From positions 248,001 to 312,000 of the forward strand of contig NZ_FNVA01000002.1 in NCBI RefSeq assembly GCF_900108185.1: a DNA stretch of 64,000 nucleotides. The letters run 5' to 3'. Of this stretch, positions 1 to 64,000 are shown piece by piece. The DNA comes from Bryocella elongata (lineage in GTDB: Bacteria > Acidobacteriota > Terriglobia > Terriglobales > Acidobacteriaceae). A program made the position numbers and the translations under genes. The notes beneath the pieces are model-generated. The model did not search any database. It saw only the letters and a list, made by a program, of their open reading frames with translations, and was not told where the DNA came from. Each line of letters starts with the position of its first letter. Position 1 is the stretch's first letter.

Positions 1-281
1 AGAACATGATGGCGACGGCGATGAGGCCGGGCAGCAGCACGGTGGAGAAGTTGGCGCCGGCGCCGGCGGCCATGCGGGCCGTGGGGTTGAGTGCGGCGCC
101 TTCCATGTGCGGCATGATGTACGTGAAGACGAAGAGGAAGAGCAGCGGGTTCATGCAGACGCGGATGAGGAAGGGGCCGATCTCGCGGCGCAGGACGTAG
201 AGATCGCGCAGGAGCAGGCCGCCGAAGGCGCGCGTGTAGCTGGTAAAGGGGGATACCGAATTCACAGGGGAAACGGTTGGG

Positions 282-289
<8 letters not shown>
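1..289 (-). CDS. ABC-2 type transporter permease, N-terminal part (cut by window edge)
   Basis: About 96 codons are visible before the frame runs off the left edge. The GTG start overlaps the stop codon of the ATPase gene by 8 bases (cGTGAGTAA), so the pair is translationally coupled. The protein has a polar N-terminus, an amphipathic segment (LLLRDLYVLRREIGPFLIR), then a hydrophobic stretch (PLLFLFVFTYIMP) and the start of a second one (STVLLPGLIAVAIMF). This is the usual start of an ABC-2 exporter permease. With the adjacent ATPase it would form a drug, polysaccharide or lipid exporter. The substrate cannot be told. Confidence 0.85.
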
Positions 290-1232
<943 letters not shown>

Positions 1233-1316
1233 GGGAAGCCTCAGCGGTGATTATAGTGAGTCCGTCGATGTGCGCTGACGGCGCGGGTGTACGCTGAAAT
1301 CTCCAGGAGGTGTGTG

Positions 1317-1859
1317 ATGGCGACAGCAAACATGACTTCTGTGGACGTTCCCCTCGTAACCGTCGAAGAGTATCTGCATACGGTGTATTCGCCCGACGTC
1401 GACTATGTTGACGGCCGGCTTGAGGATAGAAACGTGGGTGAGTTCGATCATTCCAGTATCCAGTCGATCCTGATCGTGATCTTTGGAACGCATCAGAAGG
1501 ATTGGGGCGTTAAGGTCTTGCCAGAGCTCCGGACCCAGACGAACGAGGCACGTTATCGCGTTCCCGATCTGCTGATTATCCCGACAGGTATCCCGCGCGA
1601 ACAGATCATCCGCACTCCGCCACTTCTCTGCATTGAGATCCTCTCGCCTGAAGACCGGTGGAGCCGTCTCGAACGGAAGATCCAGGACTTTTTCACCATG
1701 GGCGTTCCTGTGGTTTGGGTCTTCGATCCCGAACAGCGGGTCGTTACGGTTCTGGAGCGCTCCGGGACGCGTCGAGAGTTGCGGGATGGGGTGCTGGGGC
1801 TGGAGGGAACGCCGGTGGCGGTTCCGGTTGTCGAAGTCTTTGCCGTGCTGGACGAGTAG
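1317..1859 (+). CDS. Uma2 family protein (DUF820, PD-(D/E)XK nuclease fold)
   Basis: A 180-residue protein with the Uma2/DUF820 pattern: an N-terminal segment with VEEYL and VDYVDGRL, a central RVPDLLII strand carrying the conserved Asp, then CIEILSPEDRWSRLERKIQDFF, where Glu and Lys complete a PD-(D/E)XK-like site, and VPVVWVFDPEQRVV. The ATG at 1317 is chosen because AGGAGG lies at 1305-1310, six bases before it. Such genes are abundant as single copies in Cyanobacteria, Chloroflexi and Acidobacteria. Their role is uncertain, with transposon-derived nuclease activity proposed. It stands alone between the exporter and the fumarase. Confidence 0.85.
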   Translation: MATANMTSVDVPLVTVEEYLHTVYSPDVDYVDGRLEDRNVGEFDHSSIQSILIVIFGTHQKDWGVKVLPELRTQTNEARYRVPDLLIIPTGIPREQIIRTPPLLCIEILSPEDRWSRLERKIQDFFTMGVPVVWVFDPEQRVVTVLERSGTRRELRDGVLGLEGTPVAVPVVEVFAVLDE

Positions 1860-1944
1860 CGCTTTTCGCTGAAGACCGAATTGACCGAACATCGATCCGG
1901 CAGGCTGCGCGGCGACTACACGGGCGTACACGTGCGGGCCTATC

Positions 1945-3501
1945 ATGTTGGGCATGACGACGATTCAGCAGGACGACCTGATCGAGAGCATTCGCGCGGC
2001 GTTGCAGTACATCAGCTTCTATCACCCGGTGGATTACATCGAGAACCTGGCGCGGGCTTATGAGCTCGAGCAGTCGCCTTCCGCGAAGGATGCGATGAAG
2101 CAGATCCTGGTGAACTCGCGCATGTGCGCGGAGGGACATCGGCCGATCTGCCAGGACACGGGCATCGTCACGATCTTTATCAAGTTGGGGCTGGAGTGTC
2201 ATCTGCTGAAGGGCGAAGGCCCGGCGACGATGTCGCTGCAGGAGATGTGCGACCAGGGCGTGCGTGAGGCCTGGCTGGACCCGGATAACAAGCTGCGCGG
2301 CAGCATTCTTGCCGACCCGGCGTTCAGTCGCAAGAACACCAAGGACAACACGCCGTGCGTGGTGGAGGTATCGCTGGTCCCGGGCAACAAGGTGGATGTG
2401 ACGGTGGCGGCCAAGGGCGGTGGCAGCGAAGCGAAGTCGAAGTTCGTGATGCTGAATCCTTCGGACTCGATTGTGGATTGGGTGCTGAAGACGGTGCCCA
2501 CGATGGGTGCGGGATGGTGTCCTCCGGGCATCCTTGGCATCGGCATTGGCGGCACGGCGGAGAAGGCGATGCTGCTTGCCAAGCAGAGTCTCATGGACGA
2601 CATCGACATGCAGGAGCTCAAGGCCCGAGGTGCGAAGACGAACATAGAGAAGATGCGCGTCGAGATCTACGACAAGGTAAACGCGCTGGGTATTGGCGCG
2701 CAGGGACTCGGCGGCCTCACGACCGTGCTGGATGTGAAGATCTACGACTACCCGACGCATGCGGCGAATCTTCCGGTGGCGATGATTCCGAACTGTGCGG
2801 CGACGCGGCATGCGCACTTTGTTCTGGATGGTTCGGGCGCGGTGTATCTCGATCCTCCGAATCTGGATAAGTGGCCGAAGCTGACTTACGACGTGAGCGG
2901 AGGCAAGCGTGTGAACCTCGATACGTTGACGCGGGAAGAGATTAAGACCTGGAAGCCGGGTGAGGTCCTGCTGCTCAACGGCAAGCTGGTGACAGGTCGC
3001 GATGCCGCGCACAAGCGCATGACGGACATGCTGAACAAGGGCGAGAAGCTTCCCGTGGATCTTACCAATCGCGTGATCTATTACGTTGGTCCGGTCGATC
3101 CGGTGCACAGCGAGGTGGTTGGCCCGGCAGGGCCCACGACCGCGACGCGCATGGATAAGTTCACGCGGCAGATGCTTGAGCAGACGGGCCTCATCGGCAT
3201 GGTGGGCAAGGCCGAGCGTGGTGTAGCAGCGATCGATGCGATTCGCGACAACGAAGCGGTGTATCTCATTGCTATCGGCGGTGCAGCGTATCTCGTGTCG
3301 AAGGCCATCAAGGGTTCGAAGCTGCTGGCCTTCGGCGACCTTGGCATGGAGGCGATCTACGAGTTCGATGTCGTCGATATGCCTGTGACCGTCGCGGTCG
3401 ACTCAAAGGGCCAGAGCGTGCACATCACGGGTCCGGAAGAATGGAAGGAAAAGATCGCGCACAGCATGGAAGTAGCTGGCGTGCCGATTCTTGGCCAGTA
3501 A
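1945..3501 (+). CDS. fumA: Fumarate hydratase, class I (iron-sulfur)
   Basis: A single-chain class I fumarase of about 515-518 residues that reversibly hydrates fumarate to L-malate in the TCA cycle. It carries the three cysteines expected to bind the [4Fe-4S] cluster: ICQDTG (about C69), CPPG (about C192) and PNCAATRH (about C284). It also has the GIGIGGT loop and the C-terminal beta-domain (YYVGPVDP, GPTTATRMD). Starts at 1945 and 1954 are both possible; neither has a convincing Shine-Dalgarno sequence. It is monocistronic, with a long hairpin after it. Confidence 0.93.
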   Translation: MLGMTTIQQDDLIESIRAALQYISFYHPVDYIENLARAYELEQSPSAKDAMKQILVNSRMCAEGHRPICQDTGIVTIFIKLGLECHLLKGEGPATMSLQEMCDQGVREAWLDPDNKLRGSILADPAFSRKNTKDNTPCVVEVSLVPGNKVDVTVAAKGGGSEAKSKFVMLNPSDSIVDWVLKTVPTMGAGWCPPGILGIGIGGTAEKAMLLAKQSLMDDIDMQELKARGAKTNIEKMRVEIYDKVNALGIGAQGLGGLTTVLDVKIYDYPTHAANLPVAMIPNCAATRHAHFVLDGSGAVYLDPPNLDKWPKLTYDVSGGKRVNLDTLTREEIKTWKPGEVLLLNGKLVTGRDAAHKRMTDMLNKGEKLPVDLTNRVIYYVGPVDPVHSEVVGPAGPTTATRMDKFTRQMLEQTGLIGMVGKAERGVAAIDAIRDNEAVYLIAIGGAAYLVSKAIKGSKLLAFGDLGMEAIYEFDVVDMPVTVAVDSKGQSVHITGPEEWKEKIAHSMEVAGVPILGQ

Positions 3502-3525
3502 TTAGGTCGTAGATAGGTAGTGTTT

Positions 3526-3591
3526 ACGCGGCTTTGAGCATTGCTGGCGAGAAAGAGTTGCCTCGTTTCCAGTAATGCAACAAGGCCGCGT
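3526..3591 (+). terminator. Long imperfect hairpin after the fumarase gene
   Basis: The left arm at 3526-3547 (ACGCGGC...CTGG) is nearly the reverse complement of the right arm at 3569-3591 (CCAG...CCGCGT). The loop itself can pair CGAG with CTCG. The right arm is followed by TTTCCTTATT. It most likely ends fumarase transcription. It could instead be part of the ompA leader, because the OmpA start codon is 160 bases further on. Confidence 0.55.
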
Positions 3592-3753
3592 TTCCTTATT
3601 CGGTTGCCTGTAAAGTCTATTTATTTCGCGGGCACCTTTTGCGTTTCCGCTCCCATCACAACCCTTGTACGCCTTCATTGGCGTGAGGCGAGTGTGCCGC
3701 GTCTGTTCTGCGCCAACGCCGAAGCGGTAAGCAATCAGGAGATCGAAAACATC

Positions 3754-5325
3754 ATGAACACGTGGAAGAAGACAACATCCGCATTCTCGTTTGCGGTCGT
3801 AAGTGCCGGCCTATGCCTCAGCGCGACCGCGCAGGTGCCGAACCCAACCGCGGTCGCACCCGGTGCGCAGTCGGCTGAGGTGATGGCTTCGGGCCCGAAT
3901 GGGACCTACATCTATCACGTGAAGGTCGTCGAGCGTCAGCTCGATGCCGTGAACTTTCTCAATCGCAGCGGCGCAACGAAGATCGGCTTCATGGGAACCG
4001 AACTCATGCCCAATGCGCGTGGCGAAGCAAAGGTCGAATCGGTCACAGGCAAGTCGAAGATCTCGATGCGGATATCTGGACTTACTCCTGCGAACGGCTT
4101 CGGTCCTGAGTACCTGACCTATGTCCTTTGGGCGATCTCGCCCGACGGCCATCCGCAGAACCTTGGTGAGCTCGAACTCGCCGGCGACAAGGCGAACCTC
4201 GACGTATCGAGCTCCTTCCAGTCCTTCGGCATGATCATCACCGCTGAGCCCTACTACGCGGTCTCACAGCCGAGCGATGTGGTGGTAGCGAAGGGCGTCA
4301 TCCTCGACAAGACACAGGGCGTCCTCGAGCAGGTGAATGCGCACTACCAGCTGCTGCCGCGCGGCATCTACGCTCCGACAGATGGCTCTCACTCGGTCTT
4401 CAACCCCATTACCGATCGCGAGCACTATCCGCTCGCCCTGTATGAGGCACACAACGCCGAGCGCATCGCGATGATGGCTGGCGCTGATCGTTATGCCGGC
4501 GACATCATGCAGGAAGTGAAGACCGACATCAACAATGCGGACGCGATGCAGGCCAACCCGCACCGCGACGTGCACATGATCTTCACCGATGCGCGTCAGG
4601 CAATACAGCGCGCTGAAGATGCCCGAATCGTCTCGCTGCGCAAGGAAGCTCAGCTTCGCGAGCAGCAGAATCAGAACGAGAAGGTAGCAGCACAGCAGGA
4701 AGCGCAGGAAGCGAACGCAAACGCAGCGAACGCTCAGGCGCAGGCTGACGCGGCTGCGGCTGCCAAGGCCAAGGCCGATGCTGACCGTGAGCGCGCAGAG
4801 GCAGAAGCGGCAAACGCTCGCGCCCAGGCTGCGGCTGCTCAGCAGCAGGCACAGGCCAGCCAGCAGAGCGCGGAAGAAGCTCGCGAGAAGCTGAAGTCGC
4901 AGCTCAACGCTGTGCTCCAGACGACCGAGAGCGCACGTGGCCTCATTGTGAACATGAACGACGTGCTCTTCGACACCGGCAAGTTCACACTGAAGTCGGA
5001 TGCGCAGGTTCGCCTCGCGAAGATCTCCACGATCCTCGAGCTGTACCCGAACCTCAAGGTGCAGGTGGAAGGCTACACGGACTCCACGGGAACGCCGGCG
5101 TTCAACCAGACGCTCAGCGAGAACCGTGCCGACACCGTGAAGAACTTCCTCGTCCAGAACGGTGTGCCCCAGCCTAACGTTTCAGCGCAGGGCTTTGGTG
5201 CGACGAACTTCGTCGCCGACAACGCGACCGTCCAGGGTCGCCAGCAGAACCGCCGGGTGAACCTGGTGGTCTCGGGTGCGTCCATCGGCGTAAGCGGCGA
5301 TGCCGCTTCCAGCCAGCAGCAGTAA
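3754..5325 (+). CDS. OmpA family outer-membrane / peptidoglycan-binding protein
   Basis: A 523-residue exported protein. Residues 1-27 form a signal peptide ending ATAQ. A region of about 250 residues without recognised motifs follows. Residues of about 290-385 are an Ala/Gln/Glu-rich coiled coil. The C-terminal 120 residues are an OmpA domain (VLFDTGKFTLKSDAQ, VEGYTDSTGTPAFNQ, LSENRADTVKNFL, NRRVNLVV) that binds peptidoglycan diaminopimelate. ATG 3754 is chosen because AGGAGA lies at 3737-3742 and the signal peptide begins there, although the frame stays open to 3541. Likely role: tethering the outer membrane to the cell wall. Confidence 0.88.
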   Translation: MNTWKKTTSAFSFAVVSAGLCLSATAQVPNPTAVAPGAQSAEVMASGPNGTYIYHVKVVERQLDAVNFLNRSGATKIGFMGTELMPNARGEAKVESVTGKSKISMRISGLTPANGFGPEYLTYVLWAISPDGHPQNLGELELAGDKANLDVSSSFQSFGMIITAEPYYAVSQPSDVVVAKGVILDKTQGVLEQVNAHYQLLPRGIYAPTDGSHSVFNPITDREHYPLALYEAHNAERIAMMAGADRYAGDIMQEVKTDINNADAMQANPHRDVHMIFTDARQAIQRAEDARIVSLRKEAQLREQQNQNEKVAAQQEAQEANANAANAQAQADAAAAAKAKADADRERAEAEAANARAQAAAAQQQAQASQQSAEEAREKLKSQLNAVLQTTESARGLIVNMNDVLFDTGKFTLKSDAQVRLAKISTILELYPNLKVQVEGYTDSTGTPAFNQTLSENRADTVKNFLVQNGVPQPNVSAQGFGATNFVADNATVQGRQQNRRVNLVVSGASIGVSGDAASSQQQ

Positions 5326-5356
5326 GCCGCAGCACAACTTCTACAACCAGACTGCT

Positions 5357-5400
5357 AAGAGGCAGTTCACGGGCATACCGCCCGTGGATTGCCTCTTTGC
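5357..5400 (+). terminator. Intrinsic terminator after the OmpA gene
   Basis: AAGAGGCA (5357-5364) pairs with TGCCTCTT (5390-5397). Nested inside it, CACGGGC (5368-5374) pairs with GCCCGTG (5380-5386) around an ATACC loop. The TCTTT run follows, so this is a good rho-independent terminator. Confidence 0.8.
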
Positions 5401-5514
5401 TTTGCGGCAGATTTTCCAGTGCTCTTAGCTCCGGGCTCGCGCGCTGCGCAGCTTTCAGGCAAGATGAAGTTCGGGAACGAATCGGCTATACAAGACTGCA
5501 GGAGACATAGGTCC

Positions 5515-6291
5515 GTGGGCATTTCTCTCAGAGACAAGATTGTGTTTGTGACCGGCGCGAGCAGTGGCATCGGTGCCGCGACGGCGCTGGAGTTTGCGAA
5601 GCTTGGAGCGAAGCTGCTCGTCTGTGCGCGCAGGCTGGACAAGCTCAAGGAGCTCGAGCCGCAGCTTCGGGAGGCGGGAGCTGCCGACGTTCTCTGCTTC
5701 GAGCTCGACGTGCGCGATCGCGATGAGGTGGAGTGCACGCTGAAGACGCTGCCCGCCGGCTGGAGCGACATCGAGGTTCTGGTGAACAATGCCGGGCTCG
5801 CCCGCGGCCTCAAGAAGCTCTACGAGGACGACATCGAGAACTGGGAAGAGATGATCGACACCAACGTGAAGGGGCTGCTCTACGTTACCCGCACGGTGGT
5901 CAGCGGGATGATCGCCCGCAGCCGCGGCCACGTCATCAACCTGGGCTCCATCGCCGGGCACAACGCCTACGCCAACGGCGCGGTTTACTGTGCGACCAAG
6001 GCGGCGGAGCGCTTCATCACCGACGGACTTCGCATCGACGTGAATGGGACCCCGATACGCGTCAGCACGGTCGACCCCGGCATGGTGAAGACGGATTTCA
6101 GCCGCATTCGCTTTCGTGGGGATGAGGAGCGTGCCGGAAAGACCTATGAGAACGTCGATCCGCTGTTGCCCGAGGATGTGGCGGACGTCATCGTCTTCGT
6201 CGCAACACGGCCGGAGCATGTTGTGCTCCAGCAAATCGTGATGACGCCGGTAGCGCAGGCGAATCCGTTTACGCTGACGAGGAAGAGCTAG
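5515..6291 (+). CDS. SDR family NADP-dependent oxidoreductase, YdfG-like
   Basis: A 258-residue short-chain dehydrogenase. It shows the Rossmann motif TGASSGIG, NNAG, a catalytic Ser in NLGSIAG, and YxxxK in VYCATK. The C-terminal half (DPGMVKTDFS, RFRGDEERAGKTYEN, LLPEDVADVI, VVLQQIVMTPV) follows the pattern of E. coli YdfG, an NADP-dependent 3-hydroxy acid (serine/allo-threonine) dehydrogenase. That points to oxidation of small hydroxy acids. The GTG at 5515 is chosen because AGGAGA sits at 5500-5505; an in-frame ATG at 5464 lacks such a site. Confidence 0.88.
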   Translation: MGISLRDKIVFVTGASSGIGAATALEFAKLGAKLLVCARRLDKLKELEPQLREAGAADVLCFELDVRDRDEVECTLKTLPAGWSDIEVLVNNAGLARGLKKLYEDDIENWEEMIDTNVKGLLYVTRTVVSGMIARSRGHVINLGSIAGHNAYANGAVYCATKAAERFITDGLRIDVNGTPIRVSTVDPGMVKTDFSRIRFRGDEERAGKTYENVDPLLPEDVADVIVFVATRPEHVVLQQIVMTPVAQANPFTLTRKS

Positions 6292-6296
6292 GGGAA

Positions 6297-6457
6297 GCGC
6301 GACTTTGTCGCGTTCGCTGCTGCGCAGGTAGCGGCTTCGCCGTTAGCGCCTGCGGCGTTAGGCCTGGCAGGTCGTGTAGATATTGCAATCAAGAGCTAAC
6401 CGCGAAGCGGCTGACGGCCGAAGGCGCTCCAGCGCAGCGCTAACCCGAAGGGCTGCT
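6297..6457. repeat. Intergenic word-repeat element A: GCTAAC-spaced mini-hairpins
   Basis: This fills the gap between the SDR and a small minus-strand gene. Read on the minus strand from 6362 to 6297 it is a string of mini-hairpins (GCC-GCA-GGC, GGC-GAA-GCC, TGC-GCA-GCA, GCGAC-AAA-GTCGC) separated by GCTAAC, GCTACC or GCGAAC. From 6395 to 6457 similar modules run on the plus strand (GCTAAC then CGC-GAA-GCG, GCTGAC, GCC-GAA-GGC, GCTAAC, CC-GAA-GG). The two halves also form a large inverted repeat: 6331-6347 against 6395-6411, 15 of 17 complementary. Confidence 0.7.
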
Positions 6458-6458
6458 C

Positions 6459-6680
6459 TTAGAGCTTCACCGACCAGCCCAACTGCTCCAGCTCGTACTC
6501 GATGGACTTGAGTGCTGTCTCGAGGGCGCTGCGGCGGTGGGGGCTGGCGGTGCGCTCGCTCAATACGCGCTCGCGCTGCAGCTCCAGGGTCTGAATCTTG
6601 CGCTTGAGCTCGGCTTCGGCGCGACGGGCGACTGAGTGATCTTCCGGTTTGACACCTTGCGAGGACGGTTGCTCAGGCAT
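6459..6680 (-). CDS. Small coiled-coil protein of unknown function
   Basis: A 73-residue, highly charged protein. After a Pro/Ser-rich start (about 20 residues) it is predicted to be almost entirely helical (ARRAEAELKRKIQTLELQ..., ALETALKSIEYELEQLGW), a likely short coiled coil or helical hairpin. No family is recognised. It reads toward the SDR gene across repeat element A. Codon use resembles its neighbours, which favours a real gene, but there is no strong supporting motif. Confidence 0.55.
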   Translation of the reverse strand: MPEQPSSQGVKPEDHSVARRAEAELKRKIQTLELQRERVLSERTASPHRRSALETALKSIEYELEQLGWSVKL

Positions 6681-6714
6681 GAGACCATTCTACGCCCAAC
6701 CATCAAAGAACGAA

Positions 6715-6737
6715 GGGGATGCCGTTGCGGCATCCCC
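6715..6737 (-). terminator. Intrinsic terminator of the beta-barrel gene
   Basis: A perfect 10-bp stem, GGGGATGCCG (6715-6724) with CGGCATCCCC (6728-6737), around a TTG loop. Read on the minus strand it is followed by TTCGTTCTTTG. It lies 30 bases beyond the stop codon of the minus-strand outer-membrane protein gene. Confidence 0.8.
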
Positions 6738-6765
6738 TCCCTGTAGGTTCGTTTCGCGGAGCCCG

Positions 6766-7497
6766 CTACTTCTGGTGACCGAAGCGGTACAGTACACCCG
6801 CGTTGAAGCCGAAGTGGCTCTGGATCGAGCTCGATGAGGAAGTACCCGGCGCGTTGCTGAACAACGTCGCCTGGTAGACCGGCGTAAAGCGGAAGGCCAG
6901 GTTCGGCTGGAAGTTGTAATCGACATTCCCGCTCACCGAGAACGCCGGACGGACGCCGTCCTGCCACAGGCCCAGCTGGTAGCCGTAAAGCCCCTTCGCG
7001 CCGCCGGAGAAGATGCCGTCGGCCACGCCGCCCACACCCTGCACGGAGACTGCGACCTTCTCCTTGGCGTAGACGCGATAGCCTGCGCCGCCCTGGAAGA
7101 AGTACTCGTTGATCTGCGGGTTATAAACGCCGTAAATGTTGTTCGGGACCTTGGCATTGCCAAAGGCGCCGCTGGCAGCGCCAACGACAAAGAGCTTGGG
7201 ATTGAGGAAGTAGTTGGTCGAAACCGCCCACGTGACCTCGTTGTTGCGCTGCAGGGACTGCCCGGAGCGGTAGCGCAGCCAGCCACCACCGCCGAAGACC
7301 TCCCAGCGGTGCGTGTAGGTGTCCTCGATGGTGCGCTGAATGCGCGCCTGGCGGCTCGCGTTGGTCTCGTGACGGGCCACGTGCCCCTTCGGGGTGGTGC
7401 TGCTCTGGGCCGTCGCAGCGAGAGAGGGAATCAGGAGCGCAGCCAGGGATACAACTGTCAGGCGCGCGGTATTGCTCAAGGACTTGCGGGCAAACAT
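6766..7497 (-). CDS. Predicted outer-membrane beta-barrel protein, unknown function
   Basis: A 243-residue exported protein. Residues 1-32 are a signal peptide (RLTVVSLAALLIPSLAATAQ). The rest has alternating aromatic/polar strands typical of a small barrel (WEVFGGGGWLRYRSG, FFQGGAGYRVYAKEKV, AFSVSGNVDYNFQPNLAFRF) and ends in FGFNAGVLYRFGHQK; the terminal Phe of many barrels is replaced by HQK. ATG 7497 is preferred because AGGAG lies 11 bases upstream and the signal peptide begins there. It probably shares the outer membrane with the DUF481 protein just upstream on the same strand. Confidence 0.7.
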   Translation of the reverse strand: MFARKSLSNTARLTVVSLAALLIPSLAATAQSSTTPKGHVARHETNASRQARIQRTIEDTYTHRWEVFGGGGWLRYRSGQSLQRNNEVTWAVSTNYFLNPKLFVVGAASGAFGNAKVPNNIYGVYNPQINEYFFQGGAGYRVYAKEKVAVSVQGVGGVADGIFSGGAKGLYGYQLGLWQDGVRPAFSVSGNVDYNFQPNLAFRFTPVYQATLFSNAPGTSSSSSIQSHFGFNAGVLYRFGHQK

Positions 7498-7629
7498 CAG
7501 AATCGAAACTCCTGCGGGTGGGGACACCGAACGGGGCGCAAAGGCCCGCATCTTCCATTAGAACATTGCCGAGGCGTCTGGGGGACAGTAGGGAGGCAGA
7601 ACCGCACCTCCCCCCATCCCCATGGGACG

Positions 7630-8847
7630 TTAGCGCAGGTTGTAGGTCACCCCGGTTACGAACTGAAACGAGTTCTTCTTGTAGCCCGGGGCAGGATCGT
7701 TCAGGAAGCTGTCGCTGGCCGTAATCGCCGCACTAAGCCGCTTGAACACCGGCAACGTGAGTCCTGTGTTGACGTTCGCCGAGTAGTCCGCAGCGATATT
7801 GTAGGAAGGAATCAGGTTCAGCGACTGCGTGAAGACCATCTTGCGCGGTAGCGCGCGGTGGTACCCCTCGAAGATCGTGGAGCCGACCAGCTGGGTGGAG
7901 GGAGCCGCGACGGTGGGGACGCCATTGATGACGCCGCCCAGGTACTTCTGGGTCTCGTAGTGGATATCGGCCTTCAGGTCGAGCTCCTGCTTCGCGTCCT
8001 TGACGATCGTCCAGCCGATGCCGCCGCCGTAGATCTGCTGCAGCGAGAGGCCTTGGGAGTAGTTGTGGTCGAAGGCCACGTCGCCGAGGGCGTAGAAGCG
8101 GGCGCTGAAGTACTGATCGCGCTCGGAGTCGGCGTGGAAGATGCTCGCGAGGGTGGTGATGTTCTTCGCGGGAGGGTTGGTCTGCGGGATGGCGCCCGGC
8201 GAGGTGTTCTTGCCGTAGCTCTCCATGATGTTCAGGGTGGTGCGATCGCGCGGAGCCAGCCAGGACACAGTCGGGGTGGAGCGGATGAGGCCAACACCGA
8301 GCGTGAGCGTGGTCGCGTTCGTGGTCGCGCGAACCAGAGTCGCACCGCCGGTGACGGCGCCGTTCCAGTCGGCGAAGAAGCTCTGGTGGCCGCGAACCTG
8401 CTTGTCGAATTCTGCACGTGGGACGAGGTAGTTCACCTGGTCTGCCGGGATCGTGGACGCCACGGATTCGGCGTCGGGACTTGTCGCGGGCCCCGAAGGA
8501 TGTACAGCGACCTTGCCATCGGCGATCGAGATGGTTCCTTCCGGCGCGGGGGTGCCTGTCTTCACCACGAGGCCTTTCTTCAGCAGGGCGAACTCGCTGG
8601 CCTTCGAACCCGCGCGCAGCTCCTTCACCTTGGAGAAGGGAATCGTAAGGCTGCCGGCCATGTCGCTGTTGAAGACGACGGAGCCGCCCGCTGAGCTGAC
8701 GAGGTGGCCGGTGAGCTGATCACCGTTGGAAAACACCAGGACGTCTGGCGCCGGATCGGCGGGCTTGTCCTGCGCCTGGGCGCCGAGCGCGAATGCCATC
8801 CACATCGAAAACGCAAACACTACGGGCCGGGTGATACGAAAAAGCAT
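7630..8847 (-). CDS. DUF481 family (YdiY-like) outer-membrane protein
   Basis: A 405-residue protein with a signal peptide (residues 1-25, ending ALGAQAQ). An N-terminal domain of about 100 residues (LVFSNGDQLTGHLVSS..., LTIPFSKVKELRAGS) is common in front of acidobacterial DUF481 barrels. A C-terminal half of amphipathic beta-strands ends in SFQFVTGVTYNLR. DUF481 proteins are related to E. coli YdiY, an acid-inducible putative outer-membrane protein. GGAGAC stands just before ATG 8847. Its function is not known. Confidence 0.8.
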   Translation of the reverse strand: MLFRITRPVVFAFSMWMAFALGAQAQDKPADPAPDVLVFSNGDQLTGHLVSSAGGSVVFNSDMAGSLTIPFSKVKELRAGSKASEFALLKKGLVVKTGTPAPEGTISIADGKVAVHPSGPATSPDAESVASTIPADQVNYLVPRAEFDKQVRGHQSFFADWNGAVTGGATLVRATTNATTLTLGVGLIRSTPTVSWLAPRDRTTLNIMESYGKNTSPGAIPQTNPPAKNITTLASIFHADSERDQYFSARFYALGDVAFDHNYSQGLSLQQIYGGGIGWTIVKDAKQELDLKADIHYETQKYLGGVINGVPTVAAPSTQLVGSTIFEGYHRALPRKMVFTQSLNLIPSYNIAADYSANVNTGLTLPVFKRLSAAITASDSFLNDPAPGYKKNSFQFVTGVTYNLR

Positions 8848-8900
8848 GAAAGTCTCCTTGAGCCGGTCTGCTTAAGCCTACATGGGGCGCCCTTTGCTCG

Positions 8901-8923
8901 ACGACCCTTCTGTCAAAGGTCGT
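8901..8923. promoter_or_regulatory. Inverted repeat upstream of the DUF481 gene, possible operator
   Basis: ACGACC (8901-8906) and GGTCGT (8918-8923) form a perfect 6-bp inverted repeat with an 11-base spacer. On the minus strand the spacer contains TTTGACA, a good -35 sequence, but no matching -10 was seen at normal spacing. It sits 54 bases before the DUF481 start, within the gap shared with the divergent gene at 8984. Confidence 0.3.
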
Positions 8924-8983
8924 TGCCACGTTACACAACCTTCCCAGTTGCGGCGCAATGCCGGGAGCGGATAGGCTGAATGC

Positions 8984-9472
8984 ATGTACGAGGACTTTCG
9001 GGCGATCGACCGCTGGACCGGCGAAGAGCTGCACTGCGTTTGGAAGGGCACCGTTGTGGCCATCGCCACGCGCCATGCCGACGCGACAGACATCCGCTTT
9101 GCCGTGAACGGCAAGCCGCTCTGGATTGCCATGCCGAACACAGCGTGGGTGGAGCACAAGAAGAAGACCGGCAAGGCCATCACGGATTACCTCGCCGCGC
9201 AGACCGCGGGATGCTTCCTGAAGCAGCAGATCGAGGCCGGCTACGACAACGGTCGCGAGATGCTGACCATGAGTGTCCCCGAGGTGCTGGAGACGGCGGC
9301 TTCCGTGATGAAGGAAGCTGGTCACACGGCGAAGCTTCCCTCGCTGCCTGTCATCGACCGTGGCGCAACGCCGGAGTCCTTTGACTTCAAGCTGCCCGGC
9401 GAGCCGGAGACGCTGGCGCAGGACATCGCCAAGGCCCGGGGTACGGGTATGCCGGGCGCCGTCAACAGCTAA
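8984..9472 (+). CDS. Hypothetical cytosolic protein
   Basis: A 162-residue soluble protein that I do not recognise. It begins MYEDFRAIDRWTGEELHC and contains an alternating strand segment (VVAIATRHADATDIRFAVNG), a lysine-rich turn (WVEHKKKTGKAITDYLAAQ) and a Pro-rich tail. No signal peptide or membrane segment is present. It is divergent from the DUF481 gene and ends at its own strong terminator, which supports a single real gene. Confidence 0.65.
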   Translation: MYEDFRAIDRWTGEELHCVWKGTVVAIATRHADATDIRFAVNGKPLWIAMPNTAWVEHKKKTGKAITDYLAAQTAGCFLKQQIEAGYDNGREMLTMSVPEVLETAASVMKEAGHTAKLPSLPVIDRGATPESFDFKLPGEPETLAQDIAKARGTGMPGAVNS

Positions 9473-9513
9473 CAAACGGTCTTCCCGCAAGGCAACGCGG
9501 GATCGTACTCCCA

Positions 9514-9539
9514 GGACACGGCTCAGGCCGTGTCCTTTT
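9514..9539 (+). terminator. Intrinsic terminator
   Basis: A perfect 9-bp stem, GGACACGGC (9514-9522) with GCCGTGTCC (9527-9535), TCAG loop and TTTT tail. It ends the transcript of the hypothetical gene at 8984-9472. Confidence 0.88.
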
Positions 9540-9678
9540 GCGTTTTCCCCGCGCCACGACTGACGTTTTCTATGTTTGCGGCGTCAAACTTCACCAGACG
9601 ATATGCCTCGAACAGCCCGGAGTTTGGGTGTCCGGATTCTGGGCGTTACGAGGAGCTGTTGCCCCTGGGAAGAACGAT

Positions 9679-10674
9679 ATGACTGCACCTGAGAAAAAGC
9701 TTTCAGTGCCGGTGCGGATTGCAGTCACTCTTGTTGTTGCCTACGCCGCACTGACGTTGATCGTCGGCGTGGCGCTGGCGGAGTTCTCGCTGCATCTGCC
9801 CAAGATGCCAATCTACGCACCGGAGATCTACCGCGTGCGCTACGAGCGGCAGTTCGATGCGCGCCTGCATGATGTGTCCATCACCGCGCAGGATGGCGCA
9901 GTGCTGCGCGCGTGGTACGTCGCTCCGGCCAACCCGAACGGCCGCTCGGTGGTGCTGCTGCATGGCATCGGCGGCAACCGCGTGTGGCTCTCGGGCTATG
10001 CCGACATCTTCCTCAAGCGCGGCTACACTGTGCTGCTGCCGGATTCGCGCCAGCATGGAGCGTCGGGCGGAAGCATTGCGACATATGGCGTGCTGGAGCG
10101 CGATGACGTACGCCGCTGGGTCGGCTGGCTGAGCGCTCGCAACCCCGGCTGCACCTACCTTCTCGGCGAGTCAATGGGCGCGGCTATCGGTGTCGAGGCC
10201 ACAGCTGTAACGCCGCAGCTCTGCGCCGTCGCCGTGGAGTCGCCCTTCGCAAGCTTCCGCCGCATCTCCGTCGAGCGGCTCGGTTGGCAGACGCACCTCG
10301 GCGCGACCTTCTGGGCCACCGCCGGACGACCGGCGATTGAGGTTGCGTTCCTGTGGACAAGGCTCCGCTATCACGTCAATCTTCCCGATGCTTCGCCCAT
10401 CCGCGCCGTCGAGCACTCCCACGTCCCCGTGCTGCTCATCGCAGGGACGCGCGACGAGAACATTCCGATGCACAACGCGCTGGAGATCCAGCAGGCCTGC
10501 GGCAAACGCTGCGCCCTGTGGATCGTCCCCGGCGCCGACCACGGCGCGGCAGCGTCCATCGCGCCGCAGGAGTTCCATACCCGCGTGGTGCGGTGGTTCG
10601 ACACGCATGATCCTCTGGGGGACAGGCTGGGGCCTGTCGCGCCGAAGACTGTGGCGATGGCGCGGGGGCGATAG
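9679..10674 (+). CDS. Alpha/beta hydrolase, membrane-anchored
   Basis: A 331-residue serine hydrolase. Residues 11-34 are a signal anchor (IAVTLVVAYAALTLIVGVAL), so the catalytic domain likely faces the periplasm. The oxyanion region is LLHGIGGNRVWLSGYAD, the nucleophile elbow is GESMG, the acid is probably the Asp of AGTRDENIP, and the base is His in PGADHGAA. The layout matches the BAAT/FrsA-like 'alpha/beta hydrolase' group rather than a named esterase. ATG 9679 is the first start compatible with the anchor; the frame is open upstream to 9538, but that part reads into the preceding terminator. The substrate is unknown. Confidence 0.83.
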   Translation: MTAPEKKLSVPVRIAVTLVVAYAALTLIVGVALAEFSLHLPKMPIYAPEIYRVRYERQFDARLHDVSITAQDGAVLRAWYVAPANPNGRSVVLLHGIGGNRVWLSGYADIFLKRGYTVLLPDSRQHGASGGSIATYGVLERDDVRRWVGWLSARNPGCTYLLGESMGAAIGVEATAVTPQLCAVAVESPFASFRRISVERLGWQTHLGATFWATAGRPAIEVAFLWTRLRYHVNLPDASPIRAVEHSHVPVLLIAGTRDENIPMHNALEIQQACGKRCALWIVPGADHGAAASIAPQEFHTRVVRWFDTHDPLGDRLGPVAPKTVAMARGR

Positions 10675-10692
10675 TGGTATAACTCTTATACC
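10675..10692 (+). promoter_or_regulatory. Extended -10 promoter overlapped by a perfect palindromic operator (brnTA)
   Basis: GGTATAA (10676-10682) and TTATACC (10686-10692) form a perfect 7-bp inverted repeat with a CTC centre, directly after the hydrolase stop codon and three bases before the brnT ATG (10696). TGGTATAAC (10675-10683) also reads as an extended -10 box, which would start transcription near 10690 and make brnT nearly leaderless. A ribbon-helix-helix antitoxin bound here would block the promoter. Confidence 0.65.
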
Positions 10693-10695
10693 AAC

Positions 10696-10974
10696 ATGCG
10701 CTTCGAGTTCGACGCAGAGAAGAGCGAGCGGCTGAGGAAGAACCCGAAGCGTGGCATCGGGTTTGAAGAAGCGCAGGAGATCTTTGCCCGGCCCTACTAT
10801 CAGGACCGCCGGTCCGATGATCCTGAGCAGTTCCGCGCCATCGGATGGGTCGGACGTCTCCTGTACTCGTTGATCTTCGAGGTGAGGGAAGACGCTGACG
10901 GCGATTACTACCATCTCGTCACCCTATGGCGTTCAACCCGGGAAGAGAAGGAGCTTTATGAAGACCACTCGTAA
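10696..10974 (+). CDS. brnT: BrnT family type II toxin (ribonuclease)
   Basis: A 92-residue BrnT (DUF497) protein, a RelE-fold ribonuclease toxin that arrests growth when free of its antitoxin. Family landmarks are the start FEFDAEKSERLRKN, the segment GIGFEEAQEIFA, the central RAIGWVGRLLYSLIFEV strand pair and the C-terminal WRSTREEKELYE, the most conserved BrnT block. It overlaps the antitoxin gene by 17 bases. Toxin-first order is normal for brnTA. The operator/promoter lies immediately in front. Confidence 0.92.
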   Translation: MRFEFDAEKSERLRKNPKRGIGFEEAQEIFARPYYQDRRSDDPEQFRAIGWVGRLLYSLIFEVREDADGDYYHLVTLWRSTREEKELYEDHS

Positions 10975-11239
10975 GAATGCTGTGCCGAGCGCGGACGACA
11001 TCGCGAAGTTGGCAGACGAGGGCCACAGCGTCTCGAAGCACTTCACAAATCGTGGAAAGATGATGCCGCCGATGCTTCCCATCCAGCGCGTCAACGTGGA
11101 CTTCACGGAGCCGATGCTGAAGGAACTTGATCGCGAGGCTCGCGAGCTGAATATCAGCAGGCAAGCGGTGATCAAGACCCTGCTGCGCCGTGCGCTGGAT
11201 GAAAGAAACCTCGCGGGTCGCCGCGAGGTTTCGAGGTAA
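10958..11239 (+). CDS. brnA: BrnA family antitoxin (ribbon-helix-helix)
   Basis: A 93-residue antitoxin that neutralises BrnT and probably represses its own operon. The N-terminal half (DIAKLADEGHSVSKHFTN) is the BrnA toxin-binding part. The C-terminal half (RVNVDFTEPMLKELDREA, LNISRQAVIKTLLRRALDE) is a CopG-like ribbon-helix-helix DNA-binding domain. The last codons run through a perfect 11-bp hairpin that serves as a terminator for the opposing ftsK transcript, so the C-terminal tail (NLAGRREVSR) is dictated by that hairpin. Confidence 0.9.
   Translation: MKTTRKNAVPSADDIAKLADEGHSVSKHFTNRGKMMPPMLPIQRVNVDFTEPMLKELDREARELNISRQAVIKTLLRRALDERNLAGRREVSR
11206..11231 (-). terminator. Terminator of ftsK located inside the 3' end of brnA
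   Basis: AAACCTCGCGG (11206-11216) pairs perfectly with CCGCGAGGTTT (11221-11231) around GTCG. On the minus strand TTTCTTTC follows, giving a proper intrinsic terminator for ftsK, which ends at 11271. On the plus strand the hairpin lies within brnA, six bases before its stop codon, so it may also attenuate or protect the brnTA mRNA. Confidence 0.75.
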
Positions 11240-11270
11240 GTCTCAACTTCGTTGAGTCGGAATCCCGCAG

Positions 11271-14039
11271 CTACCGCATCGCTCCATCGACTTCGCTGTA
11301 GAAGCTCTTGGCTTTAAGGATCTCGCGGGGTTTGGAGCCGTCGGCGGGGCCTACCATGCCGTCGCGTTCCATCATGTCGATAAGGTGGGCGGCGCGGCCG
11401 TAGCCTACGCGTAGCCTGCGCTGGATGAGCGACGTGGAGGCCTTGCCGAACTCGTAGACGAGGCGGACCGCGTCGTCGTAGAGCGGATCGTTGTCGTCGC
11501 CGTCGTTGGCTCCGCCGTCCTCGCCCTTGCCTTCGTCCTTGGGTCCTTCGAGGAAGCCTTCCACGTACTCGGCCTCGCCCTGGTCCTTCCAGAACTTGGT
11601 GACGGCGGCGATCTCCTTTTCGGTGACGAAGGGAGCGTGCACGCGCTGCAGACGGCTGGTTCCGGGCGGAAGGTAGAGCATGTCGCCGCGGCCCAGCAGG
11701 CTTTCGGCGCCGTTGCTGTCGATGATGGTGCGCGAGTCGACTTTGGTGGCGAGGCGGAAGCTCATGCGGGTGGGGACGTTGGCCTTGATGAGGCCGGTGA
11801 TGACATCCACGCTCGGCCGCTGCGTGGCGAGCACGAGGTGAATGCCGACGGCGCGAGCCATTTGGGCGAGGCGGGTGATGGCTTCTTCGACATTGGCGCG
11901 GTCGAGCATCATGAGATCGGCGAGCTCGTCGATGATGATCATGATGTAGGGCAGGGGCTCCTGATTGACGTCCTCGAAGAGGTACTCGGAGCCGTTCTCG
12001 AAGAGCTTGTTGAACTGGTCGATGTTGCGGACGTGGTTGGCGGCGAGGAGCTTGAGGCGGCGCTCCATCTCGCGGACGGCGTTGCGCAGCGCATTGGCTG
12101 CGAGCTTGGCCTCGGTGATGATCGGCGTGAAGAGGTGCGGGATGCCCTCGTACATGCCCAGCTCGACGCGCTTGGGATCGACGAGGATCATGCGGACCTG
12201 CTCGGGCGTGGACTTGAGCAGGACGGACATGATCATGGCGTTGATGGCGACGGATTTGCCTGAGCCGGTGGAGCCGGCGATGAGCACGTGAGGCATCGCG
12301 GCGAGGTCGGCGGTGACGATGCGGCCGTTGATGTCCTTGCCCATGGCGACGGCGAGCTTGGACTTCGACTTGGCGAAGCTTTCGCTCTCGACGACGTCGC
12401 GGAGCCAGATGGTCTCGCGCTCGCGGTTGGGGACCTGGATGCCGACGGTGGACTTGCCGGCGATGCGCTCGATGAGGATGGACTCGGCGGCCATGGCGAG
12501 GCAGAGATCGTCGGCCAGACCAGTGACGCGGGAGTATTTGACCCCGGCGTCGGGGCGGAACTCGAACGTCGTGACGACGGGGCCGGGGTTGATCTGCTCG
12601 ACATTGCCATCGACGCCGAACTCGGCGCACTTTTGCACGAGGACGCGGGCTTCTTCGCGCAGCTCATTCTCCCGCACCGGAGCGTGCTCGTCGCTGCGGT
12701 ACAGCAGGGTGCTGGGCGGCAGTTTGTAGCCGCGCACGCTCTTGGCGAGCATCGTGACGGCCTGCAGGTTGGCGTCGGCGCGCTGGCCAAAGGCGATGTT
12801 CTGGTCGCGGATGTCCGCGGTGGGCGAGGGCATCGGTGGCTTGGGGACCGGTACCGGTCCGGCCTTGGCGACCGCACGGGGAACTGGCATACGAGCCGGA
12901 GGAGGTTCGGGCACGTCCGCGGGCTTCACGCGATTCAGCATCGGCGGCGGCGTGCGGCGCTCCGGCCGGTCGAGCCAGTTGTCATCATTGACCTGGCTGA
13001 CGGTCTCGGCGCCTTCGAACGGGATGTCGCCCGGGCGGGGCATCTCGCGCAGCTTCGCGCCAGCCACCATGGAGGGCGGTGTGCTCGGCAGGTCGGTGGC
13101 ATTCGGGTCGTCGAGACCCAGGGCGAACTCATCGTCCTCGCTCGCTACGGTGTCGAGAACCGTGCGCGGCATGCTCTTCCATACATTGGGCGCTTCGGGC
13201 TCAACTGCAGCGGCTTCGGAATCGGACGATAGGTCCTGCAGCTTTGCCTTGCGGCGTCCGAACCAGCCAAACAGGCCCGCCAGGACTGACGTGCTGGCGC
13301 CATCTTCGCCTTCGCTGTTGCGTCGGGCGATGGCTTCCTTCTGGGCGCGCACGCGGGCACGAGCCGCGGTGCGCTCGCGGCGGCTCTGGAACTGGTCTTC
13401 CTCTTCGTCGAACTGCTCGACGCGATGGTTCGAGCGGAAGGCCTGCCAGCGATCGCTGGCCCAGCGGATGAATGCAAAGTGGGAGGTAAACCACTCGTTC
13501 GCGTTCGTCAGCAGGAATGAGGTCGAGAGATACAGCGAAAGCAGCACCATCAGGGCGCAAACCGCGATGGCGCCGGGCAGGTTCACGACGTGGATCAGGC
13601 CATCGGCGAGCGTGCTTCCGAGCAGTCCCGCGATCGGCAGGGCGCTGCGCCATTCCACGTGCCACGGCAGCAGAGCGATCGCTGCCGGAGCGAAGATCAT
13701 CCACAGCAGTCCGCCGACAACCTTCGAGCGCACCGGGCCGGCAGAGCGCGAGCGCATCCAGCGGATGCCGGTACGCACCAGTACCAGCGGAACGAAGAGC
13801 ACCGCAACGCCAAAGCTTTGCAGCGCCAGGTCGGCGCCGTAGCTGCCAAGGAGGCCCATCCAGTTGTGCGCCGGGCGCGCGCCCACGCCGCCGCCCACCG
13901 TGTTGAACGAGGGGTCCACGGGGTTGTAGGTCACCAGTGCCAGCAGCATCAGCGCTCCGGTGGTAAGCACGACGAGGCCCAGCATCTCGTTCAGCCGGCG
14001 GTTACGCGTGGGGGAGTAGAGCAGTCTCTGAGGCATCAT
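11271..14039 (-). CDS. ftsK: DNA translocase FtsK
   Basis: A septal DNA pump of about 922 residues that clears chromosomes through the closing septum and activates XerCD recombination at dif. The N-terminus has about four membrane helices (LGLVVLTTGALMLLALVTY, FGVAVLFVPLVLV, LLWMIFAPAAIALL, AVCALMVLLSLYL). A variable Pro/Glu linker follows. The motor carries Walker A GSTGSGKS (about residue 589) and Walker B YIMIIIDELADLMM. The C-terminal gamma winged helix (ASTSLIQRRLRVGYGRAAHL) reads KOPS-type signals. ATG 14039 (or 14036) is chosen because FtsK proteins start shortly before the SPTRNRRLNE motif. The frame is open to 14129. Confidence 0.93.
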   Translation of the reverse strand: MMPQRLLYSPTRNRRLNEMLGLVVLTTGALMLLALVTYNPVDPSFNTVGGGVGARPAHNWMGLLGSYGADLALQSFGVAVLFVPLVLVRTGIRWMRSRSAGPVRSKVVGGLLWMIFAPAAIALLPWHVEWRSALPIAGLLGSTLADGLIHVVNLPGAIAVCALMVLLSLYLSTSFLLTNANEWFTSHFAFIRWASDRWQAFRSNHRVEQFDEEEDQFQSRRERTAARARVRAQKEAIARRNSEGEDGASTSVLAGLFGWFGRRKAKLQDLSSDSEAAAVEPEAPNVWKSMPRTVLDTVASEDDEFALGLDDPNATDLPSTPPSMVAGAKLREMPRPGDIPFEGAETVSQVNDDNWLDRPERRTPPPMLNRVKPADVPEPPPARMPVPRAVAKAGPVPVPKPPMPSPTADIRDQNIAFGQRADANLQAVTMLAKSVRGYKLPPSTLLYRSDEHAPVRENELREEARVLVQKCAEFGVDGNVEQINPGPVVTTFEFRPDAGVKYSRVTGLADDLCLAMAAESILIERIAGKSTVGIQVPNRERETIWLRDVVESESFAKSKSKLAVAMGKDINGRIVTADLAAMPHVLIAGSTGSGKSVAINAMIMSVLLKSTPEQVRMILVDPKRVELGMYEGIPHLFTPIITEAKLAANALRNAVREMERRLKLLAANHVRNIDQFNKLFENGSEYLFEDVNQEPLPYIMIIIDELADLMMLDRANVEEAITRLAQMARAVGIHLVLATQRPSVDVITGLIKANVPTRMSFRLATKVDSRTIIDSNGAESLLGRGDMLYLPPGTSRLQRVHAPFVTEKEIAAVTKFWKDQGEAEYVEGFLEGPKDEGKGEDGGANDGDDNDPLYDDAVRLVYEFGKASTSLIQRRLRVGYGRAAHLIDMMERDGMVGPADGSKPREILKAKSFYSEVDGAMR

Positions 14040-14509
14040 GGGACGGAGCTTTCTCGCGGTTGGCGTATGCGCGCACACCCTGGCTGGCTTCGAGCGCCAC
14101 AAATAGCGCAAGCCGGGCCAGTGCATCACGCAACGGGCTCGGCGATCATCTCAAAGCCCGGAAACAATCCAGAGCAACTTCATTCTTCCACGCAGCGCTG
14201 TGACGGAAGCGCACGCCTGATGCCGCGAACCACAGTGGTGACGGGGCGATTTCCATGCCACACACGTGAGCCGAATCATTACAGGGACAGCGGCAACCGC
14301 GCAGGAAGCATAGGGCATCTAGCAGTTCAGGTGGGCTTTGCGAGGAACGCATTGCCAGGGAAGCGTGTTGTGGGGGCGCGGGATTTTCGCGATTTCTTCC
14401 GCCCATCACCGGCGAAGGAGAATCGCCGACAGCCGGTGGACCCCACAACACAGCACCTGCACGAACATTTCAGCTCGACATACTGCTCTTGAGAAGAAGG
14501 ATGGACCAC
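14040..14509. other. Divergent intergenic region, ftsK / DUF2383 gene
   Basis: About 470 bases without a convincing gene. It should hold the promoters of ftsK (minus) and of the gene at 14510 (plus). I see no clear -35/-10 pair, no repeat word and no tRNA. Short open frames here lack ribosome sites and conserved features. Confidence 0.5.
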
Positions 14510-14983
14510 ATGGCAAACACACTGGATGGATCAGCAAAGAACCGTGAAGCGGAGCGCGTCCTGCTGGACGTGATCAAGACGCTGCAGGATGGGCAGAAGG
14601 GGTTCGCCGAGGTGGGCGAGCACCTGAAAGATCCGACCCTGAAGCGCTATTTCCTTGCCCAGAGCCTGCAACGCGCCAACTTCCGCGCGGAGCTCGAGAA
14701 CGAACTACATCGCGACGGCATGCCGGATGTCAGCGAGTCCGGCTCGGTGGCTGGCGCGCTGCACCGGGTATGGGCCGACGTAAAGGCCAAACTCGGCGGT
14801 GGCGACTCGTCCTTGCTCGAGGCCGCGGAAGAGGGTGAGAAATCCGCCCTCGACGTGTACAGGGACGCCCTGGAGCAGGATCTGCCGCTGCCTGTGCGCG
14901 AACTCCTCAGCGAGCAGCAGGCGCATCTGCTCAACTCGCAGGAGTACATCCAGCGCAACCGCGAGGAACTGGTGAAGGCCTAA
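14510..14983 (+). CDS. PA2169 family / DUF2383 four-helix-bundle protein
   Basis: A 157-residue soluble, all-helical protein with the ferritin-like DUF2383 pattern: a first helix with VLLDVIKTLQDGQKGFAEVG, LKDPTLKRYFLAQSLQRANF, a Gly/Ser turn with VAGALHRVWADVKAKLGG, and a last pair (LLEAAEEGEKSALDVYRDAL, LPVRELLSEQQAHLL). Members are often linked to stress responses, with no firm biochemical role. ATG 14510 is chosen because GAAGAAGG lies nine bases upstream. It is a single gene with a strong hairpin behind it. Confidence 0.85.
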   Translation: MANTLDGSAKNREAERVLLDVIKTLQDGQKGFAEVGEHLKDPTLKRYFLAQSLQRANFRAELENELHRDGMPDVSESGSVAGALHRVWADVKAKLGGGDSSLLEAAEEGEKSALDVYRDALEQDLPLPVRELLSEQQAHLLNSQEYIQRNREELVKA

Positions 14984-15004
14984 GCGCGTCACACGCACAA
15001 GGTT

Positions 15005-15038
15005 GCAGCAAGGGCGGCCACCCGGCCGCCCTTGCTGC
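15005..15038 (+). terminator. Strong hairpin after the DUF2383 gene
   Basis: A perfect 15-bp stem (GCAGCAAGGGCGGCC, 15005-15019, with its complement at 15024-15038) around ACCC. There is no U-run, so termination may be weak or factor-assisted. The position just after the gene fits a 3' end. Confidence 0.75.
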
Positions 15039-15244
15039 GTCTCCTGAAACGTCCCAACTTCAGACAGGAATCCTTTTCCTGAACGGGTCATCGTAAATAG
15101 GGGCGCTTTTCCTCAGTTGGCGACTTGGAAAGGACGCGATAGTCTACCGATAGTTAGACCCGCAGCTGCCGTTCCCGCTGAATCCTGGCGAGGAAGACCC
15201 ATTGCGAGGTAGGTGTCTGAAAGCGCATCGCCTGGGAGGTGGCT

Positions 15245-15568
15245 ATGAATCAGCAGGTCAAGGATCTCATTCAGAAATTGGGCGAGGCGATCCATGAGTC
15301 TGTCTCAGACTCAGACCAGATCGCCGGAGTGGTGCGGGAGATCCGCGAGCAGGGCTTCGATGTCCTGCTGATGCTCGAGGCCACCATCGGCCTGAACGAG
15401 CTGGAAGAGGCCGAGGCCGCGGACGGCGAGTCCGAAGACCCCGTCGAAGGCCCCTTCACCCGGCACGATCTCACGTTCCTCAAGTCCCTCCGGATCACCA
15501 CAGAGGAGCAATCGGCTCTGGGCGACGGCAATGACGGCGGCAGCGCCGACAAGCAGTCGGGTACCTAG
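15245..15568 (+). CDS. Hypothetical acidic protein
   Basis: A 107-residue cytosolic protein. The first 55 residues are helical (MNQQVKDLIQKLGEAIHESV, IAGVVREIREQGFDVLLMLE). The rest is strongly acidic and disordered (EEAEAADGESEDPVEG). ATG 15245 follows GGGAGG at 15234-15239, so translation is likely real. I do not recognise the family. It sits between the DUF2383 gene and glgC, on the same strand but with sizeable gaps, so it is probably transcribed alone. Confidence 0.65.
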   Translation: MNQQVKDLIQKLGEAIHESVSDSDQIAGVVREIREQGFDVLLMLEATIGLNELEEAEAADGESEDPVEGPFTRHDLTFLKSLRITTEEQSALGDGNDGGSADKQSGT

Positions 15569-15681
15569 CACCGGGTCGCCCCCATCGTCGCGGTGGGCGG
15601 TGTTCGGAGCGTGTTCCGCGGCAAATCGCTTCACTTTGACCGCTCTCGTCGCGCGAGCCCGGCTCCATCGCGGGACATGTC

Positions 15682-15710
15682 TTCTAACGCTCTCATCCCA
15701 CTGATACAAT
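15682..15710 (+). promoter_or_regulatory. Candidate glgC promoter
   Basis: TTCTAA (15682-15687), a 17-base spacer and TACAAT (15705-15710). The -10 is good, the -35 weak. The GATACAAT octamer also occurs at 42673-42680, 45 bases before ndk, which supports its use as a -10 element. The predicted leader to the glgC ATG is about 115 bases. Confidence 0.4.
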
Positions 15711-15833
15711 TCGCGCCATCGGTTGTAAGGGTTTTCTTCTAGGTGTCCTTTTTGCCTCCAGTTGGCATCCCAGCATGGGGCGAAGGACAGTATGGGCTCT
15801 CCCGCGCAGGGATTGCCTTGAGGGTGCAGGACG

Positions 15834-17087
15834 ATGAGAGACACACTGGGCGTACTGCTGGCTGGTGGAGCCGGCGAGAGACTTTTTCCCCTAACCCGCG
15901 ACCGTGCGAAGCCCGCGGTTCCCTTTGCAGGGCAATACCGCATCATCGACATCACCCTGTCGAACTGCATCAACTCGGATCTGCGTCACGTGTACATCCT
16001 GACGCAGTACAAAGCGCTCAGCCTCAATCGCCATATTCGTGAGGGCTGGGGACCGGTGGTGGCTTCCGAGCTCGGTGAGTTCATCGAGATCCTGCCGCCG
16101 ATGCAGCGCGTGTCCAAGTCCTGGTACCAGGGCACAGCGGACGCCGTCTTCCAGAACATCTACTCCATCGGTTCGGAAGAGCCGAAGCGCGTGCTGATCC
16201 TCTCCGGCGATCACATCTACAAGATGAACTACGCGCTGATGCAGGAGCACCACCTGGCTTCAGGCGCGGAGGTCACGCTGGCGACCCTGCCGGTCGCGCC
16301 CAACGAGGTCTCGGCATTTGGTGTGGTCGAAGTCGGCAAGAACGGCGAGGTCATCGGCTTCGTCGAGAAGCCGAAGGAGACAGCCATCCGCTCGCCCTTC
16401 AATCCCGACATGGTCGATGTCTCGATGGGCATCTACCTCTTCAACACCGACGTCCTGCTGCCGGAGCTCATGCGTGACGCTGAGGATCCCGACTCGAAGC
16501 ACGACTTCGGCCACGACATCCTGCCGAAGCTGCTCGGCAAGTACAAGGTCCAGGCCTACAACTTCGTCGACGAGAACAAGCAGCGCGCACTCTACTGGCG
16601 CGATGTGGGTACGCTTGAGGCCTACTACGAGGCCAACATGGACGTGGCCTCGGTCGCCCCTGTCTTCAACCTCTATGACAAGGCGTGGCCCATGCGCACG
16701 CGGCCATACCAGTATCCGCCGGCGAAGTTCGTCTTTGGTGAGCCGGGCCGTACGGGCATGGCGATCAACTCGATCGCCTCGGCGGGCTGCATCATCTCGG
16801 GAGCTGTGATCCGCAACTCGGTGCTCTCGCACGATGTGCGCGTCAACAGCTATGCGGATGTCGATTCGAGCATCATCTTCTCGCACGGTAACATCGGCCG
16901 CCATTGCCGCATCCGCCACGCCATCATCGATCGCGACGTCCACATTCCGGACGGCACCGTGATCGGCTACGACCCGGCCGAGGACAAGAAGAACTACTTC
17001 GTCACGCCTTCGGGGCTGACCGTGGTGACCCGCGACTACTCGGTCTACGAGAACCCCGTATCGCCAGGCTTCCTGGGCGGCTTCTAG
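15834..17087 (+). CDS. glgC: Glucose-1-phosphate adenylyltransferase
   Basis: A 417-residue ADP-glucose pyrophosphorylase, the committed and usually allosterically controlled step of glycogen synthesis (glucose-1-P + ATP to ADP-glucose + PPi). The nucleotide-binding start is LGVLLAGGAGERLFPLTRDR, followed by AKPAVPFAGQYRIIDITLSN. Other landmarks are SWYQGTADAVFQN, the sugar-binding GFVEKPKE, the metal-site WRDVGTLEAYYEAN and the C-terminal left-handed beta-helix (INSIASAGCIISGAVIRNSV). No other glg genes are nearby. Confidence 0.95.
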   Translation: MRDTLGVLLAGGAGERLFPLTRDRAKPAVPFAGQYRIIDITLSNCINSDLRHVYILTQYKALSLNRHIREGWGPVVASELGEFIEILPPMQRVSKSWYQGTADAVFQNIYSIGSEEPKRVLILSGDHIYKMNYALMQEHHLASGAEVTLATLPVAPNEVSAFGVVEVGKNGEVIGFVEKPKETAIRSPFNPDMVDVSMGIYLFNTDVLLPELMRDAEDPDSKHDFGHDILPKLLGKYKVQAYNFVDENKQRALYWRDVGTLEAYYEANMDVASVAPVFNLYDKAWPMRTRPYQYPPAKFVFGEPGRTGMAINSIASAGCIISGAVIRNSVLSHDVRVNSYADVDSSIIFSHGNIGRHCRIRHAIIDRDVHIPDGTVIGYDPAEDKKNYFVTPSGLTVVTRDYSVYENPVSPGFLGGF

Positions 17088-17110
17088 TCACGTCGTCTCC
17101 AGCAGGAAAG

Positions 17111-17160
17111 AGCCCGGTTCAGAGACTCCCGCAATGAGCGGGCCTCCGAACCGGGCTTTT
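17111..17160. terminator. Bidirectional terminator between glgC and guaB
   Basis: AGCCCGGTTC (17111-17120) pairs with GAACCGGGCT (17148-17157), with a nested CCCGC-AATGA-GCGGG. TTTTCT follows on the plus strand and CTTTCC on the minus strand. It separates two convergent genes and can serve both. Confidence 0.85.
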
Positions 17161-17181
17161 CTGTGTGAGCAGTTGCCGTGT

Positions 17182-20108
<2,927 letters not shown>

Positions 20109-20324
20109 CGTCGTCTCCAACGCCTGGCGCATGGTTGGGATGACCACTCGCTCTCACAAGCCCCGCTGAAACGCCCATGAGGCGCTCCGGAGCCTTGTGT
20201 TCTAGCCGAGGTGGCAGCATCCCTGTGCGCGCACAGGTCGTTCGTACTTCTCTCGTGTACGTCGGCAGTAGAGACGGCTTTGGTCAGAGGGTTGAGGCGA
20301 CGAGTAATGACATTTTGGTTACTA

Positions 20325-20338
20325 GAGTACTGGTACTC
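20325..20338. promoter_or_regulatory. Palindrome in the gap between the two paralogues
   Basis: GAGTAC and GTACTC around TG form a perfect 6-bp inverted repeat. It lies in an AT-richer stretch about 215 bases upstream of paralogue 1 and could be an operator for it. No matching site was seen upstream of paralogue 2. Confidence 0.3.
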
Positions 20339-20417
20339 CCGATTCGGTCCCCTGAAAGGAAACACAATCGGGTCCGACGCTGGTTTCTGTACGTAAAGTG
20401 CACAAAATCGGCCAAAC

Positions 20418-21692
20418 TTAGCGAACTTCGACGACGACCTCTGTGCTCGTGGAGCCGTACTCATTTCGCGCAGTGAGCTTGTAGTGCGTCGTCTGCGTGG
20501 GTCTCACCACAACCGACCTCCCGCGCAGGAATCCGGTCTGGTCAATGTAGGAGTACGACGCTCCTTGAACGTCAGCCGACAACGTCACAGGCATCCCCGC
20601 CTTGCTCACGGCAGGTGAGGCGGTAAAGCTGACGATCCGGGGCGGCGCGCCCTTCGGCGCTTCTTCCGTGTTGGAGGCCGGGCCCATCTCCAACACGTCG
20701 AAGTCGGTCGCATGCACGGTCGTCAGCTGCTTCAGGTCCTGATCGTCCCAGCGTGGATCGCGCGTTCCCTGGAAGAACATGTTTGCGCCGTTGTCCGCAA
20801 GGATCAGGCCATAGCGCTTCATCGCGTTCAGGATGATCTGGTTGGTCTTTGAATAGCGCGAGACGTCAAAGTCTGCCTTGAGCCGGATGCGCATACCCAT
20901 CACGTTGTCCGTGACGAGACTTTGCCCGGCGCCGTGGTTTGCCGGGGCCACGAACAGCGACCCATGCTGGCCCCGGCGGGTAAATCGAGCCGTGAAGCGA
21001 AGCGCATGGTCAATGTGTCCGGACAGAATCTCGTCATAGCGCACCAGTCCCTCCAGAATCGACAGTCCGGCGGCGTCTGCGGATGTAAACCCGAACGGGC
21101 GTCGATTCGGGGTCTGGAGGTCGAACATGGCCACATTTGCGGCACTCCATTCCCCATTGCAGGTGGAAGCCACAAAGTACTCGTACGCGCTGCAGGTCTT
21201 GCGGTCGACGAGAATCAGGTGCTGGTCGCCGCCGCTCTCGCTGCAGGCCGGCATAGTGCCCTCCGTCACCGCGCTACGCGGCAGGGGAACGGCCGTCACG
21301 TCACTTTCGCTGACGTATTGATTGATCGTGACGAAGCGGAAGGGCGTCGTGTCTGAGTCGACGACGTTATAGGGAATCCCGAACTGGCTGCCGAAGTCCG
21401 GATGGAGAGGAGCCGCGTTGAGATCCAGCTTGCGCCTGGAGAAGTCGGCGGAGTCAGCGGCTCGAGGCGCCGCACTGACGTCCTGGTGCCAGGCGTCCGA
21501 GGCGTCCGGCACAAATCCGTTGAACGCGCCATCCGCACCAACGGACATCGCGCTGCAACTCGCTGGGCTAGCCGAGCTCCGGGTGATGGCGGTGGTCGGC
21601 TGTTGCACCACGGCCGCCGGCTTTGGCGACTTGCAGGAGAGCAGCGGAAGTGCGGCGAGCAGCGCAAGCTGGGCGCGGAAGTTCTTTGTCAT
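20418..21692 (-). CDS. Predicted lipoprotein of unknown function, paralogue 2
   Basis: A 424-residue paralogue of the gene at 18813. The same core blocks are present (LHPDFGSQFGIPYNVVDS, GFTSADAAGLSILEGLVRYD, NQIILNAMKRYGLILADNG, MFFQGTRDPRWDDQD), as is the C-terminal Ig-like domain (RIVSFTASPAVSKAG, HYKLTARNEYGSTS). The N-terminus differs: LALLAALPLLSC is a probable lipobox, so this copy should be membrane-anchored while paralogue 1 is soluble. ATG 21692 begins the signal sequence; the frame is open to 21812. The function is unknown. Confidence 0.75.
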   Translation of the reverse strand: MTKNFRAQLALLAALPLLSCKSPKPAAVVQQPTTAITRSSASPASCSAMSVGADGAFNGFVPDASDAWHQDVSAAPRAADSADFSRRKLDLNAAPLHPDFGSQFGIPYNVVDSDTTPFRFVTINQYVSESDVTAVPLPRSAVTEGTMPACSESGGDQHLILVDRKTCSAYEYFVASTCNGEWSAANVAMFDLQTPNRRPFGFTSADAAGLSILEGLVRYDEILSGHIDHALRFTARFTRRGQHGSLFVAPANHGAGQSLVTDNVMGMRIRLKADFDVSRYSKTNQIILNAMKRYGLILADNGANMFFQGTRDPRWDDQDLKQLTTVHATDFDVLEMGPASNTEEAPKGAPPRIVSFTASPAVSKAGMPVTLSADVQGASYSYIDQTGFLRGRSVVVRPTQTTHYKLTARNEYGSTSTEVVVEVR

Positions 21693-21881
21693 GCGGTACT
21701 TCCGGTGCGGTTCGAAATCCCGAAGAGAGGCGGCCCAAAGTTTACAGGTCGCGACGGTTCGGGCGCTCTGCCACGTGCAGGGAGTCGGTTCGCGCCAGTA
21801 TACCGTTGGCAAGCCGGGGATCGCCCAAAGCCCGGTTGCTCCCCGCCACGAAGCCCTCTGGATTCTGAAGCTACGGAAGGC

Positions 21882-21910
21882 TTGAGTTCGCTTTGCGGTT
21901 GTCGTACACT
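21882..21910 (+). promoter_or_regulatory. Promoter of the rimP-nusA-infB operon
   Basis: TTGAGT (21882-21887), a 17-base spacer and TACACT (21905-21910): four of six matches to consensus in each box, with ideal spacing. It gives a leader of about 220 bases before rimP. Confidence 0.65.
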
Positions 21911-21999
21911 ACCGGTGCAGACGAATCCGTTCTGCCAGCGCTGGCGAACCTGCCAGCCACGCCGTGATCGCACCGGCCTGAGACTGGCGGAAAAGAGGA

Positions 22000-22020
22000 G
22001 TGGGCTAACGCCCACTTTTT
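22000..22020 (+). terminator. Leader hairpin with U-run (possible attenuator) upstream of rimP
   Basis: GTGGGC (22000-22005) pairs with GCCCAC (22010-22015) around TAAC, followed by TTTTTGTTTG. It has the form of an intrinsic terminator but lies about 90 bases after the predicted transcription start and 120 before rimP. A similar GAGTGGGC-type hairpin precedes rimP in many bacteria. It may attenuate the operon, where NusA autoregulation is known in other species. Confidence 0.65.
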
Positions 22021-22140
22021 GTTTGCCCTGAAATCAGGCTGGCGCGTTTCGACGCTGCGCTAAGTCTGGACCGTGATCGGCGTCTCTGCCGTGCGGCCTG
22101 TACCCGAAGCACAACGCGTCCTTAACACTGGTGTCTTGCG

Positions 22141-22743
22141 ATGGCTGTTGTGCTGGACAAAATTCGAGATGCTGCCGACCGGGTTGCGGCATCGCATGGG
22201 CTTGACGTGGTCGACCTGGAGTTCACGGGCGGCGGAAAGCATCGTGCCCTGCGTATCTTCCTCGAAAAGAACGCGGAGGAGCGCGCCAAACTGGCCGCGC
22301 TTGCACTGATCCCCGCCGCTGATTCGGACGGACAGGTTGCGCTCCCCCAGGGAGTACCCGCCGAGGCCCTCAGCGGCATCACACACGAGGACTGTGCGCT
22401 CTTCGCCAGTGACTTCGGGACGCTCGCCGACGTGGAAGATCTCGTCCCCGGCGCCGAGTACACGCTAGAGGTCTCCTCTCCCGGGCTCGAGCGCAAGCTG
22501 CTCAAGCCTGCCGATTACAGCCGCTTTACGGGCTTCCTGGTGAAGCTCCAGACTTTCACTCCGGTAAATGGCAACCGCCAGTTCACCGGCCGACTGACCA
22601 GTTTTGACGGACTCCGGCTCACGCTGGATCTCGCCGCCATCCAACAAAAGGGCAAGGCCGCCCGCAAGAACACCCAGGCCTCACCGACCGTCGAACTCGA
22701 CCTGGCCAATGTTGAAAAGGCCCATCTGGTCGCAGAAATTTAG
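22141..22743 (+). CDS. rimP: Ribosome maturation factor RimP
   Basis: A 200-residue protein needed for 30S subunit maturation. The N-terminal domain has VVDLEFTGGGKHRALRIFLE and ITHEDCALFASDFG. The signature YTLEVSSPGLERKL lies near the middle. The C-terminal SH3-like domain follows. There is an insertion of about 30 residues (AEERAKLAALALIPAADSDG...) between the first strand pair and the ITHEDC segment. First gene of the conserved rimP-nusA-infB operon. Confidence 0.93.
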   Translation: MAVVLDKIRDAADRVAASHGLDVVDLEFTGGGKHRALRIFLEKNAEERAKLAALALIPAADSDGQVALPQGVPAEALSGITHEDCALFASDFGTLADVEDLVPGAEYTLEVSSPGLERKLLKPADYSRFTGFLVKLQTFTPVNGNRQFTGRLTSFDGLRLTLDLAAIQQKGKAARKNTQASPTVELDLANVEKAHLVAEI

Positions 22744-22751
22744 GAAAGGAC

Positions 22752-22843
22752 AGTGGTTAAGAGAACAGTGAGTAGAGAGTAGACGGGCCGCATGCACGCG
22801 CGGCAGACGCGGATTCAACGTCTACTCACTGCTCTCTAACCAC
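22752..22843. repeat. Intergenic word-repeat element B between rimP and nusA
   Basis: The left arm (22753-22785: GTGGTTA...CAGTGAGTAGA...GTAGACG) and the right arm (22819-22843: CGTCTACTCACTG...CTAACCAC) are imperfect reverse complements. The left arm also repeats GAGTAGA twice in tandem. The centre is GC-rich. It fills nearly all of the 115-base gap between two co-transcribed genes, so it will be in the mRNA as a long hairpin just before nusA. Confidence 0.75.
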
Positions 22844-22858
22844 TACTCAGTCGCACTT

Positions 22859-24499
22859 ATGGCAAGCCCTCTGTATCAAACGATCGAACTTCTCTCGCGC
22901 GAGAAGGGAATTGAAGCCGAAGTCGTCGTTGGCGCCGTTGAAGACGCCATCGCCCTCGCGACTCGCAAGTTCTACAAGACGCAGGAAAATATGCGTGGCG
23001 AGCTCGACAAGGAGACCGGCGAGATCCGCGCGTACGTCTACAAGACCGTCGTCGAAGGCGATGAGCAGGTCGAAGACGCCGAGAACCAGCTGACGCTGGA
23101 GGCTGCCCGCGAACTCGCTCCCGAGGTCGAGGTCGGCGGTGAGCTGCGCTTCTACAAGGACACCACCCCGCTCGGTCGCATCGCAGCGCAGATGGCCAAG
23201 CAGGTCATCTTCCAGAAGGTCCGCGAGGCCGAGCGCGACACCGTGTTCAACGAGTACGCCCACCGCGCCGGGGAGATCCTCAACGCCACCGTGAAGCGCT
23301 CTGAGCCGATGGACGTGATCTTCGACCTCGGCAAGACGGAAGCCCGCATGCCCAAGCGCGAGCAGTCGCGCCTGGAGCAGTTCGCCGTCGGCGAGCGTGT
23401 TCGCGTCGTCCTGCTGCGCGTGGACCGCGCCGCCAAGGGCCCGCAGGTCATCGTCAGCCGCGCAGCGCCGGGTCTGGTGCAGTCGCTCTTCCAGAGCGAA
23501 GTTCCCGAGATCTACGACGGCACCGTGCAGGTCAAGGCCATCGCCCGCGAGGCCGGTGAGCGCACCAAGATCGCCGTGCAGTCCCGCGACAAGGACGTCG
23601 ACCCCGTCGGCGCCTGCGTCGGCATGAAGGGCATGCGCGTGCAGTCGATCATCCGCGAGCTTCGTGGCGAGAAGATCGACATTATCGAGTACTCGGACGA
23701 GATCACCACCTTCGCCGAGAAGGCTCTGCAGCCCGCCAAGGTCTCGCGCGTATCGATCGCCGACCTGGCCGAGAAGCAGCTCGAGGTCATCGTCGACGAC
23801 ACCCAGCTCTCGCTGGCGATCGGCAAGAAGGGCCAGAACGTCCGCCTCGCCGCCAAGCTGCTGGGCTGGAAGATCGACATCAAGAGCGAGGAAGAGAAGC
23901 GCCAGGAGGTCGAGCAGCAGATGCAGGCCATGAGTGGCGGACCCTCTACCCCGATCGAGCAGGTTGTCGAGCTGGGTGAGCACGTGATGGAGAAGCTCAT
24001 CGCGGCCGGCATCACCACGGTCGAATCGCTGGCGGATATGACTGCCGAAGAGCTGGGTGAAATCCCGGGCATCGGCGAGAAGACGGTCGAGAAGATCGCC
24101 GTCGCCGTCCGCCACTACTTCGGTCATTACGAAGAAGGTGAAGTTCGTCCGGAGCCTGTGGTGGGTGAAGAGAATCCAACCACTGTGCCGGAACAGACAC
24201 TCGCTGAGGGCGAGGTAGCGGTGGCTGCGGCCGCCGAGACCGACGCCGCCGGCGACGAGGAGCATTCGCTGACCATGACACCTGAAGAAATTCTCGCCAG
24301 GCAGGCCGGCTCCGACGGAGCCACAGAGGTTGACGACGTGTCGACCGAGGACATCGCGGACGCCGAGGACGAGATCTCGCGTTCGGACGCGAACGACGAT
24401 GCCGACGCCCGCGAAGAGGCCATCGAGTTAGACAACGACACGATGGACTCGCTGGTCGAGATGTCGGAAGAGACCTCGACCGAGGGTATCGACGAGTAA
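22859..24499 (+). CDS. nusA: Transcription termination/antitermination factor NusA
   Basis: A 546-residue RNA-polymerase-binding elongation factor. Domains in order: the N-terminal RNAP-binding domain (to about 130), S1 (about 135-200, RAGEILNATVKR), KH1 (RDKDVDPVGACVGMKGMRVQ) and KH2 (LSLAIGKKGQNVRLAAKL). Then comes a helix-hairpin-helix motif (ELGEIPGIGEKTVEKI, about 395-420) and an acidic, disordered tail of about 120 residues that many NusA proteins lack. No Shine-Dalgarno sequence precedes ATG 22859; repeat element B ends 15 bases upstream and may affect initiation. Confidence 0.95.
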   Translation: MASPLYQTIELLSREKGIEAEVVVGAVEDAIALATRKFYKTQENMRGELDKETGEIRAYVYKTVVEGDEQVEDAENQLTLEAARELAPEVEVGGELRFYKDTTPLGRIAAQMAKQVIFQKVREAERDTVFNEYAHRAGEILNATVKRSEPMDVIFDLGKTEARMPKREQSRLEQFAVGERVRVVLLRVDRAAKGPQVIVSRAAPGLVQSLFQSEVPEIYDGTVQVKAIAREAGERTKIAVQSRDKDVDPVGACVGMKGMRVQSIIRELRGEKIDIIEYSDEITTFAEKALQPAKVSRVSIADLAEKQLEVIVDDTQLSLAIGKKGQNVRLAAKLLGWKIDIKSEEEKRQEVEQQMQAMSGGPSTPIEQVVELGEHVMEKLIAAGITTVESLADMTAEELGEIPGIGEKTVEKIAVAVRHYFGHYEEGEVRPEPVVGEENPTTVPEQTLAEGEVAVAAAAETDAAGDEEHSLTMTPEEILARQAGSDGATEVDDVSTEDIADAEDEISRSDANDDADAREEAIELDNDTMDSLVEMSEETSTEGIDE

Positions 24500-24508
24500 C
24501 AGGATTCG

Positions 24509-24538
24509 GCACGGCGGAGCTGCAAAGCTCCGCCGTGC
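24509..24538 (+). terminator. Perfect GNRA-capped hairpin after nusA
   Basis: A perfect 13-bp stem, GCACGGCGGAGCT (24509-24521) with its complement at 24526-24538, closed by a GCAA tetraloop. There is no U-run. It may end some transcripts after nusA or act as a processing/stability element within the operon mRNA. Confidence 0.65.
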
Positions 24539-24604
24539 TGCCACGAAACATGCGGAGATTCGGCGTGCAGACGGCGAATATCACGTAAAACGCAGGTGAA
24601 CTCT

Positions 24605-24655
24605 GGCAAGAACCTTGCCAGTCAAGGCAACGTTCAAGGGATAATAACCTTGAAC
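24605..24655 (+). promoter_or_regulatory. infB-proximal promoter candidate with nested CAAGG/CCTTG inverted repeats
   Basis: TTGCCA (24615-24620), a 19-base spacer and GATAAT (24640-24645) make a plausible internal promoter about 95 bases before infB. The same stretch holds two perfect inverted repeats: GGCAAG-AAC-CTTGCC (24605-24619) and GTTCAAGG-8-CCTTGAAC (24632-24655). The second is centred on the -10 box, as an operator would be. Confidence 0.45.
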
Positions 24656-24747
24656 CCAGCTCCTAAACGAAGAGGCTGAAATGAACAGCTAGCGCCTAGG
24701 AAACGGGCCGCGCGATGCGCGTCGCCCCTGGTACCGAGAAGGAATAG

Positions 24748-27700
24748 ATGAGCAAAGTCCGCATCAATGATCTGGCCCGCGAGCTTGAGGTCAAAAGCAA
24801 ACCGATTCTCGACGCTCTGATCGCCGTTGGCGTCACGGAAAAGAAGACCCATTCTTCCTCGATTGAAGAGGATGAAGCAGAGAAGGTGCGCGCTTTCTTC
24901 AATAAGAGCGTTCGCACGGCTGGCTCTTCGAGCCGCCAGGGTTCGGGCGACCGGCCCAGATTTGATCTCTCACACGCCTCCAAGCCAGGCGACGCGCTGA
25001 AGGCAATCCTCGAGCGCAAGCAGGCAGAGACCGTTGCTCGGACCTCTCCGCCCCCGGCTGCAGCTCCGCAGCGCCCGGCCGTGGCCGTAGCTCCGCCGTC
25101 CAGCCGCCCCGTCGTGGCAGCTGCGCCGCCGCGCCCCGCAGGCGCACCGGTTGCAAGCGCCCCCGTTGTGGCGGCCGCTCCACGCCCGGTGCTTCCTGCT
25201 CCGACTTCGACCCATTTCACGCCGCCGGCCGACCCCTCGGCCCCGCCGCGCCGCGTCGTCATGCCGCAGCCGCGTCAGGCTGCCAACGTCACCATGCCCG
25301 GAGCTCGGCCGGTCGTTGCCCCCGGAGCTCCGCGCCCCGTGGTTGGCGGTCCCGTCGTTGCTCGCCCCGGCGTGACCTCCGCCTCCGCAGTTGCCTCTGT
25401 TCCCCCGGCGGCGCCGGTCGTGGTCAGGCCTCCTGCTGCACCGGCGGTTCCGGCCGCCGCTGCTGCTGCCCCCGTTGTTGCCTCTCCGGCTGCCGCAGCG
25501 CCCCAGGTCAGCGCGGCACCGGCTGCTGCGGCACCGGCTGCTCCGGCCACTCCGCCAGTTCCGGTCGCTGCTGCCGCTCCCGTCGCTGAAGCACCAGTGC
25601 CTGTCGCGGCCGCCGCTGCTCCGGTAGCTCCCGCGGTTCCAGGTGCTCCGGTCCGCCGCGTCATCATGCCGCAGACTGGCCCTCGCCCGACCTACACCGC
25701 TCCGGCGGTGGTTCCCGGCACGGTTCGCCGTCCTATCTTCGAACGCCCGCGTCCCGGCGGCCCTGGTGGCCCCGGAGGTGCACCCGGCGCTCCGGGCATG
25801 CGTCCCGGCGGTCCTGGCGGCCCCATGGGCCCTGGCGGTCGCCGTCCCATGCACCCGACTCGCACCTTCCCGGGCGGCCCTGGCGGCGGCCCCGGTGGTC
25901 CGGGCGGACGTCCCGGCTTCCCACCGCGCCCTGGCTTCGGTGGTCGCCCCGGCGGCGGTCCTGGTGGCCCCGGCCGTGGTCCAGGCCTGCTTCCTCCGGC
26001 TGAGGCGGCGCCCGCTCCGGGCCGTCCGCGTGGCGGAGCGCAGCGTGGCCGTGGTGGTCCCCGCTACGAGAAGAATAAGGAAGTCGCACTGAAGGGATAC
26101 GCGCCCAGCCGTGGCGCGGCCATGATCCCGCAGGGCGAACTGCCCATCACCAAGCACATCACCGTGACGGAAGGCATCTCGGTCAAGGACCTCGCCGAGA
26201 AGCTCGGAGTCCGCGGCAAGGATCTCATCGCGACGCTGCTCATGAAGGGCGTGTTCGTGACGGTCAACCAGTCGCTCGATGCCGAGCTGGTGAAGGAAGT
26301 CTCCCGCCAGTTTGGCGCCGACACCAACATCATCTCCGTGGAAGAGCAGATCGAGAACGAGGCGATCGAGGACCTCATCGAGTCCACCGAGGGCATGGTC
26401 GAGATCACCCGCGCCCCGGTCGTCACGATCATGGGTCACGTCGATCACGGTAAGACCTCGCTGCTCGACGCCATCCGTTCCACCGATGTCGCCGGTGGCG
26501 AAGCCGGTGGCATCACCCAGCACATCGGCGCGTACAAGGTCCGCATTACCAAGGAAGACTCTGCGGCCTTCGGTCGCGAGATCGTCTTCCTCGATACGCC
26601 GGGCCACGAGGCCTTCACTCGCATGCGCGCCCGCGGCGCCAAGATCACGGACATTGTCGTGGTCGTGGTCGCGGCCGACGATGGCGTAATGCCCCAGACG
26701 CTCGAAGCCATCGATCACGCCAAGGCCGCGAAGGTTCCGATCATCGTCGCCGTCAACAAGATCGATAAGCCCGACGCAGACCCAACCAAGGTCATGAACC
26801 AGCTCGCCGCTCGCGGCGTTCAGGCTACCTCCATGGGGGGTGACGTCGAGTTCGTCGAGGTTTCGGCCAAGAAGCGACTCAACCTCGACTCGCTGGAAGA
26901 GATGATTCTCCTCGTCGCCGATACCAACGAGCAGAAGGCTCAGCCTGAGCGTCCCGCTGTCGGTACGGTCATTGAAGCCAAGCTCGATCGTGGCCGCGGC
27001 GCCGTCGCTTCCATCCTCGTGCAGAACGGAACCCTGCGTACCGGCGACAGCTACATCGTCGGCAACACGTTCGGCAAGGTTCGCGCCATGTTCGACGATC
27101 GTGGTCGCGAGATCAAGGAAGCCGGTCCCTCGACCCCCGTCGAGATCCTGGGCCTCGAGTCCATGCCGGATGCAGGCGATACGTTTGTGGTGATGGCCGA
27201 TCGCGACCGTGCCAAGGAGATCGCTCGTTACCGCACACTCAAGGAGCGCGAAGCGCAGCTCGCGAAGACCTCGCGCGTGTCGCTCGAGGGCCTGGCGGAA
27301 CAGATCAAGCAGGCCGGCATGAAGGACCTCAACATCATCCTCAAGGGCGACGTGCAGGGCTCGGTCGAAGTGCTGGCCGATTCGCTGCAGCGTATGTCGA
27401 CCGAGAAGGTGCGGGTCAAGGTGCTTCACTCCGGCGTCGGCGCCATCACCGAGAGCGACGTGCTGCTGGCGTCGGCTTCCAATGCGGTGGTCATCGGCTT
27501 CAACGTCCGTCCGGATCGCAAGGCGCAGGAAGTGGCCGAGCGCGAGAACGTGGACATCCGTCTGCACTCGATCATCTACGAGCTGCAGGACGAGATGACC
27601 AAGGCGATGTTCGGCTTGCTCGATGCCGTCTACCGCGAAGTCTACGCAGGCCGCGCCGAGGTGCTCAACGTCTTCAAGATCACCAAGGTCGGTCAGATTG

Positions 27701-28026
27701 CCGGTTCGGTGGTTCGCGATGGTCTCATCAAGCGCGACAACCAGGTCCGCGTCCTCCGCGATGGAGTCGAGGTCTGGAAGGGCAAGATCGCCTCGCTCAA
27801 GCGCTTCAAGGACGACGTCAGCGAAGTCCGCCAGGGCGTCGAGTGCGGTATCGATCTCGCCGGCTACAAGGACATCAAAGTCGGCGATATCGTCGAAGCC
27901 TTCACCACGGAGAAGGTGGCTGCCGAACTCGGCCGCAACACCGCCGAGGCCAAGAAGGAACAGATGGCCGAACTCGCCGCGGCGAAGAACGCTGCCGACG
28001 AAGCCAAGCGCGCCGAAAACGCATAA
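24748..28026 (+). CDS. infB: Translation initiation factor IF-2
   Basis: A 1092-residue GTPase that brings fMet-tRNA to the 30S subunit. An N-terminal IF2_N helix ([20 protein letters not shown]) is followed by about 350 low-complexity residues: Pro/Ala/Val-rich (about 95-330), then Gly/Pro/Arg-rich (about 336-435). A second IF2_N domain follows ([20 protein letters not shown]). The G domain has GHVDHGKT (about 563), DTPGHEAF and NKIDKP, and domains II-IV complete the protein. The linker makes it about 200 residues longer than E. coli IF-2. SD: GAGAAGGAA before ATG 24748. Confidence 0.96.
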
Positions 28027-28046
28027 ACTGCAACCTCTACTCAAAC

Positions 28047-28079
28047 CACAAAGGCCCGGACATTGTCCGGGCCTTTGTG
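28047..28079. terminator. Terminator after infB (convergent with aqpZ)
   Basis: A perfect 15-bp stem, CACAAAGGCCCGGAC (28047-28061) with its complement at 28065-28079. The stem itself supplies CTTTGTG and TCTTTG follows. The position between convergent genes suggests use from both sides. Confidence 0.85.
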
Positions 28080-28146
28080 TCTTTGAGCATCTTGAGATCA
28101 AGGAAGAAGGCCGTACGCATCTACCCACAGATGTGCGGCTGATCTC

Positions 28147-28866
28147 CTATGGAGTGCCCGCAATCTTCGGCTCCGGTGGCGTCTTCTCAAACAGCGAACG
28201 ATGCAACACGCCCGCGATGATCGCGCCCGCAATTGGCGCAACCCAGAACAGCCATAGCTGCTGCATCGCCCAGCCGCCGCAGAAGATCGCCACCGCGGTC
28301 GACCGCGCCGGGTTCACACTGGTATTCGTCACCGGGATGCTGATCAGGTGAATGAGCGTCAGCCCGAGGCCAATCGCGATCGGAGCAAATCCCTGTGGCG
28401 CGCGCGAGTGCGTCGAGCCCAGGATGATCAGCAGAAAGACGCCCGTCATCACCACCTCACACAGCGCCGCCGCGACCAGCCCATAGCCATCCGGCGAATG
28501 CGCGCCATAGCCATTCGACGCGAAGCCCGCGTGCACATCGAAGCCCGCTTTGCCGCTTGCGATGCCATAGAGGATCGCCGCACCTACCGCGCCGCCCACC
28601 AGCTGCGCCGCGATGTACCGGGGCGCGTCCTTCCACGCAAACCGCCCAGCGGTCGCCAGCCCAATCGTTACTGCGGGGTTGAGATGACAGCCTGAGATAT
28701 GTCCCACCGCGTACGCCATCGTCAGGACCGTGAGACCGAACGCCAGCGCGACGCCCGCGAAGCCAATGCCAAGATGCGGATATCCGGCAGCCAGTACAGC
28801 GCTGCCGCATCCTCCAAGCACAAGCCAGAGTGTGCCGAGGAACTCGGCTGAGAGACGCTTACCCAT
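28147..28866 (-). CDS. aqpZ: Aquaporin Z
   Basis: A 239-residue water channel of the inner membrane with six transmembrane helices and two half-helices. It starts [20 protein letters not shown], and both NPA motifs are present ([10 protein letters not shown] and SVNPARS). The Arg after the second NPA is the selectivity-filter Arg. The short periplasmic loops fit a water-selective AqpZ rather than a GlpF glycerol channel. ATG 28866 is preferred (AAGGAA five bases upstream); the frame continues to 28998, but that extension looks non-coding. Confidence 0.93.
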
Positions 28867-29024
28867 AGGTTCCGTTCCTTTACGTGCATGGTTGCGGGTA
28901 GCCGGAAGACCCCCGGCTTGCACCGTTCTAGGCCCGAGAATTTTGTGTTCTACCAACTTAACAGGGAATGAGTAAATACCGCACCAGTTTTTGCCCAAAA
29001 GACTGCGTTCGACTCTGCTCGGTA

Positions 29025-29954
29025 CTAGGAAAGATCCTCGAAAGAGGATGGTCGCTTAAATAGCTTTTTCAATTTCGAACCATATACTGGCCCCCTACGA
29101 GGCAGTTTCTTCTTGGGGATTAGACCCCATTCACTCCAGAGGGTAGAGGAAACCTCATGCCAACGCGGATCGCTAAAAGGACCGTCGGGTGGCATCACCC
29201 GAAACGTGACCCAATTCCACTCTGGGTCTCCGTAGTCATAATGTTCCAGCCATATGAGCCTTTTTGGCGGGATGTTGAATCTCTCGCAGACCTGAAAGCA
29301 TATTAGCTCGACATTATTTGTGATGCTCTGCCCCGGGTTTCCGCACGGCGCAATGCAAGCAATGGCGATTGCTCCATTCGGCAAGTCGATGCGTTCAATC
29401 AAGCAAACACCATCAATATCTCCGTGCGACTTGTAAGCAAACAAATCAGTCTGGTCGACTACTTGCCACAGTGGGTAATTCCACTGGCGGTTGAGTACTT
29501 CGAAGCCCGCGTTGTCCTGATCCCGAGCATGCTGAAACGCGGATTCGTCGCGCAAGAGCGGCAGGATAGGGTTAGCTGCTTCCGTGACTTGCGAATTCTC
29601 GGTTGCCAGATCGACCTGGGCTCGATTTGCTTTGTAAAGCTGCTCCCGATACAGCCGCACTTCATCCTCCGTCAGCCCTTTTGCTTGACTAGTCCGAGAG
29701 TCATACTCGTCGTGGTGGTCAAGACAGAGATAAACTAGGTTCCCGATATCGCCGTCACTGCGATCTTTATTCAGGTGCGCTATTTGCCCCTTCTTCACCT
29801 CGTTGATGTCGTGCAGGTAAAAGCAGACGCAGCAACGCCTTCGGGATTGGGACAATACCGTGGTCTCAACGGCTCTTGTTACGAAGGCTCGGGGTGGCTG
29901 CCTAGGGGGCCTCATATAAGTCGCAAGTATAGCCATGAAGCGAGTTGATCCCAT
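29025..29954 (-). CDS. HNH-like zinc/nuclease domain protein with an unknown C-terminal domain
   Basis: A protein of up to 309 residues. Residues of about 35-105 carry an HNH-like pattern: a CxxC pair (RCCVCF), [20 protein letters not shown] with the conserved His and Asn, and [11 protein letters not shown] ending the motif. [20 protein letters not shown] follows. The remaining 200 residues have no recognised motif. The gene is visibly AT-richer than its neighbours and uses rarer codons, a sign of horizontal origin. No methyltransferase or partner gene is adjacent. Starts at 29954, 29936 or 29915 are possible. A defence or effector role is a guess only. Confidence 0.7.
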
Positions 29955-29985
29955 AGGGCTTTGAGTGTGCTCCGCACGCCCAACT

Positions 29986-32409
29986 TCAGAATCGGATCAG
30001 GTAACTCGCCTTCACAAACAGCTGCCGGCCATCGTTCAGGTAGTTCTTTCCGCGCGGCAGAATCGGGTAGTTCTGGTTGCACTGCTGCGTGCCGGCGATG
30101 GTCGTACAGATCTGGTGATCGTAGTTGTCGAGGTTGTTGTTCCACCCGATGTAGAGCACCGTGCCGGGGTGTGGGAGCCACGTCACCAGCGCCTGCGTCT
30201 GCACCTGCTTGGTGCGTTGCAGCGAGGTCAGCGCGGGGTTCGCAAGCGTGGAGTCGTACTCCATGATGACGCGGGCCGACCATGCCCGGGTGAACTGGTA
30301 GTTCAGCTTCGTCCGGAAGACCTGCGTCTCGTACACCAGTTGGCCTCCATGGGTGGCGTGGTCGCGATCCAGCAGGTACGTATTGTCGTCGGTCAGCTGC
30401 TTGATGGGGTTGATGCTCACCAGCAGCTGCACTGAGTCCTGGTTCAGCAGAAACGGCGCCTGTCCTGTCACGGGGTTGTAGTTCACGTTGCCGCTGCGGA
30501 GAGCCTGCAGGTTGAAGTTCATCTGCGACCACGGCTGTCCGCGAGCCACGATGCCGCCAAAGTTCTCCGTGAAGTTGTGGTTCGCGGGCAGGGGATATCC
30601 GTTCTGCGGTCCGACCGTATCCGAGTTCTGTCCGAAGATTGGCGCGAGGACGATATCGCGAGGCAGGAGCCAGAACGGGTCGAAGGTCGAATAGTGATAG
30701 ACCCGGTTGCCCGCGTGGTCGTAAGCGATGTTCTGGTTCGTCTCGAGGCCGAAGCTCTGATAGAACTTGTGCTTCGGAAACCACTGGTAGGTCGAGTGGA
30801 GATGGTCGCTGCGGATGTTCGAAGTCTGGAAGAAGCCGGAGGTCGTGACGAAGCCGCGGCTTACGTCCTGGTACTCATCGAACAGGCTGAAGGAGTGCCC
30901 GCTACGCTGCACCTGCAGATCGCTCGCTGGTCCAGCGTTATAGCCGGAAGGGAAGACGGTGGCTGCGCTGTCGGGGCGATTCTGCCTGGTTGCGCTCTCG
31001 ACCATCTGGCCCAGGGCCGTCCAATGGCTGTTCATTCGCCAGGTAAAGTCCGCTCCGCCCACCCGGTTGAAGCCGCCACCGAACTCCTCGTCGGTGTACA
31101 TCAGGCCGACGTTTGAACCCTTGTTCTTGCCCGTGCCGAGGTCTTGGCTCACGCGGCCAACATAAAACTGCGCCTTCTTGTTGTAGAGCGGATCGCCCGG
31201 CTGCACGGTCTGCCCTGGTTCGCGATCATCGACCGCCAGGATGCCAAGGTTCGTGCGGCCAACCTTGCCCGTGATGCGCCCTCCAAACTCGGGCCGGATG
31301 ATGTTACGGGTGTACAGCAGCGTCATCGGCGTCGCAAAGTAACTTGCATTCTCCAGGAAGAACGGGCGCAGCTCGGGAAAGTACACCGGAAAGCGCTGAT
31401 CCACCGTGAACTGCGGCTGGTCGCTTTCTACGTCCGAGAAGTCGGGGTTCACCGTGCCATCGAGCACAATCGAGTCCCGGATGACAGCCTTGGCTTCTCC
31501 GCCTGCCGTGCCTTCGAGGTGCCGCGTGGAGAAGTAGGGATTGTTCGGATCGACGGTCTGCAGCGAGTGCTCGTTTTGGCCGAGAGCGTAAGGGTTGAGC
31601 TGCACGTTATGGGAGCCGGTAGCCCCGGCGAGGCCGTCCATGTGCAGCGTGCCCTCCTGGCTCAGCTCGCCGTTCACGTTGGCTGAGACCCGCGGCCAGA
31701 AGTCGTTTTCGCTGTTGCGCGGCAAGTTGCGCCAGAAGACCACGCCCCAGTCCCCACCCCTGGGCGGGAACCGCAGGCTCTTGAACGGAATCACCATCAG
31801 GGCCATCCAGCCCTTGCGGGTGATGCGGCCCTCCGAGTCCCACACCTGGTCGTAGCTGTAGTCGGCGCCGTTGGCCTCGGTCCACGCCGCGTCCGCCTGC
31901 ACACCGCTCGGGTTCACCTGGAACTCCACGCCGCGCTGGCGGTCCTGGAAGGGATCGAGGTTCACCGTGACGTAGTCGTCCTTGAGGATGTTCTCGCGCC
32001 GCGCGAGGTGCGTCCGGATCTGCTCCGGATGCTGGTCGAAGCACAGAAAGACGATGTAGAGCGCCTGCGTGGTGCGGCCGAGGTACACCTCGGTCGACTC
32101 CGTGCCCGGCGCTCCGTCGACCGGGGTGTTCTGGATGAAGTTCACCAGGTGGCCGAGCTTGTCCTGAAGCTCTGGCCGAGGCGTCATGCCGGGGAAGTCG
32201 GCCAGGGAGATGGGATGGTCAAGCAGTGGCACCTTGGCGTCCGACGCGGGCTGCGGCTTCGGTGGAGTCTCCGGCACAACGCTCGGTTTGGCCTGCCCTT
32301 GCTGCTGGGTCGCCACCTGCGCGCGGAGGCCTGTTGCTGGAGAAAAAATGCTCAGGGAGAGTGCGAACGCACCCAATCCCCAGCCGGACCCGGTCCTGCG
32401 AAACTTCAC
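29986..32409 (-). CDS. DUF5916 outer-membrane protein with CBM9-like N-terminal domain
   Basis: An 807-residue exported protein with a signal peptide at residues 1-30 (FALSLSIFSPATGLRAQ). A CBM9-like sugar-binding domain lies at about 65-245 (TEVYLGRTTQALYIVFLCFD, DDYVTVNLDPFQD, MALMVIPFKSLRFP). The DUF5916 region follows (VNPDFSDVESDQPQFTVDQR, FPELRPFFLENASYF). The C-terminal 450 residues are amphipathic strands of a large barrel ending in FVKASYLIRF. Such proteins are typical of Acidobacteria and Bacteroidetes and may handle carbohydrate or peptide ligands at the outer membrane. The terminal Phe fits outer-membrane insertion. Confidence 0.87.
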   Translation of the reverse strand: MKFRRTGSGWGLGAFALSLSIFSPATGLRAQVATQQQGQAKPSVVPETPPKPQPASDAKVPLLDHPISLADFPGMTPRPELQDKLGHLVNFIQNTPVDGAPGTESTEVYLGRTTQALYIVFLCFDQHPEQIRTHLARRENILKDDYVTVNLDPFQDRQRGVEFQVNPSGVQADAAWTEANGADYSYDQVWDSEGRITRKGWMALMVIPFKSLRFPPRGGDWGVVFWRNLPRNSENDFWPRVSANVNGELSQEGTLHMDGLAGATGSHNVQLNPYALGQNEHSLQTVDPNNPYFSTRHLEGTAGGEAKAVIRDSIVLDGTVNPDFSDVESDQPQFTVDQRFPVYFPELRPFFLENASYFATPMTLLYTRNIIRPEFGGRITGKVGRTNLGILAVDDREPGQTVQPGDPLYNKKAQFYVGRVSQDLGTGKNKGSNVGLMYTDEEFGGGFNRVGGADFTWRMNSHWTALGQMVESATRQNRPDSAATVFPSGYNAGPASDLQVQRSGHSFSLFDEYQDVSRGFVTTSGFFQTSNIRSDHLHSTYQWFPKHKFYQSFGLETNQNIAYDHAGNRVYHYSTFDPFWLLPRDIVLAPIFGQNSDTVGPQNGYPLPANHNFTENFGGIVARGQPWSQMNFNLQALRSGNVNYNPVTGQAPFLLNQDSVQLLVSINPIKQLTDDNTYLLDRDHATHGGQLVYETQVFRTKLNYQFTRAWSARVIMEYDSTLANPALTSLQRTKQVQTQALVTWLPHPGTVLYIGWNNNLDNYDHQICTTIAGTQQCNQNYPILPRGKNYLNDGRQLFVKASYLIRF

Positions 32410-32557
32410 CTGCTTGCCACTCCTTGATTCCTTGGGGGAGACGTTTGGGGTTTAGACGAACGCAGCGCTATCTCGCTCAGCAGATTCCCCGTTGCAGATA
32501 CGTTGACCGGGACGCGACGGTTCCGTCGCGACGCTGAATGCGGGATACTGGAATGCG

Positions 32558-33754
32558 ATGAAGCTTCATGAAATCCAGGCGGCACTTCGCGACCAGCAGC
32601 TCGACGGCTGGCTCTTCTACGATCACCACCACCGCGACCCCATCGCCTACCGCATCCTCGGACTCGACGAGCAGAGCTTTGTCTCGCGCCGCTGGTTCTA
32701 TTTTGTGCCGGCAGAGGGAGAGCCAAAGCGCCTGGTGCACCGGATCGAATCCGGCAAGCTGGATGCTGTTCCGGGAACGAAGGAAGAGTACTCGAGCTGG
32801 CAGGAACTCGAGCTGAAGGTGCAGTCGATGCTCGAGGGCTCGACCCGCATCGCCATGCAGTATTCCCCGCGCAACGCCATCATGTACGTCTCGATGGTGG
32901 ACGCTGGCACGGTCGAGATGCTGCGCGCCTTTGGGAAGGACATCGTCAGCTCCGCCAACCTCGTGAGCCTCTTCGAAGCTGTTCTCACCGAGGATCAGAT
33001 TGCCTCGCACTTTGCGGCGCAGCAGCGCGTGGATCGCGTCCTCCAGGCCGCCTGGCAGCGCATGGGAGAGGCCGTCCGCTGCGGCCATGGCGCGTCTTTG
33101 GATCGCCGCGAGATCACCGAGCGCGAAGTCGTGAACTTCATCCTCGAGGGCTTCGAGCGCGAGGGCCTGTTCCCCGACCACGGGCCCAACTGCTCGGCCG
33201 GCCCCAACTCCGCCGACTCGCACTATGAGCCCACGGTGGAGCACGCGCGAACCATCCGTTCGGGCGACTTTGTGCTCATCGACCTGTGGGCGAAGTTGGC
33301 TCACGATCCGAACGCCGTCTGGTACGACATCACCTGGACCGGCGTGGTCGATCGCGAGCCAACCGAACGCGAGCAGCACATCTTTACCACCGTCGCATCG
33401 GCTCGCGACGCCGCCATTCAGGTCGTCGAAGAGGCCTTCCTCGCGGGCAAGCCCATCGCCGGCTGGCAGGCCGACGCCGCCGCGCGCGCGGTCATCACGA
33501 ATGCTGGATATGGCCCCTTCTTCACGCATCGCACCGGTCATAACATCGCCGTGGAGCTGCACGGCAACGGTGCGCACCTCGACAACCTCGAGACCCACGA
33601 CGAGCGATTGATCCTGCCCAATACCTGCTTCTCCGTCGAGCCCGGGCTCTACTTCAACGGCGAGTTCGGCATCCGCAGCGAGGTGAACATGATCGCGCGT
33701 CCGGGCAAGGCCGTCGTATCCGGGCCCATCCAGCGCGAGCTGGTGAGGATCTAA
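32558..33754 (+). CDS. M24 family metallopeptidase (Xaa-Pro aminopeptidase-like)
   Basis: A 398-residue cytosolic peptidase with a creatinase-type N-terminal domain (residues 1-150) and a pita-bread catalytic domain. The five metal ligands can be seen: Asp in LIDLWAK, Asp in WYDITWTG, His in HRTGHNIA, Glu in FSVEPGLY and Glu in GIRSEVNM. It is therefore likely an active dinuclear metalloprotease removing an N-terminal residue before proline or cleaving dipeptides. It is divergent from the DUF5916 gene, with about 150 bases between them. Repeat element C starts just after its stop codon. Confidence 0.9.
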   Translation: MKLHEIQAALRDQQLDGWLFYDHHHRDPIAYRILGLDEQSFVSRRWFYFVPAEGEPKRLVHRIESGKLDAVPGTKEEYSSWQELELKVQSMLEGSTRIAMQYSPRNAIMYVSMVDAGTVEMLRAFGKDIVSSANLVSLFEAVLTEDQIASHFAAQQRVDRVLQAAWQRMGEAVRCGHGASLDRREITEREVVNFILEGFEREGLFPDHGPNCSAGPNSADSHYEPTVEHARTIRSGDFVLIDLWAKLAHDPNAVWYDITWTGVVDREPTEREQHIFTTVASARDAAIQVVEEAFLAGKPIAGWQADAAARAVITNAGYGPFFTHRTGHNIAVELHGNGAHLDNLETHDERLILPNTCFSVEPGLYFNGEFGIRSEVNMIARPGKAVVSGPIQRELVRI

Positions 33755-33757
33755 GGA

Positions 33758-33805
33758 GTTCTCAGTCGCCCGTTGCCGGGGAACGGACAACGGGACACGG
33801 AGAAC
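33758..33805. repeat. Intergenic word-repeat element C (GAGAAC/GGACAAC words)
   Basis: The left arm (33758-33777, GTTCTCAGTCGCCCGTTGCC) and the right arm (33782-33805, with GGACAAC, CGGGAC and GAGAAC) form an imperfect inverted repeat that begins three bases after the peptidase stop codon. It shares its words with element D between hisI and hisG, 21 kb away. Confidence 0.7.
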
Positions 33806-33831
33806 TTCTTCCGCTGCTAGAATCAACTCCG

Positions 33832-34266
33832 ATGCCAACACCCGCTCAGCAGGCCCAGACGCGCGACCAGATCGCACAGCGTGTACCCGGCGAGAAGTCG
33901 AGCCTCCCCGCCATGGTTCTTGTCGCCGGTTGGCTCGTCCCCGGCGCCGGTCACTTGATCCTCGGCAAGTGGGTTCGCGGCGTGCTGCTGTTCGCCTCCA
34001 TCGTGACGATGTATGTCCTCGGCCTCGCCCTCGCGGGCAAGATCTACAACCCCTCCACCGGCGACATCCTCGATATCCTTGGCTCGATCGCTCAATTGGG
34101 CAACGGTCTCGCGTACCTCCTCGCGCGAGTGATGGGCTGGGGAACGAACCCGGTGCTCACCACGGTCGCCGACTACGGCTCCAAGGCCCTGCTCATCGCT
34201 GGTTTGCTGAACATCATTGCCGCGGTCGATGCGCACTCGCTGGCCAACGGAAGGAAGGCCAGCTAG
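33832..34266 (+). CDS. Small membrane protein, unknown function
   Basis: A 144-residue protein with a polar N-terminus of 27 residues and about three hydrophobic segments (LPAMVLVAGWLVPGAGHLIL, GVLLFASIVTMYVLGLALAG, ALLIAGLLNIIAAVDAH). The GWLVPGAGHLILGKWVRG motif resembles the TM2-type and related small membrane families (W-PG-GH-y-G). I cannot assign a function. It is separated from the next small membrane gene by a single base, so the two are an operon. Confidence 0.75.
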   Translation: MPTPAQQAQTRDQIAQRVPGEKSSLPAMVLVAGWLVPGAGHLILGKWVRGVLLFASIVTMYVLGLALAGKIYNPSTGDILDILGSIAQLGNGLAYLLARVMGWGTNPVLTTVADYGSKALLIAGLLNIIAAVDAHSLANGRKAS

Positions 34267-34267
34267 C

Positions 34268-34444
34268 ATGCTCCTCTCGCACTTCAGCGCCGCAACGCTC
34301 TTCGCGCTCTGCATCTCGGTGGTCTTCGGCATCACGCAGCGCGCGGAGCCAAAGATGATGATCCGCTTCGGCGCCTTCTGCTTCGCGCTCTTCGTCGGCG
34401 GCCTCATTCTGGCCAGCTGGCTGATGTTCGCCATCAAGCACTAA
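34268..34444 (+). CDS. Small two-helix membrane protein
   Basis: A 58-residue protein almost entirely made of two hydrophobic helices (LLSHFSAATLFALCISVVFG and FGAFCFALFVGGLILASWLM) joined by a basic turn (TQRAEPKMMIR). It starts one base after the preceding stop codon, so its translation is coupled to the 144-residue membrane protein and the two may form a complex. No family is recognised. Confidence 0.65.
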   Translation: MLLSHFSAATLFALCISVVFGITQRAEPKMMIRFGAFCFALFVGGLILASWLMFAIKH

Positions 34445-34514
34445 GGCGGGTGCGTCCGGACCGTCGGGTTCTTGCGTCTGTAACTCCAGCCCGGAGCTCC
34501 AGACTCTCCACTCG

Positions 34515-34562
34515 TAGCTGGTTCATAGCCATTAGCCAAAAGCTAACGGCTAAAAGCTAACC
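34515..34562. repeat. Intergenic word-repeat element E (GCTAAC/GGCTAA words)
   Basis: The left arm (34515-34537, with CATAGCC and ATTAGCC) faces the right arm (34541-34562, AGCTAACGGCTAAAAGCTAA). The words AGCTAA and GGCTAA repeat. The right arm directly abuts the ybjQ stop codon at 34563. GCTAAC is also the spacer word of element A. Confidence 0.65.
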
Positions 34563-34934
34563 CTAAATTTTCTCCACCACCACTGCTGTCCCATACGCCA
34601 GCACCTCGGTAACGCCCTGCATCAGCTCGTTCGCGTCGTATCGCATGGAGATGATAGCGTTGGCTCCATGCTCCGCTCCGTGCAGCATCATGCGGGCAAA
34701 GGCGTCCTGACGGGTCTTTTCGCAAAGCTCGCTGTACAGCGTGATGTCGCCGCCGACCAGCGTCTGGAAGCTTGCACCGATCGACCCAAACACGGAACGC
34801 GAGCGCACTACGATGCCACGCACGATTCCCAGGCTGCGCACGATCCGGTAGCCGGGAAGCTCCAGCGCCGTCGTCACCATGTCCGGTCCCAGTGCGCCGA
34901 TCCCCGGCGCTGCAAATCCCTCGTTGAAGCTCAT
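34563..34934 (-). CDS. ybjQ: YbjQ family protein (UPF0145, heavy-metal-binding-like domain)
   Basis: A 123-residue small protein of the YbjQ/UPF0145 family. Landmarks are YRIVRSLGIVRGIVVRSRSV after the N-terminal strand, then LYSELCEKTRQDAFARMMLH, GAEHGANAIISMRYDAN and the final VLAYGTAVVVE. Members form pentamers resembling a heavy-metal-associated fold, but their role is unknown. Many begin near ETIPGY; here the segment is TTALELPGY after a 27-residue lead. It is a single gene, convergent with the small membrane pair. Confidence 0.88.
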   Translation of the reverse strand: MSFNEGFAAPGIGALGPDMVTTALELPGYRIVRSLGIVRGIVVRSRSVFGSIGASFQTLVGGDITLYSELCEKTRQDAFARMMLHGAEHGANAIISMRYDANELMQGVTEVLAYGTAVVVEKI

Positions 34935-35000
34935 CGTCGTGCCTCCGTCGTAATTTCCTGTGCCGCGGGTAAGGCTAACAGTACTTGGCTACGCGGCTGA

Positions 35001-36026
35001 TTACCTTCGCAGATTCGCGACCAGCTCCCGCACAGCGCCCGAGTCGATCGCCCTCGCCGCGAGTTCCACACCCTCGCGCAGGTTGGCCGCGACGCCCGCG
35101 GTCAGCAGAACCGCCGAGGCGTTCATCAGGACGATGTCGCGTCGTGCTCCGGATTCCCCCGCAAAGATCGAGGTCAGGATCGCAGCATTCTCCGCCGCAT
35201 CGCCGCCAGCCAACGCTTCCAGCGGAGCGCGCGTAAGCCCAAACTCCTCCGGTGTCACGATGTAGGTGCGCAGCGAGCCGTTGCGCACCTCGGCGACCTC
35301 GCTCGGCCCGCTCAGCGCGAACTCGTCCTGTCCCTTCACACCGTCACCGTCGCCATGCACCACCAGTGCGTGCTCCGCGCCGAGCATCGCCAGCGCTTCA
35401 CCCACCAGGGGCACCAGGCGCGCGTGGTAAACGCCCATCACCTGGCGGCGCGCGCCTGCCGGGTTCAGCAGCGGGCCCAGCACATGCAGTACCGTCCGCA
35501 CCCCCAGAGCGCGACGCACAGGCATCACCGCCTTCATCGCTGGATGGTGCGAGGGAGCCAGCAGGAAGCAGAACCGGTGGGTGCGGAGAGCCTCGGCGGC
35601 AGCCTCCGGCGCGAGCTGAATCGGAATGCCCAGCGCCTCCAGCACGTCAGCCGAACCCGACCGCGAGGTGATAGCCCGGTTGCCATGCTTGGCGACCCTG
35701 GCCCCGGCGGCTGCAGCAACCAGCGCAGCGGCGGTGGAGATGTTGAAGCTCCCGGAAGCGTCGCCACCCGTGCCGCAGGTGTCGACCAGCTCGGACTGCT
35801 CGGCCAAGGACAATGGGAGCATCGTTGCTGCGGAGCGCATCGTCTCGGCAAAGCCTGCGATCTCGGCGGCGGTCTCGCCGCGCCCCGCCATGGCGCCCAG
35901 CAGCCCGGCCAGCTCCACCTCGCCGGCTTCTCCCGCGAGGATGCGTTGCATCAGCGCAGCGGCTTCGTATCGCGTCAGCGTGGCGCGAAGCTCCACCACG
36001 GACCGCAGTTCCTGTTGTATCGACAT
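35001..36026 (-). CDS. trpD: Anthranilate phosphoribosyltransferase
   Basis: A 341-residue enzyme of tryptophan synthesis joining anthranilate to PRPP. The PRPP site is [37 protein letters not shown] follows, then [20 protein letters not shown] and [17 protein letters not shown]. It is the monofunctional form (no glutaminase domain) and stands alone: no other trp genes are in the window. It is divergent from sucC across about 270 bases. Confidence 0.94.
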
Positions 36027-36295
36027 GCCGGTTAAGGCTACCAGTTAGGGCTCCCGGCATGAAAACAAACGCCACGCCGCCTCCTCCTCTGCAGATCCCG
36101 CCGCCGGCCCTTGCGTCCTCCGCGCCGTTGCGTTTGCCTTTGTCTTCTCCCACCCTTGTAACGTTGCAGTACGGTGACAGAACGCTTTCGGCGATAATCG
36201 TGCGATCCTGCTTGCTCACGCCTTTCGCGCGTCGATACCATACTCGCGTTGCCGCGCACGGACTTAACTGTGCCATACGACCCTCCGGAGCTCCC

Positions 36296-37468
36296 ATGAA
36301 GATTCACGAGTACCAGGCCAAAGAGATCCTGCGCCGCTATGGCGTGCCCGTCCCCTCGGGCGAGATGGCCACCACGATCGAGGAGGCCGACAAGGCCGCC
36401 AAGCAGCTCTTCAGCGAAGGCAATGCCGTCGTCGTCGTGAAGGCACAGATCCACGCCGGAGGCCGCGGCAAGGGCGGCGGCGTCAAGCTGGCGAAGACCA
36501 TCGAGGACGCGGATGCGCACTCGAAGGCCATCCTCGGCATGCAGCTGGTGACGCACCAGACCGGCCCTGCAGGGCAAAAGGTCCAGCGCCTGCTCATCGA
36601 GCAGGGCTCGGCCATTGAGCGCGAGCTGTACCTCGGCCTCGTCCTGGACCGCGCTTCGGGCAAGGTCGTCTTCATGGCCTCGCAGCATGGCGGCATGGAT
36701 ATCGAAGAGGTCGCGCACAACACGCCCGACGAGATCTTCAAGGAGTACTGCGATCCGGGCATCGGCCTGCAGGCATACCAGGCGCGCAAGCTGGCGTTCA
36801 AGCTGGGGCTGGCGAAGGAGCAGATTGGCGACGCGGTCAAGTTCATGTTCGGCCTCTACAAGGCCTTCATCGACACCGACTCGACGCTGATGGAAATCAA
36901 CCCGTTCATCACCACCAAGGACGGCAAGCTCCTCGCGCTCGACTGCAAGATCAACTTCGACGACAACGCGATGTTCCGTCACAAGGACCTGAAGGAACTG
37001 CGCGATATCGCCGAGGAAGATCCGCTCGAGGTCGAGGCGTCGAAGTATGCGCTGAACTACATCAAGCTGGATGGCTCGATCGCCTGCATGGTGAACGGCG
37101 CCGGCCTCGCCATGGCCACGATGGACATCATCGAATACGCCGGTGGCAAGGCCGCTAACTTCCTCGACGTAGGCGGGGGAGCCAACCAGGAGCAGATCGA
37201 GAACGCGTTTGGGATCCTGCTGAGCGATCCGAATGTGAAGGCGATCTTCATCAACATCTTCGGCGGCATCCTGCGCGTGGATGTGCTTGCGACGGCAGTC
37301 GTTGCGGCGGCGCGAAAGCTCAACGTCACCCTGCCGATCATCCTCCGCCTGGAAGGCACGAACGTGGAAGAGGGTCGCCAGATCATTGCGGACTCAGGCC
37401 TCAAGGTCCAGATTGGCGCAACGATGAAGGAAGCTGCAGATCTCGCGGTCGCGGCGGCGAAGGGCTAG
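36296..37468 (+). CDS. sucC: Succinyl-CoA synthetase, beta subunit
   Basis: A 390-residue subunit of the TCA enzyme that makes ATP or GTP from succinyl-CoA. It starts [20 protein letters not shown]. The ATP-grasp fold covers residues 1-240 ([30 protein letters not shown]). The C-terminal ligase domain has [20 protein letters not shown] and [16 protein letters not shown] lies five bases before ATG 36296; the longer open frame from 35813 is an artefact. Its partner sucD is displaced by an inserted monooxygenase gene. Confidence 0.95.
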
Positions 37469-37500
37469 GCTCTCCCGTCCAGATCCCTGAGAGGTCGTTC

Positions 37501-38685
37501 ATGTCTGCAATAGACGGAAAGAAAATCGCGATCGTCGGCGGAGGTCCGGGGGGCTTGACTCTTGCGCGGTTGCTCCAGATGCATGGGGCGGAGGTCGCAG
37601 TGTACGAGCGCGACACGAGTCGCGACGCGCGCATTCAAGGCAGCGCCCTCGATCTGCATGAGGACTCGGGGCTGGCGGCTTTGCAGGCTGCCGGCCTGAT
37701 GGATGCTTTCTGGGCGAATCACCGGTCGGATCTCGATCGCCTCCGCCTTACCGACCAGCATGGAACGATCCTGCACGATCATCAGCGCACGATGTCCGGT
37801 GCAGGGAAGCGTCCGGAAATTGAGCGCGGTCCCTTACGCGAGCTACTGCTGGAGTCGCTGCATGCCGATACGGTGCACTGGGATCGAAAGCTGGAATCCG
37901 CAGTCCACCACGACGGCAAGGTGGCTCTGCAATTTGCCGATGGAGACACCGTGCTGGCCGATATCGTGATCGGTTGCGATGGGGCAAACTCGCGGCTGCG
38001 GGCGTTCGTCACGCCCAACCGCCCTTACTACGTCGGCATTACGCTCGTCGAAGGCAGCGTGCCAGCGGCAAAAGACACGGTGCCGGAGCTATGGGACCTG
38101 CTGGGCGGAGCCGCGCTGATGGCGCTTGGGAACGAGCGCACCCTGGGCATGGGAACAAAACCGGACGGTAGCCTTCTCTTTTATGCGGGAGTAAAGTCTC
38201 CCGTTCCGAACGGAAAGCAGCAACTCGAAGAAGCAGGCACGGCGGGCAAACGCAAAGCGTGGTTTTATGCCAACTTCGAAGGTTGGAGCGAACGTTGGGC
38301 TCCGCTCTTCGCGGAGGCATCCTCGCTGGTCTGGCGTCCGCTGCTTTCGTGTCCGGCGGATCAGTACTGGGATTCGCTGCCGAACGCGACCTTGATCGGC
38401 GATGCCGCGCATGTGATGCCGCCGTACGCCGGCGAAGGGGTAAATATGGCGATGCTGGATGCCCTGGTGCTGTCGCGGCAACTGCTTAACGGGCGCGATG
38501 CTGCCAGCGCCATCACAGCGTACGAGACGGAGATGTTTGCCCGCATGCGACACATGGCGGAAGACACGATGTCGAATACTGAAATCTTCTACGCGCCGGA
38601 CGCGAGCACAAAGGTTGTCGCGATGTTCCAGGGTTTCGCACGTCGCTCTTCAGGCGATGTACCCGTTTCTGCAGCGTCAAATTGA
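37501..38685 (+). CDS. FAD-dependent monooxygenase, Tet(X)-like
   Basis: A 394-residue class A flavoprotein monooxygenase. Motifs: the FAD site IAIVGGGPGGLTLARLLQMH, then VYERDTSRDARIQGSALDLH, which closely follows the Tet(X) pattern YERD-REARI-GG-LDLH. The NADPH/FAD motif is IVIGCDGANSRLR. The FAD ribityl motif is IGDAAHVMPPYAGEGVNMAM, again close to Tet(X) (GDAAHLMPPFAGQGVN). It probably hydroxylates an aromatic or polyketide-like small molecule. Drug inactivation cannot be concluded. It lies 32 bases after sucC and 53 before sucD, with SD GAGAGG. Confidence 0.88.
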   Translation: MSAIDGKKIAIVGGGPGGLTLARLLQMHGAEVAVYERDTSRDARIQGSALDLHEDSGLAALQAAGLMDAFWANHRSDLDRLRLTDQHGTILHDHQRTMSGAGKRPEIERGPLRELLLESLHADTVHWDRKLESAVHHDGKVALQFADGDTVLADIVIGCDGANSRLRAFVTPNRPYYVGITLVEGSVPAAKDTVPELWDLLGGAALMALGNERTLGMGTKPDGSLLFYAGVKSPVPNGKQQLEEAGTAGKRKAWFYANFEGWSERWAPLFAEASSLVWRPLLSCPADQYWDSLPNATLIGDAAHVMPPYAGEGVNMAMLDALVLSRQLLNGRDAASAITAYETEMFARMRHMAEDTMSNTEIFYAPDASTKVVAMFQGFARRSSGDVPVSAASN

Positions 38686-38738
38686 TCGAATGTTGAATTC
38701 GTAGTGAGCGCTCATGGCGCAGGTAAAGGGAGAACTCG

Positions 38739-39629
38739 ATGTCAGTACTCGTAGGAAAAGACACTCGCCTGATCGTGCAGGGCATCACCGGCCGTGAGGG
38801 TTCGTTTCATGCCAAGGGTTGCGCGGAGTATGCGAAGCAGTTTGGCGTGGACCTCGTCGTCGGCGGCGTAACGCCCGGTAAGGGCGGCACAACGCACGAA
38901 GGCTGGCCGGTATTCAACACCGTCGAAGAGGCTCGCAAGGCCACCGGCGCCAACGCGACGATGATCTTTGTCCCGCCACCGGCTGCGGCGGATGGCATCC
39001 TCGAGGCCGTGGATGCGGGCATCGAGCTGATCGTCTGCATCACCGAAGGCATCCCCGTCCTCGACATGGTCAAGGCCTTCCCGCTGGTGAAGAAGTCCGG
39101 CTCCACGCTGATCGGGCCGAACTGTCCGGGTGTGATCTCGCCGGGCAAAGCGAAGATCGGCATCATGCCGGGGCGGATTCACAAGGAAGGCTCGGTGGGC
39201 ATCGTGTCGAAGTCGGGCACGCTGACGTATGAGGCGGTATACCAACTCACGCAGCGCGGCATTGGCCAGTCGACGGCGATCGGCATTGGCGGCGACCCGA
39301 TCATCGGGACGACGCACATTGATGCGCTGAAGCTGCTGAACGAGGACCCCGACACCGAGGCGATCATCATGATCGGCGAGATTGGCGGATCGGCAGAAGA
39401 GGCAGCGGCGGAATACATCAAGGCTCACGTGAAGAAGCCGGTGGTCGGCTTCATCGCTGGCCAGACGGCGCCTCCGGGCCGCCGTATGGGCCACGCGGGC
39501 GCGATCATCTCCGGCGGCGAAGGCACTGCCGCCAGCAAGATGGCCGCGATGGAAGCCGCAGGCATCACCGTGGTCAAGTCACCAGCTGAGATCGGCGACG
39601 CGATGGCGAAGCTGCTAGGCAGGGATTAG
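38739..39629 (+). CDS. sucD: Succinyl-CoA synthetase, alpha subunit
   Basis: A 296-residue subunit carrying the CoA site and the phospho-histidine. Landmarks are [45 protein letters not shown] and [19 protein letters not shown]. The active-site His is in [14 protein letters not shown] (His252). GGGAGAAC precedes the ATG. The final codons (GGC AGG GAT TAG) are the first copy of a tandem heptamer repeat, so the C-terminus has been formed by, or has seeded, that repeat. Confidence 0.95.
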
Positions 39630-39651
39630 GGATTAGGGATTAGGGATTAGG
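39622..39651 (+). repeat. Tandem heptamer repeat (GGGATTA)4 overlapping the sucD stop codon
   Basis: Four perfect copies of GGGATTA (39622-39649) plus GG. The first copy contains the last sense codon and the TAG stop of sucD. There is no opposing arm, unlike the other word-repeat elements. Copy number could vary by slippage without changing the protein, because the stop lies in copy one. Confidence 0.85.
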
Positions 39652-39700
39652 AAGAGCGAGAGGGAGCGTGCTTCGGTGCGCTCCCTTTGCTTTTCGTGGA

Positions 39701-40132
39701 TCAAAGATGGTCCGTGATTTTCGACCATTCAACCTCGAACTCGTCCACACCGTCTGGGACAGGTTCGCCCGCGATGCGCCGGAATGAGGCCCGCATTTCT
39801 GCCTGACAGCCTGGGTTCACCATGAAGGCATTCGCAAGTTGTATCGCAATCTCTTCATGACGGGATCGGTCGGCGGGTAGCGCAGGATGCGTGTCTAGCG
39901 TCGTTGATCCTACGTCAAACGAAGCCTTCCACCGTGTCCAGATATCCCAGTCTTCAAGCACCAGAGCAAGGTCCTGGTCGGTGATCTGGGAGACGAGAAA
40001 CCGATCAGTGTAGTCGTCGGCCGTTTCGTCGAAGATGCACCTGAAGGCATGGGGTACTCCGAACACTTCCGCCACTCCCGACCGTGGCCCATCCCAGTAG
40101 TCGTGGACTGTATAAACCCGCTCCCATCCCAT
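39701..40132 (-). CDS. Hypothetical protein
   Basis: A 143-residue acidic soluble protein that I do not recognise. It begins MGWERVYTVHDYWDGPRSGV and continues AEVFGVPHAFRCIFDETADD, a pattern seen in uncharacterised proteins with a Y-DGPR-G-A---G-PH signature. Tryptophan is frequent (EDWDIWTRWKASFD). Codon use is less GC-biased than the flanking genes, hinting at accessory status. It converges on sucD and ends 72 bases from it. Confidence 0.65.
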   Translation of the reverse strand: MGWERVYTVHDYWDGPRSGVAEVFGVPHAFRCIFDETADDYTDRFLVSQITDQDLALVLEDWDIWTRWKASFDVGSTTLDTHPALPADRSRHEEIAIQLANAFMVNPGCQAEMRASFRRIAGEPVPDGVDEFEVEWSKITDHL

Positions 40133-40164
40133 GGGAACATCGTAGCGCCGAGAACGACGCTTCT

Positions 40165-40335
40165 CTACCTCTTCGGCTTCGTCGTCTGCGCGAAGAAGGC
40201 GAAGGCCAGGCCGAAGACGGCGGCAAGGGCGAAGGCGAGTTTGGCGTTGGCGGGGTGGCCGTGGCGCGCTTCGAGGGCTGCGTCGAGGAGCCAGGCGGCT
40301 CCTCCCACTGCCCAGATCCAGGTCTGCCAGCGCAT
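40165..40335 (-). CDS. Very small two-helix membrane protein
   Basis: A 56-residue protein: MRWQTWIWAVGGAAWLLDAA forms one hydrophobic helix, EARHGHPANAK a loop, and LAFALAAVFGLAFAFFAQ the second helix, with a basic tail TTKPKR (inside-positive). The composition is typical of a real small membrane protein. It lies divergent from the esterase gene at 40403, with only about 70 bases shared. Confidence 0.6.
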   Translation of the reverse strand: MRWQTWIWAVGGAAWLLDAALEARHGHPANAKLAFALAAVFGLAFAFFAQTTKPKR

Positions 40336-40402
40336 GCGTAGTTGGACGTGGAAGTGACGGGAATCGCTGCAGCGAATTTTGCCGTGGCTATACTGCTCGG
40401 AT

Positions 40403-41992
40403 ATGAAGCGAGCGAACTTCGTTGTTCTTGCAGCCGCTGTGTTTGCGGTTGTCGCCCCAATTGCGGCTCTTGCCCAGACGGGACCCGAGGTGATGTGCCT
40501 GGGGTTGCAGGGGCGCGAGCTGAACCATGCACGGGTGGTGACGGCGAGCTTCGTGCTGCATGGCGAAGGGTTGGAGGCGGCGAAGCTGCCGCCGACGGCG
40601 ACGGGTTCGCTGCCGGCCTTCTGCCGCGTGCAGATCGAGGATAGGCCCTCCGCCGATTCCGACATCCGCACCGAGGTGTGGCTGCCGGTGGCGTGGAACG
40701 GCAAGTTTCGCGGGCAGGGCAACGGCGGGTTTGCGGGGAACATCGATTACCCGGGACTTGCAGCGGCGGTTGCGGAAGGCTACGCCAGCGGTGGAACCGA
40801 CACCGGGCATGTGGGCGGGTTGCCGAACTTTGCCCTAGGTCATCCCGAGAAGGTGAAGGACTTTGGCTGGCGCGCCGTGCATGACATGACCGTGCAGGGC
40901 AAGGCGCTGGCGACGGCGTTCTATGCGAAGCCGGTGGCGCACTCGTACTTCACGGCGTGCTCCGACGGAGGGCGCGAGGCGCTGATGGAGGTCGAGCGCT
41001 TCCCGCAGGACTACGACGGCGTGCTGGCCGGGGCTCCTGCCTACAACTGGAGCGGCCTACTCTCCGGCGGGGCGGCTGGAGAGCAGCGGATGCACGCCTC
41101 CACCGCGAGCGAGATTACTGCCGCGCAGCTGCCCATGATTGCGAAGGCCGCGCTGGCCGCCTGCGATGCGAAGGATGGGCTGGCGGATGGCGTGCTGAGC
41201 GATCCGGCGCACTGCGGCTTCGATCCTGCCACTTTGGCCTGCAAACAGGGCCAGACGGACACGGCAGGCTGCCTCACGCCCGAGCAGGTGGCGACGCTGC
41301 GTGGCTTCTACAGCCCGAAGCTCGACGCGAGCGGCAAGACGATTCTGCCAGGCTCGGTTCCCGGCGCGGAGGATGCTCCCGGCGGATGGGATACATGGGT
41401 GGCCGGTGACAAGGCGCTGGGTATTTTTTACTCGCAGGGCTACTTCCGCAACTTCGTTTACGAGAAGCCCGACTGGCAGCTTGCGAGTTTCGACCTCGAC
41501 CACGACTACAAGCTCGCCACAGCCAAAACAGGCGCGGATCTCAACTCCACCAGCACGGCGATCCAGCCGTTCCTCTCGCACGGCAAGCTGATCCTGTACC
41601 ACGGCTGGGCGGACCCGGCGATCCCCGCGCTGGGCACGGTGGACTACTACAACGGTGTGATCAGCACGGTGGGGCAGAAGGCGGCGGCTGAGTCGACGCG
41701 GCTGTACATGGTGCCGGGGATGCTGCACTGCGGCGGAGGTCCCGGCGCGACGGTCTTCGGCCAGGCGGAGTATGGTCCGCGTGGGGATGCGCAGCATGAT
41801 GTGTTCACCGCGCTGGAGCAGTGGGTGGAGTCGGGCACCGCTCCCGGCACGCTGGTGGCAACGAAACTCGGCAGCGAGAGGACTGCGCCGAAGCCCGTGA
41901 TGACGCGGCCGTTGTGTGTGTACCCGCAGACTCCGGTTTACAAGTCGGGCAATGCAAACGACGCGAACAGCTTCAGCTGCATCGCTCCCTGA
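40403..41992 (+). CDS. Tannase / feruloyl esterase family protein
   Basis: A 529-residue secreted esterase with a signal peptide at residues 1-24 (VVLAAAVFAVVAPIAALAQ). The tannase-family signature is FTACSDGGREALMEVERFPQ, with the nucleophile Ser next to the Cys that pairs with a C-terminal Cys. The acid is Asp in YHGWADPAIP, and the base is His in GMLHCGGGPG, followed by the partner Cys. These enzymes cleave galloyl, feruloyl or similar aromatic esters from plant material. This fits a soil heterotroph. ATG 40403 begins the signal peptide. Confidence 0.9.
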   Translation: MKRANFVVLAAAVFAVVAPIAALAQTGPEVMCLGLQGRELNHARVVTASFVLHGEGLEAAKLPPTATGSLPAFCRVQIEDRPSADSDIRTEVWLPVAWNGKFRGQGNGGFAGNIDYPGLAAAVAEGYASGGTDTGHVGGLPNFALGHPEKVKDFGWRAVHDMTVQGKALATAFYAKPVAHSYFTACSDGGREALMEVERFPQDYDGVLAGAPAYNWSGLLSGGAAGEQRMHASTASEITAAQLPMIAKAALAACDAKDGLADGVLSDPAHCGFDPATLACKQGQTDTAGCLTPEQVATLRGFYSPKLDASGKTILPGSVPGAEDAPGGWDTWVAGDKALGIFYSQGYFRNFVYEKPDWQLASFDLDHDYKLATAKTGADLNSTSTAIQPFLSHGKLILYHGWADPAIPALGTVDYYNGVISTVGQKAAAESTRLYMVPGMLHCGGGPGATVFGQAEYGPRGDAQHDVFTALEQWVESGTAPGTLVATKLGSERTAPKPVMTRPLCVYPQTPVYKSGNANDANSFSCIAP

Positions 41993-42013
41993 CGACGCCG
42001 AAGGCATTCGGTC

Positions 42014-42649
42014 TTAGGTGTGGCTTTCATCACTAAGTCCGAGTGTCACGATGTCGGAAGGCATGGGTTTCGTATCAACGGTGACAACTTCATTTCCTTG
42101 CCGGTCCTGGTTCCATTGCCAGACAAAGTACGCAAAGCCCCCCAGCAACAGGAAACACCCTCCGATGAGCTCGCTATACGCGTCCGATTGATAGCGAAGT
42201 GACCAGCCGGGATGGATGCCGTCGATCACATCGATGGAGAGGATGGTCTCGTCCCACGTCCTGTACTCGATCTGGAGCGTGTCGCCCTTCGCGAGAGGGC
42301 GAAAGTTGGACGAACGGCTTCCGAGGCGATCGGTCTCCAGCAACGGGCTATATCTTCCGTCCGGGAGGGCGAGGACAAACTCATCGGCATAGCCACCTTT
42401 GCCCTGGGGATCCTCGTTCAGCCGCGCTACGACTCCTGAAAGTTTCACGCGAGGAGAGTAGGCCTGGGCATGGTGTTCCCGAACGGAAAACGCCGAGGCC
42501 GCAAGAAATGCCAATACTCCGGTAAGGGCTCCCTTCCAACCCTTCGAGAGGCGGCGAACGTCTATTCTTGTCGCCGCATACGACACGATCGTCGCCGCGA
42601 CCAGCGCATAGCCGACAAATTGCAGCCAACCCAGATCCATACTCTGCAT
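42014..42649 (-). CDS. DUF3592-like membrane protein
   Basis: A 211-residue protein with two N-terminal hydrophobic helices ([33 protein letters not shown]). An extracytoplasmic beta-rich domain of about 90 residues follows ([38 protein letters not shown]), then a third helix ([19 protein letters not shown]) and a polar tail. The helix-domain-helix layout and the V-Y-P-like core resemble DUF3592, whose function is unknown. It converges on the esterase gene and is divergent from ndk. Confidence 0.6.
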
Positions 42650-42724
42650 AGGTCACTCTTTCACGCAGAGACGATACAATCAAAGATGCGAAAGCCGCAG
42701 AAAATCAGGGAGTCTGAATACAAC

Positions 42725-43141
42725 ATGTCACAACGTACTTTCAGCATCATCAAGCCCGACGCCGTGAAGAAGGGCTACACCGCCGCCATCCTCGCCGAGA
42801 TCGAGAAGGCCGGCTTCAAGATCGTCGCCATCAAGAAGATCGGTCTCACCAAGGACCAGGCTGCGGGCTTCTACTACGTTCACTCTGAGCGTGGCTTCTT
42901 CGACGAGCTCACCACATTCATGAGCTCCGGCGCCATCTTCCCGATGGTTCTCGAAAAGGACAACGCCATCGCTGACTTCCGCAAGCTCATGGGCGCGACC
43001 GACCCGGCCAAGGCCGACGAGGGCACGCTCCGCAAGCTTTTCGCCAGCTCCATCGGCGAGAACGCGGTTCACGGTTCGGACGCCGAAGAGACGGCCGCCT
43101 TCGAGATCGGCTACTTCTTCACCGGCTACGAACTCAAGTAG
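42725..43141 (+). CDS. ndk: Nucleoside-diphosphate kinase
   Basis: A 138-residue enzyme that transfers the gamma phosphate from ATP to NDPs. It starts [20 protein letters not shown]. The catalytic phospho-His is His116 in [13 protein letters not shown], and [15 protein letters not shown] is the usual nucleotide-binding block. AGGGAG lies about a dozen bases upstream of ATG 42725. GATACAAT at 42673-42680 is a probable -10 element, giving a leader of about 40 bases. Monocistronic, with its own terminator. Confidence 0.95.
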
Positions 43142-43162
43142 CTCAATTCAGGGACAAAAAAG

Positions 43163-43195
43163 ACCGGCGAGGAAGATTCCCCTCGCCGGTTTGTC
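43163..43195 (+). terminator. Intrinsic terminator of ndk
   Basis: ACCGGCGAGG (43163-43172) pairs perfectly with CCTCGCCGGT (43181-43190); TTGTCT follows and AAAAAAG precedes, so it is T-flanked on both strands. Confidence 0.85.
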
Positions 43196-43287
43196 TCATC
43201 AGGATTGGTTGAAACGCTTGTTACTGTGCGACTCATCGGCTGCCCCGGCCCGTGTCTTGAGTGCTGCAGTGTGGAAGAAAGGCTGCC

Positions 43288-43956
43288 ATGGCCGAGCTTA
43301 TTCCCGTTCTGAAATCGCCCCTGTCTCCCGCCTCCCTGGATGAATTGCTCCAACTCGCCGAGGAAGCCCATGGCCACCTGTGTGCCGGGCAGATCCTGGG
43401 CGTGCGCATGGCCATGCTGGCGCTGGACCGGCTCGGTGTGCAGAACCCTACCGCACGCCATCTTCCTGACGGCACACTGAATCCGGACCGCAAGCGCCTG
43501 GTGACCTTTGTAGAAATTGATCGCTGTGCCACGGACGCCATCGGTGTAGTGACCGGATGCCGCGTGGGCAAGCGCGCGCTGAAGCTGCGCGACTGGGGCA
43601 AGATGGCGGCCACCTTCGTCGACCTTGAAGCGAAGCTCGCAGGGAACGAATACAAGGGCCTCCGCGTGGTCGCGCTGGAAAGCTCCAAGCAGTGCGCCAG
43701 AGAGCTCTACCCTGAACTCGACAAGAACGTGCAGCAGATGAAGGCGTACCGCGAGATGCCGGATGCGGAGTTGTTCGATGCCCAGTGGGTGCGCGTCCCG
43801 CTGCCGCCCAGCGAGTTCCCGGGCTTCCGCGGACAGCGCGTGGTGTGCGATGGTTGCGGTGAAGGCGTTAACTTCGACCGCTTCATCGAGCGGGAAGGCC
43901 AGCGCTTGTGCCTCGCTTGCGCGGAGCCGGAGTCGGTCTACTTCCGCGCGCTATAG
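43288..43956 (+). CDS. FmdE family protein with C-terminal zinc finger
   Basis: A 222-residue cytosolic protein. The FmdE domain spans residues of about 25-140 (AHGHLCAGQILGVRMAML, EIDRCATDAIGVVTGCRVGK, LRDWGKMAATFVD), with the conserved His/Cys pairs that bind metal. The C-terminal zinc ribbon is CDGCGE...CLACA. The name comes from formylmethanofuran dehydrogenase subunit E, but many bacteria keep FmdE proteins without that enzyme; a role in molybdopterin/molybdate handling has been suggested. GAAAGG lies six bases before ATG 43288. No molybdenum cofactor genes are adjacent. Confidence 0.87.
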   Translation: MAELIPVLKSPLSPASLDELLQLAEEAHGHLCAGQILGVRMAMLALDRLGVQNPTARHLPDGTLNPDRKRLVTFVEIDRCATDAIGVVTGCRVGKRALKLRDWGKMAATFVDLEAKLAGNEYKGLRVVALESSKQCARELYPELDKNVQQMKAYREMPDAELFDAQWVRVPLPPSEFPGFRGQRVVCDGCGEGVNFDRFIEREGQRLCLACAEPESVYFRAL

Positions 43957-43976
43957 ATCCCCAACACAAACGGCAA

Positions 43977-44001
43977 GGCCGCTCTCATTTGGAGAGCGGC
44001 C
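43977..44001. terminator. Convergent terminator hairpin
   Basis: GGCCGCTCTC (43977-43986) pairs perfectly with GAGAGCGGCC (43992-44001), loop ATTTG. On the minus strand TTGCCGTTTG follows. It lies between the FmdE gene and the convergent small secreted-protein gene and can serve both. Confidence 0.7.
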
Positions 44002-44053
44002 CATGCGAACGTGGATCGTTAGGTTGAGTGCAGAAGGAGCTGTCGGTTATCGC

Positions 44054-44368
44054 TTAGCGATGCCACCGGCCCTCATAGCCGCGGTGCCAGCCGTAATCGC
44101 GATGCCAGCCATGGAAGCGGTCATAGTAGCCATACCCATACGCCGGGCCGCCATAGACGACCGCCGGGCCAGCGGCGTAGTAGGGTTGCGGAGCAACATA
44201 TACCGGACGGGGCGCCACGTAGCGGGGGCCAACTCCCACTCCGACGAAGAAGCGCTGAGCCTGTGCGGCAGGAGCCGCGACGGCGAGGGTACCTGCGGCG
44301 AGGGCGGCAACAGCGGCGCCTCGCGCCACCTTGGTCCTGAGGATGTTTGCAACGGTTGCGAGTTTCAT
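44054..44368 (-). CDS. Small secreted Tyr/Gly/His-rich protein
   Basis: A 104-residue protein with a signal peptide (residues 1-37, VAALAAGTLAVAAPAAQAQ). The mature part is Pro/Val/Tyr-rich (RPVYVAPQPYYAAGPAVVYG) and then His/Trp/Arg-rich (DRFHGWHRDYGWHRGYEGRW). Such short proteins are common exported, low-complexity envelope proteins; the His-rich tail could bind metal. AGGAGG five bases before ATG 44368 is a perfect ribosome site and fixes the start. Confidence 0.75.
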   Translation of the reverse strand: MKLATVANILRTKVARGAAVAALAAGTLAVAAPAAQAQRFFVGVGVGPRYVAPRPVYVAPQPYYAAGPAVVYGGPAYGYGYYDRFHGWHRDYGWHRGYEGRWHR

Positions 44369-44558
44369 ATTGCCTCCTATCCGAGCGCTTTCGGTCATCG
44401 TTGACCTGCGCTCCGTATGTTGAATGAAACGCAAGTAGCTCGCAGAGGTTGCGCGCAACTTTCAGCAGGATTTGCGGTTGATAGGAGCCTTCCAGCTATG
44501 CGAGAGAAATAGAATCGAGCTGCGAACCCTCGCATCGCCATCAGTTGCTGTCACGTCG

Positions 44559-46649
44559 CTATCGCTTGAAGGTGTAACGAATGCCGCCCTGCACAAGGCG
44601 TGGCGCAGCCAGCGTTAGGATCGGGGTGCGGCCTGCGTCGATGGAGCGATTGAGCAGGTTCTGCGCACCGGCGAAGAGGCTGAACCCGTGCGTGAGCGAG
44701 CGATCCGCCGAGACATCGAAGCGCGCATAGGGATGCAGAAGGTACTGGTTCGACGAATCGTCGAAGGCCTGGCCCGTGTAGCTCACGATGGCATGGAAGC
44801 TCGCGACGTGCGGCGCGCTGTAGTTGGCTGTAGCTGTCGCCATCTCGCGCGGCACTTCGGGGATCCAGTTGCCCTTGAGGTTGGCTTGCACGGTGGAACT
44901 GGTATTGAAGGCTGTCACCGTTGCGACGGCGAGTTGATAGCCGAAGCTTGCATCGAGGCCGCGCCAGCGTGCGCTTTGCGCTTCGAGCATGATGCCTCGG
45001 CTGCGGATCTGCCCGAGGTTCTGGCGTTGCAGCGTCTGTGTCGTGGCTGTCTGCGAGAGCAACACTGCGGAGATGGGACGGTTGGCCTCGGTCCAGAAGT
45101 AGGTCGCGCGCAGATGGCCGATGCGCCGATCAAGCTCGATGCCACCTTCGGCTCCCGTCGCGCGTTCCGCGTGCAGGGAAGGGTTAGCGAGTGTGGTCTG
45201 CTGACCCACCTGGCCGGTGCGGTAAAGCTCGTTCATCGTGGGCCCGCGAAAGGCACGGAAGGCCGTTGCCGTCAGCGCGAGTCCGCGCGGCCACGCATGC
45301 GATTGAGGTTGAAAGACCAAGCCCAGTCGCGGGCTAGCGACCAGCTCGCTGACGTCGGGCAGGGGAACGATTGTGCTCGAGGTGGAGACCGCCTGCCGGG
45401 CATCGTAGGTGTGGAAGCTGTCCACACGTACTGAGCCCGAAAGCGACCACGTGCGCGGCGTCCAGATGGCATCGACGAAGCCCCCGGTCTCACGTTGACG
45501 AGCGCTGATGCTGGTCGTGGCGGTGGCGAATATCTTGGATACGGCCGCCTCGTTATCGGTCGCGCGCACGTCGTCGATGTCGAAGCCGACCGCTGCGGTG
45601 AGCTGATGCGGCATCGCACGCGCAGCCTGCGCGACGAGGCCGGCCTGATCGAGTGGCACACGCTGCAGCTTGGTCAACGTCTCGGAGTTGCGATCGGTGG
45701 CGATCGACGAGAAGCTCTGGCGATAGGCTTCGCGGGCGCCGTAGAGCCTCAGCAATGCAGTGGACTTTCCTGCAGCGTAGTCGGCGCCGGCGGTGTAGCG
45801 CCACAAGCGCGTGCCGTTGGTCTGGAGCGGCGTGCCATTGCTGCGAGCTTCGTTCAATACGTTGCCGCGCAGGAAGGCCGAGGCCTTCTGCTGCAACGCA
45901 AAGCCTCGCAGCCCCACGCGACCGGCTTCGCTGGTCACGTTGGAGGGAATGTCCACGAGGCCTCGCAATGACGGTGCTGTCGGGATGTAGCCGCCCGTGG
46001 TGAGGAAGCTCTCCGCGCCAAGGAAGGCAACGCGCTTCGATGTGGTGGAGAGCAGGGCATCCTGATTGGCGGAGTTCTCGCTCGCGCCTGCTGCGTCGGC
46101 GGAGAAGAGCAGGCTTTCGCCATGGCGTGTGCCCGGCTCAACGGGCACAACGTTGACCACGCCGCCGATGGCGCTGGAGCCGTAGAGATCGCTGGCTCCG
46201 CCTCGTTCCAGCTGCACGCGATCGATGGCGAGCGCGGGGATCTCGTCCCAGTGAATCCAGCCGCCGAAGGGATCGTTGAGCGGCACCTCATCGCTGACGA
46301 CGAGCGTGCGGCTGGCGGCGGTTGAGCCGAGGCCGCGCAGGCTCACGCCTTCGGTCGTCGGATTGGCGGTCCAGGAGCCGGTGCGGCGATAGAGGGTGAA
46401 GCCTGCGACCTGGTGCAGCGCATCGTCGAGTGAAAGGCCGGGTTGCTGCTGCATCTGCTCGGCGCTGAGGGTGGTGGTGCTGGTCGCGGAGTCGTTGATG
46501 CCCGCGAGGCCGCGGTCGGCGGTGACTGTCACGGAGTCCTGCGCTGTGGGCCTGGTGCTTGCGGGTGTGGGTGTGCTCTGCGCGCGTGCGGCCATCGCGC
46601 CACTCATGCAGAGGGCGGCCCAAAGGTGGCGGCGTGCGAGGTGCTTCAT
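44559..46649 (-). CDS. TonB-dependent outer-membrane receptor
   Basis: A 696-residue receptor. Signal peptide residues 1-23. The plug domain has VTVTADRG as the TonB-box-like segment, LSLDDALHQVAGFTLYRRTG, VSLRGLGSTAASRTLVVSDE and VQLERGGASDLYGSSAIGGV. The 22-strand barrel ends in VQGGIRYTFKR. It lacks the carboxypeptidase-like N-terminal domain of many acidobacterial receptors, so it resembles classical BtuB/siderophore receptors. No cobalamin riboswitch or Fur-box-like sequence was seen upstream, so the ligand is open. Confidence 0.92.
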   Translation of the reverse strand: MKHLARRHLWAALCMSGAMAARAQSTPTPASTRPTAQDSVTVTADRGLAGINDSATSTTTLSAEQMQQQPGLSLDDALHQVAGFTLYRRTGSWTANPTTEGVSLRGLGSTAASRTLVVSDEVPLNDPFGGWIHWDEIPALAIDRVQLERGGASDLYGSSAIGGVVNVVPVEPGTRHGESLLFSADAAGASENSANQDALLSTTSKRVAFLGAESFLTTGGYIPTAPSLRGLVDIPSNVTSEAGRVGLRGFALQQKASAFLRGNVLNEARSNGTPLQTNGTRLWRYTAGADYAAGKSTALLRLYGAREAYRQSFSSIATDRNSETLTKLQRVPLDQAGLVAQAARAMPHQLTAAVGFDIDDVRATDNEAAVSKIFATATTSISARQRETGGFVDAIWTPRTWSLSGSVRVDSFHTYDARQAVSTSSTIVPLPDVSELVASPRLGLVFQPQSHAWPRGLALTATAFRAFRGPTMNELYRTGQVGQQTTLANPSLHAERATGAEGGIELDRRIGHLRATYFWTEANRPISAVLLSQTATTQTLQRQNLGQIRSRGIMLEAQSARWRGLDASFGYQLAVATVTAFNTSSTVQANLKGNWIPEVPREMATATANYSAPHVASFHAIVSYTGQAFDDSSNQYLLHPYARFDVSADRSLTHGFSLFAGAQNLLNRSIDAGRTPILTLAAPRLVQGGIRYTFKR

Positions 46650-46736
46650 GCTTTCAGGCTCTCACGGGTGGTGGGTGCGCGGACGTAGCGGTACGGTGAC
46701 AGGGACGTGGCCAAGAAGGACGTGGGCAAAGAATGA

Positions 46737-46764
46737 GGCTGCTGCATCGGTAGACGCAGCAGCC
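46737..46764 (-). terminator. Terminator of gatA
   Basis: GGCTGCTGC (46737-46745) pairs perfectly with GCAGCAGCC (46756-46764), 10-base loop. On the minus strand TCATTCTTTG follows. It is 30 bases beyond the gatA stop codon and upstream of the TonB receptor gene. Confidence 0.7.
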
Positions 46765-46793
46765 CTGACGCAAGACGAAGGTGATCGTGAAGC

Positions 46794-48248
<1,455 letters not shown>

Positions 48249-48267
48249 CAGGGTTCGTCTGTCCTTC

Positions 48268-48334
48268 GAGGGGAATTGTCCCTCCGGGGCTGAAGCCCCT
48301 TCGTTCCTGTGCTTTGACGGACGGGTTGAAGCCC
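48268..48334. repeat. Intergenic word-repeat element H between gatC and gatA
   Basis: Three small hairpins in a row: GAGGG-7-CCCTC (48268-48284), GGGGC-TGAA-GCCCC (48286-48299), and GGGTTGAAGCCC (48323-48334), which differs from the previous core by one base. Related GGGCTGAAGCCC words are, from memory, common between genes in Acidobacteria. The element lies in the transcribed gap of a two-subunit enzyme operon. Confidence 0.6.
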
Positions 48335-48373
48335 ATCCCCAACAAAACGTTGTGCTCGATTCTCGCGGGCTTC

Positions 48374-48721
48374 TTAACGCTCAATGACCTTGGGGACCTT
48401 GAAGAAGCGGCCATCGGTCTCGGGAGCAGCGGCCATCACGGCGGCCCGGTCCACGGAGGGCCGCACCACATCGGGACGCAGCGTGTTGCCTGCACCGTCC
48501 GGCGTGAGGCCCAGCATCTCGCCCACCTGGGCCATGGGAGCGACGGCAGCGGTATCCAGCTGGTTGAGCTCGGCGATGTAGTTCAGGATCGAGTTCAGGT
48601 CGCGAACCATGCGCGGCAGCTCCTGGTCGGTGAGCTCCAGGTTGGCGAGGTTGGCGACGTGGCGGACGTCCTGTTCGGACACGCCCGCGGTCTGGTTCTC
48701 CGCAGTGTGGGTGTCAGCCAT
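48374..48721 (-). CDS. gatC: Asp/Glu-tRNA amidotransferase subunit C
   Basis: A 115-residue small subunit that stabilises the GatA/GatB interface. Landmarks are SEQDVRHVANLANLELTDQE, LNSILNYIAELNQLDTAAV, TLRPDVVRPS and the C-terminal FFKVPKVIE motif. A short N-terminal extension (about 13 residues) precedes the core. GGAG lies upstream of ATG 48721. The gene follows the DUF721 gene by 20 bases and precedes gatA, so the three form an operon. Confidence 0.93.
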   Translation of the reverse strand: MADTHTAENQTAGVSEQDVRHVANLANLELTDQELPRMVRDLNSILNYIAELNQLDTAAVAPMAQVGEMLGLTPDGAGNTLRPDVVRPSVDRAAVMAAAPETDGRFFKVPKVIER

Positions 48722-48741
48722 GCGTACTCCGTTCGAAGTGG

Positions 48742-49056
48742 TTATCGCGCTGGGCGGCGAGCGCGTTCTGCCGCGCGGCCCTGCTCTTCGAAGTGTATCC
48801 CGTTCAACGGGACGCGAGCGATGCGGGCGAGGTTCTGGCGCAGAGAAGACCGCATATCGAGGAACTCGCGCATCCACTCCGCGCCTTCGACCCGGATGTG
48901 CACCGTGCGCTCGGCGTCGAGTTCGACGATCTCTCCATGGCGGGCGAGGGAAGCTCCGCAGGCGACAGGCCACGCGGTGGCCAGCCGGTCGAGCTCGCTG
49001 AGCGCATCGAGGCTCAGGCCGAGGCTCTCTCGCAGAACGTCGCGCATGCGCTGCAT
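48742..49056 (-). CDS. DUF721 / DciA-like protein
   Basis: A 104-residue protein with the DUF721 pattern: a helical start (MRDVLRESLGLSLDALSELD), the Trp of the family core (ATAWPVACGASLARHGEIVE), TVHIRVEGAEWMREFLDMRS and LRQNLARIARVPLNGIHF. DciA members load or assist the replicative helicase in most bacteria that lack DnaC/DnaI. This one has the KH-like domain only, with no long N-terminal extension. GGAGGACAAC before ATG 49056 is a perfect ribosome site. First gene of the gatC-gatA operon. Confidence 0.82.
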   Translation of the reverse strand: MQRMRDVLRESLGLSLDALSELDRLATAWPVACGASLARHGEIVELDAERTVHIRVEGAEWMREFLDMRSSLRQNLARIARVPLNGIHFEEQGRAAERARRPAR

Positions 49057-49155
49057 GTTGTCCTCCGGTGGGCCGGTGCAGGACGAGCGATTAGCGTCAT
49101 CGCAACGCCTCTGGGGTAGGCCGAGCTCAGTCTCTCATGCGTTATCGTGAACAAC

Positions 49156-49719
49156 ATGGAGATCGTGGAGACCCCCCTTCGGGACGTAAAGCTGGTTCGG
49201 CCACGCATGCATGGCGACGACCGTGGATGGTTCACCGAGGTATTCAACGCGGAGCGTTTTGCGGCCGTTGGACTGCCTGCCGAGTTTGCGCAGGACAACC
49301 AGTCGTTCTCGCGCCGGGGTGTGCTGCGTGGGCTGCACTACCAGCTCGGTCAGCCGCAGGGGAAGCTCGTGCGCGTGCTCAGCGGGCATATCTGGGATGT
49401 CGCCGTGGATGTGCGTCGCGACTCGCCGCAGTTCGGCCAGTGGGCAGGCTTCGACCTGCGACCGCTGAATGAAGCTGGGCAGCTGGAGCTGCTGTGGATC
49501 CCCGAAGGCTACGCGCACGGCTTCGTGGTGGTGTCGGAGACAGCCGAGGTTCTTTACAAGACCACGCGCGGGTACTATCCCGCGGGTGAGCGGTCGATCC
49601 TTTGGGACGATCCTCAGCTGGCGATCGCGTGGCCGCTGGATAAGCTGGGCGGCGCCGCGCCGGACCTCAGCGCGAAGGACCTCAAGGGCTCGCCCTTCGC
49701 GACAGCTGAGGTCTACTGA
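49156..49719 (+). CDS. rfbC: dTDP-4-dehydrorhamnose 3,5-epimerase
   Basis: A 187-residue cupin epimerase of dTDP-L-rhamnose synthesis. It starts MEIVETPLRDVKLVRPRMHG. RGWFTEVFN, QDNQSFSRRGVLRGLHYQ (with the catalytic His), VLSGHIWDVAVDVRRDSP and PEGYAHGFVV follow. The Tyr/Asp near YKTTRGYYPAGER completes the site. The other rml genes are absent nearby. A GTG at 49147 would add three residues. The gene is followed by the heptose phosphatase gene on the opposite strand; both contribute to surface sugar precursors. Confidence 0.93.
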   Translation: MEIVETPLRDVKLVRPRMHGDDRGWFTEVFNAERFAAVGLPAEFAQDNQSFSRRGVLRGLHYQLGQPQGKLVRVLSGHIWDVAVDVRRDSPQFGQWAGFDLRPLNEAGQLELLWIPEGYAHGFVVVSETAEVLYKTTRGYYPAGERSILWDDPQLAIAWPLDKLGGAAPDLSAKDLKGSPFATAEVY

Positions 49720-49728
49720 CGTCCGGGC

Positions 49729-50301
49729 TTACTGCGCGGGCGTGTTCGCGATCAGCCACTGCTCCACTTCGGCGAGCTTATCCACGGGAATGTAGCTGCC
49801 GCTGCAGGGGCCGGTCTCGGTGCCGGCGATGAGGAACGCCTGGCGCAGGCCACCGTTGTTGGCTGCGCCGATGTCCGTGCAGCGGTCGCCGATCATCACG
49901 GACTGCGAGAGATCGAGGGCGTGCTCGCGTGCGCCACGGAGCAACATGCCGGGCGAGGGCTTGCGGTCCTCGTGCTCGCGACGATAGCGCTCGTCGCCGT
50001 GGCCCGGATGGAAGGGGCAGTAGTAGTACGCCGTCAGCGGGACCTCGCGGGCGGCGAACTCGGCGACCATCCAGTCCATGAGCGTCTCAACGTCTTCCGC
50101 GGTGAAGTGCCCGCGCGCTACGCCGGACTGGTTCGTGACCACGACCATCTTGTAGCCGAGCCGTGTCGCGGTGGTCGCGAGCGAGAAGATGCCCTCGATC
50201 CACTTGACGTCCTCGATCTTGTAGAGGAAGTTGGTGTCGACGTTGATGACGCCGTCGCGGTCGAGAAAGAGGGCAGGACTTAGCGTGGTTTCTTCAGGCA
50301 C
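49729..50301 (-). CDS. gmhB: D-glycero-D-manno-heptose 1,7-bisphosphate 7-phosphatase
   Basis: A 190-residue HAD phosphatase for the LPS-heptose precursor. The nucleophile motif is FLDRDGVINVDTNF, followed by VVTNQSGVARGHFT, DRKPSPGMLL and MIGDRCTDIGAANNGG. The zinc loop of the family usually has C-x-H plus C-x-C just before RKP; here only CPFH remains and the second pair reads HEDRKP, so a histidine may substitute or zinc may be absent. Such Zn-less variants occur. It converges on rfbC. Confidence 0.87.
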   Translation of the reverse strand: MPEETTLSPALFLDRDGVINVDTNFLYKIEDVKWIEGIFSLATTATRLGYKMVVVTNQSGVARGHFTAEDVETLMDWMVAEFAAREVPLTAYYYCPFHPGHGDERYRREHEDRKPSPGMLLRGAREHALDLSQSVMIGDRCTDIGAANNGGLRQAFLIAGTETGPCSGSYIPVDKLAEVEQWLIANTPAQ

Positions 50302-50331
50302 ACGCCAAGTTTACAAGCTTTGCACTGTGCC

Positions 50332-52431
50332 CTACTTCGTGGGCACGAGCCTCGTGCCCACGGCTTGGTACAGGTCATCGACGTCGTAGTGCTTCAGGAC
50401 GCCGGGGAGGATGTCCTCGGGCGCGTCCCTGGGCATGGGATCGGCGATGAGATCGCGGTAGTTAATGATCTCGCCGAGGACGAGAACGGACTTGAGTCGC
50501 GTATCGAGCACGGCCGCGTGGAGCAGCACGAGGGCGTAGTGGCCGGAGGCTTCGGCTGCAAGCCGCGGGGTGTGGGCTGGCTGCGAGTGCTGGGTTGTCA
50601 ACGTTGCGAGGTAGTTTGCCGCGACGATGGTGTCGTCGACGCGGAGACCAATGAGCGTGCGGCCAGTGAGTTCGGCACGCAGCTCCGTGAGATAGAACTC
50701 TCCCAGAACGCCAGCCTTGGATTCTTCATTGCCTTGCGGTGATGGACGCGGCTGCATCGCGAGAACCACGCCTCCCTCCTTGCTCTGTTTGAGGACTTTC
50801 TCTCGTAGCGACGGCGTGGGCTCGCCGGTCTTGTCGAACTCGTTGGTCAGGAGCAGCTTTCCATACTTCGGCTGTGACAACGCGCTGCTTCCCAGCAAAG
50901 CGTGGAAGTTGCTGCCTCCGGGATACGTGAAGGTCAATTCCAGCAGGCCGGGCGCGATGTCCTTGCCGGCGATCGAAACTGTGGCGGAGGGAGACAGCGT
51001 GCAGCTGCCCTCAAGACCTTCCAGATGGCAGCTGCCGGGGATCGCCATCGCATGCGTCACGCTGCGCACCGCCTGCTGCATCGCGAGAAGTCCCTTCGGA
51101 TGTGGCGTGACGACCTTCTCCGCGCGGGCTCGATTCAGCGTGAAGACGGTGGCTGCGTCGGGATAGGACGTCGCGACCTGTCCGGTCGGCGTCACTTGCG
51201 TGAGCTTGGGATCGGGTGGTGTGGGCTTCAACACCGGAAGAACGGTGGTGAAGGGATCGGTGATTGGAGGAAGGTTCTTCGCGTAGGCCGCGTCGGGATG
51301 AAGGTGTGCGGTGAAGAAGGCGAGGATCTGCGGAAGGATGGGCCGCAGGTTGCCATGGTGGCCGGGGCCTTTGATCCAGGTCAGGTTCGTGTCCGCGCCC
51401 AGATGAGCGTAGAACTTCTGCGCCTCGGCTTCGCTGGTGGTCGCTCCGGCGAAGGGGAACATGTCTTCCGTGGTCGAGATGATGGCGTAGGGACGGGGTG
51501 CTGCAACCTCGACCCAGTCCGGCAGGTCGAGACCGCTGGCGATGAAGTTGGGGATGGACTGCTCGGCGTCCTGGGGGCCGAGGGAGGGTAGCAGGGCGTC
51601 GAAGCTGGTGATGTAGCAGGCCACGCCGATGGCCGCGACGCGTGTGTCCAGCGCGCCCAGCAGTGCTGTGTCGGTGCCGCCGCCGGAGCAGCCGAAGGCT
51701 CCGATGCGCTTGCTGTCGACCTCAGGTAGCGAGGTGAGATAGTCGACGGCGCGCATGCCGTCCCACAGCATGTATTGCGCGATGGCGTTGCCGAGGAGGG
51801 TGGGTTGCAGGCCCGCTTCGCCGTGCTCGCCCGTGGGCGCCTTCGCCAGCGTTTTGCCTTCGTGCTGCGGATCGGGATACTGCAGGCGCTCGCCCTGGCC
51901 GAAGGGGTCCCAGCTGAGGACAACGAAGCCTGCGCGGGCGAAGGCTTCGGCGAAGGCGACGTCCCCGGCCTTGCCGCTGGGAGCGTGCCCGGGCGCCATG
52001 ACGATGGCTGGGAACTTCGTGGTCATGTCGCTGCCGTTGGGGCGGTCGGGCACGTAGAGCAGCGCCGTCACGTAGAACTTCGGCTGAGATTCATAGAGCA
52101 CGCGATCGACGCGGAAGCCCTCCAACTGCGTGGAGCCGGTGACCTGCGCGTTGAGCGGCGTGCGCCCAGGCAGCGGTCCGAGGAGTCGAAGCATGGTCGC
52201 GCGCACCTCGTGCTGGCGTGCTTCGGCGTCGGCGTTGCTCGCGATGGCAGCAACCTTGGCGCGGCGGGCAGCGGTCTCCTTCGCGGCGAGGGCGTTCAGC
52301 TCCTTGTTCAGCGACTCGCGGCCGGGGCTGGGGACAGGCTTTGCCGTCTGCCCGTGGAGGGCGTGCGTCAGAAGCAGGGGCATCAACAGGAGGGAGGCGA
52401 ATCGGGCGCGCGGCGAAAACCTGTCTGACAT
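50332..52431 (-). CDS. Secreted alpha/beta hydrolase (acetyl-xylan-esterase-like)
   Basis: A 699-residue exported protein with a signal peptide at residues 1-28 (FASLLLMPLLLTHALHGQ). Residues of about 90-370 form an acetyl-xylan-esterase-like hydrolase: PAIVMAPGHAPSGKAGD, GFVVLSWDPFGQGERL, nucleophile in GAFGCSGGGTDT, acid Asp in STTEDMFPFAG and base His in KGPGHHGNL. A C-terminal part of about 300 residues looks like a degenerate second hydrolase domain. Possible substrates are acetylated plant polysaccharides, by family only. The ATG at 52431 begins the signal peptide; no clear SD. Confidence 0.8.
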   Translation of the reverse strand: MSDRFSPRARFASLLLMPLLLTHALHGQTAKPVPSPGRESLNKELNALAAKETAARRAKVAAIASNADAEARQHEVRATMLRLLGPLPGRTPLNAQVTGSTQLEGFRVDRVLYESQPKFYVTALLYVPDRPNGSDMTTKFPAIVMAPGHAPSGKAGDVAFAEAFARAGFVVLSWDPFGQGERLQYPDPQHEGKTLAKAPTGEHGEAGLQPTLLGNAIAQYMLWDGMRAVDYLTSLPEVDSKRIGAFGCSGGGTDTALLGALDTRVAAIGVACYITSFDALLPSLGPQDAEQSIPNFIASGLDLPDWVEVAAPRPYAIISTTEDMFPFAGATTSEAEAQKFYAHLGADTNLTWIKGPGHHGNLRPILPQILAFFTAHLHPDAAYAKNLPPITDPFTTVLPVLKPTPPDPKLTQVTPTGQVATSYPDAATVFTLNRARAEKVVTPHPKGLLAMQQAVRSVTHAMAIPGSCHLEGLEGSCTLSPSATVSIAGKDIAPGLLELTFTYPGGSNFHALLGSSALSQPKYGKLLLTNEFDKTGEPTPSLREKVLKQSKEGGVVLAMQPRPSPQGNEESKAGVLGEFYLTELRAELTGRTLIGLRVDDTIVAANYLATLTTQHSQPAHTPRLAAEASGHYALVLLHAAVLDTRLKSVLVLGEIINYRDLIADPMPRDAPEDILPGVLKHYDVDDLYQAVGTRLVPTK

Positions 52432-52539
52432 GGTGCCCACTTGATACATCCGGAGATAGACCCCTGGCAAGGGCGTTCACGCGAACGCCACACTGACAGG
52501 ACGCGCGAACGCTATCATGGCAGGTGGAGGTCCGCCGCA

Positions 52540-53124
52540 ATGTCGAGAACTGAATCCACGATGGTCGAGCTAGGCACCATCGCTCCGCCGTTTGAGCTGC
52601 CCGATGTGGTCAGCGGCAAGGCGCTGGGCCGCGACGACATCTTTGCCGGACGGAAGGGCCTGCTGCTGGCCTTTGTCTGCGTGCATTGTCCCTATGTAAA
52701 GCATGTGGAAGAGGAGCTGGCGCGCATCGGCAAGGATTACTTCCAGGGCGGCAATGGGCCCATCGCGATGGCGGCGATCTCCTCGAACGACATCGTGCAG
52801 TATCCGGAGGATGGCCCCGATCAGATGTGCGAGCAGGCGTCGCGGCTGGGCTGGGAGTTTCCATATCTCTTCGACGAGACGCAGGAGGTGGCGCGTGAGT
52901 ATGAAGCTGCCTGCACCCCGGACTTCTTCGTCTTCAACGCCGATTTGAAGCTGGTCTATCGCGGCCAGCTGGACGACTCTCGCCCGCGCCGCAAGGACTT
53001 TGGCAACGACATCCCGGTGACAGGCAAAGACCTCCGCGCGGCGCTGGATGCGGTGGTAGCGGGCAAGCTTCCCGACGCTCATCAGGTGAGCAGCATTGGT
53101 TGCAACATCAAGTGGAAAGAGTAG
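52540..53124 (+). CDS. Thioredoxin-like / AhpC-TSA family protein
   Basis: A 194-residue protein with a thioredoxin fold: IAPPFELPDVVSGKALG, LLLAFVCVHCPYVKHVEEEL (a CxxC centre, CVHC), then FPYLFDETQEVAREYEAACT and PDFFVFNADLKLVYRGQLDD. This matches the 'thioredoxin family protein' group close to AhpC/TSA found in many Acidobacteria. It has no signal peptide, so it is likely cytosolic and reduces peroxide or disulfides. GGAGGT lies nine bases before ATG 52540. Confidence 0.87.
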   Translation: MSRTESTMVELGTIAPPFELPDVVSGKALGRDDIFAGRKGLLLAFVCVHCPYVKHVEEELARIGKDYFQGGNGPIAMAAISSNDIVQYPEDGPDQMCEQASRLGWEFPYLFDETQEVAREYEAACTPDFFVFNADLKLVYRGQLDDSRPRRKDFGNDIPVTGKDLRAALDAVVAGKLPDAHQVSSIGCNIKWKE

Positions 53125-53128
53125 AAGC

Positions 53129-53170
53129 GAGCTTCTAGCTTCTAGCCTAGCTTTTCGCCTCTAGCTGAGC
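53129..53170. repeat. Intergenic word-repeat element G (CTAGCTT words)
   Basis: Words TCTAGCT, TCTAGCC, CTAGCTT and TCTAGCTG follow each other from four bases after the thioredoxin-like gene's stop codon. GAAGC-GA-GCTTC forms a small hairpin. The element reaches to about 25 bases before the carbonic anhydrase start. Confidence 0.6.
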
Positions 53171-53194
53171 GCTGGGGCATACAGTTTCTAAGGA

Positions 53195-53872
53195 ATGAAC
53201 GCAGGCACTATGGATGAGACGCTTGAGCAGTTGAAGGAAGGTGTGCGCCGCTTTCGCACCCAGATTTATCCCGAACGCGCGGAGCAGTTTGCGCAGGCCG
53301 GAAGCGAGCCGCAGCGGCCGCATACGCTGTTCATCGCTTGCGCCGACTCGCGCGTGGACCCCAACCTGATCACCAGCACGACGACGGGCGAGGTCTTTGT
53401 GACGCGCAACATCGGCAACATGGTGCCGGCGTATGGCGAGATGCTGGGTGGTGTGAGCGCGGTGGTGGAGTTTGCGGTGACGGGGCTGAAGGTGCGCCAC
53501 ATCGTGATCTGCGGCCACTCCGACTGCGGCGCGATGAAGGCGTTGCTTGCGCCTGACAACAGCGGCAAGCTGCCGGCTGTGACGAACTGGCTGACGAACG
53601 CTCACGCAGCGCTGACCGTTGCCGAGACCGTGAACGAGCGGGATGTGGCTCAGGGGAGCGACAAGCCGTTGATCCTGGAGCTGACGGAGCAGAATGTGCT
53701 GCTGCAGATGCGGCACCTCAAGACGCATCCCTCGGTCGCGGGCGCCATGGCGCTGGGTGAGCTGACGGTGAGCGGATGGATCTACAACATCGGAACCGGC
53801 GAGGTGCGTGTGGCCGAGGACGGCGAGCGCACGTTCACCCTCATCGATCCGGCGCCGGAAGACGGCGTCTGA
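53195..53872 (+). CDS. can: Beta-class carbonic anhydrase
   Basis: A 225-residue zinc enzyme that interconverts CO2 and bicarbonate. The zinc ligands and catalytic dyad are in ACADSRVDP (Cys, Asp, Arg) and ICGHSDCGAMK (His, Cys). VFVTRNIGNMVPAYGEMLGG and the C-terminal VSGWIYNIGTGEV are typical. Starts at 53195 (AAGGA just upstream) or 53210 (GCAGG five bases upstream) are possible. The his operon promoter lies within 20 bases of its stop codon. Confidence 0.94.
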   Translation: MNAGTMDETLEQLKEGVRRFRTQIYPERAEQFAQAGSEPQRPHTLFIACADSRVDPNLITSTTTGEVFVTRNIGNMVPAYGEMLGGVSAVVEFAVTGLKVRHIVICGHSDCGAMKALLAPDNSGKLPAVTNWLTNAHAALTVAETVNERDVAQGSDKPLILELTEQNVLLQMRHLKTHPSVAGAMALGELTVSGWIYNIGTGEVRVAEDGERTFTLIDPAPEDGV

Positions 53873-53890
53873 AATCCGGGGTGGCGCGCA

Positions 53891-53920
53891 TTGACTTCGG
53901 GCGGCCCGGGCATCTACCCT
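53891..53920 (+). promoter_or_regulatory. Candidate his operon promoter
   Basis: TTGACT (53891-53896) matches five of six -35 positions. With an 18-base spacer the best -10 is TACCCT (53915-53920), weak but with the key T-A---T. Transcription would then start at about 53927-53929, at or just before the leader peptide ATG. Confidence 0.5.
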
Positions 53921-53928
53921 TACAGGAG

Positions 53929-54012
53929 ATGATCGTTCGGCTGCACCATCACGGACTCCACCATCACCATGCGAAGCGTGTGGCGGCGGTTCTGTCCGGA
54001 CAAGAGAAGTAG
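53929..54012 (+). CDS. hisL: Histidine operon leader peptide
   Basis: A 27-codon open frame with seven His codons in two runs (MIVRLHHHGLHHHHAKRV...), located between the carbonic anhydrase gene and the his operon and followed by a U-tailed hairpin. This is the architecture of the E. coli/Salmonella his leader, whose peptide has seven consecutive His. AGGAG directly abuts the ATG (no spacing), so initiation may be leaderless from a start near 53928. Ribosome stalling at the His codons when His-tRNA is scarce would favour the antiterminator. The peptide itself probably has no function. Confidence 0.82.
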   Translation: MIVRLHHHGLHHHHAKRVAAVLSGQEK

Positions 54013-54037
54013 TCGAAGCTCACCGGAAATGGACCAG

Positions 54038-54070
54038 GCCCGCTGCCGCGACACCGCGAGCGGGCTTTTT
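54038..54070 (+). terminator. his attenuator terminator hairpin
   Basis: GCCCGCT (54038-54044) pairs with AGCGGGC (54059-54065), nested CGCG-ACAC-CGCG, then TTTTT (54066-54070). It lies 26 bases after the leader stop codon and 128 bases before hisI. Its 5' arm (54040-54050) can instead pair with 53979-53989 just after the His codons (11 bp, three of them wobble) as an antiterminator. Confidence 0.8.
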
Positions 54071-54197
54071 GCTGCGCGGTGACGGGGCTTCCCCGCAGCA
54101 CACCGGACGGTCGCGAAGAGCACACCGGGCCGGCAGATCAACGAATTAACGAAGGATTGGCACCAGGAACTTCAGCAGGACATCCAGCAAGGAAACC

Positions 54198-54572
54198 ATG
54201 GCAGACCAGCAGACGCAGCCCACGAACTCCACCACACCCAGCCCCCTCATCGACTTCGCCAAGACCGGCGGCCTCGTCGCCGGCATTGTGCAGGACGCCG
54301 CCACCGGCCAGGTGCTCATGCTCGGCTTCCTCAACGAGGAGAGCTACCAGCACACCCTTCGCAACGGCTTCGTCACCTTCTGGTCACGCAGCCGGAGCAA
54401 GCTGTGGATGAAGGGCGAGACCAGCGGCAATCGCCTGCGGGTCGTGGAGATGGCCACCGATTGCGATAACGATGCTCTGCTCTTCAAGGTCGTCGTCGAA
54501 GGCGATGGCCTGGTGTGCCACGAAGGCACGGTGAGCTGCTTCACCAAGCCGATCCCTTTCGAGAAGGCCTAG
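54198..54572 (+). CDS. hisI: Phosphoribosyl-AMP cyclohydrolase
   Basis: A 124-residue single-domain enzyme that opens the adenine ring of PR-AMP (histidine step 3). Landmarks are LMLGFLNEESYQHTLRNGFV, WSRSRSKLWMKGETSGN, the metal motif TDCDNDALLF and CHEGTVSCF. There is no fused HisE pyrophosphohydrolase domain and no hisE in the window, so step 2 must be encoded elsewhere. An N-terminal extension of 18 residues is Thr/Pro-rich. SD AAGGAA precedes the ATG. First structural gene after the attenuator. Confidence 0.94.
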   Translation: MADQQTQPTNSTTPSPLIDFAKTGGLVAGIVQDAATGQVLMLGFLNEESYQHTLRNGFVTFWSRSRSKLWMKGETSGNRLRVVEMATDCDNDALLFKVVVEGDGLVCHEGTVSCFTKPIPFEKA

Positions 54573-54671
54573 GTTCTCCGTTGTCGGTTCTCCGTTCTCC
54601 GAGCCGACGACCCTGAACAAACGGAGAACGGACAACTGAGAACGAACAACTGGGAACGGATAACGGACAAC
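54573..54671. repeat. Intergenic word-repeat element D filling the hisI-hisG gap
   Basis: The left arm (54573-54600) is built from GTTCTCCGTTGTC and GGTTCTCCGTTCTCC words. The right arm (54623-54671) is built from GGAGAACGGACAAC, TGAGAAC, GAACAAC, TGGGAAC, GGATAAC and GGACAAC. The arms are reverse-complementary in several registers. The element starts one base after the hisI stop codon and ends three bases before the hisG ATG. The right arm supplies no normal SD. It will form a long hairpin in the his mRNA. Confidence 0.8.
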
Positions 54672-54674
54672 ATC

Positions 54675-55550
54675 ATGGCCAACAAGCTGAAGCTGGGAAT
54701 CCCGAAGGGCAGTCTGCAGGACGCAACGCTGGCGCTGTTTGCACGCGCTGGCTGGAACATCTACGCGAGCGGCCGGAGCTACTTTCCGACGATCGACGAC
54801 ACCGAGATTGAGTGCATGCTGGTGCGCGCGCAGGAGATGGCCCGCTATGTGGAGCATGGTGCGCTCGACGCTGGGCTTACGGGCAATGACTGGGTGCTCG
54901 AGAACCTTGCGGACGTGGAGCGCGTCACGTCGCTGACCTACTCCAAGCAGAGCAACACCCGCGTGAAGTGGGTGCTCGCGGTGCCTGAGGACTCGCCCTT
55001 CCAGAAGCCCGAAGATCTCGAGGGCAAGACCATCGCGACGGAGCTGGTGGAGTACACCAAGCGCTACTTCGCTGAGAAGAAGATCAACGTAAAGGTGGAG
55101 TTCAGCTGGGGTGCGACCGAAGTAAAGCCGCCAACGCTGGCCGATGCCATCGTTGAGGTGACCGAGACCGGAAGCTCGTTGCGCGCGAATCGCCTGCGCA
55201 TCATCGAGACCCTGATGGAGTCCGAGACTCAGCTGATCGCGAACAAGACCAGCTGGGCCGACGACTGGAAGCGCGAGAAGATCGAGACGCTGAGCCTGAT
55301 GCTGAACGGAGCGATGGCAGCGCAAAGCCAGGTGGGTCTGATGCTCAACGTGGAGAAGTCGAACCTCGACGCCGTGCTGGCCGTGCTGCCGGCGCTGAAC
55401 TCGCCCACGGTGAACCAGCTGCATGATTCGAACTGGGTGGCGGTGAATACGATCCTGGAGCAGTCGACGGTGCGGGATGTGATTCCGCAGCTGAAGGCGG
55501 CGGGCGGCACGGGGATTGTGGAGTATCCGTTGTCGAAGGTTGTGTTGTAG
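54675..55550 (+). CDS. hisG: ATP phosphoribosyltransferase, long form
   Basis: A 291-residue HisG_L enzyme, the first and committed step of histidine synthesis (ATP + PRPP). Landmarks are [52 protein letters not shown] and the PRPP loop [15 protein letters not shown]. The C-terminal domain of about 75 residues ([20 protein letters not shown]..., [20 protein letters not shown]) is the histidine-binding regulatory domain, so feedback inhibition should operate in addition to the leader control. No HisZ is needed for the long form. Confidence 0.95.
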
Positions 55551-55559
55551 GGAGGAAAC

Positions 55560-55907
55560 GTGAGGCGACGGCGACTGCAGGCGAAGGCTCGTGTACTCGC
55601 GCGAGCGGGAATCGATGGATCATTGGGCCCTGCCGAACTTTGCTTGTCTCTGTCGCCTTACACGTCTTGGGTTCCAGAGTATTTCTCCGAAGAGGAGAAG
55701 ATTCTGATCAAGGCCATCAACAGTGAGACGGATGATCTTCCTGTGGGTCGCCTCGCTGAAAATTGGCACCCGGATTTTCTGCCTGCGAGACTGGAACAGT
55801 TGGCTCGTTTTGAAACTCAGATTGCACCTCAAGTTCGATCGATGTGCGAGCAGATTCTTGTACGAGCGGGAGCGGCATCGGGGAAGCACATCGACGATGC
55901 AGCTTAG
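55560..55907 (+). CDS. Hypothetical protein within the his operon
   Basis: A 115-residue protein starting at GTG 55560, which has a perfect GGAGG seven bases upstream. It is Arg-rich at the N-terminus (MRRRRLQAKARVLARAG) and largely helical, with YFSEEEKILIKAINSETDDL, FLPARLEQLARFETQIAPQV and MCEQILVRAG. I do not recognise a family. Codon use is less GC-biased than hisG, so it may be a recent insertion between hisG and hisD. It is nine bases after hisG and 12 bases before the next gene, so it is co-transcribed. Confidence 0.6.
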   Translation: MRRRRLQAKARVLARAGIDGSLGPAELCLSLSPYTSWVPEYFSEEEKILIKAINSETDDLPVGRLAENWHPDFLPARLEQLARFETQIAPQVRSMCEQILVRAGAASGKHIDDAA

Positions 55908-55919
55908 GAGAGAACAACG

Positions 55920-56396
55920 ATGAAGAGTCCTTTGATCATTGCCCTGATCGTCGTCCTGGCCGTCGGTATCTTCGCCGCCGTGCGCTACTTCCTGGAGCGC
56001 GCACGGCAGAAGAAGATCGATGCCACGGGCACGGTCGTTTATGCCACGCTCGTCTCGTCGGAGCCGGTGAAGGTCTTCGGCAAACTGCAGGCGGACTTCG
56101 TGAAGATCAACATGCGCGTGCAGGAACCGGGCACCACCGAGTCGCGCGACGTATCGATGAGCACCCGCGTGCCTGCCAATCAGCGGCTTGAGGTTGGCAT
56201 GCGCATCCCCGTGGTGCTCGATCCCAAGAACCCCAAGCGCGTTTACCCCGCCAGCGAAGCTTCGGCCAAGCGGGTCGTAATGACCGGTTCGCGTGATGAG
56301 CGCCGCATGATGCAGCAGCAGCTTCGCTCGCCGGGCCGCGCTCCGCGCCAGCAACAGACCGGGTACATTCCGCCCAACATGGGCCGTCGCCGCTAA
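55920..56396 (+). CDS. Membrane-anchored protein of unknown function (his operon)
   Basis: A 158-residue protein with an N-terminal membrane anchor (residues 4-22, PLIIALIVVLAVGIFAAVRY). A beta-rich domain follows (ATGTVVYATLVSSEPVKVFG, RVPANQRLEVGMRIPVVLDP), then a basic, Gln/Arg-rich tail (MMQQQLRSPGRAPRQQQTG). The core resembles the DUF3592-like small beta domains but is too short to assign. AGGAG lies eight bases before the ATG. It has no obvious link to histidine synthesis. Confidence 0.65.
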   Translation: MKSPLIIALIVVLAVGIFAAVRYFLERARQKKIDATGTVVYATLVSSEPVKVFGKLQADFVKINMRVQEPGTTESRDVSMSTRVPANQRLEVGMRIPVVLDPKNPKRVYPASEASAKRVVMTGSRDERRMMQQQLRSPGRAPRQQQTGYIPPNMGRRR

Positions 56397-56431
56397 ATCT
56401 TCTGTTTGACCCCGAGGACACCCAACCAACG

Positions 56432-57691
56432 ATGAAGATCCTGAAGACATATGGCGAGACCGCTAACGCTGCTGAGAACGCCATTCGCCAGATAGAGCGC
56501 CGCGGCGCCACCAACACCGCCAAGGTTGACGACGTCGTCCATGAGATTCTCGACGCCGTTCGCTCGCGTGGTGATGCTGCACTGCGCGAGTACGCCGAAC
56601 GCTTCGATGCCCTCGCACCGGGGCAGTCTCTGCGCGTGACGCGTGAGGAGATGCAGGCCGCCTGGGAGTCACTGGGCGAAGAGCTTAAGGCTGCCATGCG
56701 CATGGCGCAGGCCAACATCCGCATCTTCGCGGAGAAGCAGCTGCCGCGTGCCTTCAGCTTCCGCCCGAGCGAGGGCATGGAGGTTGGTCAGGTCATTCGG
56801 CCGCTGGTCAGTGTGGGGTGCTACGTTCCTGGTGGACGGTACCCGCTGCCTTCGACGCTGCTGATGACCACCACGCCAGCGCAGGTCGCTGGTGTGGAGC
56901 GGATCGTCGTCTGCTCGCCGAAGCCCGCGCAGGAGACGCTCGCGGCCGCACACCTCGTCGGTGTCACGGAGTTCTATCGCATTGGCGGCGCACAGGCCAT
57001 TGCAGCGCTGGCGTACGGGACTGAGAGCATCGAGTCCGTGGACAAGATCGTCGGTCCGGGCAACATCTATGTGACTGCGGCCAAGTCGATCGTGAGCCTT
57101 GAGTGCGGCATCGATATGCCGGCTGGGCCGACGGAGATCGTCGTCACCACAGAGCACGGTGATCCCGATGGCGTCGCAGCCGATCTCGTCGCGCAGGCCG
57201 AGCATGATCCCGAGGCACTCGCGGTCCTCATCACTCCGAACGAAGAGCTTGCCGAGGCCGTGGTCCTTGAAGTGAAGCGCCAGGTCCAGGGCAATGCCAT
57301 TGCAGAGCAGTCGATTGCAGCGCAGGGCTATGCCTTCGTGACGCAGAGCCCTGATGAAGCTCGTGAGCTTACGAATCGTCTCGCGCCAGAGCACCTCACG
57401 GTCGATAGCGGCGCGGACCTGCGTTGGGTAAAGAACGCCGGTTCGGTCTTCGTTGGAAATCACACGCCGCAGTCCATGGGCGATTACATCAGCGGGCCGA
57501 ATCATGTGCTGCCCACGGGCCGCAATGGCCGCGTGCGCGGTGGGCTCAGCGTGCTGGATTTCATCAAGGTCATCACCGTGCAGCAGTACACGCTGGACGC
57601 GTTGCGTGTCGTTGGGCCGCACGCAATCACGCTCGCCGAAGCCGAAGGCCTCAAGGGCCATGCGGACAGTGTTCGCGTCCGCATGCGCTAG
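56432..57691 (+). CDS. hisD: Histidinol dehydrogenase
   Basis: A 419-residue zinc enzyme for the last two steps (histidinol to histidine, two NAD+). Landmarks are CYVPGGRYPLPSTLLMTTTP, VCSPKPAQETLAAAHLVGV, YRIGGAQAIAALAYGTESIE, KIVGPGNIYVTAAK, IDMPAGPTEIVV, QAEHDPEALAVLIT and the catalytic APEHLTVDSGADL followed by HTPQSMGDYISGPNHVLPTG. It is complete. It lies 35 bases after the preceding gene. Confidence 0.96.
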   Translation: MKILKTYGETANAAENAIRQIERRGATNTAKVDDVVHEILDAVRSRGDAALREYAERFDALAPGQSLRVTREEMQAAWESLGEELKAAMRMAQANIRIFAEKQLPRAFSFRPSEGMEVGQVIRPLVSVGCYVPGGRYPLPSTLLMTTTPAQVAGVERIVVCSPKPAQETLAAAHLVGVTEFYRIGGAQAIAALAYGTESIESVDKIVGPGNIYVTAAKSIVSLECGIDMPAGPTEIVVTTEHGDPDGVAADLVAQAEHDPEALAVLITPNEELAEAVVLEVKRQVQGNAIAEQSIAAQGYAFVTQSPDEARELTNRLAPEHLTVDSGADLRWVKNAGSVFVGNHTPQSMGDYISGPNHVLPTGRNGRVRGGLSVLDFIKVITVQQYTLDALRVVGPHAITLAEAEGLKGHADSVRVRMR

Positions 57692-57727
57692 GTTATTGCA
57701 CCGTTTTCACTCGCTGGAAGGATCACC

Positions 57728-58876
57728 ATGGCTCTCACCGCCGAAGACGTAATGCTGGTGCAGCCGCGGGCCCGCGTGCTCGCGATGCCCGAGTATCACC
57801 CGCCGCTCGCTGGCCGCGATGCCCTGCGGCTGGACTTCAACGAGAACACCTCTGCGCCGAGTCCGCGTGTCTTCGCGAAGCTTCAGCAGCTCAGCGCGGA
57901 AGGGCTCACGATCTATCCCGAGCGCACGCCGGTGGAGCGCATCGTCGCGGCACACTTTGGCCTCGCGAGCGAGCAGGTGCTGCTCACCAACGGCGTCGAT
58001 GAAGCGATTCATCTCATCGCGTGCACCTTTCTTGATGAGGGTGACGAGGCGCTGGTGTGGGTGCCAAGCTTCTTCATGTACGACGTCTCGATCAGCCTAA
58101 TGACGCCGGGCCTCAAGCGTGTGCAGAGCGATGACTCGCTGGCCTTCCCACGCGAGCGCTTTCTTGCAGGCATCACGCCGAAGACCAAGCTCATCATCGT
58201 GGCTTCGCCGAACAATCCGACGGGTGCGACGGTCGCTCGCGAAGACCTGCTGGCCATCGCCGCCGCCGCGCCGCATGCGGTGTTGATGGTGGACGAGGCG
58301 TACTTCCACTTCCACGGCGAGACGATGCTTGACGAAGTGAACTGCATCCCCAACCTGCTGGTCACGCGTACGTTTTCGAAGGCGTATGGCCTCGCGAACC
58401 TTCGCGTGGGCATGGTCGTTGGCGATGCGCGGCTGCTTGGCTTCCTGCGCAAGGCGAGCTCGCCGTACAACGTGAACGGTGTGGCGCTGGCGGTGCTGCC
58501 TGAAGCGATTGCGGATGAGGACTACCTCAACTGGTACGTTGCGCAGATGCGCGCAGGGCGTGAGCGGGCTTTTGCGGAGCTTGCGAAGCTGGGCGTCCCT
58601 ACGTGGCCTTCGGCCGCGAACTTCGTGCTGATGGATATCGGCCCGAAGCATAAGCAACTGGTAGAAGCGATGCGCGAGCGTGGCGTGCTGCTGCGCGATC
58701 GTTCCTCCGATCCGGGCTGCGATGGCTATGTGCGACTCACCATCGGTCTCGAAGATCAGATGACGCAGGGCCTCGCAGCGTTGAAGGATTCGCTTGATGC
58801 CATCGGCTGGACGCCTGCCGAGGCGCGGCATGCACGCGGGACCTCGAGCGAAGGGCATGAGTATGAGTATGAGTAA
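57728..58876 (+). CDS. hisC: Histidinol-phosphate aminotransferase
   Basis: A 382-residue PLP enzyme that makes histidinol phosphate from imidazole acetol phosphate and glutamate. Visible: RLDFNENTSAPSPRV, NGVDEAIHLIACTFLDEGDE, VASPNNPTGATV, MVDEAYFHFHGET and the PLP lysine in TRTFSKAYGLANLRVGMVVG, followed by SPYNVNGVA. The last codons form an (ATGAGT)3 repeat, giving the C-terminus HEYEYE and, in another frame, the start of the next gene. GGAAGG precedes the ATG. Confidence 0.95.
   Translation: MALTAEDVMLVQPRARVLAMPEYHPPLAGRDALRLDFNENTSAPSPRVFAKLQQLSAEGLTIYPERTPVERIVAAHFGLASEQVLLTNGVDEAIHLIACTFLDEGDEALVWVPSFFMYDVSISLMTPGLKRVQSDDSLAFPRERFLAGITPKTKLIIVASPNNPTGATVAREDLLAIAAAAPHAVLMVDEAYFHFHGETMLDEVNCIPNLLVTRTFSKAYGLANLRVGMVVGDARLLGFLRKASSPYNVNGVALAVLPEAIADEDYLNWYVAQMRAGRERAFAELAKLGVPTWPSAANFVLMDIGPKHKQLVEAMRERGVLLRDRSSDPGCDGYVRLTIGLEDQMTQGLAALKDSLDAIGWTPAEARHARGTSSEGHEYEYE
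58857..58874 (+). repeat. Hexamer microsatellite (ATGAGT)3 at the hisC / next-gene overlap
   Basis: Three perfect ATGAGT copies supply both the HEYEYE end of HisC and three alternative in-frame ATG codons (58857, 58863, 58869) for the next gene. Whole-copy slippage would keep both frames intact but change the number of starts. Confidence 0.75.
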
Positions 58877-59105
58877 GGGCGTCAGCTCCGCGCAGCGCAA
58901 GGGGCTGCTCATCATTGGCAGCGTTGTAGCCATGAGTGGCGTTGCGGCGTCGCTGGGGCAGAAGTTCCCCTTAGTGGTGTGGCTCTACGGGGCCTATCTG
59001 CTCTGCGCGTTCGGTTATGTGGTCGTGCAGCTGGTCAAGGTCAAGCGGTTGCAGAAGCGCCGCAAGAGCCTGTCCGCCGCGACAGGCAGGGGAGGAAGAG
59101 CATGA
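58857..59105 (+). CDS. Small two-helix membrane protein (his operon)
   Basis: An 82-residue protein (or 80 or 78 from later ATGs) with a polar start ([15 protein letters not shown]), two hydrophobic helices ([19 protein letters not shown] and [20 protein letters not shown]) and a very basic tail ([19 protein letters not shown]). It overlaps hisC by 20 bases and hisB by 4 (ATGA), so translation is tightly coupled with both. I do not recognise the family. Confidence 0.75.
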
Positions 59106-59740
59106 GCGAGATCGTAAGTGAGCTGGGCGTGACGCCCGTCGCTGTTGAGGCCGAACGCATCGGCACCGTGAACCGTAAGACGCTGGAGACGGACATTGCG
59201 CTGCGGCTGAACGTGGATGGCATGGGCACGTACAAGGTGTCGACGGGTATCCGCTTCTTCGACCACATGCTGGAGAGCTTTGCCAAGCATGGCGGCTTCG
59301 ACCTGGAGCTGAAGTGCATCGGGGACCTCGACGTCGACCAGCACCACACCGTCGAGGATGTGGGCATCGCGCTGGGGGAAGCCTTCGCCGAAGCTCTCGG
59401 CGACAAGCGCGGCATCCTGCGGGCGGGATACTTTGTGATGACGATGGATGAGACGCTGGCTGTCGCTGCTGTCGATCTCTCGGGTCGCGTGGCTTGTGTG
59501 GTGGATGATCAGTTGACCGCGCCGGTGGTTGGTGACCTTGTCACCGAGCTGGTGCCGGACTTCTTCGATGGGTTCGCTCGTGGAGCGAAGTGCAACGTGC
59601 ACGTGAAGACGATGTATGGGCGTAACAACCATCACAAGATTGAAGCGATCTTCAAGGCGTTTGCGCGAGCGATGCGGGGAGCTTGCTCGAAGGATGAGCG
59701 CATGCGGGAGCTGCTGCCGAGCACGAAGGGGTTGCTGTGA
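59102..59740 (+). CDS. hisB: Imidazoleglycerol-phosphate dehydratase
   Basis: A 212-residue manganese enzyme of histidine step 6, the monofunctional form without a histidinol-phosphatase domain. Landmarks are [55 protein letters not shown] and [20 protein letters not shown]. The N-terminus is about 20 residues longer than usual. It overlaps the preceding gene by ATGA and the following gene by GTGA. A histidinol-phosphate phosphatase is not in the window. Confidence 0.95.
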
Positions 59741-60024
59741 GCCTCGCTCCACTGCGGCGCATCTACCTCGCCTCTGCCGCGACAGTTTGCGCGTTGGCTG
59801 CGATCGGGGTTTGCTTTTCTCATCCCAGGCCGCCCATGGATCTTGGAGCGTGGACTCTCATGGGCATCGTCCTGCTCTGCGCGATGACTGCGTCGGTTCT
59901 CCTGCATCCGCTGCGTGCGAACAAAGGTGTCCGTCTTTACGAGGCGGTGACGCTCACCATTGCCGCTGTTGCTGTGATTATGACTGCCGGCGCCAGGATC
60001 ATGGCCTGGGCCATCTATCACTGA
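59737..60024 (+). CDS. Small three-helix membrane protein (his operon)
   Basis: A 95-residue protein starting at GTG 59737, overlapping the hisB stop codon by four bases. Helices: [39 protein letters not shown] and [19 protein letters not shown]. No family recognised. The GTGA overlap and composition argue for a real, translationally coupled gene. Confidence 0.7.
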
Positions 60025-60063
60025 TATGGCGGCTCTGATTGCTAAAGTTCGAGGGGTTGATTG

Positions 60064-60330
60064 ATGACCGTTGAGTTGTCGAAAGAGAATCGCGCGGAAG
60101 CGATTGCGTCGATGCAGCAGTACTTCGAGCGCAACCTGCCGGAGCCGATCGGTGAGTTGCCTGCCGGGTTGCTGTTGGATTTCTTCCTCACTGAGGTTGG
60201 GCCGCTGCTCTACAACCAGGGGGTGCGCGATGCCGCAACGCGGATGACGCAACGTATCGAAGACCTTGAAGGTGAGCTGAATGAGGACGCCTTCACGTAC
60301 TGGGTGAAGCAGAAGAGCAAGCGGCGATAG
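60064..60330 (+). CDS. DUF2164 family protein
   Basis: An 88-residue protein with the DUF2164 signature: LSKENRAEAIASMQQYFERN, LPEPIGELPAGLLLDFFLTE, VGPLLYNQGVRDA and EDLEGELNEDAFTYW. Members are small cytosolic proteins of unknown function, found scattered in Proteobacteria and Acidobacteria. It lies in the slot where a hisE gene could be expected but lacks HisE motifs. It ends 18 bases before hisH. Confidence 0.88.
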   Translation: MTVELSKENRAEAIASMQQYFERNLPEPIGELPAGLLLDFFLTEVGPLLYNQGVRDAATRMTQRIEDLEGELNEDAFTYWVKQKSKRR

Positions 60331-60348
60331 GCGGGCGCAAGGGACTTC

Positions 60349-60960
60349 ATGATCGCAGTCATTGACTACAAAGCGGGCAATCTTACCAGCGTCGTGAAGG
60401 CGCTGAAGTTTCTCGGTGCGGACGACATCGTCGTGACGCAGAAGCCGGATGATGTGTTGCGGGCGGACAAGGTGGTGCTCCCGGGCGTGGGGCACTTTCA
60501 GGCGACGCAGCTGTTGGAAGACCTTGCGCTGACGCAAGCGGTGCGCGAGATCGCGGCCAAGGGCACGCCATTCCTGGGCATCTGCGTTGGATTGCAGTGG
60601 CTGTATGAAGGGTCGACCGAAGCTCCGAATACGTTAGGACTTGGCCACTTTGCAGGGCAGTGCGAGCGCTTTCCCGCAGCGTATGAGGGCGCGGAGCTGA
60701 AGTCGCCGCACGTGGGCTGGAACTCGCTGGAGGATGTGCGCGCGGACTCGCGGCTGTTGAAGGACGTCACGCCGGGAAGCTTTGTGTACTACACGCATTC
60801 GTGGCGTGCGCCGCTAGGTGCGGACACCGCAGCTTCGACGATGTATGGCGGTGCCTTTACCGGTGCGGTCGAGCGCGACAACGTGATGGGTGTGCAGTTC
60901 CATCCGGAGAAGTCAGCGGAGACCGGGCTGAAGGTGCTGAAGAACTTTCTGGAGCTGTAG
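60349..60960 (+). CDS. hisH: Imidazole glycerol phosphate synthase, glutaminase subunit
   Basis: A 203-residue class I glutamine amidotransferase that feeds ammonia to HisF. The N-terminus is MIAVIDYKAGNLTSVVKALK. The nucleophile is Cys79 in FLGICVGLQWLYEGS, followed by the oxyanion-strand PHVGWNSLE, FVYYTHSW and the catalytic His-Pro-Glu in GVQFHPEKS. SD AAGGGA. It ends three bases before hisF, so the two subunits are made together. Confidence 0.95.
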   Translation: MIAVIDYKAGNLTSVVKALKFLGADDIVVTQKPDDVLRADKVVLPGVGHFQATQLLEDLALTQAVREIAAKGTPFLGICVGLQWLYEGSTEAPNTLGLGHFAGQCERFPAAYEGAELKSPHVGWNSLEDVRADSRLLKDVTPGSFVYYTHSWRAPLGADTAASTMYGGAFTGAVERDNVMGVQFHPEKSAETGLKVLKNFLEL

Positions 60961-60963
60961 GAC

Positions 60964-61743
60964 ATGCTTACTAAACGAATCATCGCCTGCCTGGACGTAC
61001 GCGGAGGCCGCGTTGTCAAAGGTATCCAGTTCGTCGACATCATTGACGCCGGCGATCCGGCGGAGCTGGCCCATCGTCATGCGGCTGCCGGAGCCGACGA
61101 GATCGTGCTGCTCGACATTACTGCGACTCATGAAGGTCGCGGCACGCTGCTGGAAACGGTGAAGCGCACCGCCTCGCAGCTCTTTGTGCCGTTCACTGTC
61201 GGCGGAGGCATTCGTTCGGCGGAAGAGGCTGCCGCGGTGTTCGATGCGGGCGCGGATAAGGTCTCCATCAACTCCTCTGCAGTCTCGCGGCCCGAGCTGA
61301 TCGGCGAGATTGGTTCGAGCTTCGGAGCGCAGGCGGTGATCGTCGCGATCGATGCGCGGCGTGCGGCTGGCAGTGCTGATCCCGTGCGCGAAGCCGAGGT
61401 CTACGTGAGTGGTGGCCGCAAGCCGACGGGGCTGCGTGTCGTCGACTGGGCGATTGAAGCCGAGGCGCGTGGCGCGGGTGAGATTCTGCTGACCTCGATG
61501 GACTCCGACGGCATGCGCAACGGCTTCGATTGCGAGTTGACGCGAGCGGTGAGCGAGGCGGTGCAGATCCCGGTCATCGCTTCGGGCGGTGCTGGCTCGG
61601 CGGCTCACTTTGCAGAGGTCTTTCTTGCAGGCAAGGCTGACGCAGCGCTGGCTGCGAGCATCTTCCACTTCGGTGTAACGGACTCCCGCGTGCTCAAGGC
61701 GGAGGTCGCGCGTGCGGGCGTGCCGATGCGTTTGCCCTGTTAG
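60964..61743 (+). CDS. hisF: Imidazole glycerol phosphate synthase, cyclase subunit
   Basis: A 259-residue (beta/alpha)8-barrel forming IGP and AICAR from PRFAR and ammonia. Landmarks are [20 protein letters not shown], with the catalytic Asp of [72 protein letters not shown] with the second catalytic Asp, and [17 protein letters not shown]. It pairs with hisH just upstream. Confidence 0.96.
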
Positions 61744-61911
61744 CCCTGTAAGTCGTGTTGCCGGATAGAGTTCGAAGCGCAAGTGACGCGGATGCCGCAA
61801 TTTGCGACGCTTCGTCCCCGGCGCGGCGGAGCTTGTTGTCTGCGAGTACACCACGCAACACTCCTTGATCTACGTCGATAGGTACCTCCGTCTGGTTACC
61901 AGGAGGTCAGT

Positions 61912-62331
61912 GTGCGTGCAAAGTCGTTGATCGTGATTGCCGTGATTCAGGTCGCGGCGGCTTTGGGTACGAGCTTCCTTCCAGCGCAACCAGCACAGGG
62001 CACAAAGCCTCAGCCAACGGCCGTGCAGACGATCTGCGCGAGGGTGCAGGACCCTTCCACCACTGCGCTGCGTCTGGTGGTCGAACAGGGACAGCTGCGC
62101 AGGGCCATGCCTGGCGTACCCTGGACGCTGCTGCTGGCTCTTCTCACCGTGCCGTGCAATATCGTGGTCTGGCAGGCCCTCTGGCGTGTCCTTGCCGGTG
62201 ATGGTCTGAGTTCCAGCGAATCCGAGGACTGGTCCTCGCGCACGCTGCAGCGAACGATGGTGATTCCTCAGACCGGCAGCGTCAACGGCAGCTGGACCTT
62301 TCCATCGTCGATGACCACGCACCGTCGCTAG
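61912..62331 (+). CDS. Hypothetical membrane-associated protein (his operon)
   Basis: A 139-residue protein from GTG 61912, with a perfect AGGAGG at 61900-61905. A signal-like or anchor segment at residues 4-24 (SLIVIAVIQVAAALGTSFLP) and a second hydrophobic helix (TLLLALLTVPCNIVVWQALW) flank a polar region of about 45 residues. The C-terminus is Ser/Thr-rich. No family recognised. It separates hisF from hisA with larger gaps on both sides (168 and 43 bases). Confidence 0.65.
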   Translation: MRAKSLIVIAVIQVAAALGTSFLPAQPAQGTKPQPTAVQTICARVQDPSTTALRLVVEQGQLRRAMPGVPWTLLLALLTVPCNIVVWQALWRVLAGDGLSSSESEDWSSRTLQRTMVIPQTGSVNGSWTFPSSMTTHRR

Positions 62332-62374
62332 CGAGTCGCGATGCTCGCGACCTGTCTGCTGCGACAATAGAAGC

Positions 62375-63076
62375 ATGCTCATTCCTTCCATTGATCTGAT
62401 GGGCGGCCGCATTGTGCAGCTCGTCCAGGGCGAGACCCTGAAGCTGGCGTTTGATGACTTCGAATACTGGATCGAACGCTTCTCGAAGTATCCGCTGGTG
62501 CAGTTAATTGACCTCGATGCCGCGATGCGGCAGGGCTCGAACGCCGAGCTCGTTGCGATGATCTGCAAGCGGCTTCCATGTCAGGTGGGCGGCGGTCTGC
62601 GCTCGGCCGAAGACGGCAAGCGGCTGCTGGACCTGGGTGCGAAGCGCGTGATCTACGGGTCATCGTTGTTTGGAACCTCGGAAGACGGCGAAGCACGCCG
62701 CCACAAGCTCATCAGACTGGAGTTCGCCGAGGGCCTGAAGAAGGTGCTTGGCGAAGACGCGTTGTGCTTCTCCGTGGATACGAAGAAGGGCCAGGTGGCG
62801 GTGAAGGGCTGGAAGGACTCGGTCGCGCTCACACCGGAAGAGGCCGTGACGTGGCTGGAGGACTCCTGCTCGGCGTTCCTTTACACCCACGTGGACACCG
62901 AAGGCACGATGAGCGGTTTCCCGATTGACGTGGCTGCGATTCTCAGGTCGACGACGGCGAAGCAGCTGATCGTAGCCGGGGGAATCAAAGAGCAGCGCGA
63001 GATCGACGAGCTGGACGCCATGGGCGTGGACGCCGTCGCGGGCATGGCGGTCTACTCGGGAGCGATGGACGCGTAA
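62375..63076 (+). CDS. hisA: ProFAR isomerase (HisA)
   Basis: A 233-residue (beta/alpha)8-barrel isomerase, histidine step 4. The start MLIPSIDLMGGRIVQLVQGE has the catalytic Asp. DLDAAMRQGSNAELVAMICK, VGGGLRSAEDGKRLLDLGA, CFSVDTKKGQVAVKGW, THVDTEGTMSGF with the second catalytic Asp, and LIVAGGIKEQREIDELDAM follow. Some blocks differ from the E. coli pattern (for example the AFDDFEYWIERFSKYP insertion), giving it a eukaryote- or plant-like HisA flavour. It is the last his gene of the cluster. Confidence 0.92.
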   Translation: MLIPSIDLMGGRIVQLVQGETLKLAFDDFEYWIERFSKYPLVQLIDLDAAMRQGSNAELVAMICKRLPCQVGGGLRSAEDGKRLLDLGAKRVIYGSSLFGTSEDGEARRHKLIRLEFAEGLKKVLGEDALCFSVDTKKGQVAVKGWKDSVALTPEEAVTWLEDSCSAFLYTHVDTEGTMSGFPIDVAAILRSTTAKQLIVAGGIKEQREIDELDAMGVDAVAGMAVYSGAMDA

Positions 63077-63116
63077 GCCACGCAGGCTGCACGAATTTTC
63101 ATTGAAGCGTTTCGAG

Positions 63117-63141
63117 CCACGGGCCGATAAGTGGCCCGTGG
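63117..63141 (+). terminator. Hairpin after hisA
   Basis: CCACGGGCC (63117-63125) pairs perfectly with GGCCCGTGG (63133-63141), loop GATAAGT. There is no U-run. It lies 40 bases after the hisA stop codon and may mark the end of the his operon. Confidence 0.6.
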
Positions 63142-63205
63142 GGCACCCGTGCTGCGGAAGATGCCCCGGCTTGCGCCCAAGGCGCGAGAACGAGGTGGGA
63201 TTCCA

Positions 63206-63367
63206 GTGAACGTGGGCAACGAGTACGGGTTGATCGAAGAGCCGCGAGGCATGGTGGAGCGGTTCTTCTCGGGCGACAGTCTATTGTGGACCCAGGCCGC
63301 CATCGCCGTCATTGCGGCGGCAGGCGTGCTGATTCTCGCAATCATCGTGCAGACGATCTTCTTCTAG
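63206..63367 (+). CDS. Very small membrane protein
   Basis: A 53-residue protein from GTG 63206, supported by GAGGTGG at 63192-63198. The start is polar (NVGNEYGLIEEPRGMVERFF) and one C-terminal helix spans the membrane (AAIAVIAAAGVLILAIIVQT). The frame is open upstream to GTG 63131, but that codon lies inside the hisA hairpin. No family is recognised. Confidence 0.55.
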   Translation: MNVGNEYGLIEEPRGMVERFFSGDSLLWTQAAIAVIAAAGVLILAIIVQTIFF

Positions 63368-63389
63368 GCCTGGATGGCGGAATCGATTC

Positions 63390-64000
63390 CTACTGGTTCC
63401 CGGTAGGGTCGTCGCCACCCGGCACAGCGTAGTACCCCTTGCGGGCCTGGATCTTCAGTCCCTTGCCGCAGTCCATCTCGATCTTGCGGAACTTGCCGTC
63501 GGCGGTCTTGTTGGTGGGCGTGTAGCTGGCGATGTACTGCGAGCGGAGTTCATCCTGGATCTGGTCGAAGGCGTCGTCAAGCTTGCGGCCGTTGTTGCCG
63601 ACGTTGATCACGCGGCCTCCGGTCTGCTCCGCAATCTGGCTCATCGCTCCCGAGCCCATGTAGATCTCGCCGTACGACGCGTACATGGCGCGGTCGGCGA
63701 TGAGGATGGGGTAGACGATGACGTTGGCCTTTTGCGCGGCCTCGATGGCGTCCTTGATGCGGTACTGCGAGCCCTGGTCCTGACCGTCGGTGAGCACGAT
63801 GATGACCTTGCGGCCGGCCTGGGTCTGGAGCTTCTCCGTGGAGGCCAGGTGGATGGCGTCGTAGAGCAGGGTGCCGCGCGGGTTCGAGGTGGGGAACGGT
63901 CCGCCGCCGATGCCGGGGACGCCTGCCGAGCTGGAAGCCTCGTTGATGGAAGCCTTGTTGATGGCTCGGGTGAGCTCGCGGGGCGAGTTGGTGAAGTCGG
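63390..64000 (-). CDS. VWA-domain protein, acidobacterial type (C-terminal part, cut by window edge)
   Basis: The frame is open from the right edge to the stop at 63390: 203 codons of the C-terminal part. Visible are the second half of a von Willebrand A domain (RGTLLYDAIHLASTEKLQ, RKVIIVLTDGQDQGS, ANVIVYPILIADRAMYASYG, IAEQTGGRVINVGN, DDAFDQIQDELRSQYIASYT) and a C-terminal strand pair ending KIQARKGYYAVPG. This matches the 'VWFA-related Acidobacterial domain' family, usually secreted with an unknown role. The MIDAS motif would be off the window. Confidence 0.88.
   Translation of the reverse strand, partial: DFTNSPRELTRAINKASINEASSSAGVPGIGGGPFPTSNPRGTLLYDAIHLASTEKLQTQAGRKVIIVLTDGQDQGSQYRIKDAIEAAQKANVIVYPILIADRAMYASYGEIYMGSGAMSQIAEQTGGRVINVGNNGRKLDDAFDQIQDELRSQYIASYTPTNKTADGKFRKIEMDCGKGLKIQARKGYYAVPGGDDPTGNQ

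Follow-up and report, generated by a model that had tools for sequence, protein, structure and literature searches.

A putative leaderless histidine attenuator upstream of the his operon in Bryocella elongata and other Acidobacteriota

Ribosome-mediated attenuation of the his type is already known. In the cited portions of the literature on enterobacterial hisL, a short leader ORF with a run of His codons, alternative RNA folds and a terminator are described as sensing charged tRNA-His (PMC3896937, PMC9413887). His attenuators were also proposed for Firmicutes, i.e., for the Bacillus cereus group, Eubacteriales and Erysipelotrichales (PMC9413887, PMC2965389; cited in part), and the word "leaderless" was absent from the main texts of these two papers. 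A precedent for a leaderless leader peptide is trpL of Sinorhizobium meliloti (rnTrpL/peTrpL), whose transcript, in the cited part of the source, begins with the ATG of the leader peptide and gives rise to a small leaderless mRNA (PMC7298713). For three genomes of Acidobacteria, 13.3% of the genes on average (9.7–19.4%) were predicted to be leaderless (PMC3160421, cited in part), and neither "leader peptide" nor "attenuat-" occurred in the main text of that paper. No report of a his leader attenuator in Acidobacteria was found among the literature matches listed, and an earlier mention in the survey of Lopatovskaya (2010; PMID 20198868) is possible.

The window referred to below is the whole stretch of 64,000 nucleotides of Bryocella elongata that was analyzed. 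The region upstream of its his operon is very probably a ribosome-mediated transcription attenuator that senses charged tRNA-His and controls the operon, and whose leader mRNA is leaderless. As far as the sources cited above describe these systems, the locus resembles hisL in having a leader ORF with a His run, alternative RNA folds and an intrinsic terminator before the first his gene, and the Firmicute attenuators in that the his genes are preceded by a His-rich leader ORF and by hairpins for termination and antitermination. The Firmicute leaders contain three to five His in a row and belong to another phylum. Like S. meliloti trpL, it would combine an attenuator with a leaderless leader peptide, which is predicted here, whereas trpL precedes trp genes, belongs to another phylum and encodes a peptide that also acts in trans. 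The anatomy of the putative attenuator, its conservation, compensatory change, the mutual fit of leader and terminator and the spread within the phylum were shown at the sequence level. New relative to a preceding sequence-only reading of the window, which had proposed a His attenuator, are a conserved promoter, the leader-terminator fit, the occurrence outside the class and a modelled switch in the second His run.

Leader, terminator and his operon in the window

The following features were identified downstream of a carbonic anhydrase gene (53195-53872, same strand):

53929..54012, + strand: leader ORF of 27 codons, MIVRLHHHGLHHHHAKRVAAVLSGQEK, ATG at 53929 and stop at 54012 (ORF list with translation)
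53944..53952, + strand: first His run, three codons (sequence and ORF translation)
53959..53970, + strand: second His run, four codons, of which the first two are the modelled control codons
53967..53983, + strand: leader hairpin 1:2 (MFE fold, 53967-53973 paired with 53977-53983)
53979..53989, + strand: region 2, predicted 5′ arm of the antiterminator, inside the leader ORF (MFE fold)
54040..54050, + strand: region 3, predicted 3′ arm of the antiterminator and 5′ arm of the terminator (MFE fold, covariation and partner-swap test)
54037..54070, + strand: predicted intrinsic terminator, 3:4 stem 54037-54066 and U-run 54066-54070 (-20.3 kcal/mol)
54198..54572, + strand: hisI, phosphoribosyl-AMP cyclohydrolase, first gene of the operon (PF01502, E 3e-30)
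54675..63076, + strand: remaining his operon, hisG (HisG_C), hisD, hisC, hisB, hisH, hisF and hisA (Pfam, ORF list)

The leader ORF lies between the carbonic anhydrase gene and hisI, contains seven His codons among its 27 codons in the arrangement HHH-G-L-HHHH, and thus places a run of candidate control codons in a short ORF directly upstream of hisI-G-D-C-B-H-F-A. The terminator was found between this ORF and the first gene, and the antiterminator uses the 5′ arm of the terminator, so that the two are mutually exclusive. The sequence-only reading had described the ORF with the same limits and His runs, a 1:2 hairpin (53967-53972 with 53978-53983), a competing 11-bp antiterminator (53979-53989 with 54040-54050) and a terminator (54038-54065 plus TTTTT) about 128 bases before hisI. 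All of these were recovered: the MFE fold gave the 6 bp of the hairpin and one more, the same antiterminator pairs and a slightly longer terminator stem, with hisI starting at 54198.

The terminator was more stable than shuffled sequences (54036-54068, -21.0 kcal/mol, z -3.87), and it was not reported by a simple terminator scan of the window, probably because its stem has a 2-nt bulge. The leader hairpin alone was no more stable than shuffles (z 0.05 in the window). Together with its inner stems the antiterminator reached -31.0 kcal/mol (z -2.18). The MFE fold of 53929-54068 contained the leader hairpin and the terminator, while the antiterminator with further inner stems was the MFE fold of 53979-54052, i.e., of the part exposed downstream of a stalled ribosome while the 3′ arm of the terminator has yet to be transcribed.

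Region 2 falls within the leader ORF, 20 nt upstream of the stop codon. In the trp attenuation scheme the stop codon of the leader lies between regions 1 and 2, whereas here region 2 is inside the ORF and the stop codon falls between regions 2 and 3. The leader ORF of hisL has a 5′UTR and is preceded by a Shine-Dalgarno sequence; in contrast, the leader in the window is predicted to be leaderless. It further differs from hisL by the position of region 2 inside the ORF, by hisI as the first gene, by the lack of an Rfam family match and by the split His run, the run in hisL being of seven consecutive His according to the partly cited sources.

The Pfam order after hisI was hisG, hisD, an aminotransferase, hisB, a glutamine amidotransferase and two His_biosynth proteins, and the names hisC, hisH, hisF and hisA were assigned by gene order and reading. 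HisG had been taken for the feedback-inhibited long form by the sequence-only reading, and the C-terminal domain typical of this form, PF08029, was indeed present. Four short same-strand ORFs (55560-56396, 58794-59105, 59737-60330 and 61912-62331) apparently interrupt the operon and were by position not his genes. Between hisI and hisG (54573-54650) a near-perfect inverted repeat of 24 nt was observed, with arms 92% complementary and 23 nt apart. This repeat is of the GTTCTCCGTTGTC type and gave only weak Rfam matches; the corresponding 20-base word (up to 3 mismatches) was present in the window only as its two arms.

Promoter position and paired stems in near relatives

A HisI search of 28 same-genus genomes, of which 25 matched, and the best 80 loci of a genome-contig collection yielded 105 loci. 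Orientation was possible for 103, and removal of 15 duplicates left 88 distinct loci, comprising 25 from the same genus and the 63 nearest from the collection, not all of them assigned to the family. The two remaining loci, L081 and L094, also showed His-rich leaders but had no HisI motif by which to orient them. Labels included Granulicella, Terriglobus, Edaphobacter, Occallatibacter, Acidipila and other Acidobacteriaceae, and a few loci were apparently mislabelled. Odd labels were Rhodanobacteraceae (L046) and Verrucomicrobia (L027), the latter being wrong since L027 is identical to a same-genus locus. The same-genus locus L015 was identical to L037 (Granulicella sp. S156) over the compared stretch.

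A His-rich leader ORF, defined by at least 4 His in 10 codons, was present upstream of hisI in 88/88 loci, commonly in the form MS....HHxGHHHHHAxSVLAAVSGVAK. The start codon was ATG in 83 and GTG in 5. Upstream of the leader in the window the following elements were assigned:

53891..53896, + strand: putative -35 hexamer TTGACT (TTGAC[AT] in 88/88 near-relative leaders)
53915..53920, + strand: putative -10 hexamer TACCCT (18-nt spacer; start codon 9 nt past its last base)
53927..53929, + strand: putative start of the transcript, 0-2 nt ahead of the leader ATG (placed from the -10 position)

TTGAC[AT], a spacer of 16-18 nt and TANNNT were found in all 88 leaders, with TTGAC[AT] 34-45 nt before the chosen start codon. 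The start codon lay 7-11 nt after the -10 box in 80/88 and 13-17 nt after it in the other 8. Assuming a transcript start 7 nt after the -10 box, the predicted 5′UTR was 0-4 nt in 80/88 leaders. The start codon was picked among in-frame starts as the one nearest to 37 nt from TTGAC, and the -10 box was the best of the hexamers spaced by 15-20 nt; the match of promoter and start is therefore partly due to this selection. With a fixed rule, 80/88 leaders were positive compared to 5/17600 shuffled upstream sequences and 0/1310 other ATGs. In the window itself the promoter was missed by a consensus promoter scan; its -10 box is weak and 8 of 12 letters agree with the consensus by manual count.

Shine-Dalgarno-like words at -14 to -5 were detected in only 3/88 leaders. 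The sequence-only reading had taken an AGGAG abutting the ATG as a sign of a leaderless leader. This AGGAG was found in 1/88 leaders, the window's own, and is thus no conserved element; the leaderless prediction itself still follows, on the other ground that the end of the -10 box lies about 7 nt before the start (7-11 nt in 80/88) and that usable Shine-Dalgarno-like words are rare. The leader mRNA is thus predicted to be leaderless because of the conserved promoter position and not because of the AGGAG. The attenuator could instead possess a normal 5′UTR and be transcribed from further upstream, e.g., by read-through from the carbonic anhydrase gene, in which case TTGAC/TANNNT would not be the main promoter. 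The same-strand gene at 53195-53872 could supply such read-through and an AGGAG precedes the ATG in the window, but promoter boxes at similar spacing in 88/88 loci, the rarity of usable Shine-Dalgarno-like words, the restriction of the abutting AGGAG to the window and the -10-like boxes also seen close to the leader start at further his operons (49/55, see below) make this arrangement unlikely.

After removal of similar loci, 72 loci were kept for the stem alignment and 56 were aligned, L001 being the window. For the antiterminator (10 bp, 53980-53989 with 54040-54049), 95.0% of the cells were paired, compared to 31-50% after a slide of 1-3 columns, a comparison in which the unslid position is favoured because the structure was taken from the window itself. 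Cells with both partners changed numbered 26, compared to 9.3 (sd 4.3) in shuffled alignments, and 0/500 shuffles reached 26. The number of pairs with a double change (4) was reached by 30/500 shuffles and the number of pair types by 85/500, so that two of the five covariation measures were not extreme. The leader hairpin had 78.4% of its cells paired and showed a conserved 5-bp core with compensatory changes (19 double-changed cells vs. 4.7 in shuffles), although 73.0% were still paired after a slide of +2. For the terminator, 89.4% of the cells were paired and the covariation score was reached by 390/500 shuffles, most of the outer pairs hardly varying. Terminators stronger than -10 kcal/mol were present in 87/88 near relatives, and in 79/88 by a stricter scan. 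The sequence-only reading had made its proposal depend on conservation of the His codons and stems in relatives, and conserved they were, with the leader in 88/88, the antiterminator paired at 95.0% and the terminator in 87/88.

The codons after the last His were redrawn from the synonymous codons used in these leaders. Compared to the mean of the resamples, the fold of regions 2 and 3 was more stable in 88/88 loci, and at or beyond the 5% level in 46/88, suggesting that it is the RNA and not the peptide that is under selection here.

Spread within the phylum and fit of leader to terminator

Leaders were also found in other families of the class. In 57 loci the first his gene was preceded by at least 250 nt of sequence; 48 of them contained a His-rich leader within 600 nt upstream, and 29 of these had a promoter by the rule used for class and phylum loci (-35 box with at least 4/6 letters, 16-19 nt spacer, TANNNT ending 6-13 nt before the start). 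All 48 leaders were in the 51 loci that begin with hisI; the six loci beginning with hisF were short cut-outs in which the operon start may lie beyond the sequence. His-rich ORFs were present in 0/362 same-strand windows elsewhere in the class set. Outside the class, i.e., in loci labelled "same phylum", which should mean another class, 40 loci were fetched and 33 judged. A leader within 600 nt of the first his gene was found in 15 of the 33, with a promoter in 7, and no His-rich leader was found within this distance in 18. The first his gene after the leader was hisI, hisG or, once (L136), hisD. Away from his operon starts, His-rich short ORFs occurred in 2/1977 windows of 600 nt, and a promoter with a His-rich ORF by the same rule in 1/1977 (same-phylum loci).

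Fifty-five leaders were examined singly. Of these, 39 came from the 49 class leaders (the 48 above and L253, where just 233 nt of upstream sequence are present) and 16 from beyond the class (the 15 above and L147, with its leader about 1100 nt upstream of the hisG match). In 49 leaders the start codon was preceded at 6-14 nt by TANNNT, a loose criterion lacking a control of its own, and in 49 a terminator stronger than -9 kcal/mol was found.

Regulation might also act without the leader peptide, by a protein or a T-box-like tRNA sensor that uses stems 3:4 and 2:3, with the His codons incidental. Alternative stems would suit an RNA-binding regulator as well. An Rfam covariance search of 52000-56000 at E up to 10 gave four matches (E 0.54-4.1), none of them over the leader, and neither the T-box riboswitch nor any other Rfam family (such as His_leader, RF00514) had a covariance-model match in the leader. 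The concentration of His-rich ORFs at operon starts (15/33 vs. 2/1977 windows elsewhere) and the modelled equilibrium dip, which sits on the His codons (see below), likewise speak against this explanation, which we regard as highly unlikely.

Tree-based covariation with independent pairs gave no significance, with at most 3 usable pairs per site among the sites listed. This test being underpowered, a partner-swap permutation test was used instead, in which the stretch after the last His was hybridized in silico with the terminator arm of every locus. The input was 46 of the 55 individually examined leaders and 5 of the 88 near relatives, from which L147 was dropped as it lacks a terminator, leaving 50 loci (34 from other families of the class, 11 from outside the class and 5 near relatives). 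Nine leaders did not enter: L276 and L288 were near-copies of entered loci, L267 has its terminator far downstream, and L284, L287, L141, L143, L149 and L159 had no terminator or a weak one. With arm strength removed, own partners were better by 3.87 kcal/mol (permutation sd 0.42; 0/5000 permutations), and own partners beat the row median in 45/50 loci. The 11 loci from outside the class alone gave 4.05 kcal/mol (sd 0.84; 0/5000). With the leader in 88/88 near relatives and the antiterminator paired at 95.0%, an own-partner fit reached in 0/5000 permutations supports the His attenuator proposed by the sequence-only reading.

His-rich peptides can bind metals. The ORF could accordingly encode a small functional metal-binding peptide, with the terminator belonging to that small gene, and the next gene upstream encodes a carbonic anhydrase. 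The peptide tails of the swap-test loci were, however, unlike one another, their C-termini differing strongly between families, and thus the pairing with the terminator arm is what is kept. Since the synonymous resampling also points to selection on RNA, and since the ORF precedes the first his gene whether this is hisI, hisG or hisD, a metal-binding peptide is very improbable.

A covariance model of the attenuator gave one strong match per genome (E <1e-7) in 40/60 family genomes, and 14 of the remaining 20 had weaker matches only and 6 none at E 0.1; only part of these matches were checked for adjacent his genes. The three next-best matches in the genome of the window were rejected as His leaders, two being terminator hairpins after genes and the third lying in apparently coding sequence that reads as His-rich in another frame. 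Two family genomes gave additional full-length matches of lower strength (E ~1e-4), at G268:C1:666386-666508, G319:C9:28011-28152 and G319:C33:37983-38110, which are possibly further attenuators or only terminators.

Some loci deviated from the common layout. In L150, two different His-rich short ORFs were found in series before hisG (14208 and 14019, minus strand), possibly tandem leaders. In L172 (about 9426-9459, minus strand), promoter-like boxes seen by eye did not fit a leaderless start of the His-rich reading, and no -10-like box was found next to the leader start. A PRA-CH (hisI) match was missing in 55 of 149 Acidobacteriota genomes (set at least 80% complete), so that in some of them the histidine pathway may be absent or the enzyme may have diverged.

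Upstream of leuA, trpE and ilvB (20 loci each, maybe not always first genes), one match to promoter and leader was obtained. Its peptide, MRFLGER, has no relevant codons and was rejected as an attenuator leader. No leaderless-type start was found in six leu/ilv and trp stretches from two genomes. Several Trp-rich short reading frames in these stretches, unplaced relative to genes, were not taken for leaders.

Folding models, proposed mechanism and significance

A ribosome footprint of 31 nt was moved codon by codon over the leader with equilibrium folding of the free RNA. In the window, the terminator probability dropped to 0.36, 0.47 and 0.11 when codons 10, 11 and 12, respectively, were in the A site, i.e., the Leu codon and the two His codons that open the second run, and was at least 0.83 at all other positions; the first His run and codons 13-14 did not move it. 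As modelled, the second His run would be the switch in the window. A cruder model, in which all RNA up to 12 nt past the stalled codon was removed, gave terminator probabilities for the window of 0.96 and 0.45 when the ribosome was stalled at the first and the last His, respectively, and of 0.97 when it was at the stop codon.

Over the 88 loci the mean terminator probability was 0.82 just before the His cluster, 0.65 five codons in and 0.93 beyond. The minimum was below 0.5 in 42/88 loci (inside the His cluster in 36 of the 42, on a His codon in 30), and the probability never fell below 0.5 at any codon in 46/88; when the last His codon of the cluster occupied the A site, it was below 0.5 in only 16/88. 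The equilibrium default was the terminator, with means of 0.91 without ribosomes and 0.89 with a ribosome at the stop codon. For RNA ending before the 3′ arm of the terminator, pairing between region 3 and the leader had a mean of 0.61 with the ribosome before or on the His codons, and of 0.26 once it covered region 2. As the values before and on the His codons are the same, this second model does not single out the His stall; it tells apart ribosomes that have and have not yet moved past, but in it a stall at His looks the same as a ribosome that is early or missing.

The following account of where transcription starts and ends, of ribosome loading on a leaderless mRNA and of the histidine response is inferred from the sequences and folds. 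RNA polymerase would start at the leader ATG or within about 4 nt of it, and a ribosome would therefore have to load on leaderless mRNA. With plentiful His-tRNA, the ribosome would run through region 2 to the stop codon, terminator 3:4 would form and transcription would end before hisI. A ribosome that has reached the stop codon would be positioned between the two arms of the antiterminator, as region 2 is part of the ORF and region 3 follows the stop codon. With scarce His-tRNA, it would stall in the His run and cover the 5′ arm of the leader hairpin, thereby freeing region 2, which would pair with region 3, block the terminator and allow the his operon to be read. The outcome if no ribosome has loaded is less certain: the equilibrium fold would give termination, whereas before the 3′ arm of the terminator is made, region 3 would pair with the leader as readily as during a stall.

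We are slightly inclined to a broader view, in which the leaderless His attenuator is old and possibly ancestral in Acidobacteriota and was kept while the first gene changed (hisI, hisG, hisD), with the leader and terminator stems having co-evolved and with the first ribosome loading on a bare 5′ AUG so quickly that translation can be coupled to a transcription decision about 140 nt further on.

If true, the his attenuator would be an assignment across a good part of the phylum Acidobacteriota. Leaderless initiation and ribosome-timed attenuation, which are usually studied apart, would be combined in one element. As attenuation needs a ribosome to load soon after the RNA emerges, these leaders would be natural reporters of the speed of leaderless engagement, and they could also report whether this engagement needs intact 70S ribosomes. 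The recurrence of this layout in many related bacteria would make them a good natural test of leaderless translation steering gene expression.
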